Source: Sphingomonadales bacterium
GTDB lineage: Bacteria; Pseudomonadota; Alphaproteobacteria; Sphingomonadales; Sphingomonadaceae
Length of the DNA stretch: 64,000 bases
Assembly: GCA_027486415.1 (NCBI GenBank)
Contig: JAIXPC010000002.1
Coordinates: 248,001-312,000, forward strand
Direction of reading: 5' to 3'
Positions within the stretch are counted from its first letter, which is position 1. Every line of letters begins with the position of its first letter. This document shows, one piece after another, positions 1-64,000 of the stretch. Below the pieces are notes generated by a model. It searched no databases, was not told the DNA's origin, and was given only the letters and a program-made list of their open reading frames with translations. A program made the translations under genes and the position numbers.

Positions 1-104
1 TCGTCACGCTCGGCCTTGAGCGTGGCGACCGGGCGGCTGCCCAGCCACCAGCCGAGGGCGACGCCGGCAATCAGGGCAACAACGGCAATGATGGCTTCGG
101 TCAC
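1..104 (-). CDS. rmuC: RmuC family protein, N-terminal fragment
   Basis: Only the first 34 codons are in the window; the gene runs off the left edge. The GTG start at 104 gives a protein opening with TEAIIAVVALIAGVALGWWL, one membrane-spanning helix followed by SRPVATLKAERDE, the start of a charged, probably coiled-coil region. That layout (N-terminal anchor, then coiled coil, then nuclease-like domain) is the one known for RmuC proteins, which limit DNA inversions and are predicted nucleases. The nuclease domain is not visible, so the name rests on the N-terminus alone. It is divergent from the M28 peptidase gene, with about 100 bp between the starts. Confidence 0.6.
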   Translation of the reverse strand, partial: MTEAIIAVVALIAGVALGWWLGSRPVATLKAERD

Positions 105-205
105 GGGCGCTCCACATGGTCAGAGAACGGGACGGGAACATAGAGGCGATTGCCGGCCAGCGCCAGTGCTTGCGTGTGGAGCGCGAAACGCCCAATGTGC
201 CGGCC

Positions 206-1786
206 ATGCGTCACCTCTTTCTCACCGCCCTGATCGCCGCCACCCCCGCGATGGCCGCCCCCGTCACCATCTCTGCCGATCGCATCGGGGCCGATGTCCG
301 CAGCCTCGCATCCGACACATTTGCCGGGCGCGGGCCGGGCGAGGTGGGCGAGGCGCAGACCCTGGCCTTCCTGTCGGCAAGGATGGCAGAGGCGGGGCTG
401 GAGCCAGCCGGTGCGGATGGCAGCTGGCTGCAGCCGGTGCCGATGATCCGGCTCGACCGGGCCGGGGATGCCAGGCTGTCCCTCACTGTCGGCGGCACTG
501 CACTGCCGGTTACGCTGGGCCGCAATGCGACGCTGGCGCTGCGCGTGCCGGGCGAAACCGCCCTCACCAGCACCCCTATCGTCTTTGCCGGCTTTGGCGT
601 GGTGGCGGGTGGCCATGATCCCTATCAGGGCATTGATGTTGCCGGAAAGATCGTGCTGGTCCTCGCCGGCGATCCCGATGGCGAAGCCGGCCGCGACCTG
701 GGTTTCGAAGGCCGCCGGCTGGTGCTGGCCGGGCGCGTGGGCAGCAAGTTTGCCGCTGCCGCCAAGGCCGGCGCTGCCGGCGTGCTGGTGCTGCACGAGG
801 ATTTTGCCGCCAGTTATCCGATGGCGCAGCTGGTCGGCACTGAACGCGTGCCGCAGATGGTGCCGGGCGCCACACAGTTCGGCGGGCCACTGCGGTTTTC
901 CAGCTGGATCGAGGGCAGCATCGGCGCGCGACTGCTGGCCAGCGTCGGCCTTGATCTCGCCACCGCCAAGGTGGCGGCTCGTGATCCGGCGTTCCGCGCC
1001 CGTCCGCTTGCTGCCACCGCCAGCGTCGCCGGCCGGCTGACCGCCACGCCGTTCACCAGCTTCAACGTCATCGGCAGGCTGAAAGGCGCAACCCGGCCCG
1101 ATGAAGCCGTGCTGTATGGCGCGCACTGGGATGCCAACGGCCAGGGTGTGCCCGATGCCGCCGGCGATGCCATCCGCAACGGCGCCATCGACAATGCCAC
1201 CGGCACCGCCGAACTGATCGAGGTTGCCCGCGCCTTTGCCGCCGGCCCGCGCCCGGCCCGCAGCATCATCTTTGCCGCGTGGACGGCGGAGGAAAAGGGC
1301 CTGATCGGGGCGGACCATTATGCCGCCAACCCGGTGGTGCCGCTGGCCAGCACGGTCGCAGTGATCAATCTTGATCCGCACGTGCAATTGCCCCGCACCC
1401 GCAGCATCGAACTGATCGGCGGCGGCCGCACCACGCTGGAAGCCGATCTGGCCGATGCCGCGAAGGCGATGGGCCTTGTCGTCGTGCCCGAACCCAATCC
1501 TGAAGCCGGCTGGTATTTCCGGTCGGATCATTATCCCTTCGCCGCACGCGGCGTGCCGGCGCTGGCCTTCCGCGCCGGGCGCGATCTGGTGGATGGCGGC
1601 ACCGCGGCAGGAGACGCGCTGATCGCCGATTACAACCAGCGCTGTTATCACCAGCCCTGCGATCAGGTCGGCGCCGGCTTCACCTTCCAGGCCGCCGCCC
1701 AGGAAGCCGAAGTGGCGTGGCGCACGGGGCTGGCGGTGGCCAACCGGGCCGCGCGCCCCGGCTGGATCGGCACCCCCAGGTTCTAA
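206..1786 (+). CDS. Exported M28 family zinc aminopeptidase
   Basis: 526 residues. The ATG at 206 was chosen because it opens a clean signal peptide (MRHLFLTALIAATPAMAA); an upstream in-frame ATG at 116 would bury it. The M28 zinc ligands are visible in order: the His in YGAHWD, the Asp in NGAIDNATGTAE, the Glu pair in WTAEEKGL, the Asp in VINLD and the His in RSDHYPFA. A protease-associated insert (around GVLVLHEDFAASYPMAQL) separates the start from the catalytic part. Such enzymes release N-terminal amino acids from peptides in the periplasm; the substrate cannot be told here. The 3' end overlaps the convergent transporter gene by 4 nt. Confidence 0.88.
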   Translation: MRHLFLTALIAATPAMAAPVTISADRIGADVRSLASDTFAGRGPGEVGEAQTLAFLSARMAEAGLEPAGADGSWLQPVPMIRLDRAGDARLSLTVGGTALPVTLGRNATLALRVPGETALTSTPIVFAGFGVVAGGHDPYQGIDVAGKIVLVLAGDPDGEAGRDLGFEGRRLVLAGRVGSKFAAAAKAGAAGVLVLHEDFAASYPMAQLVGTERVPQMVPGATQFGGPLRFSSWIEGSIGARLLASVGLDLATAKVAARDPAFRARPLAATASVAGRLTATPFTSFNVIGRLKGATRPDEAVLYGAHWDANGQGVPDAAGDAIRNGAIDNATGTAELIEVARAFAAGPRPARSIIFAAWTAEEKGLIGADHYAANPVVPLASTVAVINLDPHVQLPRTRSIELIGGGRTTLEADLADAAKAMGLVVVPEPNPEAGWYFRSDHYPFAARGVPALAFRAGRDLVDGGTAAGDALIADYNQRCYHQPCDQVGAGFTFQAAAQEAEVAWRTGLAVANRAARPGWIGTPRF

Positions 1787-2667
1787 CGCCGCCCAGGCAG
1801 CCGCGCGATCACCAGCGCGGCCACCACCAGCGCCGCGCCGACCAGCTCCATCGGGCCCGGCACCTCGCCAAACCGCACCGCGCCGATGATGGCGCTGATC
1901 GATGGCTGCACCAGCAGGCACAGCCCGACAATCAGCGGCGACAGGTGGCGCACGGCATAGACGATCAGCCCCTGGCCCACGACCTGGCTGCCGATGGCAA
2001 GGCCCAGGATCGGCCTCCAGTCCGTCGGCCAGAACGCGCCACTGGCTGCCAAGGGCGCGAGCGCGACGGCCGAGGCCAGCGTCGCCAATGCCAGCGCCGG
2101 CATCGCAGCCAGTGTGCCGCGCACCTTTTCGATGGCGACGAGGTAGACGGTGTAGAACAGCGCCGCCGCCAGGCAGAGCAGATCGCCGGCGAAATGGCGG
2201 GCCGAAACCTCCGCGCTGCGGCCCAGCAGCAGGGCAACGCCCAGCGCCGCCGATGCCAGTGCCCACCATTGCGGCTGCGTCAGCCGCTGGCGCAGCACGA
2301 TCAGGCCATAAAGCGGCAGCAGGAAGGTGGCGCCGTTGGCCAACAGGGTGGCATTGGCCAGAGTGGTGCGAAGGATGCCGAGGTGCCACACCGACAGGTC
2401 AGCCGCAAAGGCCGCCCCGGCCAGCACGGCCAGCCCGATCAGCCGCGCATTGCTGCCCGAAAAGGCCGCCCGCCCCCCCCCGCTGCCCACGAACGCCAGC
2501 GCAAACAGGAACGGCACTGCCAGCGCCTGCCGCCAGAAGGCCGATGCCAGCGGGCCGACATCCGCCAGCCGCACCAGCCACGGCCCGAACGCCAGGCACG
2601 CCGATCCGGCAATCATGGCCGGAAACGCCCAGCGCCCGGCTGGCGAAATGCTGTCGCTGCTGCCCAT
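1783..2667 (-). CDS. EamA/DMT family transporter
   Basis: 294 residues with about ten hydrophobic helices arranged as two similar five-helix halves, the pattern of drug/metabolite transporters of the EamA family. The first half starts after a short cytoplasmic N-terminus (MGSSDSISPAGRWAF); the last helices end in the basic RLPGRR. Typical EamA features such as the FWRQALAVPF segment at the end of the second helix are present. The substrate is unknown; family members export amino acids or metabolites. It stands alone, converging on the M28 peptidase gene and divergent from the DUF389 gene 52 bp away. Confidence 0.85.
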   Translation of the reverse strand: MGSSDSISPAGRWAFPAMIAGSACLAFGPWLVRLADVGPLASAFWRQALAVPFLFALAFVGSGGGRAAFSGSNARLIGLAVLAGAAFAADLSVWHLGILRTTLANATLLANGATFLLPLYGLIVLRQRLTQPQWWALASAALGVALLLGRSAEVSARHFAGDLLCLAAALFYTVYLVAIEKVRGTLAAMPALALATLASAVALAPLAASGAFWPTDWRPILGLAIGSQVVGQGLIVYAVRHLSPLIVGLCLLVQPSISAIIGAVRFGEVPGPMELVGAALVVAALVIARLPGRR

Positions 2668-2719
2668 CGGGCCGGCTTAAGGGCTTTGCCACGCGGTGCA
2701 AGCGGATTAGTCATTCATC

Positions 2720-4114
2720 ATGACCGGTGAATCCCCGTCCCTCTCGCCGCGCCAGTGGCTGGCGCAACTGCGCGTCGGGATCGATCATGCCGCCATCCTG
2801 GCCGGGGTGGAGGAGGATGCCCGCTGGACCGGGCGCTATATCTTCCTCGTCATCATCGCCGCCGGCATTGCCATGCTGGGCCTGCTGCTGTCGTCACCGG
2901 CGGTGGTGATCGGGGCCATGCTGCTCTCTCCCTTGATGGGGCCGATCGTGGCCTTGGGCTTCGGGCTTGCCGTGTTTGATCTGGTCGCGATGCGGCGGGC
3001 GCTGGTGGCGCTGGGGCTGGGCATTGCCGTCGCGGTCGGCTTTGCCGCCCTGCTGGTGCTGTTTTCGCCCTTGCAGACCGTCACCGACGAGATTGCTGCC
3101 CGCACCCGGCCCAATCTCTTCGATCTGGTTGTCGCCCTGCTGTCCGGGCTGGCTGGCACATATGCCACGCTGCGCAGCCGGCAGGGGGCCATCGTGGGCG
3201 TCGCCATTGCGACCGCCGTGATGCCGCCGCTCGCCACCGTGGGGTTCGGCCTGGCCACCGCCAATTGGGACGTGGCGGCCGGGGCGGGATTCCTGTTCTT
3301 CACCAACCTAATGGCGATTGCGCTGGCCTGCGCCGCCATGGCGCGCATCTATGGCTTTGGTGCCAGCCTGTCGCCGCGGCAGGGGGTGGTACAGGGCGCG
3401 CTGATCATCGCAACGCTGGTCGCGCTGGCGGTGCCGCTGGGGCTGGCGCTGCGCCAGATTGCCTGGGAAAGCGTTGCCCAGCGCCGGGTGCGCGAAACGG
3501 TGGCCGCCGAATTTCCCCGCCCCAGCCGGCTGGGCGAACTGGAACTGGCGCTGGATTCCACGCCCGTCGCCGTCAATGCACTGGTGTTCACCACGCGCCC
3601 GCGCCGCGATGCCGAACGCGTGCTGGAAGCGCGGCTGGCCGGCGCATTGGGGCGAGAGGTGGCGTTGACGCTGGAACAGGTGCCGCTGGGCGGCATCGAA
3701 GCGCCGGCCGTTGCCCGTCCCGCCGTCCGCCCCGGCGCCGAACTGGCCGAACGTCTGGCACTGGTGGCCGGCGTGCCGGCGGAATCGATCCTGATCGACC
3801 GGCAGGCGCGGCTGGCGCGCGTGGTGGCCGCGCCGCTGCCGGGGGCCGGGCTGACCGCCTATCGCGCACTGGAACGTCGGGTTGCGGCCACGGCGCCGGG
3901 CTGGCGCGTGCTGCTGGTGCCGCCGCCCGCCCCGCCGGATCCGGCCGATCCCGATACGGTGGCGTGGGCTGCGGAACGGCTGGTCCTGGCGGTCGTCGTG
4001 GGCGGAAATGGCGCTGCGCTGGCAGCCACGCTGCAGGAACGCGGCGTGCAGGTCGATCGCCGGCCCGGCCGTGGCCCCGTCACGCTGGCCTGGGCCGTGC
4101 CGAGCGCCGACTGA
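2720..4114 (+). CDS. DUF389 domain inner-membrane protein
   Basis: 464 residues. The N-terminal half has the six-helix DUF389 block, with the characteristic segment SSPAVVIGAMLLSPLMGPIV around residues 58-77, followed by helices and the motif IATAVMPPLATVGFGLA near residues 160-176. The C-terminal ~230 residues are soluble, alanine and arginine rich, and probably cytoplasmic. The function of this family is not established. The gene is monocistronic: a strong intrinsic terminator lies about 100 bp after the stop codon. Confidence 0.85.
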   Translation: MTGESPSLSPRQWLAQLRVGIDHAAILAGVEEDARWTGRYIFLVIIAAGIAMLGLLLSSPAVVIGAMLLSPLMGPIVALGFGLAVFDLVAMRRALVALGLGIAVAVGFAALLVLFSPLQTVTDEIAARTRPNLFDLVVALLSGLAGTYATLRSRQGAIVGVAIATAVMPPLATVGFGLATANWDVAAGAGFLFFTNLMAIALACAAMARIYGFGASLSPRQGVVQGALIIATLVALAVPLGLALRQIAWESVAQRRVRETVAAEFPRPSRLGELELALDSTPVAVNALVFTTRPRRDAERVLEARLAGALGREVALTLEQVPLGGIEAPAVARPAVRPGAELAERLALVAGVPAESILIDRQARLARVVAAPLPGAGLTAYRALERRVAATAPGWRVLLVPPPAPPDPADPDTVAWAAERLVLAVVVGGNGAALAATLQERGVQVDRRPGRGPVTLAWAVPSAD

Positions 4115-4211
4115 AAAACTGTCGAAAAGATACAATAGGGTGGCGCACTACTGCGCTATCACCTTGCCTGCGACCCGCGGATTGTTGCCAAGGCAATGAT
4201 CCCGAACTCAA

Positions 4212-4250
4212 CGGCCCTGCACGGCATTTGCCATGCGGGGCCGCTTTTTC
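4212..4250 (+). terminator. Rho-independent terminator after the DUF389 gene
   Basis: CGGCCCTGCA at 4212-4221 pairs with TGCGGGGCCG at 4234-4243 (one G-T pair), with further GGC/GCC pairing possible in the loop. The stem is followed by CTTTTTC. The position fits the end of the DUF389 transcript and insulates the regulator gene downstream. Confidence 0.8.
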
Positions 4251-4351
4251 TTGGCGCTGGCGCACAGGTCAACGATCTGTCATCAATGGTGACTGCAGCG
4301 CGTCGATGGGGGTTGGGCGCGCAGGCATGTCCAGCGAGGGAGGCGCCGGCC

Positions 4352-5200
4352 ATGATCACGATGCAGTATTTCGTGCCACCGCCCGAACTGCGCCAGCACG
4401 TCTCGTCCTATTACTGGTTTGAATCGCGGCTGCCGGCCTTTGCCGATCTGATGCGCGCGGAACTGGGCCAGATCCGCCTTGTCGTCGAAGGTTCGGCGGC
4501 CAGCCGTTATGGCGACAGCCATGATCGGCTGGGCAACACGGCGATGCTGCAAGGCCCCACCACCGCGCCCGTGCATTACGCCGCCACCGGCACGCTGCGG
4601 TTCTTTGGCATCGGGTTGTTGCCATTGGGCTGGACCGAGCTGGTGGGCGTGCCGGCGGACGAGCTGGCCGACGATGTGATCCCGCTGGCCGATGTCTGGC
4701 CGCGAATCGGCGTTGCGCGCGTGATGGATCGCGTCGCGTCGGCAGCCAGCAACGACGCCCGCATTGCCGCCGTCAACGATCTGTTGCTGGCGCGGCTGGC
4801 CGGGGCGCGCACGGCCAATGCCTGGTTCACCCGCCTCACCGATGGCTGGCTGACCGGCAGCCCCAATCCGGATGTCGATTGGCTGGTCGGCCAATCCGGC
4901 ATGTCGGCGCGGTCGGTGGAGCGGCTGGCCCGCCGCCATTACGGCGCCGCGCCCAAGCTGCTGGCGCGCAAATATCGTGCCCTGGGGGCCGCCGTGCGGC
5001 TGGGCACGGGCGAGGCGGCAACCTGGTCCGATGCCGCTGGTGACGCCTTTTACGACCAGGCACATTTCATCCGCGAATTTCGCGCCTTTACCGGCAAGAC
5101 CCCGGCGCGATTCCTGGCCGATGTCGCGCCGCTCACCCGGCTGACGCTCAACCGGCGGCGGCTGGTGCCCGGCCTGCCGAAACTGACGCTGTTTGCCTGA
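4352..5200 (+). CDS. AraC-like helix-turn-helix transcriptional regulator
   Basis: 282 residues. The ATG at 4352 is preceded by GAGGGAGG, a good ribosome-binding site; longer in-frame starts reach back into the terminator and were rejected. The N-terminal ~160 residues (YFVPPPELRQHVSSYYWFES, then QGPTTAPVHYAATGTLRFFG) look like the cupin-type sensor of AraC proteins of the DUF6597 kind. The C-terminal part from about residue 185 has the AraC double helix-turn-helix, with SGMSARSVERLARRHYGAAP as first recognition region and DQAHFIREFRAFTGKTPARF as the second, including the family signature FTGKTP. Ligand and targets are unknown. Confidence 0.85.
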   Translation: MITMQYFVPPPELRQHVSSYYWFESRLPAFADLMRAELGQIRLVVEGSAASRYGDSHDRLGNTAMLQGPTTAPVHYAATGTLRFFGIGLLPLGWTELVGVPADELADDVIPLADVWPRIGVARVMDRVASAASNDARIAAVNDLLLARLAGARTANAWFTRLTDGWLTGSPNPDVDWLVGQSGMSARSVERLARRHYGAAPKLLARKYRALGAAVRLGTGEAATWSDAAGDAFYDQAHFIREFRAFTGKTPARFLADVAPLTRLTLNRRRLVPGLPKLTLFA

Positions 5201-5229
5201 TCCGCGCGCCCGGTAACCAGCGCGATTTC

Positions 5230-5258
5230 TTGACACGGGCGGGCCTGCACCGCATAAG
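5230..5258 (+). promoter_or_regulatory. Sigma-70 type promoter of the SUF operon
   Basis: A perfect -35 box TTGACA at 5230-5235 is followed, after exactly 17 nt, by CATAAG at 5253-5258 (four of six matches to TATAAT). It lies 46 nt upstream of the regulator's GTG start and is the only good promoter seen before the operon, whose genes are almost all overlapping. Confidence 0.6.
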
Positions 5259-5260
5259 CA

Positions 5261-5273
5261 GACCAGATTTGTC
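5261..5273. promoter_or_regulatory. Candidate operator for the Rrf2-type SUF regulator
   Basis: GACCAGATTTGTC has the GAC-N7-GTC skeleton of IscR type 1 sites, with an A/T-leaning centre. It begins 3 nt after the -10 box, where a bound repressor would block initiation. The flanking bases match the E. coli IscR consensus only weakly, so this is inferred. A perfect short inverted repeat TCCAC-TTT-GTGGA (5272-5284) overlaps its right edge. Confidence 0.4.
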
Positions 5274-5303
5274 CACTTTGTGGATGCCGTCAGGAACCGC
5301 CCG

Positions 5304-5750
5304 GTGATTCGACTCACCAATCTTGCCGATTATGCCGTCGTCGTGATGGCCGCCGCCGCGCGCGAACCGGCGGTGAAACTGTCGGCCGCCCGCGTGGCGG
5401 AACTGACGAATATTCCCGCACCCACCGTGGCCAAGCTGATGGGCACGCTGGCGCGCGGCGGCCTGCTCACCGCGTCGCGCGGCGTGTCGGGCGGCTTCAC
5501 CCTGTCCCGCGAACCGCAGGCGATCAGCGTCGCCGAAGTCGTGGAGGCGGTGGACGGCCCGATCGCGCTGACCAGCTGTTCGGGCGGGGACATCAACGAT
5601 TGCGCGATGGAAGGCCATTGCGCCATTCGCGGCCACTGGGGGCCGATCAACCAGGCCGTGCGCGGGGCGCTTGCCGCCGTGTCACTGGCCGATCTGGTGC
5701 AGCCGGCGGCAGCGGCGACACCGGTGCATCAGCCCGCCCTGGCTGGCTGA
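5304..5750 (+). CDS. Rrf2 family SUF iron-sulfur assembly regulator
   Basis: 148 residues from the GTG at 5304, which has AGGAA 7 nt upstream; a GTG at 5280 lacks a ribosome-binding site. The protein starts IRLTNLADYAVVVMAAAA, typical of Rrf2 regulators, with the winged-helix recognition segment around NIPAPTVAKLMGTLARGGLL and RGVSGGF. Three cysteines follow in the C-terminal half (TSCSGGDINDC and GHCAIRGHW), the spacing used by IscR/SufR-type proteins to bind an iron-sulfur cluster. It probably senses cluster supply and controls the suf genes that follow 21 nt downstream, as well as itself. Confidence 0.88.
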   Translation: MIRLTNLADYAVVVMAAAAREPAVKLSAARVAELTNIPAPTVAKLMGTLARGGLLTASRGVSGGFTLSREPQAISVAEVVEAVDGPIALTSCSGGDINDCAMEGHCAIRGHWGPINQAVRGALAAVSLADLVQPAAAATPVHQPALAG

Positions 5751-5771
5751 CCGACTGTTTGGAAGAAGACG

Positions 5772-7289
5772 ATGGCTGACGAGACTGCCGAAACCCTGTC
5801 TGCTGCCCACGACACTGCTGTGCCGGTGCAGGATGCGGCCGCGCGCGCGGCCGTCGATGATCTGGCCACCTACAAATGGGGCTTCACCTCCGACGTTGAA
5901 AGCGAGCTGGCGCCCAAGGGGCTGAACACCGATATCGTCCGCTACATCTCGGCCAAGAAGGGCGAGCCGGAGTGGCTGCTCGATTGGCGGCTGAAGGCCT
6001 TTGCCAAGTGGGAGGCGATGGAAAGCCCGGAGTGGGCCAAGCTCGACATCGCGCCGATCGACTATCAGGACGCCTATTACTACGCCGCGCCCAAGGCCAA
6101 GCCGACACTGGCGTCGCTGGACGAGCTCGATCCCGAAATCCGCCGCACCTATGAAAAGCTGGGCATCCCGATCGAGGAGCAGAAGGTGCTAGCCGGGGTC
6201 GAAGGCGCGCGCAAGATCGCGGTGGATGCCGTGTTCGACAGCGTGTCGGTCGCCACCACCTTCCGCGAGGAGCTGAAGAAGGCCGGCGTCATCTTCCTGT
6301 CGATCTCGGAAGCGGTGAAGGAATATCCCGACCTGGTGAAAAAATGGCTCGGCAGCGTCGTTCCGGTCACCGACAATTATTTCGCCTGCCTCAACAGCGC
6401 GGTCTTTTCCGATGGCACCTTCGTCTACATCCCCGAAGGCGTGCGCTGCCCGATGGAGCTTTCGACCTATTTCCGCATCAACGCCGCCAACACCGGCCAG
6501 TTCGAACGCACGCTGATCATCGCCGACAAGGGCGCTTACGTCTCGTATCTGGAAGGCTGCACGGCCCCGATGCGCGATGAAAACCAGCTGCACGCCGCCG
6601 TGGTGGAACTGGTCGCGCTGGACGATGCCGAGATCAAATATTCCACCGTGCAGAACTGGTATCCCGGCGATGCGGACGGCAAGGGCGGCATCTACAATTT
6701 CGTCACCAAGCGCGCCAACTGCCTGGGCCGTAACAGCAAGGTGAGCTGGACGCAGGTCGAAACCGGCAGCGCCATCACCTGGAAATATCCCAGCTGCGTG
6801 CTGTCGGGCGAAGGATCGGTCGGCGAATTCTACTCCGTGGCCGTCACCAACAACCGCCAGCAGGCCGATACCGGCACCAAGATGATCCACCTCGGCAAGA
6901 ACACGACCTCCACCATCGTGTCCAAGGGGATCAGCGCCGGCAAGTCGAACGGCACCTATCGCGGGCTGGTGCGCGTCGCCGCCACGGCGGAAGGCGCGCG
7001 CAACTTCACCCAGTGCGACAGCCTGCTGCTCGGCTCCAACTGCGGCGCCCACACCGTGCCCTATATCGAATGCCGCAACCCGTCGGCCACCATCGAGCAC
7101 GAGGCCACCACGTCCAAGATCAGCGACGATCAGCTGTTCTATGCCCAGTCACGCGGGCTGGATGCAGAAGCCGCCGTTGGCCTGATCGTCAACGGCTTCT
7201 GCCGCGAGGTGCTGCAGCAGCTGCCGATGGAATTCGCCGTCGAGGCGCAAAAGCTGCTCGGCATCAGCTTGGAAGGCTCGGTCGGGTGA
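5772..7289 (+). CDS. sufB: Fe-S cluster assembly scaffold SufB
   Basis: 505 residues, a normal length for SufB. SufB, SufC and SufD form the SUF scaffold complex in the cytoplasm. Family landmarks are clear: the N-terminal region [19 protein letters not shown], the beta-helix core with [20 protein letters not shown], the segment [19 protein letters not shown], and the C-terminal [20 protein letters not shown]. The stop codon overlaps the GTG start of a small lipoprotein gene (GTGA), so the two are probably translationally coupled. Confidence 0.97.
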
Positions 7290-7669
7290 GGGCGCTCCTC
7301 GCCCTTTCGCTGCTTGCCGTCGCCGCCTGCGATGCCGCGCCGCCGCGCCCCGATCCCAAGGGCCAGCAGCTGCGCGCCGAACTGGACAAGCTGACCGCCG
7401 ATTACGCCGCCTGCGTGGAGAAGAATGTTGCCGCCGCCGACGTGTCGAAAGACCCGGCCGGCAGCATCGCCATCGAGGCCGTGAAGGCGTGCAAGCCGAT
7501 CCGCGGCGCTCTGCGCCTGAAAGTGGCCTCCTTTGATCGGTTCGGCCACCCCAACCGCACCGCCGAACAGGCCGAAACCGTCGCCGAAGCCAGCGTTGGC
7601 GTGATCGAGAAGGACCTGCGCGAACAGGCCGTCGTCGACATCGTCAAGCGCCAGAACCACACCAAGTGA
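7286..7669 (+). CDS. Small predicted lipoprotein inside the SUF operon
   Basis: 127 residues from the GTG at 7286, which overlaps the sufB stop by 4 nt. The N-terminus is a lipoprotein signal, [14 protein letters not shown], with VAAC as lipobox. The mature part is helical and charged and carries two cysteines about 35 residues apart (DYAACVEK and VKACKP). I do not recognise a known domain. It ends 11 nt before the sufC start, so it is co-transcribed with the Fe-S machinery although it should be exported and lipid-anchored. A role in iron handling would be speculation. Confidence 0.75.
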
Positions 7670-7680
7670 GACGCACCCCC

Positions 7681-8421
7681 ATGCTCGTCATCGAAAATCT
7701 GTCTGCCGAAGTGGAAGGCAAGCCCATTCTGAAGGGCCTGACCCTGACGGTGAACGCCGGCGAGGTCCACGCCATCATGGGCCCCAACGGCGCCGGCAAG
7801 TCCACCCTGTCCTACGTCCTCGCCGGCCGCGATGGTTACGAAGTGACCGGCGGCAGCGTGACCTTCCGTGGTGAGGACCTGCTGGCCAAGGCCCCGCACG
7901 AGCGCGCCGCTGCCGGCTTGTTCCTGGGCCTGCAATATCCGGTCGAAATCCCCGGCGTGTCCAACCTGCTGTTCCTGCGGACTGCCTTGAATGCCCAGCG
8001 CACCCTGCGCGGCGAGGCCGAAGTGTCGGGCGCAGAGTTCATGAAGCTGGCCAAGGCTGCCGCCGAGAAGCTGGGCCTGCCGTTCGACATGATGAAGCGC
8101 GCCGTGAACCAGGGCTTTTCCGGCGGCGAGAAGAAGCGCAACGAGATGGTGCAGATGCACGTGCTGCAGCCGTGGTTCGCGGTGCTGGACGAGACGGATT
8201 CGGGCCTCGACATCGATGCGCTGCGGGTGGTTTCGGATGGCATCAACGCCATGCGTTCCCCCGATCACGCGGCACTGCTGATCACCCACTATCAGCGCCT
8301 GCTGGATTATGTCGTGCCCGATACGATCCACGTGCTGATGGATGGCCGCATCGTCCATTCGGGCGGCGCCGAGCTGGCGCACAAGCTGGAGGCGGAAGGC
8401 TATTCCGCCATCGCAGCCTGA
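7681..8421 (+). CDS. sufC: Fe-S cluster assembly ATPase SufC
   Basis: 246 residues from the ATG at 7681 (MLVIENLSAEVEGK, the usual SufC beginning); an in-frame GTG at 7666 overlapping the previous stop is possible but adds five unusual residues. Walker A is GPNGAGKST, the ABC signature is FSGGEKKRNE and Walker B is WFAVLDETDSGLDID, all matching SufC. It powers the SufBCD scaffold. The stop overlaps the sufD start by 1 nt (TGATG). Confidence 0.97.
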   Translation: MLVIENLSAEVEGKPILKGLTLTVNAGEVHAIMGPNGAGKSTLSYVLAGRDGYEVTGGSVTFRGEDLLAKAPHERAAAGLFLGLQYPVEIPGVSNLLFLRTALNAQRTLRGEAEVSGAEFMKLAKAAAEKLGLPFDMMKRAVNQGFSGGEKKRNEMVQMHVLQPWFAVLDETDSGLDIDALRVVSDGINAMRSPDHAALLITHYQRLLDYVVPDTIHVLMDGRIVHSGGAELAHKLEAEGYSAIAA

Positions 8422-9149
8422 TGTCTGCCCTGCCCACCAAGCGCGACGAGGCCTGGCGCTACAGCGACCTGAAGGCCGTCGCCCGTCACTGGCCGGTTGC
8501 GGTCGAACCGGTCGTGGTGCCGGCGGGCGAGAACCATGCCGACATCATCCGCGCCGACGCGGAGGGCATCCGCCACCTGGCCATCAACATCGGTGTTGGC
8601 GGCGCCTATCGGCTGACCATCATCGACGCCGGCCGCGCCTATGGCCGCATCGCGCTCGACGTGACGTGCCATGATGGTGCCGATTTCCAGCTGGGCGCGG
8701 TGCTGATCGGCCGCGGCGAACAGACCATCGAACTGGTGACGACCGTGCGCCATGTCGGGCCGGGTGCCACCAGCCGCCAGATCGTGCGCGCGGTGGCGGG
8801 CGGCAGCGCCACCACCTCCTATCTGGGCCAGGTCGCCGTGGCGCGTGAAGGCCAGAAGACCGACGCCAGCCAGTCGTTCAAGGCCATCCTGCTCAATCGC
8901 GGCGCGACGGCCAATGCCAAGCCGGAACTGGAAATCTTTGCCGACGATGTGAAATGCGCCCACGGCGCTGCCATCGGCGAAATCGACAAGACCGCGCTGT
9001 TCTATCTCGAAAGCCGTGGCATCGGGCCGGATCAGGCCCGCGCCCTCCTCACCCGCGCTTTCCTGTCGGACGCGCTGGAGGGGCTGGACGAGGCGACGAC
9101 ACAGGCACTCGACGCCGAGATCAGTGCCATCCTGGAGAGCGCCGCGTGA
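8421..9149 (+). CDS. sufD: Fe-S cluster assembly protein SufD
   Basis: 242 residues, short for SufD, which often exceeds 400, but compact forms occur in alphaproteobacteria. The C-terminal half is unmistakable: NAKPELEIFADDVKCAHGAA, then IGEIDKTALFYLESRGI and RALLTRAFLSDAL. The N-terminus MSALPTKRDEAWRYSDLKAV also fits. It pairs with SufB on the SufC ATPases. Start and stop overlap sufC (1 nt) and sufS (4 nt). Confidence 0.93.
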   Translation: MSALPTKRDEAWRYSDLKAVARHWPVAVEPVVVPAGENHADIIRADAEGIRHLAINIGVGGAYRLTIIDAGRAYGRIALDVTCHDGADFQLGAVLIGRGEQTIELVTTVRHVGPGATSRQIVRAVAGGSATTSYLGQVAVAREGQKTDASQSFKAILLNRGATANAKPELEIFADDVKCAHGAAIGEIDKTALFYLESRGIGPDQARALLTRAFLSDALEGLDEATTQALDAEISAILESAA

Positions 9150-10360
9150 TTGATGCCGTGGCCCCGCCGCTGCTGGATGTGAAGGCCGACTTCCCCGGCC
9201 TGGCCGGCGATTGGGCCTATCTCGACACGGCGGCGACGGCGCAGAAGCCAAGGTGCGTGATCGACGCCATCGCGCGCTGCTATGGCCCGGATTACGCCAC
9301 CGTGCATCGCGGCGTCTATGAACGCTCCGCCACGATGACGCTGCGCTTTGAAGAAGCGCGCGCCACGGTCGCCCGCTTCATCGGCGCTGGCAGCCCGGAC
9401 GAAGTGGTGTTCGTGCGCGGCGCCACCGAAGGCATCAATCTCGTCGCGCAAAGCTGGGGCCAGCGCCTGAACGCCGGAGACCGCATCCTCATCTCCGCGC
9501 TGGAGCATCACAGCAACATCGTGCCGTGGCAGATGCTGTGCGAACGGACGGGCGCCCACCTCGACGTCGCCCCGCTCACCGCCGACCAGCGCATTGATGA
9601 AGACGCCCTGATCGCCATGATCGGCCCGCAGACGAAGCTGGTCAGCATCGCCCATGTTTCCAACGTGCTGGGCGGGGTGGCCGATGTGCGCCGCATTGCC
9701 GATGCCGCCCATGCCGCCGGCGCGCTGATCCTTGTCGATGGCTGCCAGGCCGCGCCGCGTCTCGCGTTCGACATGGCGGCGCTGGATTGCGATTTCTACG
9801 TCTTTTCCGGCCACAAGCTCTATGGCCCGACCGGCATTGGCGTGCTGTGGGCGCGCCGCGCGATCCTGGAATCGATGCCGCCGTGGCAGGGCGGCGGCGC
9901 CATGATCGAAAGCGTGACCTTCGAAGGCACCACCTACGCCCCGCCACCGGGCCGTTTCGAAGCCGGCACCCCCCATATCGAAGGCGTCATCGGTCTCGCT
10001 GCCGCCATCGATTATGTGACTGGCATCGGTCTGGATCGCATCCACGCGCACGAGGCCGCGCTGGTCGCCCGCGCCCGGTCGGCGCTGTCGCAGATCAACA
10101 GCATCACGCTTTATGGCCCGGAGGATTCCGCCGGCATATTGAGTTTTTCGATGACGGGGGTGCATCCCCACGACATCGGCACCATATTGGACGAAGCGGG
10201 CGTGGCGATCCGCGCCGGGCACCATTGCGCTCAGCCGCTGATGGGCCTGCTGGGCGTGCCCGCCACCGCCCGCGCCAGTTTCGGAATCTACAACACCACG
10301 GCGGATGTCGATCGGCTGGTCGCCGGCCTCACCCGCGTCAGCCGCATCTTTGGGATCTGA
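9146..10360 (+). CDS. sufS: Cysteine desulfurase SufS
   Basis: 404 residues from the GTG at 9146, overlapping the sufD stop (GTGA); no in-frame ATG offers a better start. It is a PLP-dependent class V aminotransferase-fold enzyme that takes sulfur from cysteine for cluster assembly. The PLP lysine lies in FSGHKLYGPTGIGVLW, the PLP-binding Asp in LILVDGCQAAP and the catalytic cysteine in RAGHHCAQPLMGLLG. The N-terminus (FPGLAGDWAYLDTAATAQKP) is typical of SufS rather than IscS. sufT follows after 2 nt. Confidence 0.96.
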   Translation: MIDAVAPPLLDVKADFPGLAGDWAYLDTAATAQKPRCVIDAIARCYGPDYATVHRGVYERSATMTLRFEEARATVARFIGAGSPDEVVFVRGATEGINLVAQSWGQRLNAGDRILISALEHHSNIVPWQMLCERTGAHLDVAPLTADQRIDEDALIAMIGPQTKLVSIAHVSNVLGGVADVRRIADAAHAAGALILVDGCQAAPRLAFDMAALDCDFYVFSGHKLYGPTGIGVLWARRAILESMPPWQGGGAMIESVTFEGTTYAPPPGRFEAGTPHIEGVIGLAAAIDYVTGIGLDRIHAHEAALVARARSALSQINSITLYGPEDSAGILSFSMTGVHPHDIGTILDEAGVAIRAGHHCAQPLMGLLGVPATARASFGIYNTTADVDRLVAGLTRVSRIFGI

Positions 10361-10362
10361 CC

Positions 10363-10827
10363 ATGACCGAAAAGGCCTTCGAGGTGGAAGAAGTCAGCGA
10401 AGCCAAGCCGGTGGCCAAGGCGCCGCCGCTGCGTGCCGTGGCGGAAGCGGCCGCCGAGCCGCACACGCCAGATTATCTTGATGGCTTCCTGAAGCAGAAG
10501 CCCGAACCGGTTGCTGCCGACAGCGAGACCGCGCTGGTGGACGACGTGGTGGCGGCGCTGCGCCAGATCCACGACCCCGAAATCCCGGTCAACATCTACG
10601 ACCTCGGCCTCATCTACAATGTCGAGATCGACAATGGCCACGCCACCATCACCATGACGCTGACGACGCCGCACTGCCCGGTGGCGGAATCGATGCCCGG
10701 CGAAGTGGAAATTCGCGTCTGCGCCGTGCCCGGCATCCAGAGCTGCGACGTCAATCTGGTGTGGGACCCGGCCTGGGATCCGGGCAAGATGAGCGACGAA
10801 GCCCGGCTGGAAATGGGAATGTTGTGA
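10363..10827 (+). CDS. sufT: SUF-associated DUF59/MIP18 family protein SufT
   Basis: 154 residues. An N-terminal extension of about 50 residues, rich in Ala, Pro and Glu, precedes the DUF59 domain: VAALRQIHDPEIPVNIYDLG, then TMTLTTPHCPVAESMPGEVE with the conserved cysteine, and VNLVWDPAWDPGKMSDEARL at the end. Proteins of this family support Fe-S cluster maturation or delivery. Its place between sufS and sufA, with a 1-nt overlap into sufA, agrees. Confidence 0.93.
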   Translation: MTEKAFEVEEVSEAKPVAKAPPLRAVAEAAAEPHTPDYLDGFLKQKPEPVAADSETALVDDVVAALRQIHDPEIPVNIYDLGLIYNVEIDNGHATITMTLTTPHCPVAESMPGEVEIRVCAVPGIQSCDVNLVWDPAWDPGKMSDEARLEMGML

Positions 10828-11189
10828 TGGAAACCACCACGCTCACGCGCCGCCCGCGCCCCGCGCCCCTGATCGTGACGGAAGGCGCATCGAACCGCAT
10901 CGCCACCATCCTCGCCGCCGCGCCTGCCGATGCCGTGGGCGTGCGGCTTTCAACCCCGCGCCGCGGCTGTTCGGGCCTCGCCTATGATCTGGCCTATGTC
11001 ACCGAAGACAAGCCGGGTGACGAGCGCATCGACACCGCCGGCGGCACCCTGTTCGTCGACGGCGGCAGCCTGATGTACCTGATCGGCAGCACGATGGACT
11101 GGCGCGAGGATGATTTCACCGCCGGTTTCGTGTTCAACAACCCCAACGCCAAGGGCAGCTGCGGCTGCGGCGAGAGCTTCACCGTCTGA
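10827..11189 (+). CDS. sufA: A-type Fe-S carrier protein (SufA/IscA-like)
   Basis: 120 residues. The three conserved cysteines of A-type carriers are present: RRGCSGLAYDL and the pair in KGSCGCGESF near the C-terminus. They hold an iron or Fe-S cluster for transfer to target proteins. The start overlaps the sufT stop by one base, and this is the last gene of the SUF operon; a 62-nt gap follows. Membership in the SufA rather than ErpA branch is inferred from the operon context. Confidence 0.92.
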   Translation: METTTLTRRPRPAPLIVTEGASNRIATILAAAPADAVGVRLSTPRRGCSGLAYDLAYVTEDKPGDERIDTAGGTLFVDGGSLMYLIGSTMDWREDDFTAGFVFNNPNAKGSCGCGESFTV

Positions 11190-11251
11190 ACTCACGCCGC
11201 CGCGACATCGCCGCACCTGCCGATTGCCGGGCAAGCCGCTATCCGGCGGCG

Positions 11252-12460
11252 ATGCGTTTTCCCACCACCCGTGATGCCGCGCTGGCCCGCCTTCGCGATT
11301 TCGTGCCGCTGGCCGGCCGTGCCTATGCCGCGCGCCGCAATCATGATGGCGGGCCGGATGGCAAGGCCACGACCTCCCTGCTCTCCCCCGCCATCCGCCG
11401 CCGGCTGGTAAGCGAGGCCGAAGTCGCCGCTGCCGCCATCGCCGCCCACGGCTTTGGCGGGGCAGAAAAGTTCGTGCAGGAAGTGTGCTGGCGCACCTAT
11501 TGGGTTGGCTGGCTGCAGCAGCGCCCTGAAATCTGGACGCGCTGGCAGGCCGACGTGATCCGCATGGAAGCGATGCTGGCCGAGGACGGCAAGTGGCAGC
11601 GCCGCTATGCCCAGGCGCTCGCCGGCACCACCGGGATCGACTGTTTCGATGCCTGGGTGCACGAGCTGATCGAGACGGGCTGGCTGCACAATCACGTGCG
11701 GATGAGCTTTGCCAGCATCTGGTGCTTCACCCTGCGCCTGCCGTGGCAGCTGGGTGCCGCCTTTTTCTACAAGCATCTGCTTGATGCCTGCCCGGCGTCG
11801 AACACGCTGGGCTGGCGCTGGGTCGTCGGCCTGCAGACGGCGGGCAAGACGTATCTGGCGCGCGCCGATCTGATCCGCGACCTGTCGGGCGGGCGCTTTG
11901 CCGTCAATGCGCCGCTGGCCAGCGAAGCCCCGCCGTGGCCAGCCGATATCATTCCCCCGCCGATTTCGCCGGCCCCGGTGCTCCAGGCCGACGCGCAGGC
12001 CCGCACCGGGCTGTTCGTCACCACCGAGGACACCAGTCTCGAAACCCTCGCGCTGCCGGGCCAGATCGTCGCCGTTGCCGCCACGCCCGATATCGGCGGC
12101 ACCCCCGCCCCGTTGAAGCATCGCGTTGCCATGGCCATGCTCGCCGACGGGCTTGATCGCGCCGCCAACCGCTTCGGCCTTGATCCGGAGCGCGTGGATG
12201 CCACCTTCGGCGTGGATGCCATGCGCGACTGGGCCGCCCGCCACCGCCTCACCCAGATCATCACCGCCGATGCGCCGCTGGGCCCGGTGAAGGACAGGCT
12301 GGACGTGCTGGCCCCGGCGCTCGCCGCCGATGGTGTGCGCCTTGTCCGCCTGCGCCGGGCATGGGACGATGTGGCCTGGCCCCACGCGAAAAAGGGCTTC
12401 TTCCCGTTCAAGGCCGCCATCCCGAAACTGCTGGCGCTGCCCCCCACTGCGCTGGCATGA
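11252..12460 (+). CDS. Photolyase/cryptochrome-like FAD protein with swapped domains
   Basis: 402 residues. The first ~230 residues resemble the FAD-binding helical domain of photolyases: VQEVCWRTYWVGWLQQRPEI, FDAWVHELIETGWLHNHVRM (about residues 131-150, family form MHNRxRM), and SNTLGWRWVVGLQTAGKTYL. In photolyases this domain is C-terminal, after an alpha/beta antenna domain. Here the alpha/beta-like part comes second (about residues 250-400, ending in FFPFKAAIPKLLAL, which recalls the end of the antenna domain). No normal N-terminal antenna domain exists upstream; only 62 nt separate it from sufA. It may repair DNA or sense light. A lipoprotein gene follows after 7 nt. Confidence 0.7.
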   Translation: MRFPTTRDAALARLRDFVPLAGRAYAARRNHDGGPDGKATTSLLSPAIRRRLVSEAEVAAAAIAAHGFGGAEKFVQEVCWRTYWVGWLQQRPEIWTRWQADVIRMEAMLAEDGKWQRRYAQALAGTTGIDCFDAWVHELIETGWLHNHVRMSFASIWCFTLRLPWQLGAAFFYKHLLDACPASNTLGWRWVVGLQTAGKTYLARADLIRDLSGGRFAVNAPLASEAPPWPADIIPPPISPAPVLQADAQARTGLFVTTEDTSLETLALPGQIVAVAATPDIGGTPAPLKHRVAMAMLADGLDRAANRFGLDPERVDATFGVDAMRDWAARHRLTQIITADAPLGPVKDRLDVLAPALAADGVRLVRLRRAWDDVAWPHAKKGFFPFKAAIPKLLALPPTALA

Positions 12461-12467
12461 AGGGGCC

Positions 12468-12707
12468 ATGATCCGTCCCCTCATCCTCCTCGCCCTGCCG
12501 CTCCTGCTTGGCGGCTGTCTCGTCAGCGCCGCCAAGACCATCGTCACCGCCCCGATCAAGGCCGGCGAAGCGATCTACGACGCCTCCACCGAAAGCCAGG
12601 AAGAGGCCGACCTCAAACGCGGCCGCGCCGCCCGCAAGGCGGAGGAACAGGCGACACGCGACGCCCGCCGCGCCGAACGCGAACGCCGCGAGGCTGAGCC
12701 GCGCTGA
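12468..12707 (+). CDS. Small predicted lipoprotein with charged helical tail
   Basis: 79 residues. The signal MIRPLILLALPLLLGGC ends in the lipobox LGGC. After VSAAKTIVTAPIKAGEAIYD the protein becomes a highly charged helix rich in Arg, Glu and Ala up to the stop. Short lipoproteins of this type are common in sphingomonads, with no known function. It follows the photolyase-like gene by 7 nt and has its own ribosome-binding site, AGGGG. Confidence 0.8.
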   Translation: MIRPLILLALPLLLGGCLVSAAKTIVTAPIKAGEAIYDASTESQEEADLKRGRAARKAEEQATRDARRAERERREAEPR

Positions 12708-12750
12708 TCCCCGCTTGCAGCGCACGGGCAGAGCGTCCACGGTGCCGGCC

Positions 12751-14073
12751 ATGGGGGAACAGCGCCAGATCGCGGGCCATCCGGCGGGCCTGACCATCGT
12801 CACCATTGCGGAGGCGTTGCAGGCCGCCGGCATCTACGGCGTGCAGGCGCTGCTGATCCTCTACATGGCGAATTTCCTGTTCACGCCCGACCAGCTGGCC
12901 AGCGTCGGCGGTTTCGGCGCGTGGCGCGACCTGCTGGAATCGCTGTTCGGCCCGATGAGCCTGCAGGCGCTCGCCACCCAGACGATGGGGCTTTATCTCG
13001 GCCTGTTCTTCCTCACGCCGCTGCTGGGTGGCTGGATCGGCGATCGCCATTGGGGGCCGCGCCTCACCTGCATCATTGCCGCCGTGCTGGCCACCGCCGG
13101 CATGGTGATGGTTGTGATCCCCGCTACCTTTCTGCCCGGCCTGCTGGTCGCGGCCTTTGGGGCGGGTGCCTTGCGCTGCAATCTCAACGCCCAGACCGGC
13201 CATCTCTATGCCCGCGACGATGGTCGCCGCGATGCCGCCTTCTCCATCCTTGCCGGCGGGCTCAACACCGGCGCCTTCCTCGGCCCGCTGCTGCTGGGGA
13301 TGCTGGGGGAACGCGTGAACTGGCAATATGGCCTTGCGGCCGCCTGTGGCTGCATGGCGCTGGCCGCCATCGTGCTGCTGATCGGCAACGGCCTGATGCC
13401 GCCCGACACGCCGCCCGAAACCCGCAAGGCGGCGCGCCTGCAACCGGGGGACGGCCGCATCATCGCCGCGCTGGTGGGCGTGATGCTGATCAGCAGCCTG
13501 TTCTGGCTGGCACAAAGCCAGGTGTGGAACGTCTATGCGCTGTGGGGGCGCGACCATCTCGATCGGATGTTGTGGGGGTTCGAGGTGCCGGTGACCTGGC
13601 TGCAGGCGTTCGACAGCCTCGCCCCCATCCTGGCCGTGCCGCCGGTGCTGGCGCTTTGGAAACGTCAGGCCGCACGCGGGCGCGAGCCGAAGGAGCTGGG
13701 CAAGATCGGCATCGGCATGGCGCTGATGGGCATCGCCTTCCTGTGGCTGGCGGCCGGCAGCGGCGCGGACAAGACTCCAATCCTGTGGGTGGTGGCCTTC
13801 CACCTCGTGCTCAACATCGGCTGGCTCTACCAGGTGCCGACGGTGAACGCGCTGTTCTCCCGCACCGCGCCCGTTGCCATCACCGGCGTCATGCTGGGCG
13901 CGGTGTCGTTCAGCGTCTTCATCGGCAGCACCCTTTCAGGCTGGCTCGGGCGCTTTTACGAAACGATGGACGTGCAGGCCTTCTGGCTGCTCCACGCCGC
14001 CTTTCCGCTGGCCGGTGCGGCAGTGATGTCGGCAGTGCGCGGACGATTGGCGCGGGTGCTCAATCTGACATGA
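12751..14073 (+). CDS. POT/PTR family peptide transporter (MFS)
   Basis: 440 residues with about 12 membrane helices. The start of the first helix (TIVTIAEALQAAGIYGVQAL) resembles the POT family ExxER region, but here it reads EALQA, so the usual ERFxxYG motif is altered. Further family features are GLFFLTPLLGGWIGDRHWGP (cytoplasmic loop 2-3) and the helix 4-5 region GAGALRCNLNAQTGHLY. Proton-driven di- and tripeptide uptake is the family function; the changed first motif leaves doubt about coupling. A GTG at 12742 in the same frame is an alternative start. Confidence 0.8.
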   Translation: MGEQRQIAGHPAGLTIVTIAEALQAAGIYGVQALLILYMANFLFTPDQLASVGGFGAWRDLLESLFGPMSLQALATQTMGLYLGLFFLTPLLGGWIGDRHWGPRLTCIIAAVLATAGMVMVVIPATFLPGLLVAAFGAGALRCNLNAQTGHLYARDDGRRDAAFSILAGGLNTGAFLGPLLLGMLGERVNWQYGLAAACGCMALAAIVLLIGNGLMPPDTPPETRKAARLQPGDGRIIAALVGVMLISSLFWLAQSQVWNVYALWGRDHLDRMLWGFEVPVTWLQAFDSLAPILAVPPVLALWKRQAARGREPKELGKIGIGMALMGIAFLWLAAGSGADKTPILWVVAFHLVLNIGWLYQVPTVNALFSRTAPVAITGVMLGAVSFSVFIGSTLSGWLGRFYETMDVQAFWLLHAAFPLAGAAVMSAVRGRLARVLNLT

Positions 14074-14075
14074 AA

Positions 14076-14103
14076 GATCCCGCGCCGTTGCCAGCGCGGG
14101 ATC
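14076..14103. terminator. Stem-loop between convergent genes
   Basis: GATCCCGCGC (14076-14085) pairs perfectly with GCGCGGGATC (14094-14103) across an 8-nt loop. It begins 2 nt after the stop of the POT transporter and lies before the end of the oppositely oriented PEP-CTERM gene. There is no long T run on either side, so termination may be weak or Rho-assisted. Confidence 0.6.
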
Positions 14104-14122
14104 GTTCCCATCAGCGTGTCTG

Positions 14123-14803
14123 TCAGGCGGCGATCGTCTTGCGGCGGCGCGCCGACAGGCCGACCAGGGCAAAGCCGGCCAGAAGCATGGCCCAGGTGGA
14201 CGGTTCCGGCACGGCAGCGCCCAGAACGTCGAGTTCGCGATAGCCGGCATAGCCGAACTGCAGATTGCCGCCGAAATCGAACTTCACCGCAACCACGCCG
14301 CCGCCCAGATAACCCGACGAGCGCGAGATGCTGGCCAGCGTGTTGATGTTGCCGCCGCCGGTGGCGTTGTTGAACACGGTGGCAATCGGCACGAAGGTCG
14401 TCGGGGCGCCATCATAGGCGAATGACACCGTGTAGGACTGGCCGCCACGGAACGCGTCCCAGCCGGCATAGCTGTTGATCCGCACCACGTTCATCGGGCC
14501 GGTCAGCGTGTAGATGATGCTGTTGGAGCCATCGGCGGTGGCGGCGTCCAGACCGGGGTTGCCGGTCACCACGCTGCCCAGGGCGCCAAACTGGCCGTTG
14601 TTCAGCGCCGGAAGACCCTGTTCGCCTTCCCGGCTGAAGCTGCCGGTGGACTGGACGCTGGCCAGGCTGGTCTGCAGCAGATCGCTGTTCGACACGGCAA
14701 AGACGTTGTTCTGCGTGGTGTTGCTGACCACCACGACCGCATGGGCGGCAGGGGCGCCGAAGGCGGCGGCGGCGATCAGGGCAAGCTTCGCGAAACGGGT
14801 CAT
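14123..14803 (-). CDS. PEP-CTERM sorting domain protein
   Basis: 226 residues. It has a signal peptide (MTRFAKLALIAAAAFGAPAAHA), a beta-rich exported domain with much Asn, Gly, Ser and Thr, and at the C-terminus the PEP-CTERM tag: VPEPSTW, a hydrophobic helix (AMLLAGFALVGLS) and ARRRK. Exosortase cuts at this tag and the protein is then released or anchored at the surface, usually linked to exopolysaccharide. The exosortase gene is not in the window. A sigma-54 promoter sequence lies directly upstream. Confidence 0.92.
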   Translation of the reverse strand: MTRFAKLALIAAAAFGAPAAHAVVVVSNTTQNNVFAVSNSDLLQTSLASVQSTGSFSREGEQGLPALNNGQFGALGSVVTGNPGLDAATADGSNSIIYTLTGPMNVVRINSYAGWDAFRGGQSYTVSFAYDGAPTTFVPIATVFNNATGGGNINTLASISRSSGYLGGGVVAVKFDFGGNLQFGYAGYRELDVLGAAVPEPSTWAMLLAGFALVGLSARRRKTIAA

Positions 14804-14836
14804 GACACTCCAACCTCAGACATTGCCGAAGAGCCA

Positions 14837-14852
14837 AGCAAGGAGCGTGCCA
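14837..14852 (-). promoter_or_regulatory. Sigma-54 (RpoN) promoter of the PEP-CTERM gene
   Basis: Read on the minus strand the sequence is TGGCACGCTCCTTGCT, an exact match to the core sigma-54 consensus TGGCACG-N4-TTGC[A/T]. It ends 33 nt before the start codon, leaving a leader of roughly 20 nt. PEP-CTERM genes in other bacteria are known to be driven by RpoN with the PrsK/PrsR two-component pair. Confidence 0.75.
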
Positions 14853-14901
14853 GAATCGCACACGAATGATTGCAGTCGCTTGTGGGCCTGGCTGGCCGGA
14901 A

Positions 14902-14964
14902 ACTGTCAGATTTCCCGACAGTCTGGGGGGCAGACGAAGGCCCGCCGCCGGCCTCAGTCGTCTG
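14902..14964 (-). terminator. Two stem-loops after the SixA-like gene
   Basis: CAGACGA (14931-14937) pairs with TCGTCTG (14958-14964), with AGGCC/GGCCT pairing inside; this hairpin overlaps the end of the phosphatase gene. A second one, ACTGTC/GACAGT (14902-14922), is followed on the minus strand by a short TTCC. They may end the helicase-phosphatase transcript. No long T run is present. Confidence 0.4.
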
Positions 14965-15502
14965 GGCCGAGACTGGGATCGAGATCGCGCGGGCGGATGA
15001 AGCGCGTCAGCTCCGCCCGGCCGCCGTCGATCTGCGCCCAGCGGTCGATGGCGATGTCCAGCCGCGCCAGCGTGGCGGTGGGATATTTCAGCTCCGCCTC
15101 GGCCCTGAGCGCGCCGCCCGGCGGCACCAGTTCCAGCAGCAGATCTTCCAGCCCCGGATTGTGGCCGACCAGCATGGCGTCGGTGAAATCGTCGGAAAAG
15201 CCGGCGCACAATTCGATCAGCGTCGCCGACGACGACAGGTAGATGCGCTGTTCATAGACCGGCGCCAGCGGCCGGTTCATGCCGGCTTCCAGCCCTTCGA
15301 TGGTCTGGCGCACGCGCACCGCGGGGGAGGCAAATACCAGCCCGAAATCCGGCATGTCGCCGCGCCGCATGGCCGCGCCCAGCCACTGGCCCACCTTCAT
15401 CGCCGCGCGCCGGCCGCGATCGTTCAGCGGGCGATCGAAATCGCGCAGCAGCGGATCGTCATAGCCGGACTTGGCGTGGCGCAGCAGGGTGAGCGTCTTC
15501 AT
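14954..15502 (-). CDS. SixA-like histidine phosphatase
   Basis: 182 residues of the histidine phosphatase (phosphoglycerate mutase-like) fold. The catalytic RHG-type motif is at the N-terminus, TLLRHAKSGYDDPLLRDFDR, and the second catalytic histidine is in DAMLVGHNPGLEDLL, the layout of SixA phosphohistidine phosphatases. The target could be a phosphohistidine on a signalling protein or a small molecule. It overlaps the helicase gene upstream by 4 nt (ATGA), so the two are probably translated together. Confidence 0.85.
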   Translation of the reverse strand: MKTLTLLRHAKSGYDDPLLRDFDRPLNDRGRRAAMKVGQWLGAAMRRGDMPDFGLVFASPAVRVRQTIEGLEAGMNRPLAPVYEQRIYLSSSATLIELCAGFSDDFTDAMLVGHNPGLEDLLLELVPPGGALRAEAELKYPTATLARLDIAIDRWAQIDGGRAELTRFIRPRDLDPSLGPDD

Positions 15503-18255
15503 TGCGGATCATCGATTGGCATATCGGCCGGCGCATTGCCAGTGGCCGGAACACCGCCCTTCACCAACCGCACCGCCTCGTCCAGCGTCACCCGATCGAT
15601 GGGCACGCCGGGCGGGAAGGCGCCGAGCAGCCGCGACGGCACCGCCGCCCCCAGCAGCACGAAATGGCCGCGATCATCGGCGCGGCGAATGAGCCGCCCG
15701 AACGCCTGCGCCAGCCGCCCCATCACCACCCGATCATCATAGGCATTGCCGCCGCCGGCCATCCGCCTTGCCGCGTGCAGCACCGTGCGGCGCGGCCACG
15801 GCACACCTTCCATCACCACCAGGCGCAGGCTTTCCCCCGGCACGTCCACGCCATCACGCAGGGCATCCGTCCCCAGCAGGCTGGCCCCCGGTTCGGCGCG
15901 GAAGATATCGACCAGCGTTGCCGTGTCGATGGGATCGACATGCTGGGCATAGATCGGCAGCCCGGCCCGGGCGAGCGGATCGGCCAGCCGCGCGTGCACG
16001 GCGCGCAGCCGGGCGATGGCCGTGAACAGGCCCAGCGTGCCGCCGCCCGCCGCCTCGATCAGCGCGCGATAGGCGTGGGCAAGCGCGGCGACATCGCGCG
16101 GCTTCACGTCGGTGACGATCAGCACCCGGGCCTGCCGGGCATAATCGAACGGGCTGCTGGCGGCGAAATGCCGGGCCGGGCGCGGCAGCCGCGCCGCCCC
16201 GGTGCGCGTTTCGGCATCGCGCCAATCGTCGGCAATCGCATCGGGCCGTGAACGCAGCGTTGCCGATGTGACCAGCACGCCGTGCGCCGGTTCCAGCACG
16301 GCGGCGGCAAACGGGCGCATCGGATCCAGCCAGCGGCGCTGGATGCCAACATCCAGCAGGCGGCCATCCACCCGCGCCAGTTCCAGCCAGTCGATGAAAT
16401 CGGGATCAGCCGGCCCGCCCAGCCGCGCCAGCAATTGCGCCCATGCGCCCAGCAGTTGCGCCCGCAAGGCAAGCCCGGCGCGCGCGCCTTCCACCCGTGC
16501 CCGGCCACTGCCGTCCAGCCAGTCGGGCGGGTCTTCCAGCAGCGTGGCCAGCCGCATTTCCAGCTGTTGCATGGGGCCAACGATTGCGCCCAGCGCCGCG
16601 CTGGCCGCCGCTGCCGCCTCCACCAGCCGGGGCAGCACTTCGGCCACCTCCGTCTCCAGCCCGTAACCGTGGTCCCCTTCCTCGGCGCGGGCCAGCACCT
16701 GGGCGCGCACGGCGGCGAACAAGCCTTCCAGCGGGCCATCGGCCTCGTCAGCGCCCACCCGCGCCAGCCAGCCTTCGCCGGGCAGGTGGCGCGACGCTGC
16801 CGCAATGCGCTCGACGCTGAGCGCGGCTTCGTCGTCATAGCTGATCACGTCGGCCAGCCGCGCCGACAGGCCGCGCCGGCGGCCACGCCCTGCAGCGCGT
16901 TCGGGGCCGAGCAGCCAGTTCTTCAGCTCCACCGCCTCACGGCCGGTCAACGCCACGGCGAACGTGCCATCGGCGGCGTCAAACAGGTGATGGCCTTCGT
17001 CGAACACCAGCCGATTGAGGCCCGATCCTTCCGCCCGCCCGCGCGCCGCGTTGATCATCACCAGCGCGTGATTGGCGATCACCAGGTCGGCCTGCGCCGA
17101 AGCCCGCGTAGCGCGTTCGATGAAGCAGCTGCGATAATGCGGGCAGGCGGCATAGATGCACTCGCCGCGCCGGTCGGTCAGCCCGGCAAAGCTGGTGCGG
17201 CCAAACAGCGGCGGCAGCCAGCCCGGCAGATCGCCGCCCACCATGTCGCCGTCGCGGGTATATTCGGCCCAGCGTTCGGCCAGCCGGGCAAACACCGCGG
17301 CGCGGCCGCCAAAGCCGCCCTGCACGGCGTCTTCCAGATTGAGCAGGCAGAGATAATTCTCGCGGCCCTTTCGCACCACCACGCGTTCGCGCCGCAGTTC
17401 CGGATCGGGCCAGATGCGCCGGGTTTCGGCATCGAGCTGGCGTTGCAGCGCCTTGGTATAGGTCGCCACCCACACCGGCCCGCCGGCCTCTCGCGCCCAC
17501 AGGCTGGCCGGGGCGAGGTAACCCAGCGTCTTGCCGATGCCCGTCCCGGCTTCGGCCAGCACCATCTGCGGCGCGCCGCTGGCATCGCGCGGGCCAAAGG
17601 CGGCGGCAACCGCGCTGGCATAATCGCGCTGGCCTTCGCGGCTTTCGGCGCCGGTGCCGACCAGCCGGGCCAGCTCCCCCGTTACCGCCGCGGGATCAAG
17701 CGCCACCACGCGCGGTGCGGCACGCGGCGGGGCTTCCTCCCACTTCGGCAGCAGCTGGAACACGTGCCGTTCCGGTGCGTTGGGCTTTTCGATCAGCCGC
17801 GCCAGGTGCGGCGCCCACGCCCAGCGCTGGCGGCCAAGGCCTTGCAGGCTGGTCCACGCGCCGTGGCGTTCGGGCCAGTCGGCGCGCGTCGGCACCGCCA
17901 GCAATGCTGCCGCCGCGCGTTGCAGGAAGGCCGCATCGCTGGGGCCACTTGGCCCGGCAATCCCCAGCGCCGTCGCCAGCCCGTGCGCTGTCGGCACCGC
18001 AAAGCGCGCCGGGTGCAGGAAGGCGAACAGTTCGAGCAGATCGAGGCCGGAAAGCTCGCCCAGCCCCAACCGGCTGGCGGTCACCGGCGCATTCAGCAGC
18101 AGGTGCGGGCTGTCGCCAGCGCGGGCCATGGCCTCGCCGCGGCCCACGCCGCGCACCTGGCCCTGCGCGTCGGCAATCCACACGCCGGCGTGGCTGGCCA
18201 CCAGCGCCGGGATCGCCAGCGGGGCCGCTGCGTCGCGGGATTCAGTTGCGCTCAT
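15499..18255 (-). CDS. DinG/XPD-like ATP-dependent DNA helicase
   Basis: 918 residues from the ATG at 18255. Longer starts would run into the divergent lysK gene, so this one was chosen. About 260 residues precede the helicase core, a large N-terminal part. Walker A is EAGTGIGKTLGYLAPA and the DEAH-type box is FDEGHHLFD. Four cysteines (YLCLLN; GECIYAACPHYRSCF) match the Fe-S cluster site of XPD/DinG helicases. Late motifs include TSATLRSR and QAFGRLIRRADD. It likely unwinds damaged or structured DNA. It shares an operon with the SixA-like gene. Confidence 0.9.
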   Translation of the reverse strand: MSATESRDAAAPLAIPALVASHAGVWIADAQGQVRGVGRGEAMARAGDSPHLLLNAPVTASRLGLGELSGLDLLELFAFLHPARFAVPTAHGLATALGIAGPSGPSDAAFLQRAAAALLAVPTRADWPERHGAWTSLQGLGRQRWAWAPHLARLIEKPNAPERHVFQLLPKWEEAPPRAAPRVVALDPAAVTGELARLVGTGAESREGQRDYASAVAAAFGPRDASGAPQMVLAEAGTGIGKTLGYLAPASLWAREAGGPVWVATYTKALQRQLDAETRRIWPDPELRRERVVVRKGRENYLCLLNLEDAVQGGFGGRAAVFARLAERWAEYTRDGDMVGGDLPGWLPPLFGRTSFAGLTDRRGECIYAACPHYRSCFIERATRASAQADLVIANHALVMINAARGRAEGSGLNRLVFDEGHHLFDAADGTFAVALTGREAVELKNWLLGPERAAGRGRRRGLSARLADVISYDDEAALSVERIAAASRHLPGEGWLARVGADEADGPLEGLFAAVRAQVLARAEEGDHGYGLETEVAEVLPRLVEAAAAASAALGAIVGPMQQLEMRLATLLEDPPDWLDGSGRARVEGARAGLALRAQLLGAWAQLLARLGGPADPDFIDWLELARVDGRLLDVGIQRRWLDPMRPFAAAVLEPAHGVLVTSATLRSRPDAIADDWRDAETRTGAARLPRPARHFAASSPFDYARQARVLIVTDVKPRDVAALAHAYRALIEAAGGGTLGLFTAIARLRAVHARLADPLARAGLPIYAQHVDPIDTATLVDIFRAEPGASLLGTDALRDGVDVPGESLRLVVMEGVPWPRRTVLHAARRMAGGGNAYDDRVVMGRLAQAFGRLIRRADDRGHFVLLGAAVPSRLLGAFPPGVPIDRVTLDEAVRLVKGGVPATGNAPADMPIDDPQ

Positions 18256-18304
18256 TGCGTTCAGTCGCCAGAGGGGGGCCGAAGAACAGCGATAGCCAAA
18301 AGCC

Positions 18305-19891
18305 ATGACCATCACCACCGAAACCCTTCGCCTTGCGGCACTCGAAAACAAGGCCTGGCCGTTCGAGGAAGCGCGCAAAGTGCTGGCGCGCTATCCAAAC
18401 GGCGTGCCCGAAGGCCACACGGTGATCTTTGAAACCGGCTATGGCCCGTCGGGCCTGCCGCACATCGGCACGTTCGGCGAGGTGGTCCGCACCACCATGG
18501 TCCGCCGCGCCTTCGAAGCCATGGCGCCGGGCGTGGCAACGAAGCTGATCGCCTTTTCCGACGACATGGACGGCCTCAGGAAGGTGCCGGACGGCATCCC
18601 CAACCCCGAGATGCTGCGCGAAGACCTCGGCAAGCCGCTGACCCAGGTGCGTGACCCGTTCGGCACGCATTCCAGCTTTGGCGCGCACAACAACGCCCGG
18701 CTGCGCGCCTTTCTCGACAGTTTCGGCTTTGATTACAGCTTCATGTCGTCCACCGAATGCTATGCCAGCGGCATGTTCGATGAAACGCTGCGGCTGATCC
18801 TGGCGAACTATGACACGGTCACCGGCATCATCCTGCCCACCCTCGGCCCGGAACGCCGCGCCACCTATTCGCCGTTCCTGCCCGTCGATCCCGTCAGTGG
18901 CCATGTGCTGCAGGTGCCGATCATCGCGCGCGACGTGGAGGCCGGCACCGTCACCTACATCCGCCCCGGCACGAACGACAGCGTCACCGTTCCCGTCACC
19001 GGCGGCCATTGCAAGCTGCAGTGGAAGGTGGATTGGGCGATGCGCTGGCTGGCGCTGGGCGTCGATTATGAAATGGCCGGCAAGGACCTGATCGATAGCG
19101 TCAATCTCTCCGGCAAGATCGTCCGCGCGCTGGGCGGCAACCCGCCCGCCGGCTTCAATTACGAGCTGTTCCTGGATGGCGAGGGCGCCAAGATCTCCAA
19201 GTCCAAGGGCAATGGCCTCACCATCGAGCAGTGGCTGGAGTACGGCCCGCCCGAGAGCCTGGCGCTCTACATGTATCAGAATCCGAAGAAGGCGAAGCGG
19301 CTGCATTATGACGTGATCCCGCGCGCCATCGAGGATTATGCCGATTTCCTTGGCCGTTACCCGGAACAGCCGATCGAACAGCAGCTCGGCAACCCGGTGC
19401 ACCATATCCACGAAGGCCAGCCGCCCGCCGCCGCGCTGCCGGTCAGCTTCTCGCTGCTGCTGAACCTCGCCTCCGTCGCCGCCACGGATGATCCGGCGCG
19501 GCTGTGGGGGTTCGTGAAGAAATATGCGCCGGGCTCGTCCCCCGAAACGCACCCGATGCTGGACCGGCTGGTGCACCACGCCGCCGTCTACGCGCGCGAT
19601 TTCGTCGTGCCGCACCTCAACCGCCGCGCGCCGACGCCGGAGGAAGCCGCCGCCCTGCGTGACCTCGATACCCGCCTCGCCGCCGTCGGCGAAGATGCGG
19701 ACGCGGAAGCCTACCAGTTCGAAGTCTATGAAGCCGGCAAGGCCGCCGGCTACGAAAACCTGCGCGACTGGTTCAAGGCGCTCTATGAAATCCTCATCGG
19801 CAGCCAGAACGGCCCCCGCATGGGCGGCTTCATCGCGCTCTATGGCCTGGCGCAGAGCCGGGCGCTGATCGCGGATGCGCTGAAGGGCTAG
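18305..19891 (+). CDS. lysK: Class I lysine--tRNA ligase
   Basis: 528 residues. This is the class I LysRS, the archaeal-type enzyme also used by many alphaproteobacteria, not the class II LysS. The HIGH region reads GPSGLPHIGTF and the KMSKS loop AKISKSKGNG. The C-terminal helical part is complete. It charges tRNA-Lys. It starts 49 bp from the divergent helicase gene and its stop overlaps the convergent reductase gene by 4 nt. Confidence 0.95.
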   Translation: MTITTETLRLAALENKAWPFEEARKVLARYPNGVPEGHTVIFETGYGPSGLPHIGTFGEVVRTTMVRRAFEAMAPGVATKLIAFSDDMDGLRKVPDGIPNPEMLREDLGKPLTQVRDPFGTHSSFGAHNNARLRAFLDSFGFDYSFMSSTECYASGMFDETLRLILANYDTVTGIILPTLGPERRATYSPFLPVDPVSGHVLQVPIIARDVEAGTVTYIRPGTNDSVTVPVTGGHCKLQWKVDWAMRWLALGVDYEMAGKDLIDSVNLSGKIVRALGGNPPAGFNYELFLDGEGAKISKSKGNGLTIEQWLEYGPPESLALYMYQNPKKAKRLHYDVIPRAIEDYADFLGRYPEQPIEQQLGNPVHHIHEGQPPAAALPVSFSLLLNLASVAATDDPARLWGFVKKYAPGSSPETHPMLDRLVHHAAVYARDFVVPHLNRRAPTPEEAAALRDLDTRLAAVGEDADAEAYQFEVYEAGKAAGYENLRDWFKALYEILIGSQNGPRMGGFIALYGLAQSRALIADALKG

Positions 19892-20604
19892 ATCCCCGCC
19901 CCGCCATCAATCGTCTGCATCGTCCCCGTGATCATCGCCGCCGCCGGGCTGGCGAGGTAGAGCACCAGGCTGGCCACCTCGTCGGCGGTGGCGTGGCGCT
20001 TGATGGCCATGCCGGCGTGCATCATCTTGGCCAGCGGGCCATTGGCCGGGTTCATGTCGGTATCCACCGGGCCGGGCTGCACCACGTTCACGGTGATGCC
20101 GCGCGGGCCGAAATCGCGGGCGAGGCCGCGTGCGATGCCCTGCACGGCGGATTTCGACATGGCATAGGCCGTCGCCCCCGGCCACGACACGCGATCGCCA
20201 TTGATCGAACCGATGATGATGATGCGGCCATTGTCGTTCATCCGCCGCCCGGCCTCCACGCCGGCATGATAGGGGGCGCGGATGTTGATATCGATCAGCC
20301 GGTCAACCGCGTCGGGATCAAGGCCCAAGGGATCGCCCATGATGGCAACGCCGGCGTTGATGACGACGATATCCAGCGTGCCGCCCATGGCGATGGCGGC
20401 CACCACCTCGTCGCGCACCGCGCTGTCGGCCTTCACCGCGGTTGCGCCGGTTTCCGCCGCGATCGCTGCCGCAGCCTCCGCCGACGCGGAATAGCTGAAC
20501 ACCACCTGCGCCCCGGCCGCCGCAAAGCGCCTGACGATGGCCGCACCGATGCCCCGACTGCCGCCCAGCACCATCACCGATTTGCCGGCAAATTCCTGCG
20601 TCAT
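19888..20604 (-). CDS. bdcA: Short-chain dehydrogenase similar to BdcA
   Basis: 238 residues from the ATG at 20604. Nucleotide-binding motif VLGGSRGIGAAIVRRF, NAG motif VVINAGVAIMG, and the catalytic Ser-Tyr-Lys set with SINGDR and AYAMSKSA. Along its length it resembles E. coli BdcA (for instance YHAGVEAGRRM, GLARDFGPRGITVNVVQPGP and the ending TGTMQTIDG). BdcA is reported to bind cyclic-di-GMP and promote biofilm dispersal. A plain 3-oxoacyl-type reductase role cannot be excluded. It is a single gene, convergent with lysK. Confidence 0.8.
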   Translation of the reverse strand: MTQEFAGKSVMVLGGSRGIGAAIVRRFAAAGAQVVFSYSASAEAAAAIAAETGATAVKADSAVRDEVVAAIAMGGTLDIVVINAGVAIMGDPLGLDPDAVDRLIDINIRAPYHAGVEAGRRMNDNGRIIIIGSINGDRVSWPGATAYAMSKSAVQGIARGLARDFGPRGITVNVVQPGPVDTDMNPANGPLAKMMHAGMAIKRHATADEVASLVLYLASPAAAMITGTMQTIDGGAGI

Positions 20605-20691
20605 CCTGACAATCCCCCAATGCGCGCTTGCCGTTCCCGGCCGCAATCGCGAGTATGGCCGGCAATCACCAACAAGGAAACGCCCGGAACG

Positions 20692-21447
20692 ATGATCAGG
20701 CTCCTTGCCGCGACGCTGCTGCTCGCTGCTGCCCCCGCCGGTGCTGCCAGCATCGATGCCTTCCGCGCCGGTGATTGGGCCACGGCCGTGCGCGATGGCC
20801 GCGCCGAAAACACCGTGGCCAGCCTGATCCTCGCCGGCCGCGCCCAGCTGTCCATCGCCGGATACCAGACCAGCGACAAGGCCCGCGCGCTGGCGCTGGT
20901 TGCCACTGCGGAAAAGGATTTTGACACCGCGCTCGCCCGCGATCCCGGCAATGTGGAGGCGCAGCTGCAAAAGGCCGTCGCCATCGCCTACCGCGCCCAG
21001 CTCACACAGGGGATCGGCCTTGCCAAGGACGTGCGCCGCCGCTTTGAATCCATTCGCGCCGCCCATCCCGACAACAGCCTGGTGTGGGGCGCGCTGGGCG
21101 GCTGGCACGGCGGCGCGGTCGCCACCGTGGGCCGCTTTGTCGCCGGCACCGTGCTCGGCGCGAAAATCCCGGAAATGGAGCGCTGCTATGCCCAGGCGCT
21201 GAAACTGGCGCCGAACCTGCCGTCCACCCGGGTGTTCTTCGCCATCACGCTGATGGATCTTGATGAGAACAACGCCCCCCGCGCCGCCACCCTGCTGAAG
21301 GGTCTGGATGCACTGCCCGCCAGTGACGGGTTTGAAGCCATGCTGAAACGGCAGGGCCAGGAACTGGCGGCGGCACTGGCCAGGGGCGATGCCGATGCCG
21401 CGCAGGCAACGGCGCGAAAACTGAAGGCGTTCAGCCGGATCAGGTGA
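20692..21447 (+). CDS. Exported TPR-like repeat protein
   Basis: 251 residues. A signal peptide (MIRLLAATLLLAAAPAGAAS) leads into helical repeats with TPR character: KDFDTALARDPGNVEAQLQK and MERCYAQALKLAPNLPSTRV. The ATG has AAGGAA upstream. Such proteins usually scaffold partners in the periplasm; no partner is evident here. A long hairpin lies between its end and the convergent his operon. Confidence 0.78.
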   Translation: MIRLLAATLLLAAAPAGAASIDAFRAGDWATAVRDGRAENTVASLILAGRAQLSIAGYQTSDKARALALVATAEKDFDTALARDPGNVEAQLQKAVAIAYRAQLTQGIGLAKDVRRRFESIRAAHPDNSLVWGALGGWHGGAVATVGRFVAGTVLGAKIPEMERCYAQALKLAPNLPSTRVFFAITLMDLDENNAPRAATLLKGLDALPASDGFEAMLKRQGQELAAALARGDADAAQATARKLKAFSRIR

Positions 21448-21469
21448 CGGCAGCGCCCCAGCACAACTA

Positions 21470-21551
21470 TTGTCATGCTGGCGCAGGCTAGCATCCACCG
21501 TGCCGAGGGCGCGAGTCCGTCAATGGATGCTGGCCTGCGCCAGCATGACAA
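21470..21551. repeat. 28-bp inverted repeat between convergent genes
   Basis: 21470-21497 and 21524-21551 are inverted copies of one another with a single mismatch in 28 bases (core GTCATGCTGGCGCAGGC), separated by 26 nt. It fills the space between the ends of the TPR gene and hisE. It may be a two-way terminator or a copy of a dispersed palindromic repeat. Confidence 0.75.
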
Positions 21552-21557
21552 ACAGTA

Positions 21558-21872
21558 TCAGGTCGGCCGCTTCGCCTTTTCCTCGATCCCAGACACGCCT
21601 TCGCGCCGGGCCAGTTCGGCGCGCACGTCGTCAAAGCTGAGGCCCATGTCGGCGAGCAGCACGGCGAGGTGGAACATCAGGTCGGCCGCCTCGCCCACCA
21701 GGCCGTCAGGATCGCCTGACATGGCAGCGATGACGACTTCCACCGCCTCCTCGCCCAACTTCTGCGCCATCTTGGCCCGGCCCCGGGCGGTGAGTTTCGC
21801 CACATAGGACGTGGCGGGATCACCTGCGCGGCGCTCCAGAACGGTCGCCAGCAGCTGGTCAAAGCGCTCCAT
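21558..21872 (-). CDS. hisE: Phosphoribosyl-ATP diphosphatase HisE
   Basis: 104 residues, normal for HisE. It carries the MazG-like active-site helices: [18 protein letters not shown] and [20 protein letters not shown] with the conserved Glu and Asp residues. It hydrolyses phosphoribosyl-ATP to phosphoribosyl-AMP, the second step of histidine synthesis. It is the last gene of the his cluster and overlaps hisF by 14 nt. Confidence 0.95.
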
Positions 21873-22638
21873 GAAACACCTCCCGCACCGGCAGGCCAGC
21901 CGCCGCCAGTGCGGCGCGGGCTTCGGCGATGGTCACGTCGCCAAAATGGAAGATGGACGCTGCCAGCACCGCCGAAGCATGGCCATCGCGCACGCCGGTG
22001 ACAAGATCATCCACGCCGCCGACGCCGCCCGAAGCGACCACCGGCACCGGCACCGCATCGGCAATCGTCCGGGTCAGCGCCAGGTCATAACCGGCCTTGG
22101 TGCCGTCGCGGTCCATCGACGTGAGCAGGATTTCGCCCGCGCCCAGCGTCGCCGCCTCGATGGCATATTGCACAGCGTCGATGCCGGTGGCCTTGCGCCC
22201 GCCGTGGGTGAAGATCTCCCACTTGCCGGGGCTCACCTGCTTGGCATCCACCGCCACCACCACGCATTGTTCGCCAAAGCGCATGGCGAGCTCGCCGATC
22301 AGTGCCGGGCGGGCGACGGCGGCGCTGTTCACCGCCACCTTGTCCGCCCCGGCCAGCAGCAGCGCGCGTGCATCATCGACGGAACGCACACCGCCGCCCA
22401 CGGTCAGCGGCATGAAGCACTGGTCCGCCGTGCGTTCGACGATATCGAGCAAGGTGCCACGATTTTCGTGCGTGGCGGTGATGTCGAGGAAGCACAGCTC
22501 GTCCGCTCCCGCCGCGTCATAGGCCGCCGCGATCTGCACCGGATCGCCGGCATCGCGCAGCGCTACGAAGTTGACGCCCTTCACCACGCGGCCATTGGCG
22601 ACGTCTAGGCAGGGGATGATGCGGACGGCCAACGTCAT
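21859..22638 (-). CDS. hisF: Imidazole glycerol phosphate synthase subunit HisF
   Basis: 259 residues, a complete (beta/alpha)8 barrel. The catalytic Asp residues sit in [19 protein letters not shown] and [13 protein letters not shown]; phosphate-binding loops include [13 protein letters not shown] and VVASGGVGG. It uses ammonia from HisH to form imidazole glycerol phosphate and AICAR. It overlaps hisA by 4 nt upstream and hisE by 14 nt downstream. Confidence 0.97.
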
Positions 22639-23354
22639 TGCGCGGCTGCAATCGCCTTGGCGAGATCAAGCCGGCCATCATACAGAGCGCGCCCGGTGAT
22701 GACGCCCTCGATCCCCGGCTTGCCCACCAGCGCGTGAATGTCGGCGATGCCGGCGACACCGCCCGAGGCGATCACCGGCAGCGAGGTCGCCGCCGCCAGC
22801 GCCACCGTGGCCTCCACGTTCACGCCCTTCAGCATCCCGTCGCGACCAACATCGGTGAACAGCACGGCGGCCACGCCGGCATCCTCGAACTGCTTCGCCA
22901 GATCGGCCACCGGCAGGGTCGACACATCGGCCCAGCCGCGCGTTGCCACCATGCCGCCCTTCGCATCCACTGCCACCACGATGGCACCGGGATGATCCTT
23001 GGCGAGGCCGCGCACCAGATCGGGATTGTCGAGCGCAGCGGTGCCCATCACCACCCGCCACACGCCGGCCGCCAGCCAGTTTTCCACGTGCGCGGCGGTG
23101 CGGATGCCGCCACCCACCTGCACGCGCCCACCGCCAAAGCCGGCAATCGCCGCCTTCACGCCGTCACCATTGCGGCTGTCGCCAGCAAACGCGCCATCCA
23201 GATCGACGACGTGCAGATGCGTCGCCCCGGCGCTGCGGAACAGCGCGGCCTGGGCGGCGGGATCGTCGGCATAGACGGTGGCGCGGTTCATGTCGCCTTC
23301 CGCCAGCCGCACGCACTGGCCGCCCTTCAGGTCGATTGCCGGGAAAATGATCAT
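22635..23354 (-). CDS. hisA: ProFAR isomerase HisA
   Basis: 239 residues, the HisA barrel. Motifs: [20 protein letters not shown] with the catalytic Asp, [32 protein letters not shown], and [16 protein letters not shown] with the second catalytic Asp. It isomerises ProFAR to PRFAR. Four-base overlaps with hisH and hisF indicate one co-translated operon. Confidence 0.97.
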
Positions 23355-23959
23355 GATGTCAGCCAGTTCGCAAGGAAGGCGAGGCCATAGGCCTGGCTCT
23401 TTTCCGGATGAAACTGCACGCCGGTAATGTGGCCGCGCCTGACGATCGCCGCAAAGCGCCCGCCATGATCGCTCACCGCCTGCACGTCGGCGGGATCGTC
23501 GGGCGCAAAGGCATAAGAGTGCACGAAATAGGCATCGCCCGATGGCACGTCTGCGCCATTCACCGCCTCGACCCGGTTCCAGCCCATGTGCGGGATCTTC
23601 TGCGCCGGATCGGATGGTTCCAGCCGCTTCACCACGCCGGGCAGCCAGCCCAGGCCCTTGTGAACGCCATGCTCATGGCCCTCGCTGGCGAGCAGCTGCA
23701 TGCCGACGCAGATGCCCAGGAACGGCACGCCGCGTTCGTTCACCGCCGCATTGAGCGCCGCTTCGATCCCCGTCTTCTCGCGCAGCTGGTTGATGCACTG
23801 GGCAAAGGCACCCACGCCGGGCAACACGATCCGCGCCGCGTCCGCGATCACCGCCGGATCATCGGTGACGGTGACGCGCGCACCCGCACGCTCCAGCGCC
23901 CGCGCCGCAGAGCGCAGGTTGCCGGCCCCGTAATCGACCAGTGCGACGGCGTCAGGCAC
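23351..23959 (-). CDS. hisH: Imidazole glycerol phosphate synthase glutaminase HisH
   Basis: 202 residues from a GTG at 23959 that lies 8 nt inside the end of hisB; longer frames extend unnaturally into hisB. Class I glutamine amidotransferase: nucleophile cysteine in [10 protein letters not shown], catalytic His and Glu in GVQFHPEKS, and the N-terminal [14 protein letters not shown] typical of HisH. It supplies ammonia to HisF. Confidence 0.95.
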
Positions 23960-24563
23960 CGCCCAAGGATCCGGAGAGCGTGCCTTTGGTGGACGGAATA
24001 GCGTCGGCCTTGCGCGGATCGATCGCCACCGCCGCCCGCAGCGCCCGGGCCACGCCCTTGAAGCAGCTTTCGGCGATATGGTGGTTGTTGACGCCATACA
24101 GCGTTTCAATGTGCAGCGTGATGCCGGCCGAACCGGCGAAGGCGGCAAAGAACTCCTTCACCATCTCGGTATCCAGCGTGCCCAGCTTCGGCTGGCTGAA
24201 CGACGTGCGCCACACCAGGTAGGGCCGGCCCGAAATGTCCAGCGCCACGCGGGTCAGCGTCTCGTCCATCGGCACCAGCGCATCGCCATAACGGGTGATG
24301 CCGCGCCGTTCGCCCAGCGCCTTTGCCACGGCCTCGCCCAGCGCGATGCCGGTGTCTTCCGTGGTATGGTGGCCATCGATGTGCAGATCGCCCACGGTCT
24401 TCACGGTGAGATCGATCAGGCTGTGCCGCGACAGCTGTTCCAGCATGTGATCCAGAAATCCGATGCCGGTCGACACGTCATAGGTGCCGGTGCCATCGAG
24501 GTTCACGTGCACCTCGACGCTGGTTTCCTTGGTCACGCGGGAAATGCTTGCCGTGCGCGTCAT
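23952..24563 (-). CDS. hisB: Imidazoleglycerol-phosphate dehydratase HisB
   Basis: 203 residues, the single-domain dehydratase without the phosphatase part found in enterobacteria. Metal-binding motifs: [29 protein letters not shown] and [16 protein letters not shown]. It is the first gene of the hisBHAFE group. The 227-bp region upstream holds no convincing promoter that I can name. Confidence 0.97.
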
Positions 24564-24742
24564 GAGCCTGCTCCTTGGAGCGTGCGCCTAGAGCATTGGC
24601 GCACGGGCGGCAAGTTTGGTCGCCCCCTTGCGGCATTGGGGCAGGGCAGGCCGGCAGCGCGTGCGGCACCCGCGCAATTGCCATCGCGGGCAACCAGCCC
24701 GACATCAAATCCCTGTCAGCAAGCAAGCGCAATGTGGGTAAT

Positions 24743-24765
24743 ACAGACGAGCACGTCTGTTTTTT
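24743..24765 (+). terminator. Orphan intrinsic terminator upstream of the NYN gene
   Basis: ACAGACG (24743-24749) pairs perfectly with CGTCTGT (24754-24760) across the loop AGCA and is followed by more T residues to 24765. No plus-strand gene lies upstream of it for more than 3 kb, and the NYN gene starts 26 nt downstream. It may end a small RNA transcript or act as an attenuator in the NYN leader. Confidence 0.7.
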
Positions 24766-24790
24766 AACCATTTTCCGTCAACTTGGCACT

Positions 24791-25507
24791 ATGACGAATG
24801 CCAATGCTGCGCGACTCGCAGTCTTGATTGACGGTGAGAATGTCCCTTCCAAACTCGCCAAGCAACTCTTCGAGGAGATTGCCGGGTTGGGCGAGGCGTC
24901 GGTTCGGCGAATTTATGGGGATTTCAGCGGCGGCAAGATGAATGGCTGGACGACCGTGCTGGCGGACTTTGGCATTCTGCCCCAGCATTTTCCGACGGTA
25001 AGCGGCAAGAATTCGTCTGACATCGCGATGGTGATCGACGCGATGGACCTGCTGCACAGCGGGCGGTTTGATGGCTTCTGCCTCGTGACTGCCGATGGCG
25101 ATTTCACCCGCCTTGCGGCCCGCATTCGGGAACACGGCAAGGACGTGTTTGGTTTTGGTGAAGTAAAAGCGCCGAAGGGTCTGGTGCAGGCTTGCAAGCG
25201 ATTCATCTATCTTGAAACCATAGCAGCCGTCCCGGCACACAGCGCCGTCGTTCCGGAGCCGGCCAAGCCCACCGCCAAACTGCTGAAACTTCTGAAGGCA
25301 GCCGTTCAGCAGGCCGCGGGAGAGAGTGAAGGTTTCGTGCCCCTCAGCCAGGTGGGCAACAAGCTATACGCCCTCCAGCCCGATTTTGATTGCCGGAATC
25401 ACGGTCACATCCTGCTCAGCGGACTGTTCAAATCGCTGCCCCATCAGTTTGAAGTCGCCAGCCAGAACAAGACGATCGCCGTCCGCGTCAGATCGGCTCA
25501 GGCCTGA
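24791..25507 (+). CDS. NYN domain protein with C-terminal OST-HTH/LOTUS domain
   Basis: 238 residues. The N-terminal NYN (PIN-like) domain shows its acidic metal-binding residues: AVLIDGENVPS, SDIAMVIDAMDLLHSG and LVTADGDFTRLAARIREHG. The C-terminal ~75 residues (LLKLLKAAVQQAAGESEGFV, then VGNKLYALQPDFDCRN) fit an OST-HTH/LOTUS RNA-binding domain. NYN proteins of this architecture (LabA/DUF88 kin) are thought to be ribonucleases. The gene looks less GC-rich than its neighbours and stands alone before hslVU, so it may have been acquired. Confidence 0.85.
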   Translation: MTNANAARLAVLIDGENVPSKLAKQLFEEIAGLGEASVRRIYGDFSGGKMNGWTTVLADFGILPQHFPTVSGKNSSDIAMVIDAMDLLHSGRFDGFCLVTADGDFTRLAARIREHGKDVFGFGEVKAPKGLVQACKRFIYLETIAAVPAHSAVVPEPAKPTAKLLKLLKAAVQQAAGESEGFVPLSQVGNKLYALQPDFDCRNHGHILLSGLFKSLPHQFEVASQNKTIAVRVRSAQA

Positions 25508-25510
25508 CCC

Positions 25511-25538
25511 CTTCAAACCCCGCACCCGAACCCTACAT
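25511..25538 (+). promoter_or_regulatory. Possible heat-shock (RpoH) promoter of hslVU
   Basis: CTTCAAA (25511-25517), 13 nt, then CCCTACAT (25531-25538) approximates the sigma-32 pattern CTTGAAA-N11-16-CCCCATNT. It lies 26 nt before the hslV start, and hslVU is a heat-shock operon in most bacteria. There are mismatches in both boxes. Confidence 0.4.
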
Positions 25539-25564
25539 GGGGCTGGCAACCACAAGGGCCCCTC

Positions 25565-26113
25565 ATGAGCGAACTCCCGCAATTTCACGGCACCACCATC
25601 GTTTCCGTCCGCAAGGGCGGGCAGGTCGTTGTCGCCGGCGATGGCCAGGTGACGATGGGGCAGACGGTGATGAAACCCAATGCCAGGAAGGTGCGCCGGC
25701 TGGGGCCGAAGGGCGAGGTGATCGGCGGTTTCGCCGGTGCCACCGCCGATGCCTTCACCCTGTTTGAACGGCTGGAGGCCAAGCTGGAACGCCACCCCGG
25801 CCAGCTGATGCGCGCCGCTGTCGAACTGGCCAAGGACTGGCGCACCGATCGCTATCTGCGCCGGCTGGAGGCAATGATGATCGTTGCCGACAAGGAGGTT
25901 ACGTTGGTGATCACCGGCAATGGCGACGTGCTGGAGCCGGTGGGCGGCATCTGCGCCATCGGGTCGGGCGGCAATTTCGCGCTCGCCGCCGCCCGCGCGC
26001 TGGCCGACAGTGATCACGACGCCGAAGCGATTGCGCGCCGCGCCATGAAGATCGCGGCCGATCTGTGCGTCTATACCAACGAGGAACTGACCGTGGAGGC
26101 GATTGCCCTGTGA
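25565..26113 (+). CDS. hslV: ATP-dependent protease peptidase subunit HslV
   Basis: 182 residues. The catalytic N-terminal threonine is in [15 protein letters not shown]; the protein has a nine-residue leader (MSELPQFHG) that must be removed to expose Thr10, as in other alphaproteobacteria. [20 protein letters not shown] and [17 protein letters not shown] are typical. HslV forms the proteolytic rings of HslUV. The stop overlaps the hslU GTG start (GTGA). Confidence 0.97.
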
Positions 26114-27411
26114 GCGCCGAATTGACCCCCCGCGAGATCGTCGCCGCCCTCGATCGCCACATCATCGGCCAGGACGATGCCAAGCGTGCCGTTGCCGTCG
26201 CGCTGAGGAACCGCTGGCGCCGGCAGCAGCTGCCCGACGATCTGCGCGATGAAGTGGTGCCCAAGAATATCCTGATGATCGGCCCCACCGGCTGCGGCAA
26301 GACCGAGATCAGCCGCCGCCTCGCCAAGCTGGCGAACGCCCCCTTCATCAAGGTGGAAGCCACCAAGTTCACCGAGGTCGGCTATGTCGGCCGCGATGTC
26401 GATTCGATCATTCGCGACCTTGTCGAGGAATCGATCCGGCTGGTGCGCGAAACCCGCCGCGCGGCCGTGAAGGACAAGGCGGAGGAATCGGCCATGGCCC
26501 GACTGCTCGACGCGCTGGTGGGCAAGGATGCCAGCGAGGCAACGCGCCTGGCCTTTCGCCAACGCTTTGACGCCGGCGACCTGAAGGGCCGCGAGATCGA
26601 GATCGAGGTGGCCGAGGCCGCGCCCAGTTTCGAGCTGCCCGGCATGCAGCCCGGTCAGGTTGGCATGATCAACCTTTCGGACATGATGGCGAAGGCGATG
26701 GGCGGCCGGCCACCCAAGCGCCGCAAGATGAAGGTGGAGGCCGCCTGGGAGGCGCTGCTGGCCGAGGAATCGGACAAGCGCCTTGATGATGAGGACATCC
26801 AGCGCGAGGCCATCCGCAACGCCGAAGCCAACGGCATCGTGTTCCTGGACGAGGTCGACAAGATCGCCGTTTCGGATGTCCGCGGCGGCAGCGTCTCCCG
26901 CGAAGGCGTGCAGCGCGACCTGCTGCCGCTGATCGAAGGCACCACGGTGGCCACCAAATATGGCCCGGTGAAGACCGACCATATCCTCTTCATCGCGTCC
27001 GGCGCCTTCCATGTGGCGAAACCGTCGGACCTGCTGCCCGAACTGCAAGGCCGCCTGCCGATCCGCGTCGAACTGAAGGGCCTGACGGAAGAGGATTTCC
27101 GCCGCATCCTCTCCGACACCGATGCCAGCCTGATCCGCCAATATGCGGCGCTGCTGGCCACCGAAGGCGTGACGCTGACCATGCAGCCCGACGGCATCGA
27201 CGCCATCGCCCGCACCGCCGCCCAGGTGAACGAGACGGTGGAGAATATCGGCGCCCGCCGCCTGCACACGGTGATGGAAAAGCTGCTCGAATCCGTCAGC
27301 TTCGACGCCAGCGACCGCAGTGGCGAAACCGTGACAGTGGACGCCGCCATGGTTGCCCGCGAACTCGGCGAGATCGCCGGCAACCGGGATCTGTCGAAGT
27401 ATATCCTGTAA
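26110..27411 (+). CDS. hslU: ATP-dependent protease ATPase subunit HslU
   Basis: 433 residues from the GTG at 26110. AAA+ unfoldase: N-terminal [20 protein letters not shown], Walker [15 protein letters not shown], pore-loop region [20 protein letters not shown], Walker [13 protein letters not shown], and the C-terminal tail DLSKYIL that docks into HslV. The intermediate I-domain lies between the Walker motifs. A perfect stem-loop follows the stop codon. Confidence 0.97.
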
Positions 27412-27416
27412 CGGAC

Positions 27417-27451
27417 GGCCTGCGCCCCGGATCACGTCCGAGGCGCAGGCC
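27417..27451. terminator. Stem-loop between hslU and topA
   Basis: GGCCTGCGCC (27417-27426) pairs perfectly with GGCGCAGGCC (27442-27451). It starts 6 nt after the hslU stop and ends 4 nt before the end of the convergent topA gene. On the plus strand it is followed by CCTTCATTTC, so it probably serves both genes. Confidence 0.65.
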
Positions 27452-27454
27452 CCT

Positions 27455-30031
27455 TCATTTCGCCTTCTTCGCCGCCGGCTTCTTGGCTGCTGCCTTCTTG
27501 GCCGCGGCCTTCCTGGCCGGTGCCTTCTTCGCCGGCGCCTTGCCCTTCTTGGCCGGGGCCGCCGCCGCCCGCGCCGCCAGCAGCGCCACCGCCTCCTCCA
27601 GCGTGACCGCCGTCGGTTCCGCGCCCTTGGGCAGGGTGGCGTTGGTCGTCCCGTCGCTCACATAGGGCCCGTAACGCCCGGCGAGCACGCGCACCGCCGC
27701 GCCGCTTTCCGGGTGCGCGCCCAATTCGGCCAGTGCTGTCGCCGCACCGCGCACCGGGCGGCCACCATTGGCCTTCGCGGCGGCGGCTTCGGCCAGTTTC
27801 ACCACGGCGGCATTCATGCCGGTTTCAAACACTTCGGCGGTGCTCGACAGGCGGGCGTAACTGCCATTGTGCGCCAGATACGGCCCATAGCGCCCGATGC
27901 TGGCGGTGATGGGTTCGGCGGTTTCCGGGTGCGGGCCGATGGTGCGCGGCAGGTTCAGCAATTTCACTGCCCATTCCAGATCGTCCGGCCCGGAAATGCT
28001 CACGTCCTTCGGGATCGACGCCCGCGCCGGCTTTTCGCCCTCACCGCGCTGCACGAACCGGCCGAACCGGCCTGACCGCACACTGATCGGCTCGCCGGTT
28101 TCCGGATCATTGCCCAGTTCCACCGGGCCATCATTGGCCCCGCCTTCGCTGGCAAAGGGCCGCGTGTATTTGCATTCCGGGTAATTGGAGCAGGCGACGA
28201 ACGCCCCGAACCGCCCGGTCTTCAAGGAAAGCCGCCCCGCCGCGCACTTCGGGCAGACACGCGGATCGACACCGTCGCCCTTGTCCGGGAACAGATAGGG
28301 CGCCAGATATTCGTCCAGAGCCGCCGTCACGTCCGATGGGCGCTGCTCCATGATCTCGGCGGTCTTGGGCCGGAAATCCGCCCAGAAGGCGCGCAGCAAT
28401 TCCACATAATCGCGCCCGCCCGCCGACACGTCGTCCAGCTCGCCTTCCAGCCCGGCAGTGAAATCATATTCGACATAGCGGGCGAAGAAGCGTTCCAGGA
28501 ACGCCGTGACCAGCCGCCCCTTCTCCTCCGCGAAAAACCGGTTCTTCTCCACCCGCACATAAGCGCGGTCGCGCAGCGTCTGCAGGATGGAGGCATAGGT
28601 GGAGGGCCGGCCGATGCCGAGTTCCTCCAGCTTCTTCACCAACGTTGCTTCGGAAAAACGCGCGGGCGGTTCAGTGAAGCTCTGCACGGCCTGCACCGCC
28701 TTCGAGGCACAGCGATCCCCGCCGGCCAACCGCGGCAGGCGCGCACCGTCCTCGTCATCATCGGCGGGCTCGTCGCGGCCTTCGGTATACAGCGCCAGGA
28801 ACCCCGGCGTGATCACCACCTGCCCGCTGGCCTTCAGCCCGTGGCGGCCATCGTCATCGAACAGGTCCACCGTGGTGCGTTCCAGCCGCGCGCTCGCCAT
28901 CTGGCTGGCCACGGTGCGGTTCCAGATCAGGGCATAGAGCCGCTCCGCATCCGTATCCGCCCGGCCGGGCCGGCGGGAAAAATCGGTGGGGCGAATGGCT
29001 TCGTGCGCTTCCTGCGCGTTCTTCGCCTTGGTGGCATAGAAACGCGGCTTTTCCGGCAGCACTTCGGGCTTCGCACCATAATCGCGCGCGATCAGGTCGC
29101 GGACGGCGTTCAGCGCCTCGCCGGCGATCTGCACGCCATCGGTTCGCATGTAGGTGATGTGGCCATCTTCATAGAGGCCCTGCGCCACCCGCATGGTGTG
29201 GCTGGCGGTAAAGCCGAGCCGCCGCGCCGCCTCCTGCTGCAACGTCGACGTGGTGAACGGCGGCGCCGGGTTGCGGCTGACCGGCTTTGTTTCCACGTTG
29301 CGAACGGTAAAGCCATTCTTCTCAATGGCTTCCCGCGCAGCATGGGCTGCAGCAGAATCTAGGTCGAACTGCCCCAGCTTCTTGCCGTCCAGCACCGCCA
29401 GACGGGCCTTGAACAGCTGCCCGCCCGGCGAGATCATCTCGGCTTCGACCCGCCAATATTCCCGCGCCACGTGCGCCTCGATCTCGCGCTCGCGCTCCAC
29501 CACCAGCCGCAGCGCGACCGACTGCACGCGGCCCGCTGACTTCGCACCCGGCAGCTTGCGCCACAGCACGGGCGAAAGCGTGAAGCCCACCAGGTAATCC
29601 AGCGCCCGCCGCGCCCGATAGGCGTCGATCAGCGGCTGATCGAGATCGCGCGGGGCCTGCATCGCCTTTGTGACAGCGGCCTTGGTGATCTCGTTGAACG
29701 TCACCCGGCTCGCCCCGCCCTTGGGCAGCGCGCGCTTGTCCTTCAGCCATTCCAGCAAATGCCAGCTGATCGCCTCGCCCTCGCGATCGGGGTCGGTCGC
29801 CAGGATCACGCTGTCGGCGCGCTTGGCGGCCTCGCGGATGGCGGAAAGCTGCTTGGCACGGTCGGCCGACACCTCCCATTCCATGGCGAAATCGTCATCG
29901 GGGTTCACCGATCCATCGCGCGGCGGCAAATCGCGCACGTGGCCGAAACTGGCCAGCACCTCGTACTGGCTGCCGAGATATTTGTTGATGGTCTTTGCCT
30001 TGGCCGGCGATTCGACGATTACGAGCTGCAT
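27455..30031 (-). CDS. topA: DNA topoisomerase I
   Basis: 858 residues, type IA topoisomerase that relaxes negative supercoils. The TOPRIM domain shows MQLVIVESPAKAKTINKYLG and ATDPDREGEAISWHL; the active-site tyrosine is in HITYMRTDGVQI. Near the C-terminus is one four-cysteine zinc ribbon (CPKCAAGRLSLKTGRFGAFV with CSNYPECKY), then several topo C-terminal repeats of the GPYLAHNGSYARL type. The last ~35 residues are a Lys/Ala/Pro tail like histone H1, which probably adds DNA binding. Confidence 0.97.
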   Translation of the reverse strand: MQLVIVESPAKAKTINKYLGSQYEVLASFGHVRDLPPRDGSVNPDDDFAMEWEVSADRAKQLSAIREAAKRADSVILATDPDREGEAISWHLLEWLKDKRALPKGGASRVTFNEITKAAVTKAMQAPRDLDQPLIDAYRARRALDYLVGFTLSPVLWRKLPGAKSAGRVQSVALRLVVEREREIEAHVAREYWRVEAEMISPGGQLFKARLAVLDGKKLGQFDLDSAAAHAAREAIEKNGFTVRNVETKPVSRNPAPPFTTSTLQQEAARRLGFTASHTMRVAQGLYEDGHITYMRTDGVQIAGEALNAVRDLIARDYGAKPEVLPEKPRFYATKAKNAQEAHEAIRPTDFSRRPGRADTDAERLYALIWNRTVASQMASARLERTTVDLFDDDGRHGLKASGQVVITPGFLALYTEGRDEPADDDEDGARLPRLAGGDRCASKAVQAVQSFTEPPARFSEATLVKKLEELGIGRPSTYASILQTLRDRAYVRVEKNRFFAEEKGRLVTAFLERFFARYVEYDFTAGLEGELDDVSAGGRDYVELLRAFWADFRPKTAEIMEQRPSDVTAALDEYLAPYLFPDKGDGVDPRVCPKCAAGRLSLKTGRFGAFVACSNYPECKYTRPFASEGGANDGPVELGNDPETGEPISVRSGRFGRFVQRGEGEKPARASIPKDVSISGPDDLEWAVKLLNLPRTIGPHPETAEPITASIGRYGPYLAHNGSYARLSSTAEVFETGMNAAVVKLAEAAAAKANGGRPVRGAATALAELGAHPESGAAVRVLAGRYGPYVSDGTTNATLPKGAEPTAVTLEEAVALLAARAAAAPAKKGKAPAKKAPARKAAAKKAAAKKPAAKKAK

Positions 30032-30121
30032 CTTGTCCTCACGTGTACGCGCGAGGGTGGGGGTCGGCGGGAGGAGGCGTCAAGGGGTGCGGGGTCGCAG
30101 GCACCGGCACGGGCCGTCCGG

Positions 30122-30907
30122 TCAATCGCGCAACATCCATTCATGCCTTGTGCCGGCCAGCGCCCGCTGCACATCTTCCAGGTTGGCGATAGAATCCGTC
30201 AGGGAAATCGGCGCCTGCTTGACGATCGACGGCTGCAGCCCCGGCACATAGGGTTGCCCCATCATGTCCAGAATGGCGCGAACAATGTCCTCATTCATGC
30301 CGCCAGACGGGACGAACAGATCGGCATAATCAAACTCCAGCTTCCTGTCGTAATGACCGATCCAGCCAGCCATCAGCTGGTCTTCCTTGTCGGTGACATC
30401 GAGATAATTGCACAGCGCGCCGGTATCGACCACGGCCGACGCGTGCCGGATCTCGCGCCTGTCGGCCGTGTGCCAGACCCGGTTCAGATCGGCGATGAGG
30501 CCTGACAGGAAGGTCCGCAGCCGGTTCCGGCGCGTGAGATGCAGGATGGGCAGACCCTTCTGCATCGTTTCCTGCAACAGCATCGGCATTTCGATCAGCC
30601 CGCGCCAGTTGCCATCCAGATGGTGCAGATTGTTGTACTTCACGTCGGCAATCAGCGTTTTGCGCTGATAGCGGTCATGCATCACCTTGATGTAACGATC
30701 AAAGATCCGCGACCTTATGTTCGGCCAGGTCTTCTTTCCAAGTCCCTTGACTTCCTTTTCATAGAATCGGTGGAAACTGGTGTCGAAACGCGTGTTGTCC
30801 TGATTGAACAGTTCATTCAGATATTTGATGTTCGGATGCTTTTCGAGAGCAGAATTGAGCGCCCCCGTCCCCGTCCGCTGACGCGCAATCAACAAGACAT
30901 AACTCAT
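30122..30907 (-). CDS. Sulfotransferase family protein
   Basis: 261 residues. The N-terminus MSYVLLIARQRTGTGALNSA has the PAPS 5'-phosphosulfate loop of sulfotransferases. The 3'-phosphate region is LPILHLTRRNRLRTFLSGLI around residues 120-139. It should move sulfate from PAPS to an unknown acceptor such as a glycan or lipid. The base composition looks less GC-rich than in neighbouring genes, so acquisition by transfer is possible. It ends 91 bp before topA starts, on the same strand, without evident functional link. Confidence 0.75.
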   Translation of the reverse strand: MSYVLLIARQRTGTGALNSALEKHPNIKYLNELFNQDNTRFDTSFHRFYEKEVKGLGKKTWPNIRSRIFDRYIKVMHDRYQRKTLIADVKYNNLHHLDGNWRGLIEMPMLLQETMQKGLPILHLTRRNRLRTFLSGLIADLNRVWHTADRREIRHASAVVDTGALCNYLDVTDKEDQLMAGWIGHYDRKLEFDYADLFVPSGGMNEDIVRAILDMMGQPYVPGLQPSIVKQAPISLTDSIANLEDVQRALAGTRHEWMLRD

Positions 30908-31033
30908 GTAACGCGATGTTCCTCTGTCCCGTCTGTGTCAGGTTTGTTACGGCCGCGCCTTGCCGGCTTCATCTTTCGGAAAACACTCATTCCCAATGCC
31001 TTGTGCTCAGGCTGGGCCTTGTTGGACGGGTCC

Positions 31034-31546
31034 TCAGGCACGGCGGCGACGGTTGCGCGCCATCACGACCACCGCGATCCCCGCCGCGATCGCGCCCCAC
31101 TTCAGCACCTGCCCGCGCGCGTCATGCTTCCACGCCGCTGCCATGCCGGTTTCGGCGGGCAGATTGGGCACGCGGCCGGTGGCGAGATCGCTGCCGATGC
31201 CTTCCACCATGTCCACCCGGTCAGCGCCCAGCAGCAGCAGCCAGTGCCACCAGTTGCTTTCGCTGAAACGGAAGGCGGCGCGGCGCATGGCACCGCTGAG
31301 GCCGCGCGGCTGTGGCCCCAGGCCATAGACGGCGGGACGGGCCTTGTATTCCACCGATTGCAGCACTTCGGCACCGCCCTGCTGCGGCACCGGGTGGGGC
31401 CAATCGGCACCCGGCGAATCCGCGCGGTCGCGCATCGGCCACGTGGGATCGTTGCGGGTTTCGGCATCGACGCCCCAGCCGGGGATGCTGGACGGATCGG
31501 CCAGCCCGGTGCGGCGGGCGGGCAGGCGGGTGTGATCAGGGGCCAT
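31034..31546 (-). CDS. Small membrane protein following an alcohol dehydrogenase
   Basis: 170 residues from the ATG at 31546, which has GAGGA 7 nt upstream and lies 11 nt after the dehydrogenase stop. The N-terminal part is rich in Pro and Arg, with VEYKARPAVYGLG and the tryptophan-rich segment SESNWWHWLLLLGADRVDM in the middle. One C-terminal membrane helix (GAIAAGIAVVVMA) ends in NRRRRA. I recognise no family. Co-translation suggests it serves the dehydrogenase, perhaps as a membrane tether. Confidence 0.65.
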   Translation of the reverse strand: MAPDHTRLPARRTGLADPSSIPGWGVDAETRNDPTWPMRDRADSPGADWPHPVPQQGGAEVLQSVEYKARPAVYGLGPQPRGLSGAMRRAAFRFSESNWWHWLLLLGADRVDMVEGIGSDLATGRVPNLPAETGMAAAWKHDARGQVLKWGAIAAGIAVVVMARNRRRRA

Positions 31547-31557
31547 GGCAGGATTCC

Positions 31558-32703
31558 TCAACCGTTGGGCAGCAGGACGGGCTTGATGATATTGTCCAGG
31601 CGGCCGGCGAAGATGCGATAGGCATCGGAAATGTCGCGCAATTCGAACCGGTGGGTGATCAGCTCCCGCGGGCGGATGCGGCCTTCGCGGACGTGTTCGA
31701 TCAGGCGCGGCAGGTGGCGTTTCACCGATGCCTGGTTGGCGCGGATGGTCAGCCCCTTGTTCACGATGTTGCCCACCGGGATCATGTTGCCGGTGGGGCC
31801 ATAGACGCCGACAATGGAAACGACGCCGCCCTTCTTCACCGAATTGATCGCCCAGTGCAGCGCGAGCGCCGATCCCGATTCCAGCTTGAGATGGATGCCC
31901 AGCAGCGTGTGCAGCGCACTGCCGGTCGCCTCGCAACCGACGGCATCGATGCACACATCGGCGCCCAGCCCGTCGGTCTGGCGCTTCATGAACACCGCCA
32001 TGTCGTCGATTTCTTTGAAATTATAGACTTCGGCCGGGCCAAAGCGGGCAACGAATTCCAGCCGGTAATCGAGATGATCGACAACGATGACGCGCCCCGC
32101 ACCGAACAGCCAGGCGCTGCGCGCCGCCATGATGCCGATGGGGCCGGCACCAAAGATCACCACCGTGTCGCCCTTCTGGATGCCGGCCATTTCGGCGGCC
32201 TGGTAGCCGGTGGGCACCACGTCGGTGAGCAGCACGGCATCATCGAGATCCATCCAGTCCGGGATCTTCACCGGGCCGACATCGGCATAGGGCACGCGGG
32301 CATATTGCGCCTGCCCGCCCTGGTGGCCGCCGGCGGTGTGGGAATAACCGAAGATGCCGCCCACCGCTGTCGCCATGGGATTGGATTCGTGGCAGTTGCC
32401 GAACAGGCCCTGTTGGCAGAAATGGCACTGGCCGCAGGCGATGTTGAACGGCACGATCACGTGATCGCCCGGCTTCAGATTCTCCACCTCCGCGCCGACT
32501 TCCTCCACCACGCCGCAGAATTCGTGGCCAAAGGTGGAGCCGACGCGCGTATCGGGCACGAGCCCGTGATAGAGGTGGATATCCGATCCGCAGATGCAGC
32601 TGCGGGTGACGCGCACGATGGCATCTTGCGGGTGCTGGATGGTGGGCACCGGTTTTCGTGCGACGCGAACGCGGTTGGGCCCGCGGTAATCCATGGCGTC
32701 CAT
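31558..32703 (-). CDS. Zinc-dependent alcohol/formaldehyde dehydrogenase (MDR)
   Basis: 381 residues from the ATG at 32703, which has AAGGA 6 nt upstream. Medium-chain dehydrogenase: catalytic zinc region CICGSDIHLYHG and GSTFGHEFCGVVEEVG; structural zinc cysteines in ACGQCHFCQQGLFGNC; nucleotide-binding VVIFGAGPIGIMAARSAW. The long insert and GDHVIVPFNIACG resemble the glutathione-independent formaldehyde dehydrogenase-like branch. The true substrate is unknown. It leads a two-gene unit with a small membrane protein. Confidence 0.88.
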   Translation of the reverse strand: MDAMDYRGPNRVRVARKPVPTIQHPQDAIVRVTRSCICGSDIHLYHGLVPDTRVGSTFGHEFCGVVEEVGAEVENLKPGDHVIVPFNIACGQCHFCQQGLFGNCHESNPMATAVGGIFGYSHTAGGHQGGQAQYARVPYADVGPVKIPDWMDLDDAVLLTDVVPTGYQAAEMAGIQKGDTVVIFGAGPIGIMAARSAWLFGAGRVIVVDHLDYRLEFVARFGPAEVYNFKEIDDMAVFMKRQTDGLGADVCIDAVGCEATGSALHTLLGIHLKLESGSALALHWAINSVKKGGVVSIVGVYGPTGNMIPVGNIVNKGLTIRANQASVKRHLPRLIEHVREGRIRPRELITHRFELRDISDAYRIFAGRLDNIIKPVLLPNG

Positions 32704-32784
32704 GCGTGATCCTTTCAGGCTGTGCCACGACAACCTGAAGGGAGGCGGACTGTTCCGGGGCCGGACGGCGAAATGAGACGGGCG

Positions 32785-33870
32785 TCAGCCCAGCGCCACG
32801 CGGCCCCCGGCATGGCGCTGGATGGCGCCTTCCAGTTCCAGATCCAGGAGCACGGTGGCCACCTGCGCCGCCGGCAGGCGCGACTGGCGCACCAGCTCGT
32901 CGATCTGGACGGGGGTGGGAGAGAGGAGCGCGGTGATCGCGGCGCGGGCTTCGGGTTCGGCGGTTAGGGCAGGCGCGGCGAACGGCTCGGCCACCTGCAG
33001 CGGCAGGGCCGGCTGGCCCGACAGGGTGGACAGCGCCTCCCGCACGTCGGCTGCGTTCTGGATCAGGGTGGCGCCTTCGCGGATCAGGAGGTTGCAGCCC
33101 TGCGCGCGCGGATCGAGCGGCGAACCGGGCACGGCCATCACCTCGCGGCCCAAATCCGCCGCGATGCGGGCGGTGATCAGGCTGCCCGATTTGGGCGCGC
33201 CCTCCACGACGATGGTACCGGCGGCCAGCCCCGCGATGATGCGGTTCCTTCGCGGGAAATGCCGGGCCTGCGGCTCCGTGCCGGGCGGCTGTTCGGCGAT
33301 GATCAGGCCCTGTTCGGCAATGCGCGCCATCAGGTCGGCGTGATCGGGCGGGTAGGCGACATCGGCCCCGCCCGCCACCACCGCGATGGTTCCGCGATCA
33401 AGGGAAGCGACGTGGGCGGCGGCATCGATGCCGCGCGCAAGGCCGGACACGATGACGTGATCCGCCTCTGCCAGATCAATGGCGAGTTGCCGGGCAAAGC
33501 GCGTGCCGGCGGCGCTGGCATTGCGGGCGCCGACGATAGCGACAGCGGGGCGATCGAGCAGGCCGGTGTCCCCCCGGGCATAGAGCACGGGCGGGGCGGT
33601 TTCGGTGCGGGCGAGCAGGCTTGGGTAGGCGGGCGTGCCGATGAACAGCAGCTCGGCGCCCATGGCGGCAGCGGCCTCCAGTTCGGCCGCGGCGTCGGCT
33701 TGCGGGAACAGGGTGAGCCGGCGATTGCCGCGCCGGGCCAGATCGGGAAGGGCGTTGAGCGCCGCATCGGCATCGCCAAAGCGCGCGATCAGCTGGCGAT
33801 AGGTGACGGGGCCGATGGAATCGGTGCGGATCAACCGCAGGCGCGAAAGTGCGTCGGGCGGCAGGCCCAT
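32785..33870 (-). CDS. dprA: DNA-processing protein DprA
   Basis: 361 residues. The Rossmann-like core has AIVGARNASAAGTRFARQLA, VIVSGLARGIDAAAHVASL and FPRRNRIIAGLA, plus the segment PKSGSLITARIAADLGREVM. An N-terminal SAM-like part and a C-terminal winged helix (VQIDELVRQSRLPAAQVATV) complete the usual layout. DprA loads RecA on incoming single-stranded DNA in transformation. The start directly abuts the plsY stop (TAGATG), so the two are coupled. Confidence 0.95.
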   Translation of the reverse strand: MGLPPDALSRLRLIRTDSIGPVTYRQLIARFGDADAALNALPDLARRGNRRLTLFPQADAAAELEAAAAMGAELLFIGTPAYPSLLARTETAPPVLYARGDTGLLDRPAVAIVGARNASAAGTRFARQLAIDLAEADHVIVSGLARGIDAAAHVASLDRGTIAVVAGGADVAYPPDHADLMARIAEQGLIIAEQPPGTEPQARHFPRRNRIIAGLAAGTIVVEGAPKSGSLITARIAADLGREVMAVPGSPLDPRAQGCNLLIREGATLIQNAADVREALSTLSGQPALPLQVAEPFAAPALTAEPEARAAITALLSPTPVQIDELVRQSRLPAAQVATVLLDLELEGAIQRHAGGRVALG

Positions 33871-34452
33871 CTAGGCCTTCTGCCCGATCTTGGATTCGGT
33901 TCCGGCGCGCAGGCGGGCGATATTGTCGCGATGCTGGAAGATCAGCAGCGCCGCCAGCCCGGCCAGATGCGTGGCCCAACCGATGTTGTGGGTAAGGAAC
34001 CAGGCTGCGAGCGGACAGGCCAGCGCCGCCAGCATCCCGCCAACGCTGCTGTGCCGGGTGACCAGTGCGCCCACGAGCCAGGTCACAAGCGCGATGAGCC
34101 CGGCCAGCGGCGCGGCGGCAAGGGTGATGCCCAAAATGGTGGCGACGCCCTTTCCTCCACGGAATTTCAGCCAAATAGGAAAACAATGGCCAACGAAAGC
34201 CGCCGTTCCGGCAACGACCGCCGCCACTTCGCCACCCAGCTCGCGGCCAATCACAACCGCAGCCACGCCCTTCCCAGCATCCAGCAGCAAGGTGGCAGCA
34301 GCCAGCGCCTTGTTGCCGGTGCGCAGCACGTTGGTGGTGCCGATGTTGCCGCTGCCCACCTGCCTGATATCGATCCCGATCATCCGGGTCAGCAGCAGGC
34401 CAAAGGGGATCGACCCCAGGACATAACCGATGGCAATCGCGATCCAGTGCAT
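33871..34452 (-). CDS. plsY: Glycerol-3-phosphate acyltransferase PlsY
   Basis: 193 residues with about five membrane helices. All three PlsY motifs are seen: YVLGSIPFGLLLTRM, QVGSGNIGTTNVLRTGNKA and KFRGGKGVATILG. It acylates glycerol-3-phosphate from acyl-phosphate to begin phospholipid synthesis in the inner membrane. The plsY-dprA order is common in alphaproteobacteria. Confidence 0.96.
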   Translation of the reverse strand: MHWIAIAIGYVLGSIPFGLLLTRMIGIDIRQVGSGNIGTTNVLRTGNKALAAATLLLDAGKGVAAVVIGRELGGEVAAVVAGTAAFVGHCFPIWLKFRGGKGVATILGITLAAAPLAGLIALVTWLVGALVTRHSSVGGMLAALACPLAAWFLTHNIGWATHLAGLAALLIFQHRDNIARLRAGTESKIGQKA

Positions 34453-34516
34453 CCGGGCAGCCTAGCGGGCGCGTGACGGCGCGTCTATGCTGCGCGCAAC
34501 AGGGGGATTTTGACCG

Positions 34517-36106
34517 ATGAAAGCCTTGATTGCCATCAGCTTGGCCCTGCTTGCCAGCACGGCCAGCGCCCAGATGAAGCCGACACCGCCGCGCGATACC
34601 GCGCTGGCCGCCGGCCCGTACGAGACGCTGGTGATCCGCGGCGCCACCATCATCACCGGCAACGGCGGACCACCCTATGGCCCGGCCGACATCGTGATAA
34701 ATGGCGGAAAGATCACGGATATTCGTGCCGCCGGCACCCCCGGCCTGCCGATGCGCGCGAACCGCCCACCCGCCAATCCCACCCGCGAGATCGATGCCAC
34801 CGGCATGTATGTGCTGCCCGGTTTCGTCGACATGCACGGCCACAATGGCGATCCCGAAAAGATGGACGACCCCAGCTATGCCTGGCGGCTGTGGCTGGCG
34901 CACGGGGTGACGACGGTGCGCGGCGTGTCCTTCTTTGGCGGCGACGTCGCCCGCGCCTTCGACGAGCGCAAGCGCGCCGCTGCGGGCGAGATTATCGCTC
35001 CGCGCCTCTATGTTTATCAGACACTTGGCAGCGGGGCCAACGCCGGCTGGAAGGGCGGGCGGGTGACGACGCCGGAAAAGGCGCGCGAGTGGGTGCGCTG
35101 GGCGGCCAGTGCCGGCATCGACGGCATCAAGTTCTTCAACCGTGGTGACGAGACGCCGGAGATCGATCGCGCCGCCATTGCCGAGGCGAAGAAACTGGGG
35201 CTGGGCACCGTCGCCCACTTGTCGCAGCCCAACATCGCCGAGTTCAACGCCCGCGACGCCGCTGCCGCCGGGCTGGGCACCATCACCCATTTTTACGGGC
35301 ATTTTGAAAGCATTCTGGACGGCCGCCGCGTGCAGGACACGCCCGCCGACTATAATTTCAACGACGAGCAAAAGCGGTTTGGCGGCATTGCCGAGATCTG
35401 GAACCAGATCCACGAACCCGGCGGGCCGGAGTGGGTCGAGTATCTGAAGGCGCAGAAGGCAACGGGTGTCACCTTTGATCCCACCTTCAACATCTACAGC
35501 GCCAGCCGCGACCTGATGCGCGCCCAGCGCGCCGACTGGCATGATCGCTACACGCTGCCGAGCCTGACCACGTTCTTCGAGAGCAACCGCGACAACCACG
35601 GCAGCTATTTCTTCGACTGGACCAGCGAGCGCGAATATGAATGGCGGCGTTTCTACACCCGCTACATGCAGTTGGTGAATGATTACAAGAACATGGGCGG
35701 CCGGGTCACGACGGGCAGCGACCCCGGCTTCATCTGGCAGACATGGGGCTTCGGCTATATCCTCGAACTGGAACTGCTGCGCGAAGCCGGCTTTGCGCCG
35801 CTGGAAGTGATCCAGTCCGCCACCATCAACGGCGCCCGCACGCTGGAGGAGCCCAAGGGTCGCGAGCCCGATTTCGGCCTCATCCGCATCGGCATGCGCG
35901 CCGATCTGATCGTCGTGCCGGAAAATCCGCTGCACAATCTGAAGACCCTCTATGGCACCGGCTTTGCCCGCCTCGATGAAGCGACGCAGAAAACCGTGGT
36001 GAAGGGCGGCATCCGCTGGACCATCCGCGACGGGATCGTCCACGACGTGCCGGCGCTGCTGAAAAGCGTGGAAGATCAAGTGGCAAGGGCCAAGGCGGGC
36101 AAGTGA
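34517..36106 (+). CDS. Exported amidohydrolase family enzyme
   Basis: 529 residues with signal peptide MKALIAISLALLASTASA; the start has GGGGGA upstream. Metal-dependent amidohydrolase features: HxH in PGFVDMHGHNGD, a candidate bridging lysine in GIDGIKFFNRG, His in GTVAHLSQPN and THFYGH, and the late Asp in TTGSDPGFIWQ. The small beta-sandwich domain flanks the barrel (ETLVIRGATIITG and ADLIVVPENPL). The substrate could be a dipeptide, prolyl peptide or hydantoin-like compound. It overlaps the next gene by 4 nt. Confidence 0.85.
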   Translation: MKALIAISLALLASTASAQMKPTPPRDTALAAGPYETLVIRGATIITGNGGPPYGPADIVINGGKITDIRAAGTPGLPMRANRPPANPTREIDATGMYVLPGFVDMHGHNGDPEKMDDPSYAWRLWLAHGVTTVRGVSFFGGDVARAFDERKRAAAGEIIAPRLYVYQTLGSGANAGWKGGRVTTPEKAREWVRWAASAGIDGIKFFNRGDETPEIDRAAIAEAKKLGLGTVAHLSQPNIAEFNARDAAAAGLGTITHFYGHFESILDGRRVQDTPADYNFNDEQKRFGGIAEIWNQIHEPGGPEWVEYLKAQKATGVTFDPTFNIYSASRDLMRAQRADWHDRYTLPSLTTFFESNRDNHGSYFFDWTSEREYEWRRFYTRYMQLVNDYKNMGGRVTTGSDPGFIWQTWGFGYILELELLREAGFAPLEVIQSATINGARTLEEPKGREPDFGLIRIGMRADLIVVPENPLHNLKTLYGTGFARLDEATQKTVVKGGIRWTIRDGIVHDVPALLKSVEDQVARAKAGK

Positions 36107-37218
36107 AACCCGCCTCGATCCTCGACTATCGCGCCCTCTCGCAGCGGCGGGTGCCGCGCTTCCTGTTCGATTACACCGATGGCGGCAGCTATGCCGAGGC
36201 GACGCTGGCGGCGAATGTTGCCGATCTGGCCGCCATCCATCTCGATCAGCGCGTGCTGGTCGACGTGTCGCGGATCGATGCGCGGGTAAGGCTGCTCGGG
36301 CAGGAACTGGCCATGCCGGTCATCCTCGCCCCAGTTGGTCTGGGCGGTCTCCACGCCCGGCGCGGAGAAGTGCAGGCCTGGCGCGCAGCGCAAGACGCCG
36401 GCATCGGCATGGCGCTGTCCACCGTGTCGGTGTGCAGCCTTGCGGAAGTAGCGCGGGATGGCGGCGCCCCGCCCTGGTTCCAGCTTTATCTGACCCGAGA
36501 CCAGGGCGCGAACGAGGCCATGATCGCCACCGCTCGCGAACAGGGCTGCCCGGCGCTCGTCCTCACCGTCGATCTGCCCACCCCCGGCGCGCGCTATCGC
36601 GACGTCCGCTCCAGCCTCACCGGTGCGCCCGGCCTCGCCGGAACACTGCACCGCGCGGGGCAGGTCGCGGCACGGCCACGCTGGGCGCTGGATGTCGGTC
36701 TTCTGGGCGGCCCGATCGCCATGGGCAATCTCACGCAGCTGGTCGGCGCGAAGGCGCCCCTGTCGGACTATCTCGGCTGGATCGCCCGCAATTTTGATCC
36801 TTCGGCCGACTGGAATCGGCTGGCCTGGGTGCGCTCGCTCTGGCCGGGGCCGCTGATCGTCAAGGGCATCCTCCACCCCGACGATGCCGCGCTGGCGGTC
36901 ACCCACGGGGCCGATGCCATCGTGGTGTCCAACCACGGTGGCCGCCAGCTCGACGGCGCCATTTCCGCTGCCAAGGCGCTGCCGGCGATCATGGACCGGC
37001 TGGGCAGCTGCATCCCCGTGCTGGCTGATGGCGGCGTGCGCTCCGGCCTCGACGTGCTGCGGCTTGTCTCGCTCGGCGCCTCGGCCGTGATGATCGGTCG
37101 GCCCTGGGTGTGGGGCCTCGGCGCCGCCGGGCAGGCCGGTGTCGCGCACGTCCTGTCCCTGCTGCGCGCCGAACTGGAAACCGCGATGGCGCTCACGGGT
37201 CGCACCCGGCTGGCCTGA
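36103..37218 (+). CDS. FMN-dependent alpha-hydroxy-acid (L-lactate) dehydrogenase
   Basis: 371 residues from a GTG overlapping the previous stop (GTGA). Family features: DYRALSQRRVPRFLFDYTDG, APVGLGGLHARRGE, substrate and FMN loops WFQLYLTRDQG and LTVDLPTPGARYRDVR, and the catalytic-base region DAIVVSNHGGRQLDGA. GGVRSGLDVLRLVSLGASAV binds the FMN phosphate. It resembles LldD, but mandelate or glycolate oxidation is equally possible. Coupling to an exported amidohydrolase is unusual and unexplained. Confidence 0.88.
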   Translation: MKPASILDYRALSQRRVPRFLFDYTDGGSYAEATLAANVADLAAIHLDQRVLVDVSRIDARVRLLGQELAMPVILAPVGLGGLHARRGEVQAWRAAQDAGIGMALSTVSVCSLAEVARDGGAPPWFQLYLTRDQGANEAMIATAREQGCPALVLTVDLPTPGARYRDVRSSLTGAPGLAGTLHRAGQVAARPRWALDVGLLGGPIAMGNLTQLVGAKAPLSDYLGWIARNFDPSADWNRLAWVRSLWPGPLIVKGILHPDDAALAVTHGADAIVVSNHGGRQLDGAISAAKALPAIMDRLGSCIPVLADGGVRSGLDVLRLVSLGASAVMIGRPWVWGLGAAGQAGVAHVLSLLRAELETAMALTGRTRLA

Positions 37219-37246
37219 TCGGGCAAAGCCCTGTATCCGGGCGGCC

Positions 37247-38914
37247 ATGACTGAACGTCTGACCCCCGACCGTCTGACCATCGCGCTTGCCCAGCTGAAT
37301 GCCAGCGTTGGCGATCTGGCCGGCAATGCCGACGCGATTCTGGCGGCCCGTGCCAAGGCTGTCGGGGCGGATCTGGTGGTAACACCCGAATTGTCGGTCG
37401 TCGGCTATCCGCCGGAGGACCTGGTGCTCAAACCCGCCTTCGTGGCTGCGGCCCGCGCGCAGGTGGAGCGGCTGGCCGAAGCCACCGCCGACGGTGGCCC
37501 GGCCTTGCTGGTTGGCGCACCATGGGCAGAAAATGGCAATCTTTACAATGTCATGGCCCTGCTTGACGGTGGCCGCATCACCGGCATCACCCGCAAGCAC
37601 GAGCTGCCCAATTACGGCACGTTCGATGAAAAGCGCGTGTTCGACGCCGGCCCGCTGCCTGGCCCGCTGGGGTTTCGCGGTGTGCGGCTGGGCGTGCCGA
37701 TCTGCGAGGATATCTGGGCGCCAGAGGTGTGCGAATGCCTGGCCGAAACCGGGGCGGAGCTGCTGATCGTCCCCAACGGCAGCCCGTTCGAGCTGGGCAA
37801 GGGCGAGCGCCGCCTCTCCGTCGCCGTCGCCCGCGTCGTCGAAACGGGGTTGCCGCTGGCCTATCTCAACCGCGTTGGCGGGCAGGACGAGCTGGTGTTC
37901 GACGGCGCGTCCTTCGTGCTGAACAGCCATCGCACCTTGGCCGCCCGCCTGCCCGATTGGGACGAACAGATCATCCTGACCCACTGGCAGCGCGGGCCCA
38001 ACGGCTGGCGCTGCGAACCCGGCACCATAGCGCCGGAGGAGGACGAGCACGCCGCCATCTACCACGCCATGCTGGTGGGCCTGCGCGACTATGTGAACCG
38101 CAACCGCTTCCCCGGCGTCGTCCTCGGGCTGTCGGGCGGCATTGACTCAGCCCTGTCGGCGGCTGTCGCTGTCGATGCGCTGGGGGCCGACCGGGTGTGG
38201 TGCGTGATGCTGCCCAGCCCCTACACCAGCCAGGACAGTCTGGAAGATGCCGCCGCGTGCGCGACGATGCTGGGCTGCCGGCTCGACACGGTGCGGATCG
38301 AACCGGCCATGCAGGCGTTCGGCACCATGCTGGCGCCACTGTTCGCCGGCCGCAGCGCCGACATTACCGAAGAGAATATCCAGTCGCGCGTCCGCGGCCT
38401 CGCCCTGATGGCGCTGTCCAACAAGTTCGGCCCGATGCTGCTCACCACCGGCAACAAGAGCGAGATGAGCGTCGGCTATGCCACCATCTATGGCGACATG
38501 GCCGGCGGCTATTCGGTGCTGAAGGACCTGTACAAGACGACCGTGTTCGCCGTGTCGGAATGGCGCAACAGCCATCATCCGCGCCTGGCCCTCGGCCCCG
38601 CCGGGCCGGTAATGCCCACGCGCGTCATCACCAAGCCGCCATCGGCCGAACTGCGCGACAACCAGACCGATCAGGACAGCCTGCCCCCCTATGACCTGCT
38701 CGATCGCATCCTGCACGGGCTGGTGGAGCAGGAGCGCAGCGCCGCCGATCTGATCGCCGAAGGGCTGGACGCCGCCACCGTCGCCCGCATCGAACGGCTG
38801 CTCTACATCGCCGAATACAAGCGCCGGCAGGCGCCCCCCGGCGTCAAGATCGGCCGCCGCAACTTCGGCCGCGATCGTCGCTATCCGATCAGCAATGCGT
38901 TTCGCACCGCTTAG
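37247..38914 (+). CDS. nadE: Glutamine-dependent NAD+ synthase
   Basis: 555 residues from the ATG at 37247. The N-terminal nitrilase-type glutaminase has its catalytic Glu (VVTPELSVVGYPPED), Lys (KHELPNYGTFDEKRVFD) and Cys (VPICEDIWAPEVCE). The C-terminal ATP pyrophosphatase has the P-loop LGLSGGIDSALSAAVAVDAL and SNKFGPMLLTTGNKSEMSVG. It amidates deamido-NAD using glutamine. The last 20 nt overlap the start of the next gene. Confidence 0.96.
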   Translation: MTERLTPDRLTIALAQLNASVGDLAGNADAILAARAKAVGADLVVTPELSVVGYPPEDLVLKPAFVAAARAQVERLAEATADGGPALLVGAPWAENGNLYNVMALLDGGRITGITRKHELPNYGTFDEKRVFDAGPLPGPLGFRGVRLGVPICEDIWAPEVCECLAETGAELLIVPNGSPFELGKGERRLSVAVARVVETGLPLAYLNRVGGQDELVFDGASFVLNSHRTLAARLPDWDEQIILTHWQRGPNGWRCEPGTIAPEEDEHAAIYHAMLVGLRDYVNRNRFPGVVLGLSGGIDSALSAAVAVDALGADRVWCVMLPSPYTSQDSLEDAAACATMLGCRLDTVRIEPAMQAFGTMLAPLFAGRSADITEENIQSRVRGLALMALSNKFGPMLLTTGNKSEMSVGYATIYGDMAGGYSVLKDLYKTTVFAVSEWRNSHHPRLALGPAGPVMPTRVITKPPSAELRDNQTDQDSLPPYDLLDRILHGLVEQERSAADLIAEGLDAATVARIERLLYIAEYKRRQAPPGVKIGRRNFGRDRRYPISNAFRTA

Positions 38915-39830
38915 CCTGCTGCTGCTGCTGGCCGCACCGGCCGACACGCGCCCGAAGCCGGCGCCATTGCCGCCATTGGTCCTGAACGCGACCGCACCGC
39001 AGATCAGCGCGCGCATTGCTGGCCAGCCGGTCACGCTCACGGTCGATCTGGGCGGTGATCCGCTGCTCCAGTTGAATCCGGATGTCGCGGCGCGGCTGCC
39101 CTTGTTGCGCGAGGATCGCGGCACCTTCCGTGTGGCCGTGGGCCAGACCTCGGCAGCGGTGCCGTTCAGCCGCGAGCTGGTGGAAATCGCCGGCCGCAGC
39201 TCTGATGATGTGCGGGTGCTGACACCGAAAACCGCGCCCGAAGGCCAGCGGCCCGGCAGTGACGGCACCATCGGGCTGGCCCTGCTGCCGCATGACATCA
39301 TCGAGCTGCGCTATCGCGCTGCCACCTCTGCCGATCGCAGCACCAGCGTGGCCGCCCGTCGCGGTGACCGCAGCAGCAGCATCGGCTTTGCCTGGACCCT
39401 GCCCAACGATGACGAGATCGAGATCGAACTGGAGCCGCTGCGTCCCACCAGCGTTGCCAGCGTCGCCGCCGCCAGCCGCATCGCCGCCGTTGCCGATGGC
39501 CGTCTGCAGGGGCCGGTGCGGCGGGTGATGATCGGTTACGGTGTCGCCCGCCCGGTGCGGCGACTAGTGCTGGCACGGCCGATCAGCGTTGCCGGCGTGC
39601 GCGTTGGCGAAGCCGATGTGCGGCTGTATGACTGGGCGGGCCGCGCCGAACTGCCGCCCGATGCCGACGCCGATGATGCCGCCGTTGTGATTGGCAAGCG
39701 GGGCCGCCAGCGCGGCTGGCCGATCCTGAAACTGGGCCACGATGTGCTGTCGCGCTGCGCCAGCATCACCTGGCGGCGCGAGCCCGACGAACGTGAGCGC
39801 GGGCATTTCACGCTACACTGCCCCGGCTGA
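38895..39830 (+). CDS. Exported protein of unknown function
   Basis: 311 residues. The N-terminus (MRFAPLSLLLLLAAPA) is a probable signal sequence. The rest is beta-rich; VTLTVDLGGDPLLQLNPDVA and GTIGLALLPHDIIELRY recall the two strands around the active site of retropepsin-like aspartic proteases, but the key Asp-Thr/Ser-Gly is not clear, so catalysis is doubtful. The start lies 20 nt inside the end of nadE and has no strong ribosome-binding site, which suggests coupling. A 124-nt gap follows. Confidence 0.65.
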   Translation: MRFAPLSLLLLLAAPADTRPKPAPLPPLVLNATAPQISARIAGQPVTLTVDLGGDPLLQLNPDVAARLPLLREDRGTFRVAVGQTSAAVPFSRELVEIAGRSSDDVRVLTPKTAPEGQRPGSDGTIGLALLPHDIIELRYRAATSADRSTSVAARRGDRSSSIGFAWTLPNDDEIEIELEPLRPTSVASVAAASRIAAVADGRLQGPVRRVMIGYGVARPVRRLVLARPISVAGVRVGEADVRLYDWAGRAELPPDADADDAAVVIGKRGRQRGWPILKLGHDVLSRCASITWRREPDERERGHFTLHCPG

Positions 39831-39885
39831 GGCCGCGACACGGGGTCCCAACGCAAGAAACAGGTCCAGACACGGCGCAAACCGC

Positions 39886-39914
39886 TTGCGGACGCGCCAA
39901 GGTGGCGCAATGAT
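39886..39914 (+). promoter_or_regulatory. Possible promoter of the PQQ-dehydrogenase cluster
   Basis: TTGCGG (39886-39891), 17 nt, AATGAT (39909-39914): three and four of six matches to the sigma-70 boxes with ideal spacing, 40 nt before the first gene of the cluster. The surrounding GCGC repeats make chance matches possible. Confidence 0.3.
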
Positions 39915-39954
39915 GCGCTGAAGGCCGCGCAATGACGGCTGGGGGAGGATCGTC

Positions 39955-40956
39955 ATGAATATCAATCGCCGCGAAACACTTGCCTTGGCTGCCGGCGCAG
40001 CCGCTGTCTCGGCGCTGGGCGCACCAGCCGCTGCCCAGATGGGCGGGGCGCGCCGTCTTGGGTCAAAGGAAAAGGTCGCCTATTGGGTGGCCACCGTCAC
40101 GCCGTGCGACGCACGTGGCCAGTTCGATCCCGGCGCCATGAAGGCGGTGATGGAATGGCACCAGAAGTGCGGCGCCGATGGCGTCGTCGTGCTCGGCACG
40201 TCGGGCGAGTTCCCGAGCTTCTCGGTCGCGGAGCGCAAGCGCGTCACCGAAGTGGCGATGCAGCACAAGGGCAACATGAACATCATGGTTGGCCCGGGCA
40301 CGGCCAACATCGTCGAAACCATCGACATCGCCAAGCACGCCCAGAGCGTCGGCGCCGATGGCCTGCTGGCGATCCCGCCGTTCTATTTCAACCAGCCGCC
40401 GGTCGAAGGCCTGATCGATTACTACACCCGCCTGTTCGAAGCGGTGACGATCCCGATCAACCTCTACCACATCCCCGGCACGTCCGAAGTGGCGATCACC
40501 ATCGAGCTGCTGAAGGCGCTGATGAAATATCCGCACCTCGCGGGCATCAAGGATTCGTCGGGCAATGCCGAGGGCTTTGCCACGTTCCTGAAGGAGTTCC
40601 CGGAACTCAACATGCGCTGCGGCACGTCGAACAACCTGATTCCGGCCGTCGAAGCCGGGATGGGCGCGATCCTGGCTGACGGCAACATGTTCAGCGACAA
40701 GAGCGCGGACATCTTCAAGACCTATCGCGCCAAGGGCGACTGGAAGGCCAAGCTGAACCACCTGCGCGCGGCCGGCGCGATCATGCGCGACCATCACATG
40801 GGCGCCAACACCTACGCCGCGATGAAATATGTCCTCTCGCTGCGCATGGGTGGCCCGATGATGTACGCCCGCACGCCCTATCCGCAGCTGACCGACGCGC
40901 AGAAGGCCAGCCTGAAGGCCGGTCTCGACAAGGTGATGCAGATGCCGGCGGCTTGA
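39955..40956 (+). CDS. Exported dihydrodipicolinate synthase (DapA) family protein
   Basis: 333 residues. The N-terminus NINRRETLALAAGAAAVSAL, ending in APAAAQ, looks like a twin-arginine export signal, which is unusual for this aldolase family. The barrel is intact: GTSGEFPSFSVAERKRVTEV, NLYHIPGTSEV with the conserved Tyr, and the Schiff-base lysine in AGIKDSSGNA. Family members cleave or form 2-keto acids. A periplasmic role with the PQQ dehydrogenase and cytochrome genes directly downstream is likely; the reaction is unknown. GGGGGAGGA precedes the start. Confidence 0.88.
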   Translation: MNINRRETLALAAGAAAVSALGAPAAAQMGGARRLGSKEKVAYWVATVTPCDARGQFDPGAMKAVMEWHQKCGADGVVVLGTSGEFPSFSVAERKRVTEVAMQHKGNMNIMVGPGTANIVETIDIAKHAQSVGADGLLAIPPFYFNQPPVEGLIDYYTRLFEAVTIPINLYHIPGTSEVAITIELLKALMKYPHLAGIKDSSGNAEGFATFLKEFPELNMRCGTSNNLIPAVEAGMGAILADGNMFSDKSADIFKTYRAKGDWKAKLNHLRAAGAIMRDHHMGANTYAAMKYVLSLRMGGPMMYARTPYPQLTDAQKASLKAGLDKVMQMPAA

Positions 40957-40998
40957 CCGTTTGCATCCCGCATTTCTGGAAAAAACAGGGGCATTTTC

Positions 40999-43077
40999 AT
41001 GAAGATCACCGCCATTCTGCCGCTGTCGGTCACGGCAGCGCTCATGCTCACCACCGCCGCCGCGGCGCAGACACCGGCCCGCGAAGGCACCATGGCCGCG
41101 CGCACCACCAACGGCGTCGCCAACTGGACAACCTACAACGCCGATCTGAAGGGCAGCCGCTATTCGCCGCTCGACCAGGTCAACGCCGGCAACTTCAGCA
41201 ACCTCGAAATCGCCTGGCGCTTCAAGACCGACATCCTGGGCAGCCGCCCGGAGTACAAGCTGGAATCGACCCCGCTGGCGGTTGACGGCGTCATCTACAC
41301 CACCGGCGGCACCCGCCGCGCCGTGGTCGCGCTGAACGGCGCCACCGGCGAGCTGCTGTGGCAGTTCGCGCTGCACGAAGGCAAGCGTTCGGCCGAATCG
41401 CCGCGCGCCCTGTCCGGCCGTGGCCTGTCTTACTGGACCGACGGCACCAAGCGCCGCATCCTCTATGTCACCATCGGCTATCGCCTTGTCAGCCTTGATG
41501 CCGACACCGGCCGCCCCGATCCGGAATTCGGCGAGAATGGCGTGATCGACCTGAAGAAGGATTTCGATCAGGACCTCGGCGATCTCGATACCGGCGAAGT
41601 CGGCGTGCACTCCGCCCCGGCCGTGTCGGGCAACACCATCATCATCGGCGCCGCCTTCCGCGAAGGCTTCACGCCCAGGACGCACAACAACACCAAGGGC
41701 TATGTCCGCGCCTTTGACGTTCGCACCGGCAAGCGGATGTGGACGTTCCACACCGTGCCGAAGCCCGGCGAGTTCGGTTATGACACCTGGCTGAACAAGG
41801 CGGCCGACGTGAACGGCAACACCGGCGTGTGGACGCAGGTTTCGGTCGATGAGGAACTGGGCCTGGCCTATCTCGCCGTCGAATCGGCCACGTCGGACTT
41901 TTTCGGCGGCAAGCGCCCCGGCAACAACCTGTTCGCCAACAGCCTGGTCGCCGTCGACCTCAAGACCGGCGAGCGCAAGTGGCATTACCAGCTGATCCAC
42001 CACGAGATCTGGGATCTCGACAACAGCTCGGCCCCGCTGCTGATGGACGTCACCGTTGACGGCAAGCCGCGCAAGGTCGTCGGCCTGCCGTCAAAGCAGG
42101 GCTTCTTCTACGTCTTTGATCGCGCGACCGGCATGCCGGTGTGGCCGATCAAGGAAACCAAGGTGCCCAAGGGCAATGTGCCCGGCGAATGGTATTCGCC
42201 CACCCAGCCGATCCCGTCGAAGCCGCCGGTCTATGCCCGGAACGGCGTCGAGGAGAAGGACCTGATCGATTTCACGCCCGATCTGAAGAAGAAGGCGCTG
42301 GAACTGACCAGCAAATATGTGCTCGGCCCGGTCTACACCCCGCCGATCATCTCCACGCCCGAAAAGTTCGGGGTGATCAACAACTGGGCGCAGGGCGGCA
42401 CCAACTGGCCCGGCGGCTCGTTCGATCCTGAAACCGGCATCGCCTATGTCTATGCCTGCGGCGCCTGCATCTCCTCGACCGGCCTGCTGCCGCCGCCGGC
42501 TGGCCTGTCCGACATTCCGCTGGTGGTCGGCGTTGCCGGCCAGCCGGTGGTGATGATCAAGGGCCCGGGCGAAGGCGCCGGTGCCGACAGCCCGGCCGCC
42601 GCGCCGGCACCGGGCGCCGGTTCCGGCCCGCCGCGCCTCGCCGTCGATGGCCTGCCGCTGGTCAAGCCGCCCTATGGCACGATCAGCGCGATCGACGTGA
42701 ACAGCGGCACCATCAAGTGGCAGGTCGCCCACGGGGAAACGCCGGATTTCGTGCGCAACCATCCCACCATCAAGGCGATGGGCGGCATCCCGCGCACCGG
42801 CCAGGCCACCTACCAGATCGGCACGCTGGTGACGAAGTCGCTGGTGATCGCCGGGGAAAACCAGTTCACCACCACGCCGGACCACCCGCGCGGCGCCATG
42901 CTGCGCGCCTATGACAAGCAGTCCGGCAAGGAAGTGGGCGCGGTTTTCATGCCGTCCACCCAATCCGGCTCGCCGATGACCTATATGGTCGGCGGCAAGC
43001 AGTATATCATCGTGCCGACCAGCGGTGGCAACGCATCGGGCGAGTTCATCGCCTATGCTCTGCCCGGCAAGAAGTAA
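40999..43077 (+). CDS. PQQ-dependent dehydrogenase
   Basis: 692 residues with a signal peptide (MKITAILPLSVTAALMLTTA, then AAAQ). A PQQ beta-propeller: NWTTYNADLKGSRYSPLDQV at the N-terminus, repeated W-motifs such as ALNGATGELLWQF, VRTGKRMWTFHTVPKPGEFG and LKTGERKWHYQLIHHEIWDL, and the late PPYGTISAIDVNSGTIKW. It resembles glucose/polyol-type quinoproteins rather than methanol dehydrogenases, lacking the adjacent Cys-Cys pair. Electrons probably pass to the cytochrome c encoded 12 nt downstream. No PQQ synthesis genes are in the window. Confidence 0.92.
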   Translation: MKITAILPLSVTAALMLTTAAAAQTPAREGTMAARTTNGVANWTTYNADLKGSRYSPLDQVNAGNFSNLEIAWRFKTDILGSRPEYKLESTPLAVDGVIYTTGGTRRAVVALNGATGELLWQFALHEGKRSAESPRALSGRGLSYWTDGTKRRILYVTIGYRLVSLDADTGRPDPEFGENGVIDLKKDFDQDLGDLDTGEVGVHSAPAVSGNTIIIGAAFREGFTPRTHNNTKGYVRAFDVRTGKRMWTFHTVPKPGEFGYDTWLNKAADVNGNTGVWTQVSVDEELGLAYLAVESATSDFFGGKRPGNNLFANSLVAVDLKTGERKWHYQLIHHEIWDLDNSSAPLLMDVTVDGKPRKVVGLPSKQGFFYVFDRATGMPVWPIKETKVPKGNVPGEWYSPTQPIPSKPPVYARNGVEEKDLIDFTPDLKKKALELTSKYVLGPVYTPPIISTPEKFGVINNWAQGGTNWPGGSFDPETGIAYVYACGACISSTGLLPPPAGLSDIPLVVGVAGQPVVMIKGPGEGAGADSPAAAPAPGAGSGPPRLAVDGLPLVKPPYGTISAIDVNSGTIKWQVAHGETPDFVRNHPTIKAMGGIPRTGQATYQIGTLVTKSLVIAGENQFTTTPDHPRGAMLRAYDKQSGKEVGAVFMPSTQSGSPMTYMVGGKQYIIVPTSGGNASGEFIAYALPGKK

Positions 43078-43089
43078 GGAACAGCTGAC

Positions 43090-43539
43090 GTGAAATTTGC
43101 CCTGCCCCTTCTGTTTGCCGCCGTTGGCCTGGCGGGCGCCGCCGGAACCTCAGTCTGGGCGCAAGATGCCGGCAAATCGGTGTGGCAGGGCATTTACACC
43201 GGCGAACAGGCCGAACGCGGCAGCGCCGTCTATGCCCAGCGGTGCGGCGCCTGCCACGGCGCGGCGCTCAACGGCACTGGCGAAGCCCCGGCACTGATTG
43301 GCGGTGAATTCGTCAGCCATTGGGACACGATGACGGTGGGCGATCTGTATGACCGCGTCCGCACCACCATGCCGCAGAACGACCCGCAGTCGCTGACCCG
43401 CGAGGAATATGCCGACGTGCTGGCCTTCCTGCTGAAAAACAATGGCTTCCCGACCGGCACGCAGCCGCTCGACAAACGGTCGGAAGTGCTCGCCACCATC
43501 ACCATCACCGCGGAAAAGCCGACCGGCACCGGCGGCTGA
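43090..43539 (+). CDS. Periplasmic c-type cytochrome
   Basis: 149 residues from a GTG at 43090 with AAGGA upstream. After the signal peptide (MKFALPLLFAAVGLAGAAG, cut near WAQ) comes one haem-binding motif, QRCGACHG, and a candidate axial methionine in RVRTTMPQNDPQSL. It is a class I monohaem cytochrome and the likely electron acceptor of the PQQ dehydrogenase. The next gene follows after 20 nt. Confidence 0.92.
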   Translation: MKFALPLLFAAVGLAGAAGTSVWAQDAGKSVWQGIYTGEQAERGSAVYAQRCGACHGAALNGTGEAPALIGGEFVSHWDTMTVGDLYDRVRTTMPQNDPQSLTREEYADVLAFLLKNNGFPTGTQPLDKRSEVLATITITAEKPTGTGG

Positions 43540-43559
43540 TCCTCATCCTGGGGGACGAT

Positions 43560-44657
43560 ATGAAGCGCATCATCGCCGCTGGCTTGCTGCTGGCCGGCAG
43601 CACGGCCCTTGCCCAGCAGGCGCAACCGGCCGCCACCAGCCCCCCCGGCCCGGCGCGCCCGGTGTGGACCGTCGCGACGCTGCCCCAACCGGCGCCACTG
43701 ACGGCTGAAACCAACAAGCAGCCAAACCCCTATCGCAGCGAGTTCGGCTATCTGAAGCTGCCTGCCGGCCGCGTGATGGGGTCGACCAGCGCGGTTGCCG
43801 TCGACAGCAAGGGCCATGTCTGGGTCGCCGAACGCTGCGGCGCCAACAGCTGCGCCAACAGCACCATCGATCCGATCATGGAGTTCGACGCGCAGGGCAA
43901 TTTCATCAAGGCGTTTGGCGGCGGGCTGACCGTGTTCCCGCACGGGTTTTATATCGACCGCGAGGACAATGTCTGGCTGACCGACGCCCGCGCCATGCCG
44001 GGCAAGGGCGCGACGGTGCTGAAATTCTCACCCGACGGCAAGCTGCTGCTGACGCTGGGCAAGCCCGGCGTGCAGGGCAGGGGCACCGACACGTTCACCG
44101 AGCCCAACGCGGTGATCGTGGCGAAGAACGGCGATATCTTCGTGTCAGACGGCCACGAGGCGGATCGCGGCGTCGCCCGCGTGCTGAAGTACGACAAGAC
44201 CGGCAAGTTCCTCATGCAGTTCGGCCAACCCGGCAAGGGCCAGGGCGACCTGGAGGTGCCGCACGCGCTGGCGATGGATTCCAAGGGGCTGCTCTACATC
44301 GGCGATCGCTGGAACAACCGCGTCCAGGTCTACACGCAGAAGGGCAAGCTGCTGAAAAGCTGGACGCAGTTCGGCCGCCCGTCGGGCCTGTTCATCGATG
44401 CCAACGACATCCTGTACAGCGGCGACAGCGAAAGCCGCCGCCCGGTTGGCTATGGCTACAACCCCGGCTGGCAGCGCGGCATCCGCATCGGTTCGGTGAA
44501 GGATGGCAAGGTCACGGCGTTCATCCCCGATCCCGATCCCAACCCCGATGGCGGTGCCACCAGCGGTGCCGAAGGCCTGTGGGTGGATCGCAACGGCGTG
44601 ATCTATGGCGCGCAGGTGAAGGAACGCACGGTGGTGCGCCATATGCGGGTGAAATGA
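43560..44657 (+). CDS. Exported NHL-repeat protein (amidating-lyase-like propeller)
   Basis: 365 residues with signal peptide MKRIIAAGLLLAGSTALA. Beta-propeller repeats of the NHL type follow: SAVAVDSKGHVWVAERCGAN, HGFYIDREDNVWLTDA, NAVIVAKNGDIFVSDGH, HALAMDSKGLLYIGDRWNNR and SGLFIDANDILYSGDSE. The pattern recalls the lyase domain of peptidylglycine alpha-amidating enzymes, under which name relatives are often annotated; activity is unproven. It is the last gene of the periplasmic cluster. Confidence 0.82.
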   Translation: MKRIIAAGLLLAGSTALAQQAQPAATSPPGPARPVWTVATLPQPAPLTAETNKQPNPYRSEFGYLKLPAGRVMGSTSAVAVDSKGHVWVAERCGANSCANSTIDPIMEFDAQGNFIKAFGGGLTVFPHGFYIDREDNVWLTDARAMPGKGATVLKFSPDGKLLLTLGKPGVQGRGTDTFTEPNAVIVAKNGDIFVSDGHEADRGVARVLKYDKTGKFLMQFGQPGKGQGDLEVPHALAMDSKGLLYIGDRWNNRVQVYTQKGKLLKSWTQFGRPSGLFIDANDILYSGDSESRRPVGYGYNPGWQRGIRIGSVKDGKVTAFIPDPDPNPDGGATSGAEGLWVDRNGVIYGAQVKERTVVRHMRVK

Positions 44658-44665
44658 GCGCAAAA

Positions 44666-44681
44666 CTGCCCTAAGGGGCAG
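44666..44681 (+). promoter_or_regulatory. Hairpin covering the gltX ribosome-binding site
   Basis: CTGCCC (44666-44671) pairs with GGGCAG (44676-44681) across the loop TAAG. The gltX Shine-Dalgarno sequence AAGGGG is inside it, 5 nt before the ATG. It could reduce or regulate gltX translation; a chance palindrome is also possible. Confidence 0.4.
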
Positions 44682-44683
44682 CC

Positions 44684-46012
44684 ATGATCGTCACCCGCTT
44701 CGCCCCGTCGCCCACCGGCCGCATCCACGCCGGCAATATCCGCACCGCGCTGGTCAACTGGCTGCTCGCCCGTTCGGCCAAGGATAATGGCGTGGGCCGC
44801 TTCGTGCTGCGACTGGACGATACCGATCTGGCGCGTTCGTCCCAAGAGTCGGCGCAGGCCATCCGCGATGATCTGGCCTGGCTGGGCCTGACCCCCGATG
44901 CAGAGGTCAAGCAGTCCGACCGGTTCGCCCTCTACGAAACGGCGCTGCAGCGTCTCGCCGCCCAGGGCCGCGCCTATGCCTGTTATGAAACTCCGGAAGA
45001 GCTGGAGCTGAAGCGCCGCGTTGCCCTGTCGCGCGGCCTGCCGCCGATCTATGACCGCGCCGCACTGGCCCTGACCGATGCCGACAAGGCCCGGCTGGAA
45101 GCCGAAGGCCGCAAGCCGCACTGGCGCTTCCGGATGGACGAGAGCGCCGATATCGACTGGCAGGATGGCGTGCGCGGCCATTGCCATTTCCCGGCCGCCT
45201 CCCTGTCCGACCCCGTCGTGCGCCGCGCCGATGGCTCGTGGCTCTACATGCTGCCATCGGTGGTGGATGATATCGATCTGGGCATCACCGATATCGTGCG
45301 CGGCGAGGATCATGTCACCAACAGCGCCGTGCAGTTGCAGATGTTCGCCGCTCTGGGGGCCACGCCGCCGCGCATGGCCCACCTTGCCCTGCTCACCGGG
45401 GCCGATGCCGCGCTGTCGAAGCGCATCGGCTCGGAAGGCGTCGATGCGTGGACCGCGCAGGGCATCGAGCCGGTGGCGGTGGCCGCGCTGCTCGCCCGCC
45501 TTGGCACCTCGCAGCCGGTCGAGCCGGTGGCCACGCTGGCCGATCTCCTGCCCGGCTTTGCACTCGATCACTTCGGCCGCGCGCCCGCGCGCTTCGATCC
45601 GGCCGACCTTGCCAGCCTGTCGGCCCGCTGCCTGCACCTGATGGATTTCGCCACCGCCGCCCCGCGCCTGCCCGCCGGCATGTCCGAAGCCGGCTGGAAC
45701 GCCGTGCGCGGCAACCTGACCCGCATCGAAGACGCGGCGCTGTGGCAGCAGGTCATCACCGGCGCGATCACGCCCGTGATCGAGGAGGCGGATTATATCG
45801 CCGCCGCCCGCACCACGCTGGCCGACCTGACGTGGGGTGACGACATCTGGACGCGCCTGATCGAGGCGCTGAAGGCCAGCACGGGCCGCAAGGGCAAGCC
45901 GCTGTTCATGCCGCTGCGCCTGGCGCTGACCGGCCAGCCGCACGGCCCGGAAATGGCGGCGCTGCTGCCCCTCATTGGGCGCGACCAGGCGCTGGCGCGG
46001 CTGGCGGGGTGA
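44684..46012 (+). CDS. gltX: Glutamate--tRNA ligase
   Basis: 442 residues. HIGH region FAPSPTGRIHAGNIRTALVN, KMSKS-type loop ALSKRIGSEG, and the glutamate-binding region RFVLRLDDTD. Alphaproteobacteria often have two such enzymes, one charging tRNA-Gln with Glu for later amidation; the sequence alone does not say which one this is. It starts 26 nt after the NHL gene with its ribosome-binding site in a small hairpin. Confidence 0.94.
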   Translation: MIVTRFAPSPTGRIHAGNIRTALVNWLLARSAKDNGVGRFVLRLDDTDLARSSQESAQAIRDDLAWLGLTPDAEVKQSDRFALYETALQRLAAQGRAYACYETPEELELKRRVALSRGLPPIYDRAALALTDADKARLEAEGRKPHWRFRMDESADIDWQDGVRGHCHFPAASLSDPVVRRADGSWLYMLPSVVDDIDLGITDIVRGEDHVTNSAVQLQMFAALGATPPRMAHLALLTGADAALSKRIGSEGVDAWTAQGIEPVAVAALLARLGTSQPVEPVATLADLLPGFALDHFGRAPARFDPADLASLSARCLHLMDFATAAPRLPAGMSEAGWNAVRGNLTRIEDAALWQQVITGAITPVIEEADYIAAARTTLADLTWGDDIWTRLIEALKASTGRKGKPLFMPLRLALTGQPHGPEMAALLPLIGRDQALARLAG

Positions 46013-46060
46013 AGCGCCGCACCTCTGGCCAACGCCGTCGCCCCCGCCTATCTTGGCCCC

Positions 46061-46468
46061 ATGGCCTTTCTTGATCCCCCTGACGCTCAGGCGCGGCGCA
46101 CCCGTTACTGGATCGCTGCCGGCAGCGTGCTCGCCACCACGACGATCATGACGCTGTTCCTGATCGAATCGAAATGGGGGTACAGCAAGCCCGATCCCAA
46201 GATCATCTATGCCCAGAGCTGGACGGCCGAACGCAGCCGCACCGATGCGATTGCCGATGCCAGGGCCACCAAGGCCGCGCGCGAGGCGGCGCTGGCCAAG
46301 AGCCGCGCCTACATCGCGACGCTGTCAGGTCAGGCGAAAATCGACGCGCAAAAACAATATGATGATTATGTGAGCGGCGGCGGGCTGGCGAAGGACTTCC
46401 CCTATGTCGCGGCCAGGCCTTCGGTTGAAGGGATGGTGCGCGCCCCGGCCGAACCGCCCATCGAGTGA
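46061..46468 (+). CDS. Small single-pass membrane protein, unknown function
   Basis: 135 residues. A cytoplasmic N-terminus (MAFLDPPDAQARRTRYW) leads into one membrane helix (IAAGSVLATTTIMTLFLI), then an outside domain with a charged helix (DAIADARATKAAREAALAKS) and a proline-rich end. I recognise no domain. Its stop overlaps the ribD GTG start by 4 nt, so it is translated with the riboflavin genes; a shared function is not implied. Confidence 0.72.
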   Translation: MAFLDPPDAQARRTRYWIAAGSVLATTTIMTLFLIESKWGYSKPDPKIIYAQSWTAERSRTDAIADARATKAAREAALAKSRAYIATLSGQAKIDAQKQYDDYVSGGGLAKDFPYVAARPSVEGMVRAPAEPPIE

Positions 46469-47439
46469 GCGACGCGGCCACCGATTGGCGCTGGATGGGC
46501 GCGGCGTTGGCGTTGGCCACGAGGGGCGCGGGGCTGTGCTTTCCAAATCCCTCGGTTGGCTGCGTGATCGTCAAGGATGGCCGCGTTGTTGGCCGCGGCC
46601 ACACCGGAATCGGCGGGCGCCCGCATGCCGAGGCGCTGGCGCTGGCCCAGGCGGGTGCAGCGGCGCGCGGTGCCACCGCCTATGTGACGTTGGAGCCTTG
46701 CGCCCATGTCTCACCGCGCGGGCCGGCCTGCGCCGACAGCCTGATCGCCGCCGGCGTCGCCCGCGTCGTCGTTGCCGCGCATGATCCCGATCCCCGCACC
46801 GATGGCGATGGCGTGGCGCGCCTGCGGAGCGCGGGCATTGCCGTCACGTCAGGCGTTCGCGCCCATGAGGCAGAGGCGGGCCTTTCCGGCTTCCTCACCC
46901 GCTTGCGACACGGCCGCCCGCACATCACGCTGAAACTCGCGGTCAGCCTGGATGGGGCAATTGCACGGGCGGATGGCACGTCGAAATGGATCACCGGCGC
47001 TCGCGCCCGCGCGGCGGCCCACCTCGAGCGCGCCCGCCATGAACTGATCGTCGTCGGCCGCGGCACCTGGGATGCGGATGCGCCCGCACTTGATGTCCGC
47101 CTGCCCGGCCTCGATGCGCGCAGCCCGCGCATTGGCGTGGTTGGCCGCAGCGATGGCCTGCCGGCGCACGTCAACCATTTCGCCGATGCCGCCGCGCTCA
47201 CCGCCGATCCGGCGCTGCACGTGCTGGTCGAAGGCGGCGTGAAATTGGCCGCCAGCCTGCTCGCCGCCGACCTGGTGGACGAACTGGTGCTGATGCGCGC
47301 GCCCATCCTGATCGGCGGCGGCCGCACCATGAGCGACATCGGCCTTGCCGATCTGCCGCTGGCCCATGGCCGCTGGGCCACCGGGCCGGCGATGACGCTC
47401 GGCCCCGACCGCATTGAACGCTTCTTCCGGACACGCTAG
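46465..47439 (+). CDS. ribD: Bifunctional riboflavin deaminase/reductase RibD
   Basis: 324 residues from a GTG overlapping the previous stop (GTGA). The N-terminal deaminase has the zinc motifs GGRPHAEALALA and TLEPCAHVSPRGPACADSLI; the C-terminal reductase starts at HITLKLAVSLDGAIARADGT and has LHVLVEGGVKLAASLL. It performs the second and third steps from GTP to riboflavin. ribE follows after 9 nt. Confidence 0.95.
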   Translation: MSDAATDWRWMGAALALATRGAGLCFPNPSVGCVIVKDGRVVGRGHTGIGGRPHAEALALAQAGAAARGATAYVTLEPCAHVSPRGPACADSLIAAGVARVVVAAHDPDPRTDGDGVARLRSAGIAVTSGVRAHEAEAGLSGFLTRLRHGRPHITLKLAVSLDGAIARADGTSKWITGARARAAAHLERARHELIVVGRGTWDADAPALDVRLPGLDARSPRIGVVGRSDGLPAHVNHFADAAALTADPALHVLVEGGVKLAASLLAADLVDELVLMRAPILIGGGRTMSDIGLADLPLAHGRWATGPAMTLGPDRIERFFRTR

Positions 47440-47448
47440 GCCAGCCCC

Positions 47449-48048
47449 ATGTTCACCGGCATCATCACCGACATCGGCACCATCACCCGCGTGGAAGAAC
47501 GCGGCGATCTGCGCGTCACCGTGCAGACGGGGTATGACACCAGCGGCATTGCCATCGGCGCGTCGGTGGCCAATTCCGGCGTCTGCCTCACCGTCGTCAG
47601 CAAGACCGATACCAGCCTTACCTTCGACGTGTCCGCCGAAACCCTGCGCTGCACCGCATCGGGGATGTGGCAGGAAGGCGCCCGCCTGAACCTGGAACGC
47701 GCGCTGAAGGTGGGCGACGAACTGGGCGGCCACATCGTCACCGGGCACGTGGACGCGGTGGGCCGCATCACCGACATCACGCCGGAAGGCGATTCGAAAC
47801 GCTTCACCTTCCAGATGCCGGCCAGCATTGCGCCTTATGTGGCGCCCAAGGGCAGCATCTGCCTCAACGGTGCCTCGCTCACGGTCAACAGCGTCTCCGA
47901 CGACGATCTGGGCCACTGGTTCACCGTCAACATCATCCCGCACACCGCCGACTGGACGACGTTCGGCACCGCCCGGCCCGGTGACGAGGTCAACATCGAA
48001 ATCGACGTGCTCGCCCGCTATCTGTTCCGCATGAAACAGCTGGGTTGA
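47449..48048 (+). CDS. ribE: Riboflavin synthase
   Basis: 199 residues, made of two lumazine-binding repeats: MFTGIITDIGTITRVEERGD with VANSGVCLTVVSKT, and GHIVTGHVDAVGRITDI with SICLNGASLTVNSV. It forms riboflavin from two lumazine molecules. The stop is followed by a 52-nt leader with overlapping inverted repeats before ribBA. Confidence 0.96.
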   Translation: MFTGIITDIGTITRVEERGDLRVTVQTGYDTSGIAIGASVANSGVCLTVVSKTDTSLTFDVSAETLRCTASGMWQEGARLNLERALKVGDELGGHIVTGHVDAVGRITDITPEGDSKRFTFQMPASIAPYVAPKGSICLNGASLTVNSVSDDDLGHWFTVNIIPHTADWTTFGTARPGDEVNIEIDVLARYLFRMKQLG

Positions 48049-48053
48049 CACCC

Positions 48054-48095
48054 GAATGTGATGGGCGCACTGCATCCTCACATTCCGATGTGAGG
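48054..48095 (+). promoter_or_regulatory. Overlapping inverted repeats in the ribBA leader
   Basis: GAATGTGA (48054-48061) is complementary to TCACATTC (48078-48085). CCTCACAT (48076-48083) is complementary to ATGTGAGG (48088-48095). The middle arm can therefore pair with either side but not both. The right arm contains the ribBA Shine-Dalgarno sequence GAGG, 7 nt before the ATG. Either a translational switch or a DNA operator (20-bp palindrome CCTCACATTCCGATGTGAGG) would explain it. A perfect TTGACA sits at 48045-48050 across the ribE stop, without a clear -10 box. Confidence 0.55.
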
Positions 48096-48100
48096 ACACG

Positions 48101-49378
48101 ATGAGCCAGTCCCTGATTGCCCGCCTGCGCGACCTGGTCGCCAGCGGTGAAGAATCCAAGGCCGGCATGGCCCGCGCCGCCGGCCTGCACGCAAACAGCC
48201 TGCGCGCGCTGGACGAGGAGGACTGGAACCCCACCAGCGACACGCTCCGCAAGCTGGAAAGCTGGCTGGCCGACCGCAATGCCGGCCCGGCACTGGCCAG
48301 CATCGAGGAGATCATCGACGAGGCCCGCAACGGCCGCATGTATATCCTGGTCGATGACGAGGACCGCGAGAACGAGGGCGACCTGATCATTCCCGGCCAG
48401 ATGGCGACGCCCGATGCCATCAACTTCATGGCCAAGTTCGGCCGCGGCCTGATCTGCCTCGCCATGGCATCCGAGCGCGTGAAGGCGCTGGGCCTGCCGC
48501 TGATGGCGCAGCACAACGGCACCCGCCATTCGACGGCCTTCACCGTTTCCATCGAGGCCAAGGAGGGCGTCACCACCGGCATTTCGGCGGCTGACCGGGC
48601 CCGCACCATCGCGGTCGCCATCGACGCCGCCAAGGGCCCGGAGCATATCGTTTCGCCGGGCCACGTCTTCCCGCTGGTGGCGCGCGACGGCGGCGTGCTG
48701 GTCCGCGCCGGCCACACCGAGGCATCGGTGGACATCAGCCGCCTTGCCGGCCTCAACCCCAGTGGCGTCATCTGCGAGATCATGAACGACGATGGCACCA
48801 TGGCGCGTCTGCCCGACCTGATTCCGTTCGCCCGCCGCCATGGCCTGAAGATCGGTACCATCCGCGATCTGATCGCCTATCGCCACCGCCACGACCGGCT
48901 GGTGAAGTGCGTGGCCGAAACGCGCCTCGAAAGCTGGCACGGCGGCGAGTGGGTGGCGAAAACCTATGCCAACACCGCCGAATATTCGGAACACATGGTG
49001 CTGCAGAAGGGCCGCATCGAACCCGGCAAGCCCACGCTGGTCCGCGTCCACACCCAGTCGATGTTCACCGACATGTTTGCCGAGAAGGGCAACCGCGCCG
49101 GCCAGTTGCAGCGCGCCATGGACGTGATCGGCGAGGAAGGCGCCGGCGTCATCGTCATCATCCGCGACGGCAGCCCCACCGCCATTTCCGAACAGATGCG
49201 CGCCAAGGGGCAGGGCGAATCCATCGTGCTGCGCGACTATGGCATCGGCGCCCAGATCCTCGTCGATCTTGGCGTCAGCGACATGATCCTCCTCACCAAC
49301 CAGCATCGCAACATCGTCGGCATCGAAGGCTATGGCCTGCACGTCGTCGGCGAACGCGCCATCCCGCCCCGGAGCTGA
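48101..49378 (+). CDS. ribBA: DHBP synthase with N-terminal HTH-like domain and degenerate RibA domain
   Basis: 425 residues, in three parts. Residues 1-60 (SLIARLRDLVASG, KAGMARAAGLHANSLRALDE, SDTLRKLESWL) look like a Cro/C1-type helix-turn-helix, which normal RibB lacks. Residues ~65-265 are DHBP synthase with the active site intact: ILVDDEDRENEGDLIIP, QHNGTRHSTAFTVSIEAKEG and GHVFPLVARDGGVLVRAGHT. It makes dihydroxybutanone phosphate from ribulose 5-phosphate. The C-terminal ~150 residues follow the GTP cyclohydrolase II fold (ending LRDYGIGAQILVDLGVSDM) but lack the three zinc cysteines, so that activity is probably absent. The leader carries overlapping inverted repeats. Confidence 0.92.
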   Translation: MSQSLIARLRDLVASGEESKAGMARAAGLHANSLRALDEEDWNPTSDTLRKLESWLADRNAGPALASIEEIIDEARNGRMYILVDDEDRENEGDLIIPGQMATPDAINFMAKFGRGLICLAMASERVKALGLPLMAQHNGTRHSTAFTVSIEAKEGVTTGISAADRARTIAVAIDAAKGPEHIVSPGHVFPLVARDGGVLVRAGHTEASVDISRLAGLNPSGVICEIMNDDGTMARLPDLIPFARRHGLKIGTIRDLIAYRHRHDRLVKCVAETRLESWHGGEWVAKTYANTAEYSEHMVLQKGRIEPGKPTLVRVHTQSMFTDMFAEKGNRAGQLQRAMDVIGEEGAGVIVIIRDGSPTAISEQMRAKGQGESIVLRDYGIGAQILVDLGVSDMILLTNQHRNIVGIEGYGLHVVGERAIPPRS

Positions 49379-49644
49379 GGGTCCAAACTCAATGAGGATA
49401 GGGGTCGTCACGATGTCAGGAAGGCCGATGGAAGTGAGCGAGCGCAGCCAGATAGCAGCGCTATCTGGCAATCGAGCGAGCGCGCCATCGGCCTTCCTGA
49501 CATCGCCCCACGGGTGGGCCGGAGCGGCGATATGGCGTCGTTGCGGTCACTCGCCGGGGGGCGAAGCCCCGCCAGCGCACCCGCGCCTAGCCAAATCGCC
49601 GCTCCGGCCCATGCCGACCCCTATCCTCATTGAGTTTGGACCCT
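49378..49644. repeat. Three-stem palindromic element between ribBA and ribH
   Basis: Outer arms 49378-49407 and 49615-49644 are perfect inverted copies (30 bp; outer end AGGGTCCAAACTC). Inside are a perfect 21-bp inverted repeat (49411-49431 with 49485-49505, itself capped by CCAGATAGC-AGC-GCTATCTGG at 49448-49468) and a perfect 17-bp repeat (49515-49531 with 49595-49611). Linkers of 3, 9 and 3 nt leave a compact three-way junction. It is not a known FMN riboswitch. No target duplication or transposase is seen. It separates the GGAG at 49371-49374 from the ribH start. Confidence 0.9.
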
Positions 49645-49648
49645 AACT

Positions 49649-50065
49649 ATGAACATCCTGATCGTCGAAGCCCCGTTCTACACCCACATCGCCGCCATGC
49701 AGCGCGATGGCGTCACCGCGGCGCTGAAGGCCGCCGGTGCCACCTGGGAGGTGATCTCCGTTCCCGGCGCGCTGGAAATCCCCGCCGCCATCGCCTTTGC
49801 CGAACAGTCCGGCCAATATGATGGCTATGTCGCGCTGGGCTGCGTGATCCGCGGCGAGACCTATCATTTCGAAGTCGTCGCCGGCGAAAGCGCCCGTGCC
49901 ATCATGGCGCTCACCCTTGATGGCCTCGCTATCGGCAACGGCATCCTGACCGTGGAGAACGAGGCCCAGGCCATCGCCCGCGCCGACAAGGGCCAGAAGA
50001 ACAAGGGCGGTGAGGCCGCCGAAGCCGCGCTGGCCATGGTGGCGCTGAAGCAGCGCTTCGCCTGA
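49649..50065 (+). CDS. ribH: 6,7-dimethyl-8-ribityllumazine synthase
   Basis: 138 residues, a normal lumazine synthase: [20 protein letters not shown], substrate loop [31 protein letters not shown] and the end [18 protein letters not shown]. It condenses the products of RibD and RibB. No ribosome-binding site other than a weak GGA in the right arm of the upstream element precedes the ATG. The usual nusB neighbour is missing. Confidence 0.95.
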
Positions 50066-50168
50066 CACCCTTGCTGCCGCCACAAAGGCGGCTGGACACG
50101 CCCCCTCGCAATGGCACAATGTTGCGAAAGGGTCGGACAGCTGCCGGTGGTGGGCGGGAGAGTGTGTC

Positions 50169-52232
50169 ATGACCGAAGTGATCGACGCGGCCAGCCGCGC
50201 CCAGGATTGCGATCTCATCATGAAGGGCGGGGTGACCAGCGGGCTGGTCTATCCCGGCGCGATTGCGGCGCTGGCGCAGGAATACCGGCTGCGCAACATC
50301 GGCGGCACATCGGCGGGCGCAATCGGCGCGGTTGCCGCCGCTGCAATGGAATATGGCCTTCGCACCGGCCGCAATCCCGATGCGCGCGACCAGATGGCGC
50401 GGCTGCACCTGGAATTGTCGCAGACCACCGATCAGGGCGCGTCGCGGCTGGATGCGATGTTCTGCGGCGATGCCGGCACCCGCCCCATCCTGTCGGCATT
50501 GAAGGCGGCGCTGGCCGGCGATACCGCGCCGGCGATGGCGCTGGCGGGCCGGCTGGTGCCCCGCGCCGTCCTGATCCGCGCCGGGGGCATCACGGCGATT
50601 GCCACCCTTGCCGGTGCCGCGCTGGGCTGGTTCCTCGCCCGGAACGCCGCGCCGGCGGTGCAGGGCCTGATCACCGCGCTGGCCACGATCCTCAGCTTCA
50701 TTGCCGCCGCGTTTTTCACCCTGCGCGCCAGCATTGCGCCGGCGGTGGCCCAATCGCGCTCCGGCCTGGATGAACTGCTGAATCCCATCGTTGCCAACGG
50801 CATGGGGCTGGCCACCGGCCTTGCCCCCACCGGGCAGACCATCACGGGCGAGGCGGTGCCCTCCCTCAATGACTGGCTGCACGGCGTCATCCAGTCGCTG
50901 GCCGGCCACGCTGCCGATGATCCCGATCAGGTGATGACGTTCGGCGATCTGTGGACTCTGGGCCGCAGCGCCGATCCCAGCGCGCTTGATGCCCGCGATA
51001 TCGATCTGGTGCTGGTGTGCAGCGATCTCAACCGGGTCCAGTCCGCCAGCTTCCCCTTCCTGCCCGACAACCAGCGCCTGTTCTACGACCCTGCCGAATG
51101 GGCACGCATCTTCCCGGCGCCGGTGCTGGCCGCGATGGCGCCGCACGCGCCGGCGGTGGCCGGCGGCATCATGCCGGATGATCTGGGCTACAGCGCCAGC
51201 GACATTGGCGCGGCAGCGGCCGATCATGGCGACCTTGGCAACCGGCTGCGCCTGCTGCCCAAGGGCAAGCATATCCCGATCCTGGTCGGCGCGCGCGCAT
51301 CGATGGCCTTCCCCGGCCTGTTCACGCCGCTGCCGCTGTGGCTGCTGCGCTGGGTGGGGCGGCCGGAAGTGCCCGATGAGCACCGCCCGGTGCTGTCACG
51401 CCTCTATCTGTCCGATGGCGGCATCACGTCGAACTTTCCCATCCACCTGTTCGACGCTGCGGTGCCCAGCCGGCCCACGTTCGCGATCAACCTGCTCTAC
51501 CCCGACGATGATCTGTCGATTGAGGAGTATCGCGAGACCACGCCAGCCGCGCTGACCGGCAAGGTGATGCCCGGCAATGTCCGCACGCTGGGCGGCACCA
51601 CGGCCAACGATGCCCCGGTGGCGCTGGGCGATCTGATCATGCCGTTCACCAACCGCGATCGCGTCGCCTTCTACAAGGCGCCGGCCAGCGGCACTGCCGT
51701 AGCGCAGCTGGCCGGGCTGGGCCTGCGCGTGGTGGAAACCGCGCGCACCTGGGGCGATGTCGGCCTTTACAACCAGGTCGGCATGCGGGATCGCATCATC
51801 CACGTGCGCCTGTCGGGCCACGAAGGCGGCTTCAATCTGGGCATGGACGAGCAGACCATCAGGTCGCTGGACACCAAGGGGGTCTATGCCGGCACCGCGC
51901 TCTCCTGCCGGTTCCGCCACATCGATCCGGTCGACATCCTCGATGATCCGGCCCGGCCGCGCTTCGCCCTGACCTGGTCCAATCACCGCCGCATCCGCGT
52001 CGAGGGGCTGTTGGGCGCCCACGATCTGCTGGCCGGACGCTTTGCCGCCAACTGGCCCGATGTGCAGCCGATGATCAGTGATCCGCACCTGCAGGGGATT
52101 GCTGGCCAGATCGCCGGCATCGCCGCGCTGCCATCGCCGTCGCCCGATCCCATCGCCATGGCCCTTAAGCCCCTGAACGTGCTGCGCGTTCGCCCGGCAG
52201 AGGCCGACCCGCGCGCCAGCCGGCGGGCCTGA
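50169..52232 (+). CDS. Patatin-like phospholipase family protein
   Basis: 687 residues. Patatin signatures: oxyanion glycine loop LIMKGGVTSGLVYPGAI, nucleophile serine in IGGTSAGAIGAVAAAAM, and catalytic Asp in YLSDGGITSNFPIHLFD. Two membrane helices (AVLIRAGGITAIATLAGAAL and ALATILSFIAAAFFTL, around residues 138-195) are inserted between the serine and aspartate, so it is probably a membrane-bound lipid acyl hydrolase. Long patatin proteins of this size occur in sphingomonads. It stands alone after ribH. Confidence 0.85.
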   Translation: MTEVIDAASRAQDCDLIMKGGVTSGLVYPGAIAALAQEYRLRNIGGTSAGAIGAVAAAAMEYGLRTGRNPDARDQMARLHLELSQTTDQGASRLDAMFCGDAGTRPILSALKAALAGDTAPAMALAGRLVPRAVLIRAGGITAIATLAGAALGWFLARNAAPAVQGLITALATILSFIAAAFFTLRASIAPAVAQSRSGLDELLNPIVANGMGLATGLAPTGQTITGEAVPSLNDWLHGVIQSLAGHAADDPDQVMTFGDLWTLGRSADPSALDARDIDLVLVCSDLNRVQSASFPFLPDNQRLFYDPAEWARIFPAPVLAAMAPHAPAVAGGIMPDDLGYSASDIGAAAADHGDLGNRLRLLPKGKHIPILVGARASMAFPGLFTPLPLWLLRWVGRPEVPDEHRPVLSRLYLSDGGITSNFPIHLFDAAVPSRPTFAINLLYPDDDLSIEEYRETTPAALTGKVMPGNVRTLGGTTANDAPVALGDLIMPFTNRDRVAFYKAPASGTAVAQLAGLGLRVVETARTWGDVGLYNQVGMRDRIIHVRLSGHEGGFNLGMDEQTIRSLDTKGVYAGTALSCRFRHIDPVDILDDPARPRFALTWSNHRRIRVEGLLGAHDLLAGRFAANWPDVQPMISDPHLQGIAGQIAGIAALPSPSPDPIAMALKPLNVLRVRPAEADPRASRRA

Positions 52233-52482
52233 TCGCCGCCTGCAAGGCCCGCCCCCGCGACACACTGAAGCGCGGTGCCGTTGCCGCAGTGCACAATGGC
52301 AGCATCAGGCTCATATGGCGGCATGCCTGCTCCTCCGCAGGCCAATGCGGGCGGCGGCGCTGGCGATCCGACCCGCCTGTCGCCGCCCGTGTTGCCCCGC
52401 CTGCCCCTGCCGCCTGCACCTGCCGCCTGCTGCCCCTGCCAGATGCGTCGTGCGTGCATCGACAGGCGCGCCCGGAACGCCT

Positions 52483-53169
52483 ATGCGGGCCGCCATGGCC
52501 GCACCGCTTGCCCATATCGATACATGGATCTTCGATCTCGATAACACGCTGTATCCGGCGCATTCGCCGCTGTTCCCGCAGATCGATGCGCGCATGGGTC
52601 TGTATATCCAGCGTCTGCTGAACGTCGATGCGATCGAAGCCCACCGCATCCAGAAGGAGCTTTACCATTCGCACGGCATGACGCTGCCGGGCCTGATGGC
52701 GCTGCACAATGTCGATCCGCACGAATTTCTGGCGCAGGTCCACGATGTCGATATCGAGGTGCTGCGCCCGCATCCCGAACTGGGTGACCTGATCTCGCGC
52801 CTGCCGGGGCGCAAATATATCTTCACCAACGCCGATGCGCCCTATGCCAACCGCGTGCTCGAACGGCTGGGCCTGACCGACGTGTTTGACGCGCTGCACG
52901 ACATCCACGCGCTGGATTATGTGCCCAAACCGCAGGCCCCGGCCTACGAAAGGCTGTGCAGGGCGCTCGATATCCGCCCGGATGGCGCCATCTTCTTTGA
53001 AGACATGGCGCGCAACCTCGCCCCGGCCAAGGCCATCGGCATGACCACCGTGTGGATCGCCAACGGTTCCGAACAGGGGCCCGGATCGGGCACCGATCAC
53101 ATCGATTACACCATCACCGACCTCGCCGAATTCCTGGCCGAGGTGTTGACGACACTGGAGAGCGCATGA
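52483..53169 (+). CDS. HAD-type pyrimidine 5'-nucleotidase family hydrolase
   Basis: 228 residues from the ATG at 52483, with CGGAA just upstream; the next ATG (52495) is also possible, and frames further left run through a Pro/Cys-rich stretch that does not look coding. HAD motifs: nucleophile [13 protein letters not shown], motif [22 protein letters not shown], lysine in [14 protein letters not shown] and motif [20 protein letters not shown]. It resembles the SDT1/YjjG-like nucleotidases. Its stop overlaps the dapD start (ATGA). Confidence 0.88.
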
Positions 53170-53987
53170 GCATCGAAGCCATCATCAACGCCGGCTGGGA
53201 CGACCGGGCCAGCGTCACCAGCGCCACCCACGGCGAACTGCGCGACGCGGTGGAACAGGCGCTGGCCGCCCTAGACGCCGGCGAATTGCGCGTGGCCGAA
53301 GCCGATGGCACCACCCACCAGTGGCTGAAAAAGGCCGTGCTGCTCAGCTTCCGCCTGAATGACAATGTGGTGATGCCCGGCTTTGGGGACGCCGGCTTCT
53401 ACGACAAGGTGCCGCTGAAATTCGCCGGCTGGGATGCGGCGCGCTTTGCTGCCGCCGGTTTCCGCGCCGTGCCGGGCGCCGTCGTCCGCCGCGGCGCCTA
53501 TATCGCGCCGGGCGCTGTGCTGATGCCCAGCTTCGTCAACATCGGCGCGCGCGTTGGCCGTGGCACCATGGTCGACACCTGGGCCACTGTCGGTTCGTGC
53601 GCCCAGATCGGTGAAAATGTGCACATCAGCGGCGGTGCCGGCATCGGCGGCGTGCTGGAACCGCTGCAGGCCAACCCGGTCATCATCGGCGATGGCGCTT
53701 TCATCGGTGCCCGCGCCGAAGTGGCCGAAGGCGTGATCGTCGGCGAAGGCGCCGTGCTGTCAATGGGCGTCTACCTCGGCGCCAGCACCAAGATCGTCGA
53801 CCGTGCCACGGGCGAGATCCACATCGGCAAGGTGCCACCCTACGCGGTGGTCGTTTCCGGCACCATGCCCGGCAAGCCGCTGCCCGATGGCAGCCCCGGC
53901 CCCAACCTCTATTGCGCCGTGATCGTCAAGACCGTCGACGCGCAGACCCGCAGCAAGACCGGCATCAACGAGCTGCTGCGCGACTGA
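53166..53987 (+). CDS. dapD: Tetrahydrodipicolinate N-succinyltransferase
   Basis: 273 residues. A left-handed beta-helix of hexapeptide repeats: [60 protein letters not shown], plus the C-terminal lid [20 protein letters not shown]. It uses succinyl-CoA in the lysine/diaminopimelate pathway. It is co-translated with the HAD hydrolase gene; a palindromic repeat follows. Confidence 0.97.
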
Positions 53988-54002
53988 ACGCCCCATACCC
54001 AA

Positions 54003-54030
54003 CGTCACCCCGGCGTTCGCCGGGGTGACG
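54003..54030. repeat. 13-bp perfect inverted repeat, REP-like
   Basis: CGTCACCCCGGCG, two bases, CGCCGGGGTGACG, located between the convergent dapD and M20 genes, 16 nt after dapD. Palindromes of this form (GTCACCCCGGC) are scattered through many alphaproteobacterial genomes. It may also end dapD transcripts. Confidence 0.75.
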
Positions 54031-54064
54031 AATGAAGTTGAAGGCGCACACAAATCGAACGGGT

Positions 54065-54083
54065 GCAGGGACCACGTCCCTGC
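54065..54083 (-). terminator. Stem-loop after the M20-like gene
   Basis: GCAGGGAC (54065-54072) pairs perfectly with GTCCCTGC (54076-54083) over a 3-nt loop, 18 nt past the stop of the minus-strand M20-like gene. No T run follows on that strand, so termination strength is uncertain. Confidence 0.45.
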
Positions 54084-54100
54084 CCGCCGGAGGCCTCCCC

Positions 54101-55618
54101 TTACTTCTTCTTCCCCGCTGTCGCCGCGACCTCGTAAAGCAGGTCGACAAACGCCAGCGATGCCTCGTCGATGCCCGCGACCTTCGGGTTGCTGCTCTTG
54201 ATCAGATACCATTCGTTCGGCGCATGGGCACCGTTGCCGCGGCCGAGGCCGAACTGGCCGGTCGGGAGGCCCAGCGGCGCGCCGTTGAAGATGGCGCCCG
54301 GCCAGCTGCCGGCATTGCGGACGACAAGGCGATAGGGAATGCCGGCCTTTTCCAGCACATTCTTCTGGGCCTGCACCAGCGCGGCGTTCTCGTCGGTCTG
54401 GTTGGGGCCATAACCGCCGCTCACCACCACCTTCACGTCGCTGAATCCGCGCTTGTCGAGGTGCGCCTTCAGCTTGGCCTCGGCTTCGGCTCGGGTCATG
54501 TTTGGCACCAGGCGGAACTCCAGCTTGGCCTCGGCCCGGCTCGGCAGCACGGTCTTGCCGCCCGGGCCCATGTAGCCGCTGACAAGGCCCTGGATATTCA
54601 CCGTGGGCTGCGCCACCAGCCGCTCGGAACTGGTCTGGTAATCCTCGTCGTTGATCCATTTGCCGACACCCACAGCGGCCTTGGCTTCTGCTTCGGTGGT
54701 GCCCTTCAGGCCTTCGGCAATGATCTCCTTCTGCCGGGCGGTCAGCGGCGCGACATTCTCGAACCAGCCGTCGATGGCCGGCGTGTGGCCATCGTCCTTC
54801 ACCAGCGTATCCAGCGCCTTCACCAGCCGCCATGCCGGGCTTTCGACGCGGGCGTGCACGGACGAGTGGACATCGGCCTTGGGATAACGATCGCTCGTCT
54901 CCCCGCCGACGATCAGCTGGAACTCCACCGCGCCCTTGGCGCCCAGGCTGATGCCGGCCATGCCCTCACTCGATTGCAGGGCCGATGCGCCGATGATGCC
55001 CACCGTCTTCTTCAGCGCGGCCGCCACTTCCGGATTGGCGACAACCTTCGGCAGGTTGGTCGACGCGATTTCCTCCTCGCCTTCCGCGATCAGCACCAGA
55101 TTCACCGGCAGCTTGCGGCCCGTCGCCTTGAAGGCCTGCAGCGCCGCCAGCAGCGCCATCTGCGGGCCCTTCTGGTTGACGACACCACGCCCCACGATCA
55201 CCTGGCCCACGCCCGGCCGATCGACCAGCCGGCCTTCCAGCGGCGGCGAATCCCATTCGGCCGGATCAAATTGCTTCACGTCATACATCATGTAGATGCC
55301 CAGCGTGACCGGCGCACCCGCATCCAGCGTCGCCAGCACCGCCGGCACGCCGCCCGATTCCACCACCTTGGCCTGCTGGAAACCGGCATCCAGTGCCAGT
55401 TGCCGCATGAACTCGGGCCCTTCCTTCACATTGCGGCCTTCGGCGGCAATGGTCGGCAGCTTGATCCAGTTCCTCAGATCCTGAACCGTGGTGTCATGGC
55501 GCTTGGCGATGGCAGCCGCAAAGGCGGCGCGCTGCGGCGTGGCGCTTTTTTGCGCCGGCGCGGCCAATGCCGGCATGGCCACCCCGGCCAGTGCCAGCGC
55601 GATGATAACAGAACGCAT
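54101..55618 (-). CDS. Exported M20-family hydrolase with altered metal ligands
   Basis: 505 residues from the ATG at 55618 (signal peptide MRSVIIALALAGVAMPALAA; GGGGGA upstream). The M20 fold is evident, but the first metal motif reads YMMYDVKQFDPAEW where M20 enzymes have HxD, and GRGVVNQKGP has Asn where the bridging Asp is expected. The catalytic glutamate region AEGEEEIAS and the late His (GNGAHAPNEW) remain. It could bind metal differently or have another reaction. Two regular M20 genes lie nearby on the other strand. Confidence 0.82.
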   Translation of the reverse strand: MRSVIIALALAGVAMPALAAPAQKSATPQRAAFAAAIAKRHDTTVQDLRNWIKLPTIAAEGRNVKEGPEFMRQLALDAGFQQAKVVESGGVPAVLATLDAGAPVTLGIYMMYDVKQFDPAEWDSPPLEGRLVDRPGVGQVIVGRGVVNQKGPQMALLAALQAFKATGRKLPVNLVLIAEGEEEIASTNLPKVVANPEVAAALKKTVGIIGASALQSSEGMAGISLGAKGAVEFQLIVGGETSDRYPKADVHSSVHARVESPAWRLVKALDTLVKDDGHTPAIDGWFENVAPLTARQKEIIAEGLKGTTEAEAKAAVGVGKWINDEDYQTSSERLVAQPTVNIQGLVSGYMGPGGKTVLPSRAEAKLEFRLVPNMTRAEAEAKLKAHLDKRGFSDVKVVVSGGYGPNQTDENAALVQAQKNVLEKAGIPYRLVVRNAGSWPGAIFNGAPLGLPTGQFGLGRGNGAHAPNEWYLIKSSNPKVAGIDEASLAFVDLLYEVAATAGKKK

Positions 55619-55654
55619 GATCAATCCCCCTGATGCAAAACCCTGATGCGAAAC

Positions 55655-55681
55655 GGGCACCGGTGTCCGCCACCGGTGCCC
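55655..55681 (-). terminator. Stem-loop after the hemerythrin gene
   Basis: GGGCACCGGTG (55655-55665) pairs perfectly with CACCGGTGCCC (55671-55681). Read on the minus strand it lies 38 nt past the hemerythrin stop and is followed by GTTTCG. It separates this gene from the M20-like gene downstream. Confidence 0.6.
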
Positions 55682-55718
55682 CTCTCGTCAATCAACGGAT
55701 TTGTGAGCCGACGCAGAC

Positions 55719-56432
55719 TCAGGCGACCTTGAACCCTTCGCGGTTCATGCGGTTGGTCAGCATCTTCTTCTGCTCGTCCGACAGGCTGGCCTGCAGGGTG
55801 GGGAAGGCCTCTTCCTCCTCCTCGCGCACGTGCGATTCAAACGCCTCGCGCACCTCGGCCAGCTTGTCGGCAAAACCGCCGCGCTGTTCCTTCACGATCA
55901 TTTCCAGCTCGAACAGGCCCTGCTTCAGCTCGAAATGATCGGCATTCAGGCCTTCGGCCACGTCGGCCTGGCCCATCTCGGCCAGCACGCAGTAGACCAC
56001 ATATTCTTCCTGGATGTTGTGCTTGCTGATCGCATATTGCAGCTCCATCAGCATGGTGCCGCGCTTCTTGTGGTCCTCGTCGCTGCTCTGCGCCAGGGCG
56101 TCGAACAGCTTGCGGGCGGCGCGGTGTTCAGCCTTCAGCCCTTCAAACCAGTCGCCGGCGGCATAGGTCGGCGCCTGGAACGCTGCCTTGCGTCCGGCGA
56201 GCACCAGCAGGCCCAGACCAAAGCCGGCGGCGCCAGCGATCAGGGCCGACGTTGTGCTGTTGCCGGCCTGGTGGCCGCCCTTGCCATTGTGCCCGCTGCC
56301 ATAGTCGCCATAGCTGCCCTGATAGTCGCGCTGGCTGCTGCCATAGCCATTGCCATAGCCACTGCCATAACTGCCCGAACCTGACTTGCTGCTGGTGCCA
56401 TTGTCGTAATTGCGTGTGCTGTCATGTGCCAT
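55719..56432 (-). CDS. Hemerythrin-domain protein with Gly/Ser/Tyr-rich N-terminus and membrane helix
   Basis: 237 residues from the ATG at 56432, which has GAGGAG upstream. Residues ~8-60 are low-complexity (repeats of YGSGYG type), followed by one membrane helix (ALIAGAAGFGLGLLVLAG). The C-terminal half is a hemerythrin four-helix bundle with iron ligands: LKAEHRAARKLFDAL, AISKHNIQEEYVVY, NADHFELKQGLFELE and FESHVREEEEEAFPTL. It may bind oxygen or protect against nitric oxide and oxidants. Confidence 0.85.
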   Translation of the reverse strand: MAHDSTRNYDNGTSSKSGSGSYGSGYGNGYGSSQRDYQGSYGDYGSGHNGKGGHQAGNSTTSALIAGAAGFGLGLLVLAGRKAAFQAPTYAAGDWFEGLKAEHRAARKLFDALAQSSDEDHKKRGTMLMELQYAISKHNIQEEYVVYCVLAEMGQADVAEGLNADHFELKQGLFELEMIVKEQRGGFADKLAEVREAFESHVREEEEEAFPTLQASLSDEQKKMLTNRMNREGFKVA

Positions 56433-56624
56433 GGTGATGCTCCTCAGCCCCCGCTGGAAAACCCCACGTCGCCATAACCGGCCATCGCACCCGCTGTTCC
56501 CACCGTCTGTCGGCTTTCTTCCGCAGCCTGTCCCGCGCGCTGCCCGTTGCCGCACCGGCCACCGCTTTGCGCTTGCCAGCCGCTCCGGGGACGGCTTTTA
56601 TGGCGGCAAAACAGGGGTATCATC

Positions 56625-58043
56625 ATGCATCACGTCATCGCCGGATTGCTGGCCGCCGCCATTGCCGTGCCTGCGGCCGCGCAAGGCGCCTCGCCACCGC
56701 TGCGCCCCGATCAGCAGGCCTTCCGCGCGCTCTACAAGGAACTGGTGGAAACCAACACCACCGTGTCCAGCGGCAGCTGCAACCTGGCCGCCGAACGCAT
56801 GGCCGCCAGGCTCAAGGCCGCCGGTTACGGCGATGCCGATATCAGGCTGTTCCCCGGCTCCGCCGAACGCCCGCAGGATGGCGGGCTGGTCGCCACGCTG
56901 AAGGGCAGCGATCCCAAGGCCAAGGCCATCCTGCTGCTCTCCCACCTCGACGTGGTGGAGGCAAAGCGCGCCGATTGGGAACGCGATCCCTTCACCTTCA
57001 TCGAGGAAGGCGGCTTTTTCTATGGCCGCGGCGTATCTGACGACAAGGCGCACGGCGCCATCTTCACCGATGCCATGATCCGCCTGAAACAGGCCGCCAA
57101 GGCGCCGAAACGCACCGTCAAGCTGGCGCTGACCTGCGGCGAGGAAGGCGGCCCGTGGAACAGCGCCAAGTGGCTGGTGGAAAACCACCGCGACTGGATC
57201 GATGCCGAATTCGCCCTGAATGAAGGCGGCGGCGGCAAGGCCGATGCCACCGGCAAGCCGATCAGCCTCGCGTTCCAGGCCGGTGAGAAGGTCTATCAGG
57301 ATTTCATCCTCGAAACCCGCAACCCCGGCGGCCACAGCAGCCGCCCGCGCCCCGACAACGCCATCTATGAGCTCGCCGCCGGGCTGGTGAGGCTGGGCAA
57401 GAGCGATTTCCCGATCCTCCTGTCCGACACGACGCGCGGCTATTTCACCGAAATGGCCAAGCTGGCCGATGCCCCCACCGCCGCGGCCATCCGCGCCCTG
57501 CTGGCCAACCCGGCCGACGCCGCTGCCGATGCGATCGTGTCGAAGGATCCGGGCTGGCATTCCACCCTGCGCACCACCTGCGTGGCGACGATGCTGGACG
57601 CCGGCCACGCCCGCAACGCCCTGCCGCAGCGGGCGCAAGCCAATGTGAACTGCCGCATGTTCCCCGGCGAAAGCGTGGAGAAAGTCCGCGCCCAGATTGC
57701 CGAGCGGCTGGGCGATCCCACCATCAGCGTGACGCCGCGCGCCAGCGAAAATCCGCAGACGCCGGCCCCGCCCCCGCCGCTGTCACCGCTCGTCTATGGC
57801 ACCGCCGTCACGCTGGCCACCAAGCATTTCCCTGGCATCCCGCTGATCCCGACGATGGCGGTGGGCGCCACCGATGGCCGCTATCTCAACGCCGCCGGGA
57901 TGCCGACCTATGGCATGCCCGGCCGGTTCGGGATGCCTGATGGCAATGGCGTCCATGGCCTCAACGAACGCATCTCCGTCGCCGGCGTGATGAAGGAACG
58001 CGATTATCTGTTCGACCTGATCACCGCCTACGCCAGCAAGTAA
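56625..58043 (+). CDS. Exported M20 family metallopeptidase (first of a tandem pair)
   Basis: 472 residues from the ATG at 56625, which opens a signal peptide (MHHVIAGLLAAAIAVPAAAQ) and has AGGGG upstream. Zinc site complete: LLLSHLDVVEAKRADWERDP, FFYGRGVSDDKAHGAIF, ALTCGEEGG with the catalytic Glu, ALNEGGGG and the late His in NGVHGLNERI. The dimerisation domain has RNPGGHSSRPRPDNAIYEL. A periplasmic carboxypeptidase-like role is likely. A close paralogue follows after 8 nt. Confidence 0.93.
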   Translation: MHHVIAGLLAAAIAVPAAAQGASPPLRPDQQAFRALYKELVETNTTVSSGSCNLAAERMAARLKAAGYGDADIRLFPGSAERPQDGGLVATLKGSDPKAKAILLLSHLDVVEAKRADWERDPFTFIEEGGFFYGRGVSDDKAHGAIFTDAMIRLKQAAKAPKRTVKLALTCGEEGGPWNSAKWLVENHRDWIDAEFALNEGGGGKADATGKPISLAFQAGEKVYQDFILETRNPGGHSSRPRPDNAIYELAAGLVRLGKSDFPILLSDTTRGYFTEMAKLADAPTAAAIRALLANPADAAADAIVSKDPGWHSTLRTTCVATMLDAGHARNALPQRAQANVNCRMFPGESVEKVRAQIAERLGDPTISVTPRASENPQTPAPPPPLSPLVYGTAVTLATKHFPGIPLIPTMAVGATDGRYLNAAGMPTYGMPGRFGMPDGNGVHGLNERISVAGVMKERDYLFDLITAYASK

Positions 58044-58051
58044 GGACACAT

Positions 58052-59455
58052 ATGCGCGCCCTTCTTCTCGCCACCGCCCTCGTTTCGGCCACCACCGCAA
58101 ATGCCCAATATGCCAGCAAGCAGCCGGGCGAGCCGGCCTTCCGCGCGCTCTACAAGGAGTTGGTGGAAACCGACACCAGCGTGACCACCGGCAGCTGCAC
58201 CGATGCCGCTGCCAAGCTGGCGGTGCGCTTCAAGGCGGGTGGCTTCAGCGATGCCGAGATCACCCAATTCAGCGTGCCGGAACATCCCAAGGATGGCGGC
58301 ATCGTCGTCCACCTGAAGGGCAGCGATCCCAGCGTGAAGCCGATGCTGCTGCTCGGCCACCTCGATGTCGTCGCCGCCAAGCGCGAGGACTGGACCCGCG
58401 ATCCCTATACGCTGATCGAGGAAAACGGCTATTTCTATGGCCGCGGCACCTTCGACGACAAGGCGCAGGCCGCGATCTGGGCCGATCTGCTGATCCGCAT
58501 GAAGGCCGGCAAGGCACCCCGACGCACCATCAAGCTGGCGCTGACCTGCGGGGAAGAGACGACCTATGCCTTCAACGGCGCCGACTGGCTGGCCAAGAAC
58601 CGCCCCGATCTGATTTCGGCCGAATTCGCCCTCAACGAAGGCGGCGGCGGCCGTTACGACGAAGCCGGCAGGGTGCAGGGCCTTGCCGTGCAGGTCGGCG
58701 AAAAGACGGTGCAGAATTTCTGGCTGGAAGCCACCAACCCCGGCGGCCACAGCAGCGTGCCCCGCCCTGATAACGCCATCACCGATCTCGCGCGTGCCGT
58801 GGTGGCGGTGAACACCCACGAATTCCCGGTGCAGTTCAACGACACCACCCGCGCCTATTTCACCACCCTGGCAAAGGTGGCGCCGGCCCCCGTCGGCCCC
58901 GCGATGGCACGCCTGCTGGCCAACCCCCAGGATGCCGAAGCCAACCGCATCGTTTCCGTCGATCCCACCAATCACAGCGTACTGCGCACCACCTGCGTCG
59001 CCACTCTGCTGGAGGCCGGCCACGCCGAAAATGCGCTGGCCCAGCGCGCCCGGGCCAACGTGAACTGCCGGATGTTCCCCGGCACCGATCCCACTGCGCT
59101 GAAGGCCGATCTGGACAGGGTGATCGGCAATCCCAAGGTCAACATCACGCTGAAGCCGCCGGTGCGCCCGGTCGGCAAGGCGGTGCCGATGAATCCGGCC
59201 ATCATCGAACCGATGAAGAGCATCGCGCAGAAGCATTTCCCCGGCGTGCCCCTGCTGGCGATGATGAGCACGGGCGCCACCGATGCCATCTTCATCGCCC
59301 CGATCGGCATCCCGGTCTATGGCGCGCCCGGCACGCTGATCGATCCCGATGGCAACGGCATCCACGGCCTCAACGAACGCATCCGCGTCGAAAGCCTGAT
59401 GAAGGGCCGCGATTATCTGTCCGATCTGGTGATGGCGCTCGCCAACCCGAAATGA
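58052..59455 (+). CDS. Exported M20 family metallopeptidase (second of a tandem pair)
   Basis: 467 residues, signal peptide MRALLLATALVSATTANA. It matches its upstream neighbour along the whole length: LLLGHLDVVAAKREDWTRDP, YFYGRGTFDDKAQAAIW, ALTCGEETTYAFNG, TNPGGHSSVPRPDNAITDL, CVATLLEAGHAENALAQRA. All zinc ligands are present. Tandem duplication explains the pair; substrates may differ. Both genes probably share one transcript. Confidence 0.93.
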   Translation: MRALLLATALVSATTANAQYASKQPGEPAFRALYKELVETDTSVTTGSCTDAAAKLAVRFKAGGFSDAEITQFSVPEHPKDGGIVVHLKGSDPSVKPMLLLGHLDVVAAKREDWTRDPYTLIEENGYFYGRGTFDDKAQAAIWADLLIRMKAGKAPRRTIKLALTCGEETTYAFNGADWLAKNRPDLISAEFALNEGGGGRYDEAGRVQGLAVQVGEKTVQNFWLEATNPGGHSSVPRPDNAITDLARAVVAVNTHEFPVQFNDTTRAYFTTLAKVAPAPVGPAMARLLANPQDAEANRIVSVDPTNHSVLRTTCVATLLEAGHAENALAQRARANVNCRMFPGTDPTALKADLDRVIGNPKVNITLKPPVRPVGKAVPMNPAIIEPMKSIAQKHFPGVPLLAMMSTGATDAIFIAPIGIPVYGAPGTLIDPDGNGIHGLNERIRVESLMKGRDYLSDLVMALANPK

Positions 59456-59507
59456 TGCGTATCTGCGACGGGTAGCGCCCACGCCAGCCATCGCCTATTG
59501 AGCCGTC

Positions 59508-60161
59508 ATGGATATCGCCCATCTGCTCACCCCCGAAGCGCTTGCCGCCTTCGGACAGGTCGTTCTCATTGACGTCGTGCTCGCCGGCGACAATGCCATC
59601 GTGGTTGGCGCGCTTGCGGCTGGCCTGCCCGCCGCCCAACGCAAGAAGGTGATCCTGATCGGCATCATCGCGGCACTGGTGCTCCGCATCGGCTTTGCGC
59701 TGGCGGTGACGCAGCTGCTGCAGATCGTTGGCCTGATTCTGGCTGGTGGCCTGCTGCTGCTGTGGGTGTCGTGGCGCATGTATCGCGAACTGCACCCGCG
59801 CAATGCCATGATCGACGCGCCGGGCGACAATGATGATTTCGTCGCCACCGATGCGCCCGCCCCGGCCAAGAGCTTTGCCGCCGCGGCCTGGTCGGTGGCC
59901 CTCGCCGACGTGTCGATGAGCCTCGACAACGTTCTCGCCGTCGCCGGCGCCGCGCGCGAGCACCCGGATATCCTGATCATCGGCCTGGTGCTGTCGGTCG
60001 CGCTGATGGGCATCGCCGCCAATTTCATCGCGCAATATATCGAACGCTACCGCTGGATCGCCTATGTCGGCCTTGCCGTCATCGTCTACGTCGCCGGCAA
60101 GATGATCTGGGAAGGCTTCCACGAAGTCGCCCCCATCGTTCAGCCGATAATCGGGATGTAG
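59508..60161 (+). CDS. TerC/YjbE family integral membrane protein
   Basis: 217 residues, about seven membrane helices. Family motifs with conserved acidic residues: QVVLIDVVLAGDNAIVVGAL in the first helix and VALADVSMSLDNVLAVAGAA in the middle. TerC-like proteins are associated with metal (manganese or calcium) export and tellurium resistance. A hydrophilic loop (MIDAPGDNDDFVATDAPAPA) splits the two halves. It is monocistronic, ending 5 nt before the convergent reductase gene. Confidence 0.88.
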   Translation: MDIAHLLTPEALAAFGQVVLIDVVLAGDNAIVVGALAAGLPAAQRKKVILIGIIAALVLRIGFALAVTQLLQIVGLILAGGLLLLWVSWRMYRELHPRNAMIDAPGDNDDFVATDAPAPAKSFAAAAWSVALADVSMSLDNVLAVAGAAREHPDILIIGLVLSVALMGIAANFIAQYIERYRWIAYVGLAVIVYVAGKMIWEGFHEVAPIVQPIIGM

Positions 60162-60166
60162 GCGCC

Positions 60167-61132
60167 TTACGGCACCAGCACCGTCGATCCCGTCGTCTGT
60201 CGCGCTGCCAGGTCCGCGTGGGCCCGGGCCACATCGGCCAGCGCATAACGCTGGTTCACCGCCAGTTTCAACGCGCCCGACGCCATCATCGCCAGCACGC
60301 GCCCGGCGTATCGGGCCCGGTCCTCCGGCGTGGAATAATAATCAAACAGCGTCGGCCGGGTGACAAACAGCGAACCCTTCTGCGCCAATATGCCAACGTT
60401 TACGCCCGTCACCGCGCCCGAGGCATTGCCGAAACTGATCATCAGCCCGCGCCGCTTCAGGCTGTTCAGGCTCGATTCCCAGCTCGCCGCGCCAACGCCG
60501 TCGAACACCACGTCGACGCCGCGCCCGCCGGTCAGCGCCCGCACCTCGGCCGCCACATCGGCACTGTCCAGAACGCCGTGATCGGCACCATTGGCGGCCG
60601 CCAGCGCCAGCTTTTCTGCCGTGCCCGCCACGGCGATCACGGTTGCGCCAACCTGCTTCAGCCATTGCACCAGCAGCAGGCCCACGCCGCCGGCCGCCGC
60701 CGGCACCAGCGCCCAATCGCCCGGCTGCACCCTGGCGCAGCGTTCCACCAGAAACTCGGTCGTGCAGCCCTTCAGCAGGCCCGCCACCGCCATTTCGTCG
60801 CTCACCCCATCGGGCAGCGCCACCAGCGACGCCGCGGCCATGTTGCGGTGCGTGGCATAGGCGCCGATAGGCCCCCAGCAATAGCCGACGCGCGTGCCCA
60901 CCGGCATCGTCACGCCCTCGCCCACCGCCTCAACCACGCCCGCAGCCTCCAGCCCCAGCCCCGACGGCATCGCCATCGGATAGAGGCCGCCCCGGTGATA
61001 AGTGTCGATGAAGTTCAGCCCGATGGCGGTGTGGCGCAACCGCACCTCACCCGGGCCCGGCGGCGGCAGCGTGATCTCGTGCCATTCCATCACCTCGGGG
61101 CCACCGTTGCGGTCAATGCGGATCGCCTTCAT
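60167..61132 (-). CDS. Quinone oxidoreductase (zeta-crystallin-like MDR)
   Basis: 321 residues. Medium-chain reductase without zinc cysteines: N-terminal IRIDRNGGPEVMEWHEITLP, GLNFIDTYHRGGLYPMAMPS, NADPH-binding AAAGGVGLLLVQWLKQVGAT and VDVVFDGVGAASWESSLNSL. It matches the NADPH:quinone reductase type (E. coli QorA-like). It reduces quinones, perhaps as protection against redox stress. It is a single gene. Confidence 0.92.
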   Translation of the reverse strand: MKAIRIDRNGGPEVMEWHEITLPPPGPGEVRLRHTAIGLNFIDTYHRGGLYPMAMPSGLGLEAAGVVEAVGEGVTMPVGTRVGYCWGPIGAYATHRNMAAASLVALPDGVSDEMAVAGLLKGCTTEFLVERCARVQPGDWALVPAAAGGVGLLLVQWLKQVGATVIAVAGTAEKLALAAANGADHGVLDSADVAAEVRALTGGRGVDVVFDGVGAASWESSLNSLKRRGLMISFGNASGAVTGVNVGILAQKGSLFVTRPTLFDYYSTPEDRARYAGRVLAMMASGALKLAVNQRYALADVARAHADLAARQTTGSTVLVP

Positions 61133-61272
61133 GTCACGCCCTCATGCTGCAGACATTGCTGCGCGGTAAGTAGTTGATATCACGATACTCAAACACGCCG
61201 CGCACCGTTGCCTTGCCGTGCGCCCCCCGGCCCCGCTACACTAAACACCCCGACGGCAAGGGAAAGAGGCAA

Positions 61273-61521
61273 ATGAAGATCAGCGTCGATATCGAATGCT
61301 CCCCGCAGGAGGCGCGCGCGTTCTTCGGGTTGCCCGATCTGGATCCGCTGCACGCCGTCTATCTGGATCGCATGAAGGCCGCGATGACCGATGGCATCAC
61401 GCCTGCCGACTGGCAGAAGATGATGCAGGCCTGGGCGCCCGGCATGGCGGGCGGCTTCGAACAATGGCAGAAACTGATGATGGCCGGCTTGGGCGCCACC
61501 AACGACAAGCCCAAGCGCTGA
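61273..61521 (+). CDS. Small DUF6489-like protein next to mnmE
   Basis: 82 residues from the ATG at 61273, which has GAGG upstream; a longer frame from 61174 begins in non-coding DNA. The sequence MKISVDIECSPQEARAFFGL, then HAVYLDRMKAAMTDG and WQKMMQAWAPG, resembles a small alphaproteobacterial family (DUF6489) of unknown function often found beside mnmE. It ends 10 nt before mnmE, so the two probably share a transcript. Confidence 0.8.
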   Translation: MKISVDIECSPQEARAFFGLPDLDPLHAVYLDRMKAAMTDGITPADWQKMMQAWAPGMAGGFEQWQKLMMAGLGATNDKPKR

Positions 61522-61531
61522 CAACTGGCCC

Positions 61532-62836
61532 ATGACCGACACGATTGCGGCGCTGGCCAGCGGCCGGCCCCCGGCGGCGCTCGCCGTCATCCGCCTCTCT
61601 GGCCCTGCTGCCTTTGCCGCCGTCGCCGCGCTGGCCGGACGCGTGCCGCCACCACGGCGCATGAGCCTGTGCCGCCTCCATCACGATGGCGCACTGCTGG
61701 ATGAAGCACTTGTGGCCGTCTTCCCCGGCCCCAACAGTGCCAGCGGCGAGGACCTGGCGGAGTTTCACCTCCACGGCGGCCCGGCAGTCGTCTCCGGCGT
61801 TCTCGCCGCCCTCACGGCCCACCCCGGCATCCGTCTCGCCGAACCCGGCGAATACACCCGCCGTGCTTTCGCCAATGGCCGCATGGACCTGGCCCAGGTC
61901 GAAGGCCTTGCCGATCTTGTCGCCGCCGAAACCGCCAGCCAGCGCGATCAGGCGCTGGCGCTGGCCGGAGGCGCTCTTGGCCGGCTGGCCGACAGCTGGC
62001 GGGAGCGGTGCCTCGACATCCTTGCCGAAGCGGAAGCGGGGCTCGATTTTGCCGAAGATGAAGCCGATGTCGCCGAACGGCTGGACGAAGCCGCCCGCGA
62101 ACAACTGCTCGCGATGGCCAGCGAGCTCGATCAGTTGCTCGCCGATTCCGCCCGCGCCGCACGTATCCGCGACGGCCTCACCATCGTCGTCACCGGCCCG
62201 CCAAACGTCGGAAAATCCAGCTTGGTCAACGCCTTGGCCATGCGTGATGCGGCCATCGTCACGCCGATTGCCGGCACCACGCGCGACGCCATCGAAGTGC
62301 CGGTGGACCTGGGCGGAATCGCCGCGGTCCTCATCGATACCGCAGGCCTGCGCGACACGGATGACCCGGTCGAAGCCGAAGGAATCGCGCGCGCCCGCCA
62401 GCGCGCCGCCCGCGCAGATCTGGTCATCAGCGTCGCCAGTGCCGATGCCCCACATTGGCCAGCGCCAGCGCCTGTGCCCCCGAAGACGCTGATGCTGCTA
62501 AACAAATGCGACCTGGCCCTGCCGGTGCTGCCGGCGGGCGCGCTGAGTGTTTCGGCAAGCACCGGCGCCGGGATGGCCACGCTGCGCGATTGGTTGACCA
62601 ACTTCGCCCGGCAAGCCACCCGCCCCGGTGAGCCAGCTCTGCTTGCCCACGCCCGTCACCGTGCGGCCTTTGCCGACGCCCACGCCGCCCTGGTCGACGC
62701 CGCCCACGCCCCCGAGCCGGTGCTGCGCGCCGAGTCACTGCGAATAGCCGCCCATGCCTTCGCGCGCGTCGCCGGTCGCATCGGGGTTGATGACGTGCTC
62801 GACCGGATCTTCAGCAGGTTCTGCATCGGCAAATAG
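61532..62836 (+). CDS. mnmE: tRNA modification GTPase MnmE
   Basis: 434 residues. Three parts: folate-binding N-terminal domain (TIAALASGRPPAALAVIRLS, FHLHGGPAVV), helical domain, and the inserted GTPase with G1 GPPNVGKSSL, G3 DTAGLRDT, G4 NKCD. The C-terminus FCIGK carries the invariant catalytic cysteine. With MnmG it makes 5-carboxymethylaminomethyl-uridine at the tRNA wobble position. mnmG follows, separated by a parS site. Confidence 0.97.
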   Translation: MTDTIAALASGRPPAALAVIRLSGPAAFAAVAALAGRVPPPRRMSLCRLHHDGALLDEALVAVFPGPNSASGEDLAEFHLHGGPAVVSGVLAALTAHPGIRLAEPGEYTRRAFANGRMDLAQVEGLADLVAAETASQRDQALALAGGALGRLADSWRERCLDILAEAEAGLDFAEDEADVAERLDEAAREQLLAMASELDQLLADSARAARIRDGLTIVVTGPPNVGKSSLVNALAMRDAAIVTPIAGTTRDAIEVPVDLGGIAAVLIDTAGLRDTDDPVEAEGIARARQRAARADLVISVASADAPHWPAPAPVPPKTLMLLNKCDLALPVLPAGALSVSASTGAGMATLRDWLTNFARQATRPGEPALLAHARHRAAFADAHAALVDAAHAPEPVLRAESLRIAAHAFARVAGRIGVDDVLDRIFSRFCIGK

Positions 62837-62865
62837 CGGTGCCGCTTTCGGCCGATGCCCGTGAA

Positions 62866-62881
62866 TGTTTCACGTGAAACA
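62866..62881. other. parS centromere site for ParB
   Basis: TGTTTCACGTGAAACA, the exact 16-bp parS palindrome; symmetry extends to 20 bp (AATGTTTCACGTGAAACATT, 62864-62883). ParB binds it and ParA drives origin segregation. It lies between mnmE and mnmG, the part of alphaproteobacterial chromosomes that is usually close to the origin and to parAB. Confidence 0.92.
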
Positions 62882-62908
62882 TTTCGCCCGAATCGCTATA
62901 GCCACGTC

Positions 62909-64000
62909 ATGTCATCCTTTGACGTCATCGTTGTCGGGGCCGGTCACGCCGGTTGCGAAGCTGCTGCCGCCGCCGCCCGCCGCGGCGCGCGGGTGGCACT
63001 TGTGACGCTTCGTTCCGACGATCCTGGCACGCTCAGCTGCAATCCCGCCGTCGGCGGTATCGGCAAGGGCCACCTCGTTACCGAGATCGACGCGCTGGGC
63101 GGCATCATGGGCCGGGTGACCGATGCTGCCCGGCTCCAATCCCGCCTGCTCAATCGGTCCAAGGGCCCGGCGGTGCAAGGGCCGCGCGCGCAGGTGGATC
63201 GCAAGCTTTATCGCGCCGCGATGGCTGAAACGCTGGCGGCGTTCTCGACGCTCACCATCGTTCCAGCGGCGGTCGAAGGCCTGATCATCACCCACGGCCG
63301 CATCGTCGGCGTCCAGACGTCCTGCGGTCGCCTCGACGCGGCAGCGGTCATTCTCACAACGGGCACATTCCTTGGCGGCGTCATGCACATCGGCGCGGAA
63401 CGGGAAGTCGGCGGTCGCGTGGGCGCGCAGGCGTCAGATCTGGGCTCGGCCTTGCGGGCCATGGGCCTGCCGGTGAGTCGCCTCAAGACCGGCACACCGG
63501 CCCGGCTGGACGGCCGCAGCATCGATTGGGCGGCGCTTGACTGGCAATATGGCGACGCCGATGATCCGCGGCTCAGCCGGTTCGGTCGTTCCAATGGCCG
63601 GCCGGCACTGCCATGTGCGATCACCCGCACCAACGCCACCACCCATCAGATCATTCGCGATCATCTGGGCGAATCAGCACTTTATGGTGGCCACATCAAT
63701 TCGGTCGGGCCGCGCTATTGCCCGTCGATCGAAGACAAGGTGGTGCGGTTTGGTGATCGTGACGGCCACCAGATTTTCCTCGAACCCGAGGGCTATGATG
63801 ACATCACCATCTACCCCAACGGCTTGTCCACCTCGCTGCCGCTGGCCGTGCAGGAAAAGTTCATCGCGTCCATCAAGGGCCTCGAGCGCGCTCGTATCCT
63901 GCGGGCCGGATATGCGATTGAATATGATCATGTCGATCCCCGCGCCTTGACACCGGGGCTGGCAGCGAAGGACATTCCCGGCCTGTTCCTGGCTGGCCAG
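62909..64000 (+). CDS. mnmG: tRNA modification enzyme MnmG, N-terminal part
   Basis: 364 codons are present; the gene runs off the right edge (full length is usually about 620). The FAD-binding motif is FDVIVVGAGHAGCEAAAAAA, followed by SCNPAVGGIGKGHLVTEIDA, the conserved block NRSKGPAVQGPRAQVDRKLY, and GPRYCPSIEDKVVRF with the conserved cysteine. It acts with MnmE on tRNA wobble uridines. In related genomes rsmG, parA and parB follow. Confidence 0.97.
   Translation, partial: MSSFDVIVVGAGHAGCEAAAAAARRGARVALVTLRSDDPGTLSCNPAVGGIGKGHLVTEIDALGGIMGRVTDAARLQSRLLNRSKGPAVQGPRAQVDRKLYRAAMAETLAAFSTLTIVPAAVEGLIITHGRIVGVQTSCGRLDAAAVILTTGTFLGGVMHIGAEREVGGRVGAQASDLGSALRAMGLPVSRLKTGTPARLDGRSIDWAALDWQYGDADDPRLSRFGRSNGRPALPCAITRTNATTHQIIRDHLGESALYGGHINSVGPRYCPSIEDKVVRFGDRDGHQIFLEPEGYDDITIYPNGLSTSLPLAVQEKFIASIKGLERARILRAGYAIEYDHVDPRALTPGLAAKDIPGLFLAGQ

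Follow-up and report, generated by a model that had tools for sequence, protein, structure and literature searches.

A covarying palindromic mobile element inserted between ribBA and ribH in a Sphingomonadales bacterium, with copies often at stop codons across its genus

Bacterial MITEs, such as the Correia, Nezha and ERIC-type elements, are short, dispersed repeats with terminal inverted repeats that lie mostly between genes. REP and REPIN sequences are likewise palindromic, non-autonomous and gene-flanking, and are moved by RAYT transposases of the Y1 family, whereas integron attC sites are recognised through a folded structure with variable paired stems. A structure lying between a Shine-Dalgarno sequence and a start codon can shorten the effective spacing, from 22 to 5 nt and from 27 to 11 nt at the split sites of phage T4 genes 38 and 25 as given in the cited part of that account (PMC3014915). 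Mobile hairpins are also described in fungal, algal and sponge mitochondria as double-hairpin and repetitive hairpin-forming elements, those of Allomyces being said, in the sections cited, to have no flanking duplications (PMC2800124).

The 267-nt element described here has something in common with each of these, and MITEs together with the mitochondrial hairpin elements are the closest known things. It differs from MITEs in having several covarying stems and a stop-codon position, with neither a consistent target duplication nor an autonomous partner found. Compared with REP and REPIN elements it is much longer than a REP, and the Y1 family is missing from 23 of the 24 genomes of the genus. 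Its likeness to attC sites lies in the variable paired stems and in a presumed recognition through the folded shape. A mobile hairpin that lacks flanking duplication is found here as in the mitochondrial double-hairpin elements, but the parallel is an analogy only, since those elements, in the part of the source cited, are organellar and consist of single, double and some triple hairpins. We know of no stop-codon rule for them. The T4 structures, as far as the cited part describes them, are fixed, small and native, in contrast to a mobile element of 267 nt.

The element lies in a 64,000-nucleotide stretch of the genome, referred to here as the window, whose positions are used throughout (Table 1). 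Its first A forms the third base of the ribBA stop codon and AACT stands between its last base and the ribH ATG, so that the gap between the two genes is nearly, though not quite, filled, where an earlier note on this DNA had it filled exactly; the spacing of GGAG and ATG without the element is 7 nt, where that note had counted 8.

Table 1. Features of the ribBA-ribH junction and of the element, in window positions
Feature	Position	Strand	Basis
ribBA (DHBP synthase / GTP cyclohydrolase II)	48101..49378	+	ORF, Pfam DHBP_synthase and GTP_cyclohydro2
GGAG, native ribH ribosome-binding site, stranded upstream of element	49371..49374	+	sequence, relatives, site scoring
TGA stop of ribBA, divided by the element boundary (TG|A)	49376..49378	+	ORF; stop in same place in empty relatives
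Palindromic mobile element, whole, 267 nt	49378..49644	.	repeats, empty site in relatives, genus copies
Outer stem (terminal inverted repeat), 5' arm, 30 perfect pairs	49378..49407	+	inverted repeat, covariation
Arm A stem, 5' side, 21 bp perfect	49411..49431	+	inverted repeat, covariation
Inner hairpin within arm A loop, 10 pairs	49447..49469	+	both-sided changes in 3/10 pairs, 18 copies
Arm A stem, 3' side	49485..49505	+	inverted repeat, covariation
Junction linker CCC-CAC-GGG, 3-bp mini-hairpin	49506..49514	+	stem invariant, 18 copies
Arm B stem, 5' side, 22 bp with a single mismatch	49515..49536	+	inverted repeat, covariation
Arm B stem, 3' side	49590..49611	+	inverted repeat, covariation
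Outer stem / terminal inverted repeat, 3' arm	49615..49644	+	inverted repeat, covariation
ribH (lumazine synthase)	49649..50065	+	ORF, Pfam DMRL_synthase; only copy found in 97.5% complete genome

The element at the ribBA-ribH junction is an insertion. It is absent from all 15 ribH junctions displayed (L008-L022, from 80 ribH loci fetched), and in the five closest relatives (L008-L012) the ribBA stop runs directly into the ribH start, e.g. CGGAGCTGAATCTCATG, with the same GGAG at the ribBA 3' end. The mobile insertion that the earlier note had suspected is thus borne out, and the empty junctions and further copies for which it had proposed a search were both found: a second copy lies on the same contig of the same genome, about 131 kb away, with 89% identity over the inner 231 nt, and many more are spread across the genus. 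For seven other copies, the flanks were joined and searched against the 24 genus genomes, and contiguous empty orthologues were recovered at all seven sites, in 7-20 other genomes per site among the matches listed (hand count). Among the matches listed, no other genome showed two half-matches separated by about 267 nt, some genomes matching on one side only; at the smc site, the halves are split by other gaps in G010 (about 730 nt), G005 and G012 (about 40 nt each). Eight sites were aligned, and in four of them (L136, L137, L144, L147) the length changes by exactly the element, with no net duplication, though one to four bases next to the junction often depart from the empty sequence, on the right side frequently becoming A or AA. 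The element is an insertion present in multiple copies, and at none of the eight sites did an aligned relative carry it; its transposition is deduced from these comparisons of presence and absence.

An inverted-repeat check upheld the stems of 30, 21 and 17 bp and the linkers of 3, 9 and 3 nt given in the earlier note. The 17 bp are the perfect part of arm B (49515-49531 with 49595-49611), which is interrupted by a single A.A mismatch at 49532. That note had drawn these stems as a closed three-way junction; the three stems hold, but the 9-nt linker pairs with itself in the predicted fold, and the folded strand would for that reason really be a four-way junction. The linker has the general form CCC-NNN-GGG, its CCC and GGG being invariant in 18 copies. 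With 30-bp ends and a length of 267-271 nt, too short for a transposase, the element has the build of a MITE, and neither a promoter nor a terminator was found inside it by consensus. The pairing exceeds what chance would give: exact inverted pairs of 17-mers no more than 300 nt apart occur in the 64-kb window only at the element and at about 21.4 kb. The latter place (21470-21551) holds a separate 28-bp inverted repeat (TTGTCATGCTGGCGCAGG...), 96% complementary with 26 nt between its halves, which is possibly another dispersed REP-like palindrome.

Covariation was examined in an alignment of 18 ungapped copies from eight genomes, six of the 24 two-ended copies being excluded because their length is not 267. 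Standard pairs make up 98.1% of the 1314 pair cells against 80.0% after shuffling, 46 of the 73 pairs are changed on both sides against 26.5, and 230 cells are changed on both sides against 55.9, counts that do not represent independent events as the copies are related. When the partner is slid by 1-3 columns only 30-45% remain paired. All four Watson-Crick forms were seen at twelve pairs, and the stem pairs differ in 30% of comparisons against 12% for loops and linkers. A selected RNA fold should tolerate G-U and not A-C. The mismatches comprise 15 G.T, 14 A.C and 11 others among the 1314 cells, and on the transcribed strand of 15 copies 10 G.U and 13 A.C; the absence of a G-U bias agrees with the earlier note, which had taken pairing free of G-U changes as a sign of recent insertion or of selection on the DNA. 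Copies are also mixed in orientation, 8 of the 24 lying along and 10 against co-directional neighbours, with 6 between convergent, divergent or unclear genes. As G.T is no commoner than A.C and gene orientation is mixed, pairing seems to be kept at the level of DNA. Selection on an RNA appears unlikely from these alignments, which leaves selection on folded DNA or arm-to-arm copying. One-sided mismatches, however, persist in otherwise recent copies (L146, G010 burst) and speak against instant arm-to-arm correction. The idea that variable stem segments act as guides matching the insertion flanks was discarded, the longest words shared with a copy's own flanks being the same as those shared with foreign ones.

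Across the family, copies are found at stop codons and not at ribosome-binding sites, whichever way they are oriented. Of 88 ends belonging to 45 copies, scored for a coding frame running into the element, 54 were scorable, and at 33 of these a stop codon lies exactly across the boundary, 30 as T|AG and 3 as TG|A or TA|A (the bar marking the element end), while any other stop offset occurs at most twice. The count becomes 30 of 51 after three antisense hits are dropped (window right, L144 left, L149 right) by a filter that considers hits in the own genus only and keeps misses. For random phase and composition, the chance rate is 8.5% per end and the tail 2e-20 on a hand-copied list (31/52); on this same list, the tail is 5e-4 even if T is assumed always to precede the element. 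The ends read AG inward on both strands, so that a stop is rebuilt whenever an in-frame T precedes. In five of the eight empty sites the old stop stands at the insertion point, TGA in the window (TAA in L010), TGA in L137, TAG in L138, TAA in L140 and TGA in L144; the empty sites of L136, L145 and L147 have no in-frame stop there. At L118, L095, L096, L098 and L101, a single copy appears to serve two convergent genes with one stop per end. The simplest reading of these junctions is that a T|R target preference together with purifying selection may explain the placement, and direct homing to stop codons would be a bold one.

Matches to the element were found in 16 of the 24 genus genomes, its own included, two of these being weak (G014, G016); the G014 locus L101 folds like the element. 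A family-wide search matched 25 of 298 genomes at E<=0.001, several of the matches being short and near chance, with at most two candidates scored per genome. Two other genera have diverged copies in 2 of 6 and 3 of 14 genomes, and genome G123 shows nine places with matches of at least 138 nt. Among 13 folded loci, ten have the whole plan with different stem sequences and are 267-271 nt long (L095, L096, L159-L163, L168, L173, L182); the plan was not shown in L164, which is cut by a contig end, L183, with arm A only, and L165. An Alphaproteobacteria-wide search of 385 genomes at E<=1e-6, likewise scoring at most two candidates per genome, returned the own genome only, diverged stems being such as to defeat blastn. 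Blastn against plasmids and phages, and one exact pattern against viral contigs, gave no matches. In G010 and G001 there are contigs that break off within such palindromes, and copies are therefore likely under-counted. The literature searched, in the main outside the subscription journals, yielded no description of the family.

For 12 of the 18 copies, the nearest neighbour belongs to a different genome, and mean identity is 82% within and 79% between genomes, near-equal values that would fit a shared, diverse pool and not one master copy per genome. One group of loci in G010 (L126-L133, L146, L188-L190, together with L148 of G022) forms a burst in which 11 loci begin with an identical 30 nt. 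In 11 of the 13 burst loci viewed, the flank of another palindrome (ggcggctggggcct|aggccccagaccc) is present on at least one side, and L189 shows an empty copy of this palindrome beside one burst locus; a compound repeat of element and other palindrome seems to have spread in G010. Other copies vary in their arms. L119 (G006) matches L139 on the left side of arm B and L118 on the right, with mismatches unrepaired, and from its sequence looks like a chimera. In L122 and L237 the arm B loop contains additional sequence, which in L122 is a further small hairpin, and L124 and L129 have one arm absent or mostly so with the outer stem still paired. Further genus subfamilies have ends TAGGTCGTGAACTCATAAATGG or TAGGGTCAGGACCTG (L098 and L109 of G013, L097 of G009, L099 of G020), the second arm of L098 being shortened.

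No mobilising enzyme was found among the three families checked, Y1 transposase, IS630-type DDE_3 and reverse transcriptase. The Y1 family occurs in a single genus genome (G001) and in none of the 16 with matches, the window's own genome among them, and the label REP-like that the earlier note had offered is accordingly not supported in its strict, RAYT-related sense. DDE_3 is present in three of the 16 (G005, G013, G017), and reverse transcriptase in five of the 24 genus genomes and four of the 16 (G006, G007, G014, G016); none of the three families occurs in G000, G008, G010, G011 or G015. On this distribution, with 0, 3 and 4 of 16 matching genomes, the three were rejected as drivers. The reverse-transcriptase route is weakened rather than closed, because G006 has the gene on a copy-bearing contig. 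In this genome, the one with most element matches in the genus, contig C113 carries a reverse transcriptase gene at 13021-13692 and an element copy at 5653-5921. Of 20 stretches fetched, the 12 that were viewed contained no longer element sharing these ends, though contigs often break at these palindromes. TA stands at both ends of 15 of 43 copies, at one end of 23 and at neither of 5 (T|A at 53 of 86 ends), and a TA duplication as a rule was rejected on the first of these counts.

Nine copies examined in detail have a start codon no more than 5 nt away, those of ribH, HemD, PurK, SMC-like, RpoN, PucC, NlpC/P60, transglutaminase and one unassigned protein (L116), the other eight being named from a Pfam scan. 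As the only copy found in its genome, ribH is presumably still expressed. A possible, though somewhat doubtful, explanation is a shunt as put forward in the earlier note: folding of the outer stem would place a ribosome-binding site or stop from the far side next to the start, and downstream genes would still be translated. The predicted RNA fold of the flanks is identical with and without the element, and the T4 genes cited at the outset offer a precedent, but there about 16-17 nt are looped out in the part of the source cited, not 267. A single-copy ribH and family genes such as hemD, purK, smc and rpoN so close to copies are consistent with such a shunt. The far-side site is clearly better than the site in the element in four of the nine copies, with -5.8 vs -3.0 kcal/mol for ribH, -4.9 vs -3.0 for pucC, -5.8 vs -3.3 for nlpC/P60 and -5.6 vs 0.0 for rpoN; against this, it is level in three and weaker in two. 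Further points against it are that the predicted fold has GGAG and ATG largely paired whether the element is there or not (mean probabilities of 0.75 and 0.82 in its presence), that the 3' arm of the element holds a weak GGA of its own, and that transcription would have to run through 267 untranslated nt. Shunting appears plausible for ribH, yet it would not be why the element family exists.

Taken over all copies, the element is probably a non-autonomous mobile DNA palindrome, moved or recognised in folded form by an enzyme. The folded form, in single strands or as a cruciform, would comprise the outer stem, the two long arms and the mini-hairpin where they join. A T|R-like target preference (T|AG, T|GA, TA|A), filtered by purifying selection, would leave survivors on inter-gene stop codons, where the termini restore the stop and the next start stays intact. 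Pairing would be selected because only well-folded copies move on, and ribH may be expressed by shunting over the folded stem or from the weak GGA in the 3' arm. An ordinary MITE, i.e. a deletion derivative of a TA-duplicating DDE insertion sequence whose full-length partner was missed or lost and whose pairing is merely that of terminal repeats, would account for the 30-bp terminal repeats, the small size, the many T|A ends and the G010 burst with its identical outer-stem starts. We regard it as rather unlikely, as target duplication is inconsistent, IS630-type transposase is present in only three of the 16 matching genomes, no longer element with these ends was met in the stretches viewed, and covariation in three stems together with loop conservation is no hallmark of MITEs.

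The pairing itself admits two other accounts. Quasi-palindrome correction, in which one arm is rewritten from the other through template switching or hairpin repair, would produce pairing that is not selected, and it agrees with the equality of G.T and A.C and with an excess of double over single changes (86 vs 50) among 14 close pairs with overlapping membership. It is unlikely nonetheless, since one-sided mismatches persist in L146 and L119, the latter an apparent chimera with unrepaired arms, and since loops more conserved than stems would require selection on the loops anyway. A structured RNA, either regulatory or a non-coding RNA gene, acting in mRNA with covariation arising from selection on its fold is very improbable. 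The covariation is indeed very strong, the domain is closed and leaves flank folding unchanged, and the position in operon junctions is repeated, but G.T is no commoner than A.C on either strand, copies lie against their co-directional neighbours about as often as along them, and the relatives' orthologous junctions lack the element. The Rfam 15 covariance models gave no match at the gathering score, and the twelve matches at E<=10 were all far below their own cut-offs.

The mobile, folded palindrome preferred here could be taken further, to a new class of mobile element, recognised by shape and not by sequence, that moves in the form of folded DNA and homes to stop codons, which either of its ends would restore, while its closed outer stem would place the stop next to the following start and keep operons working; this extension is speculative and, in our estimate, less probable than not by a good measure. 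To our knowledge, ageing mobile elements normally keep sequence and lose structure, whereas here the stems diverge widely yet stay paired, a pattern that points to shape as what is recognised. Even strong covariation among intergenic repeats does not prove a functional RNA, and the comparison of G.T with A.C, which separates pairing at the DNA level from that at the RNA level, is applicable elsewhere. The stop-codon placement shows how a 267-bp palindrome can enter housekeeping operons (ribH, hemD, purK) while sparing both neighbours, and an element of the new class, if it is one, could land between essential genes almost unnoticed.
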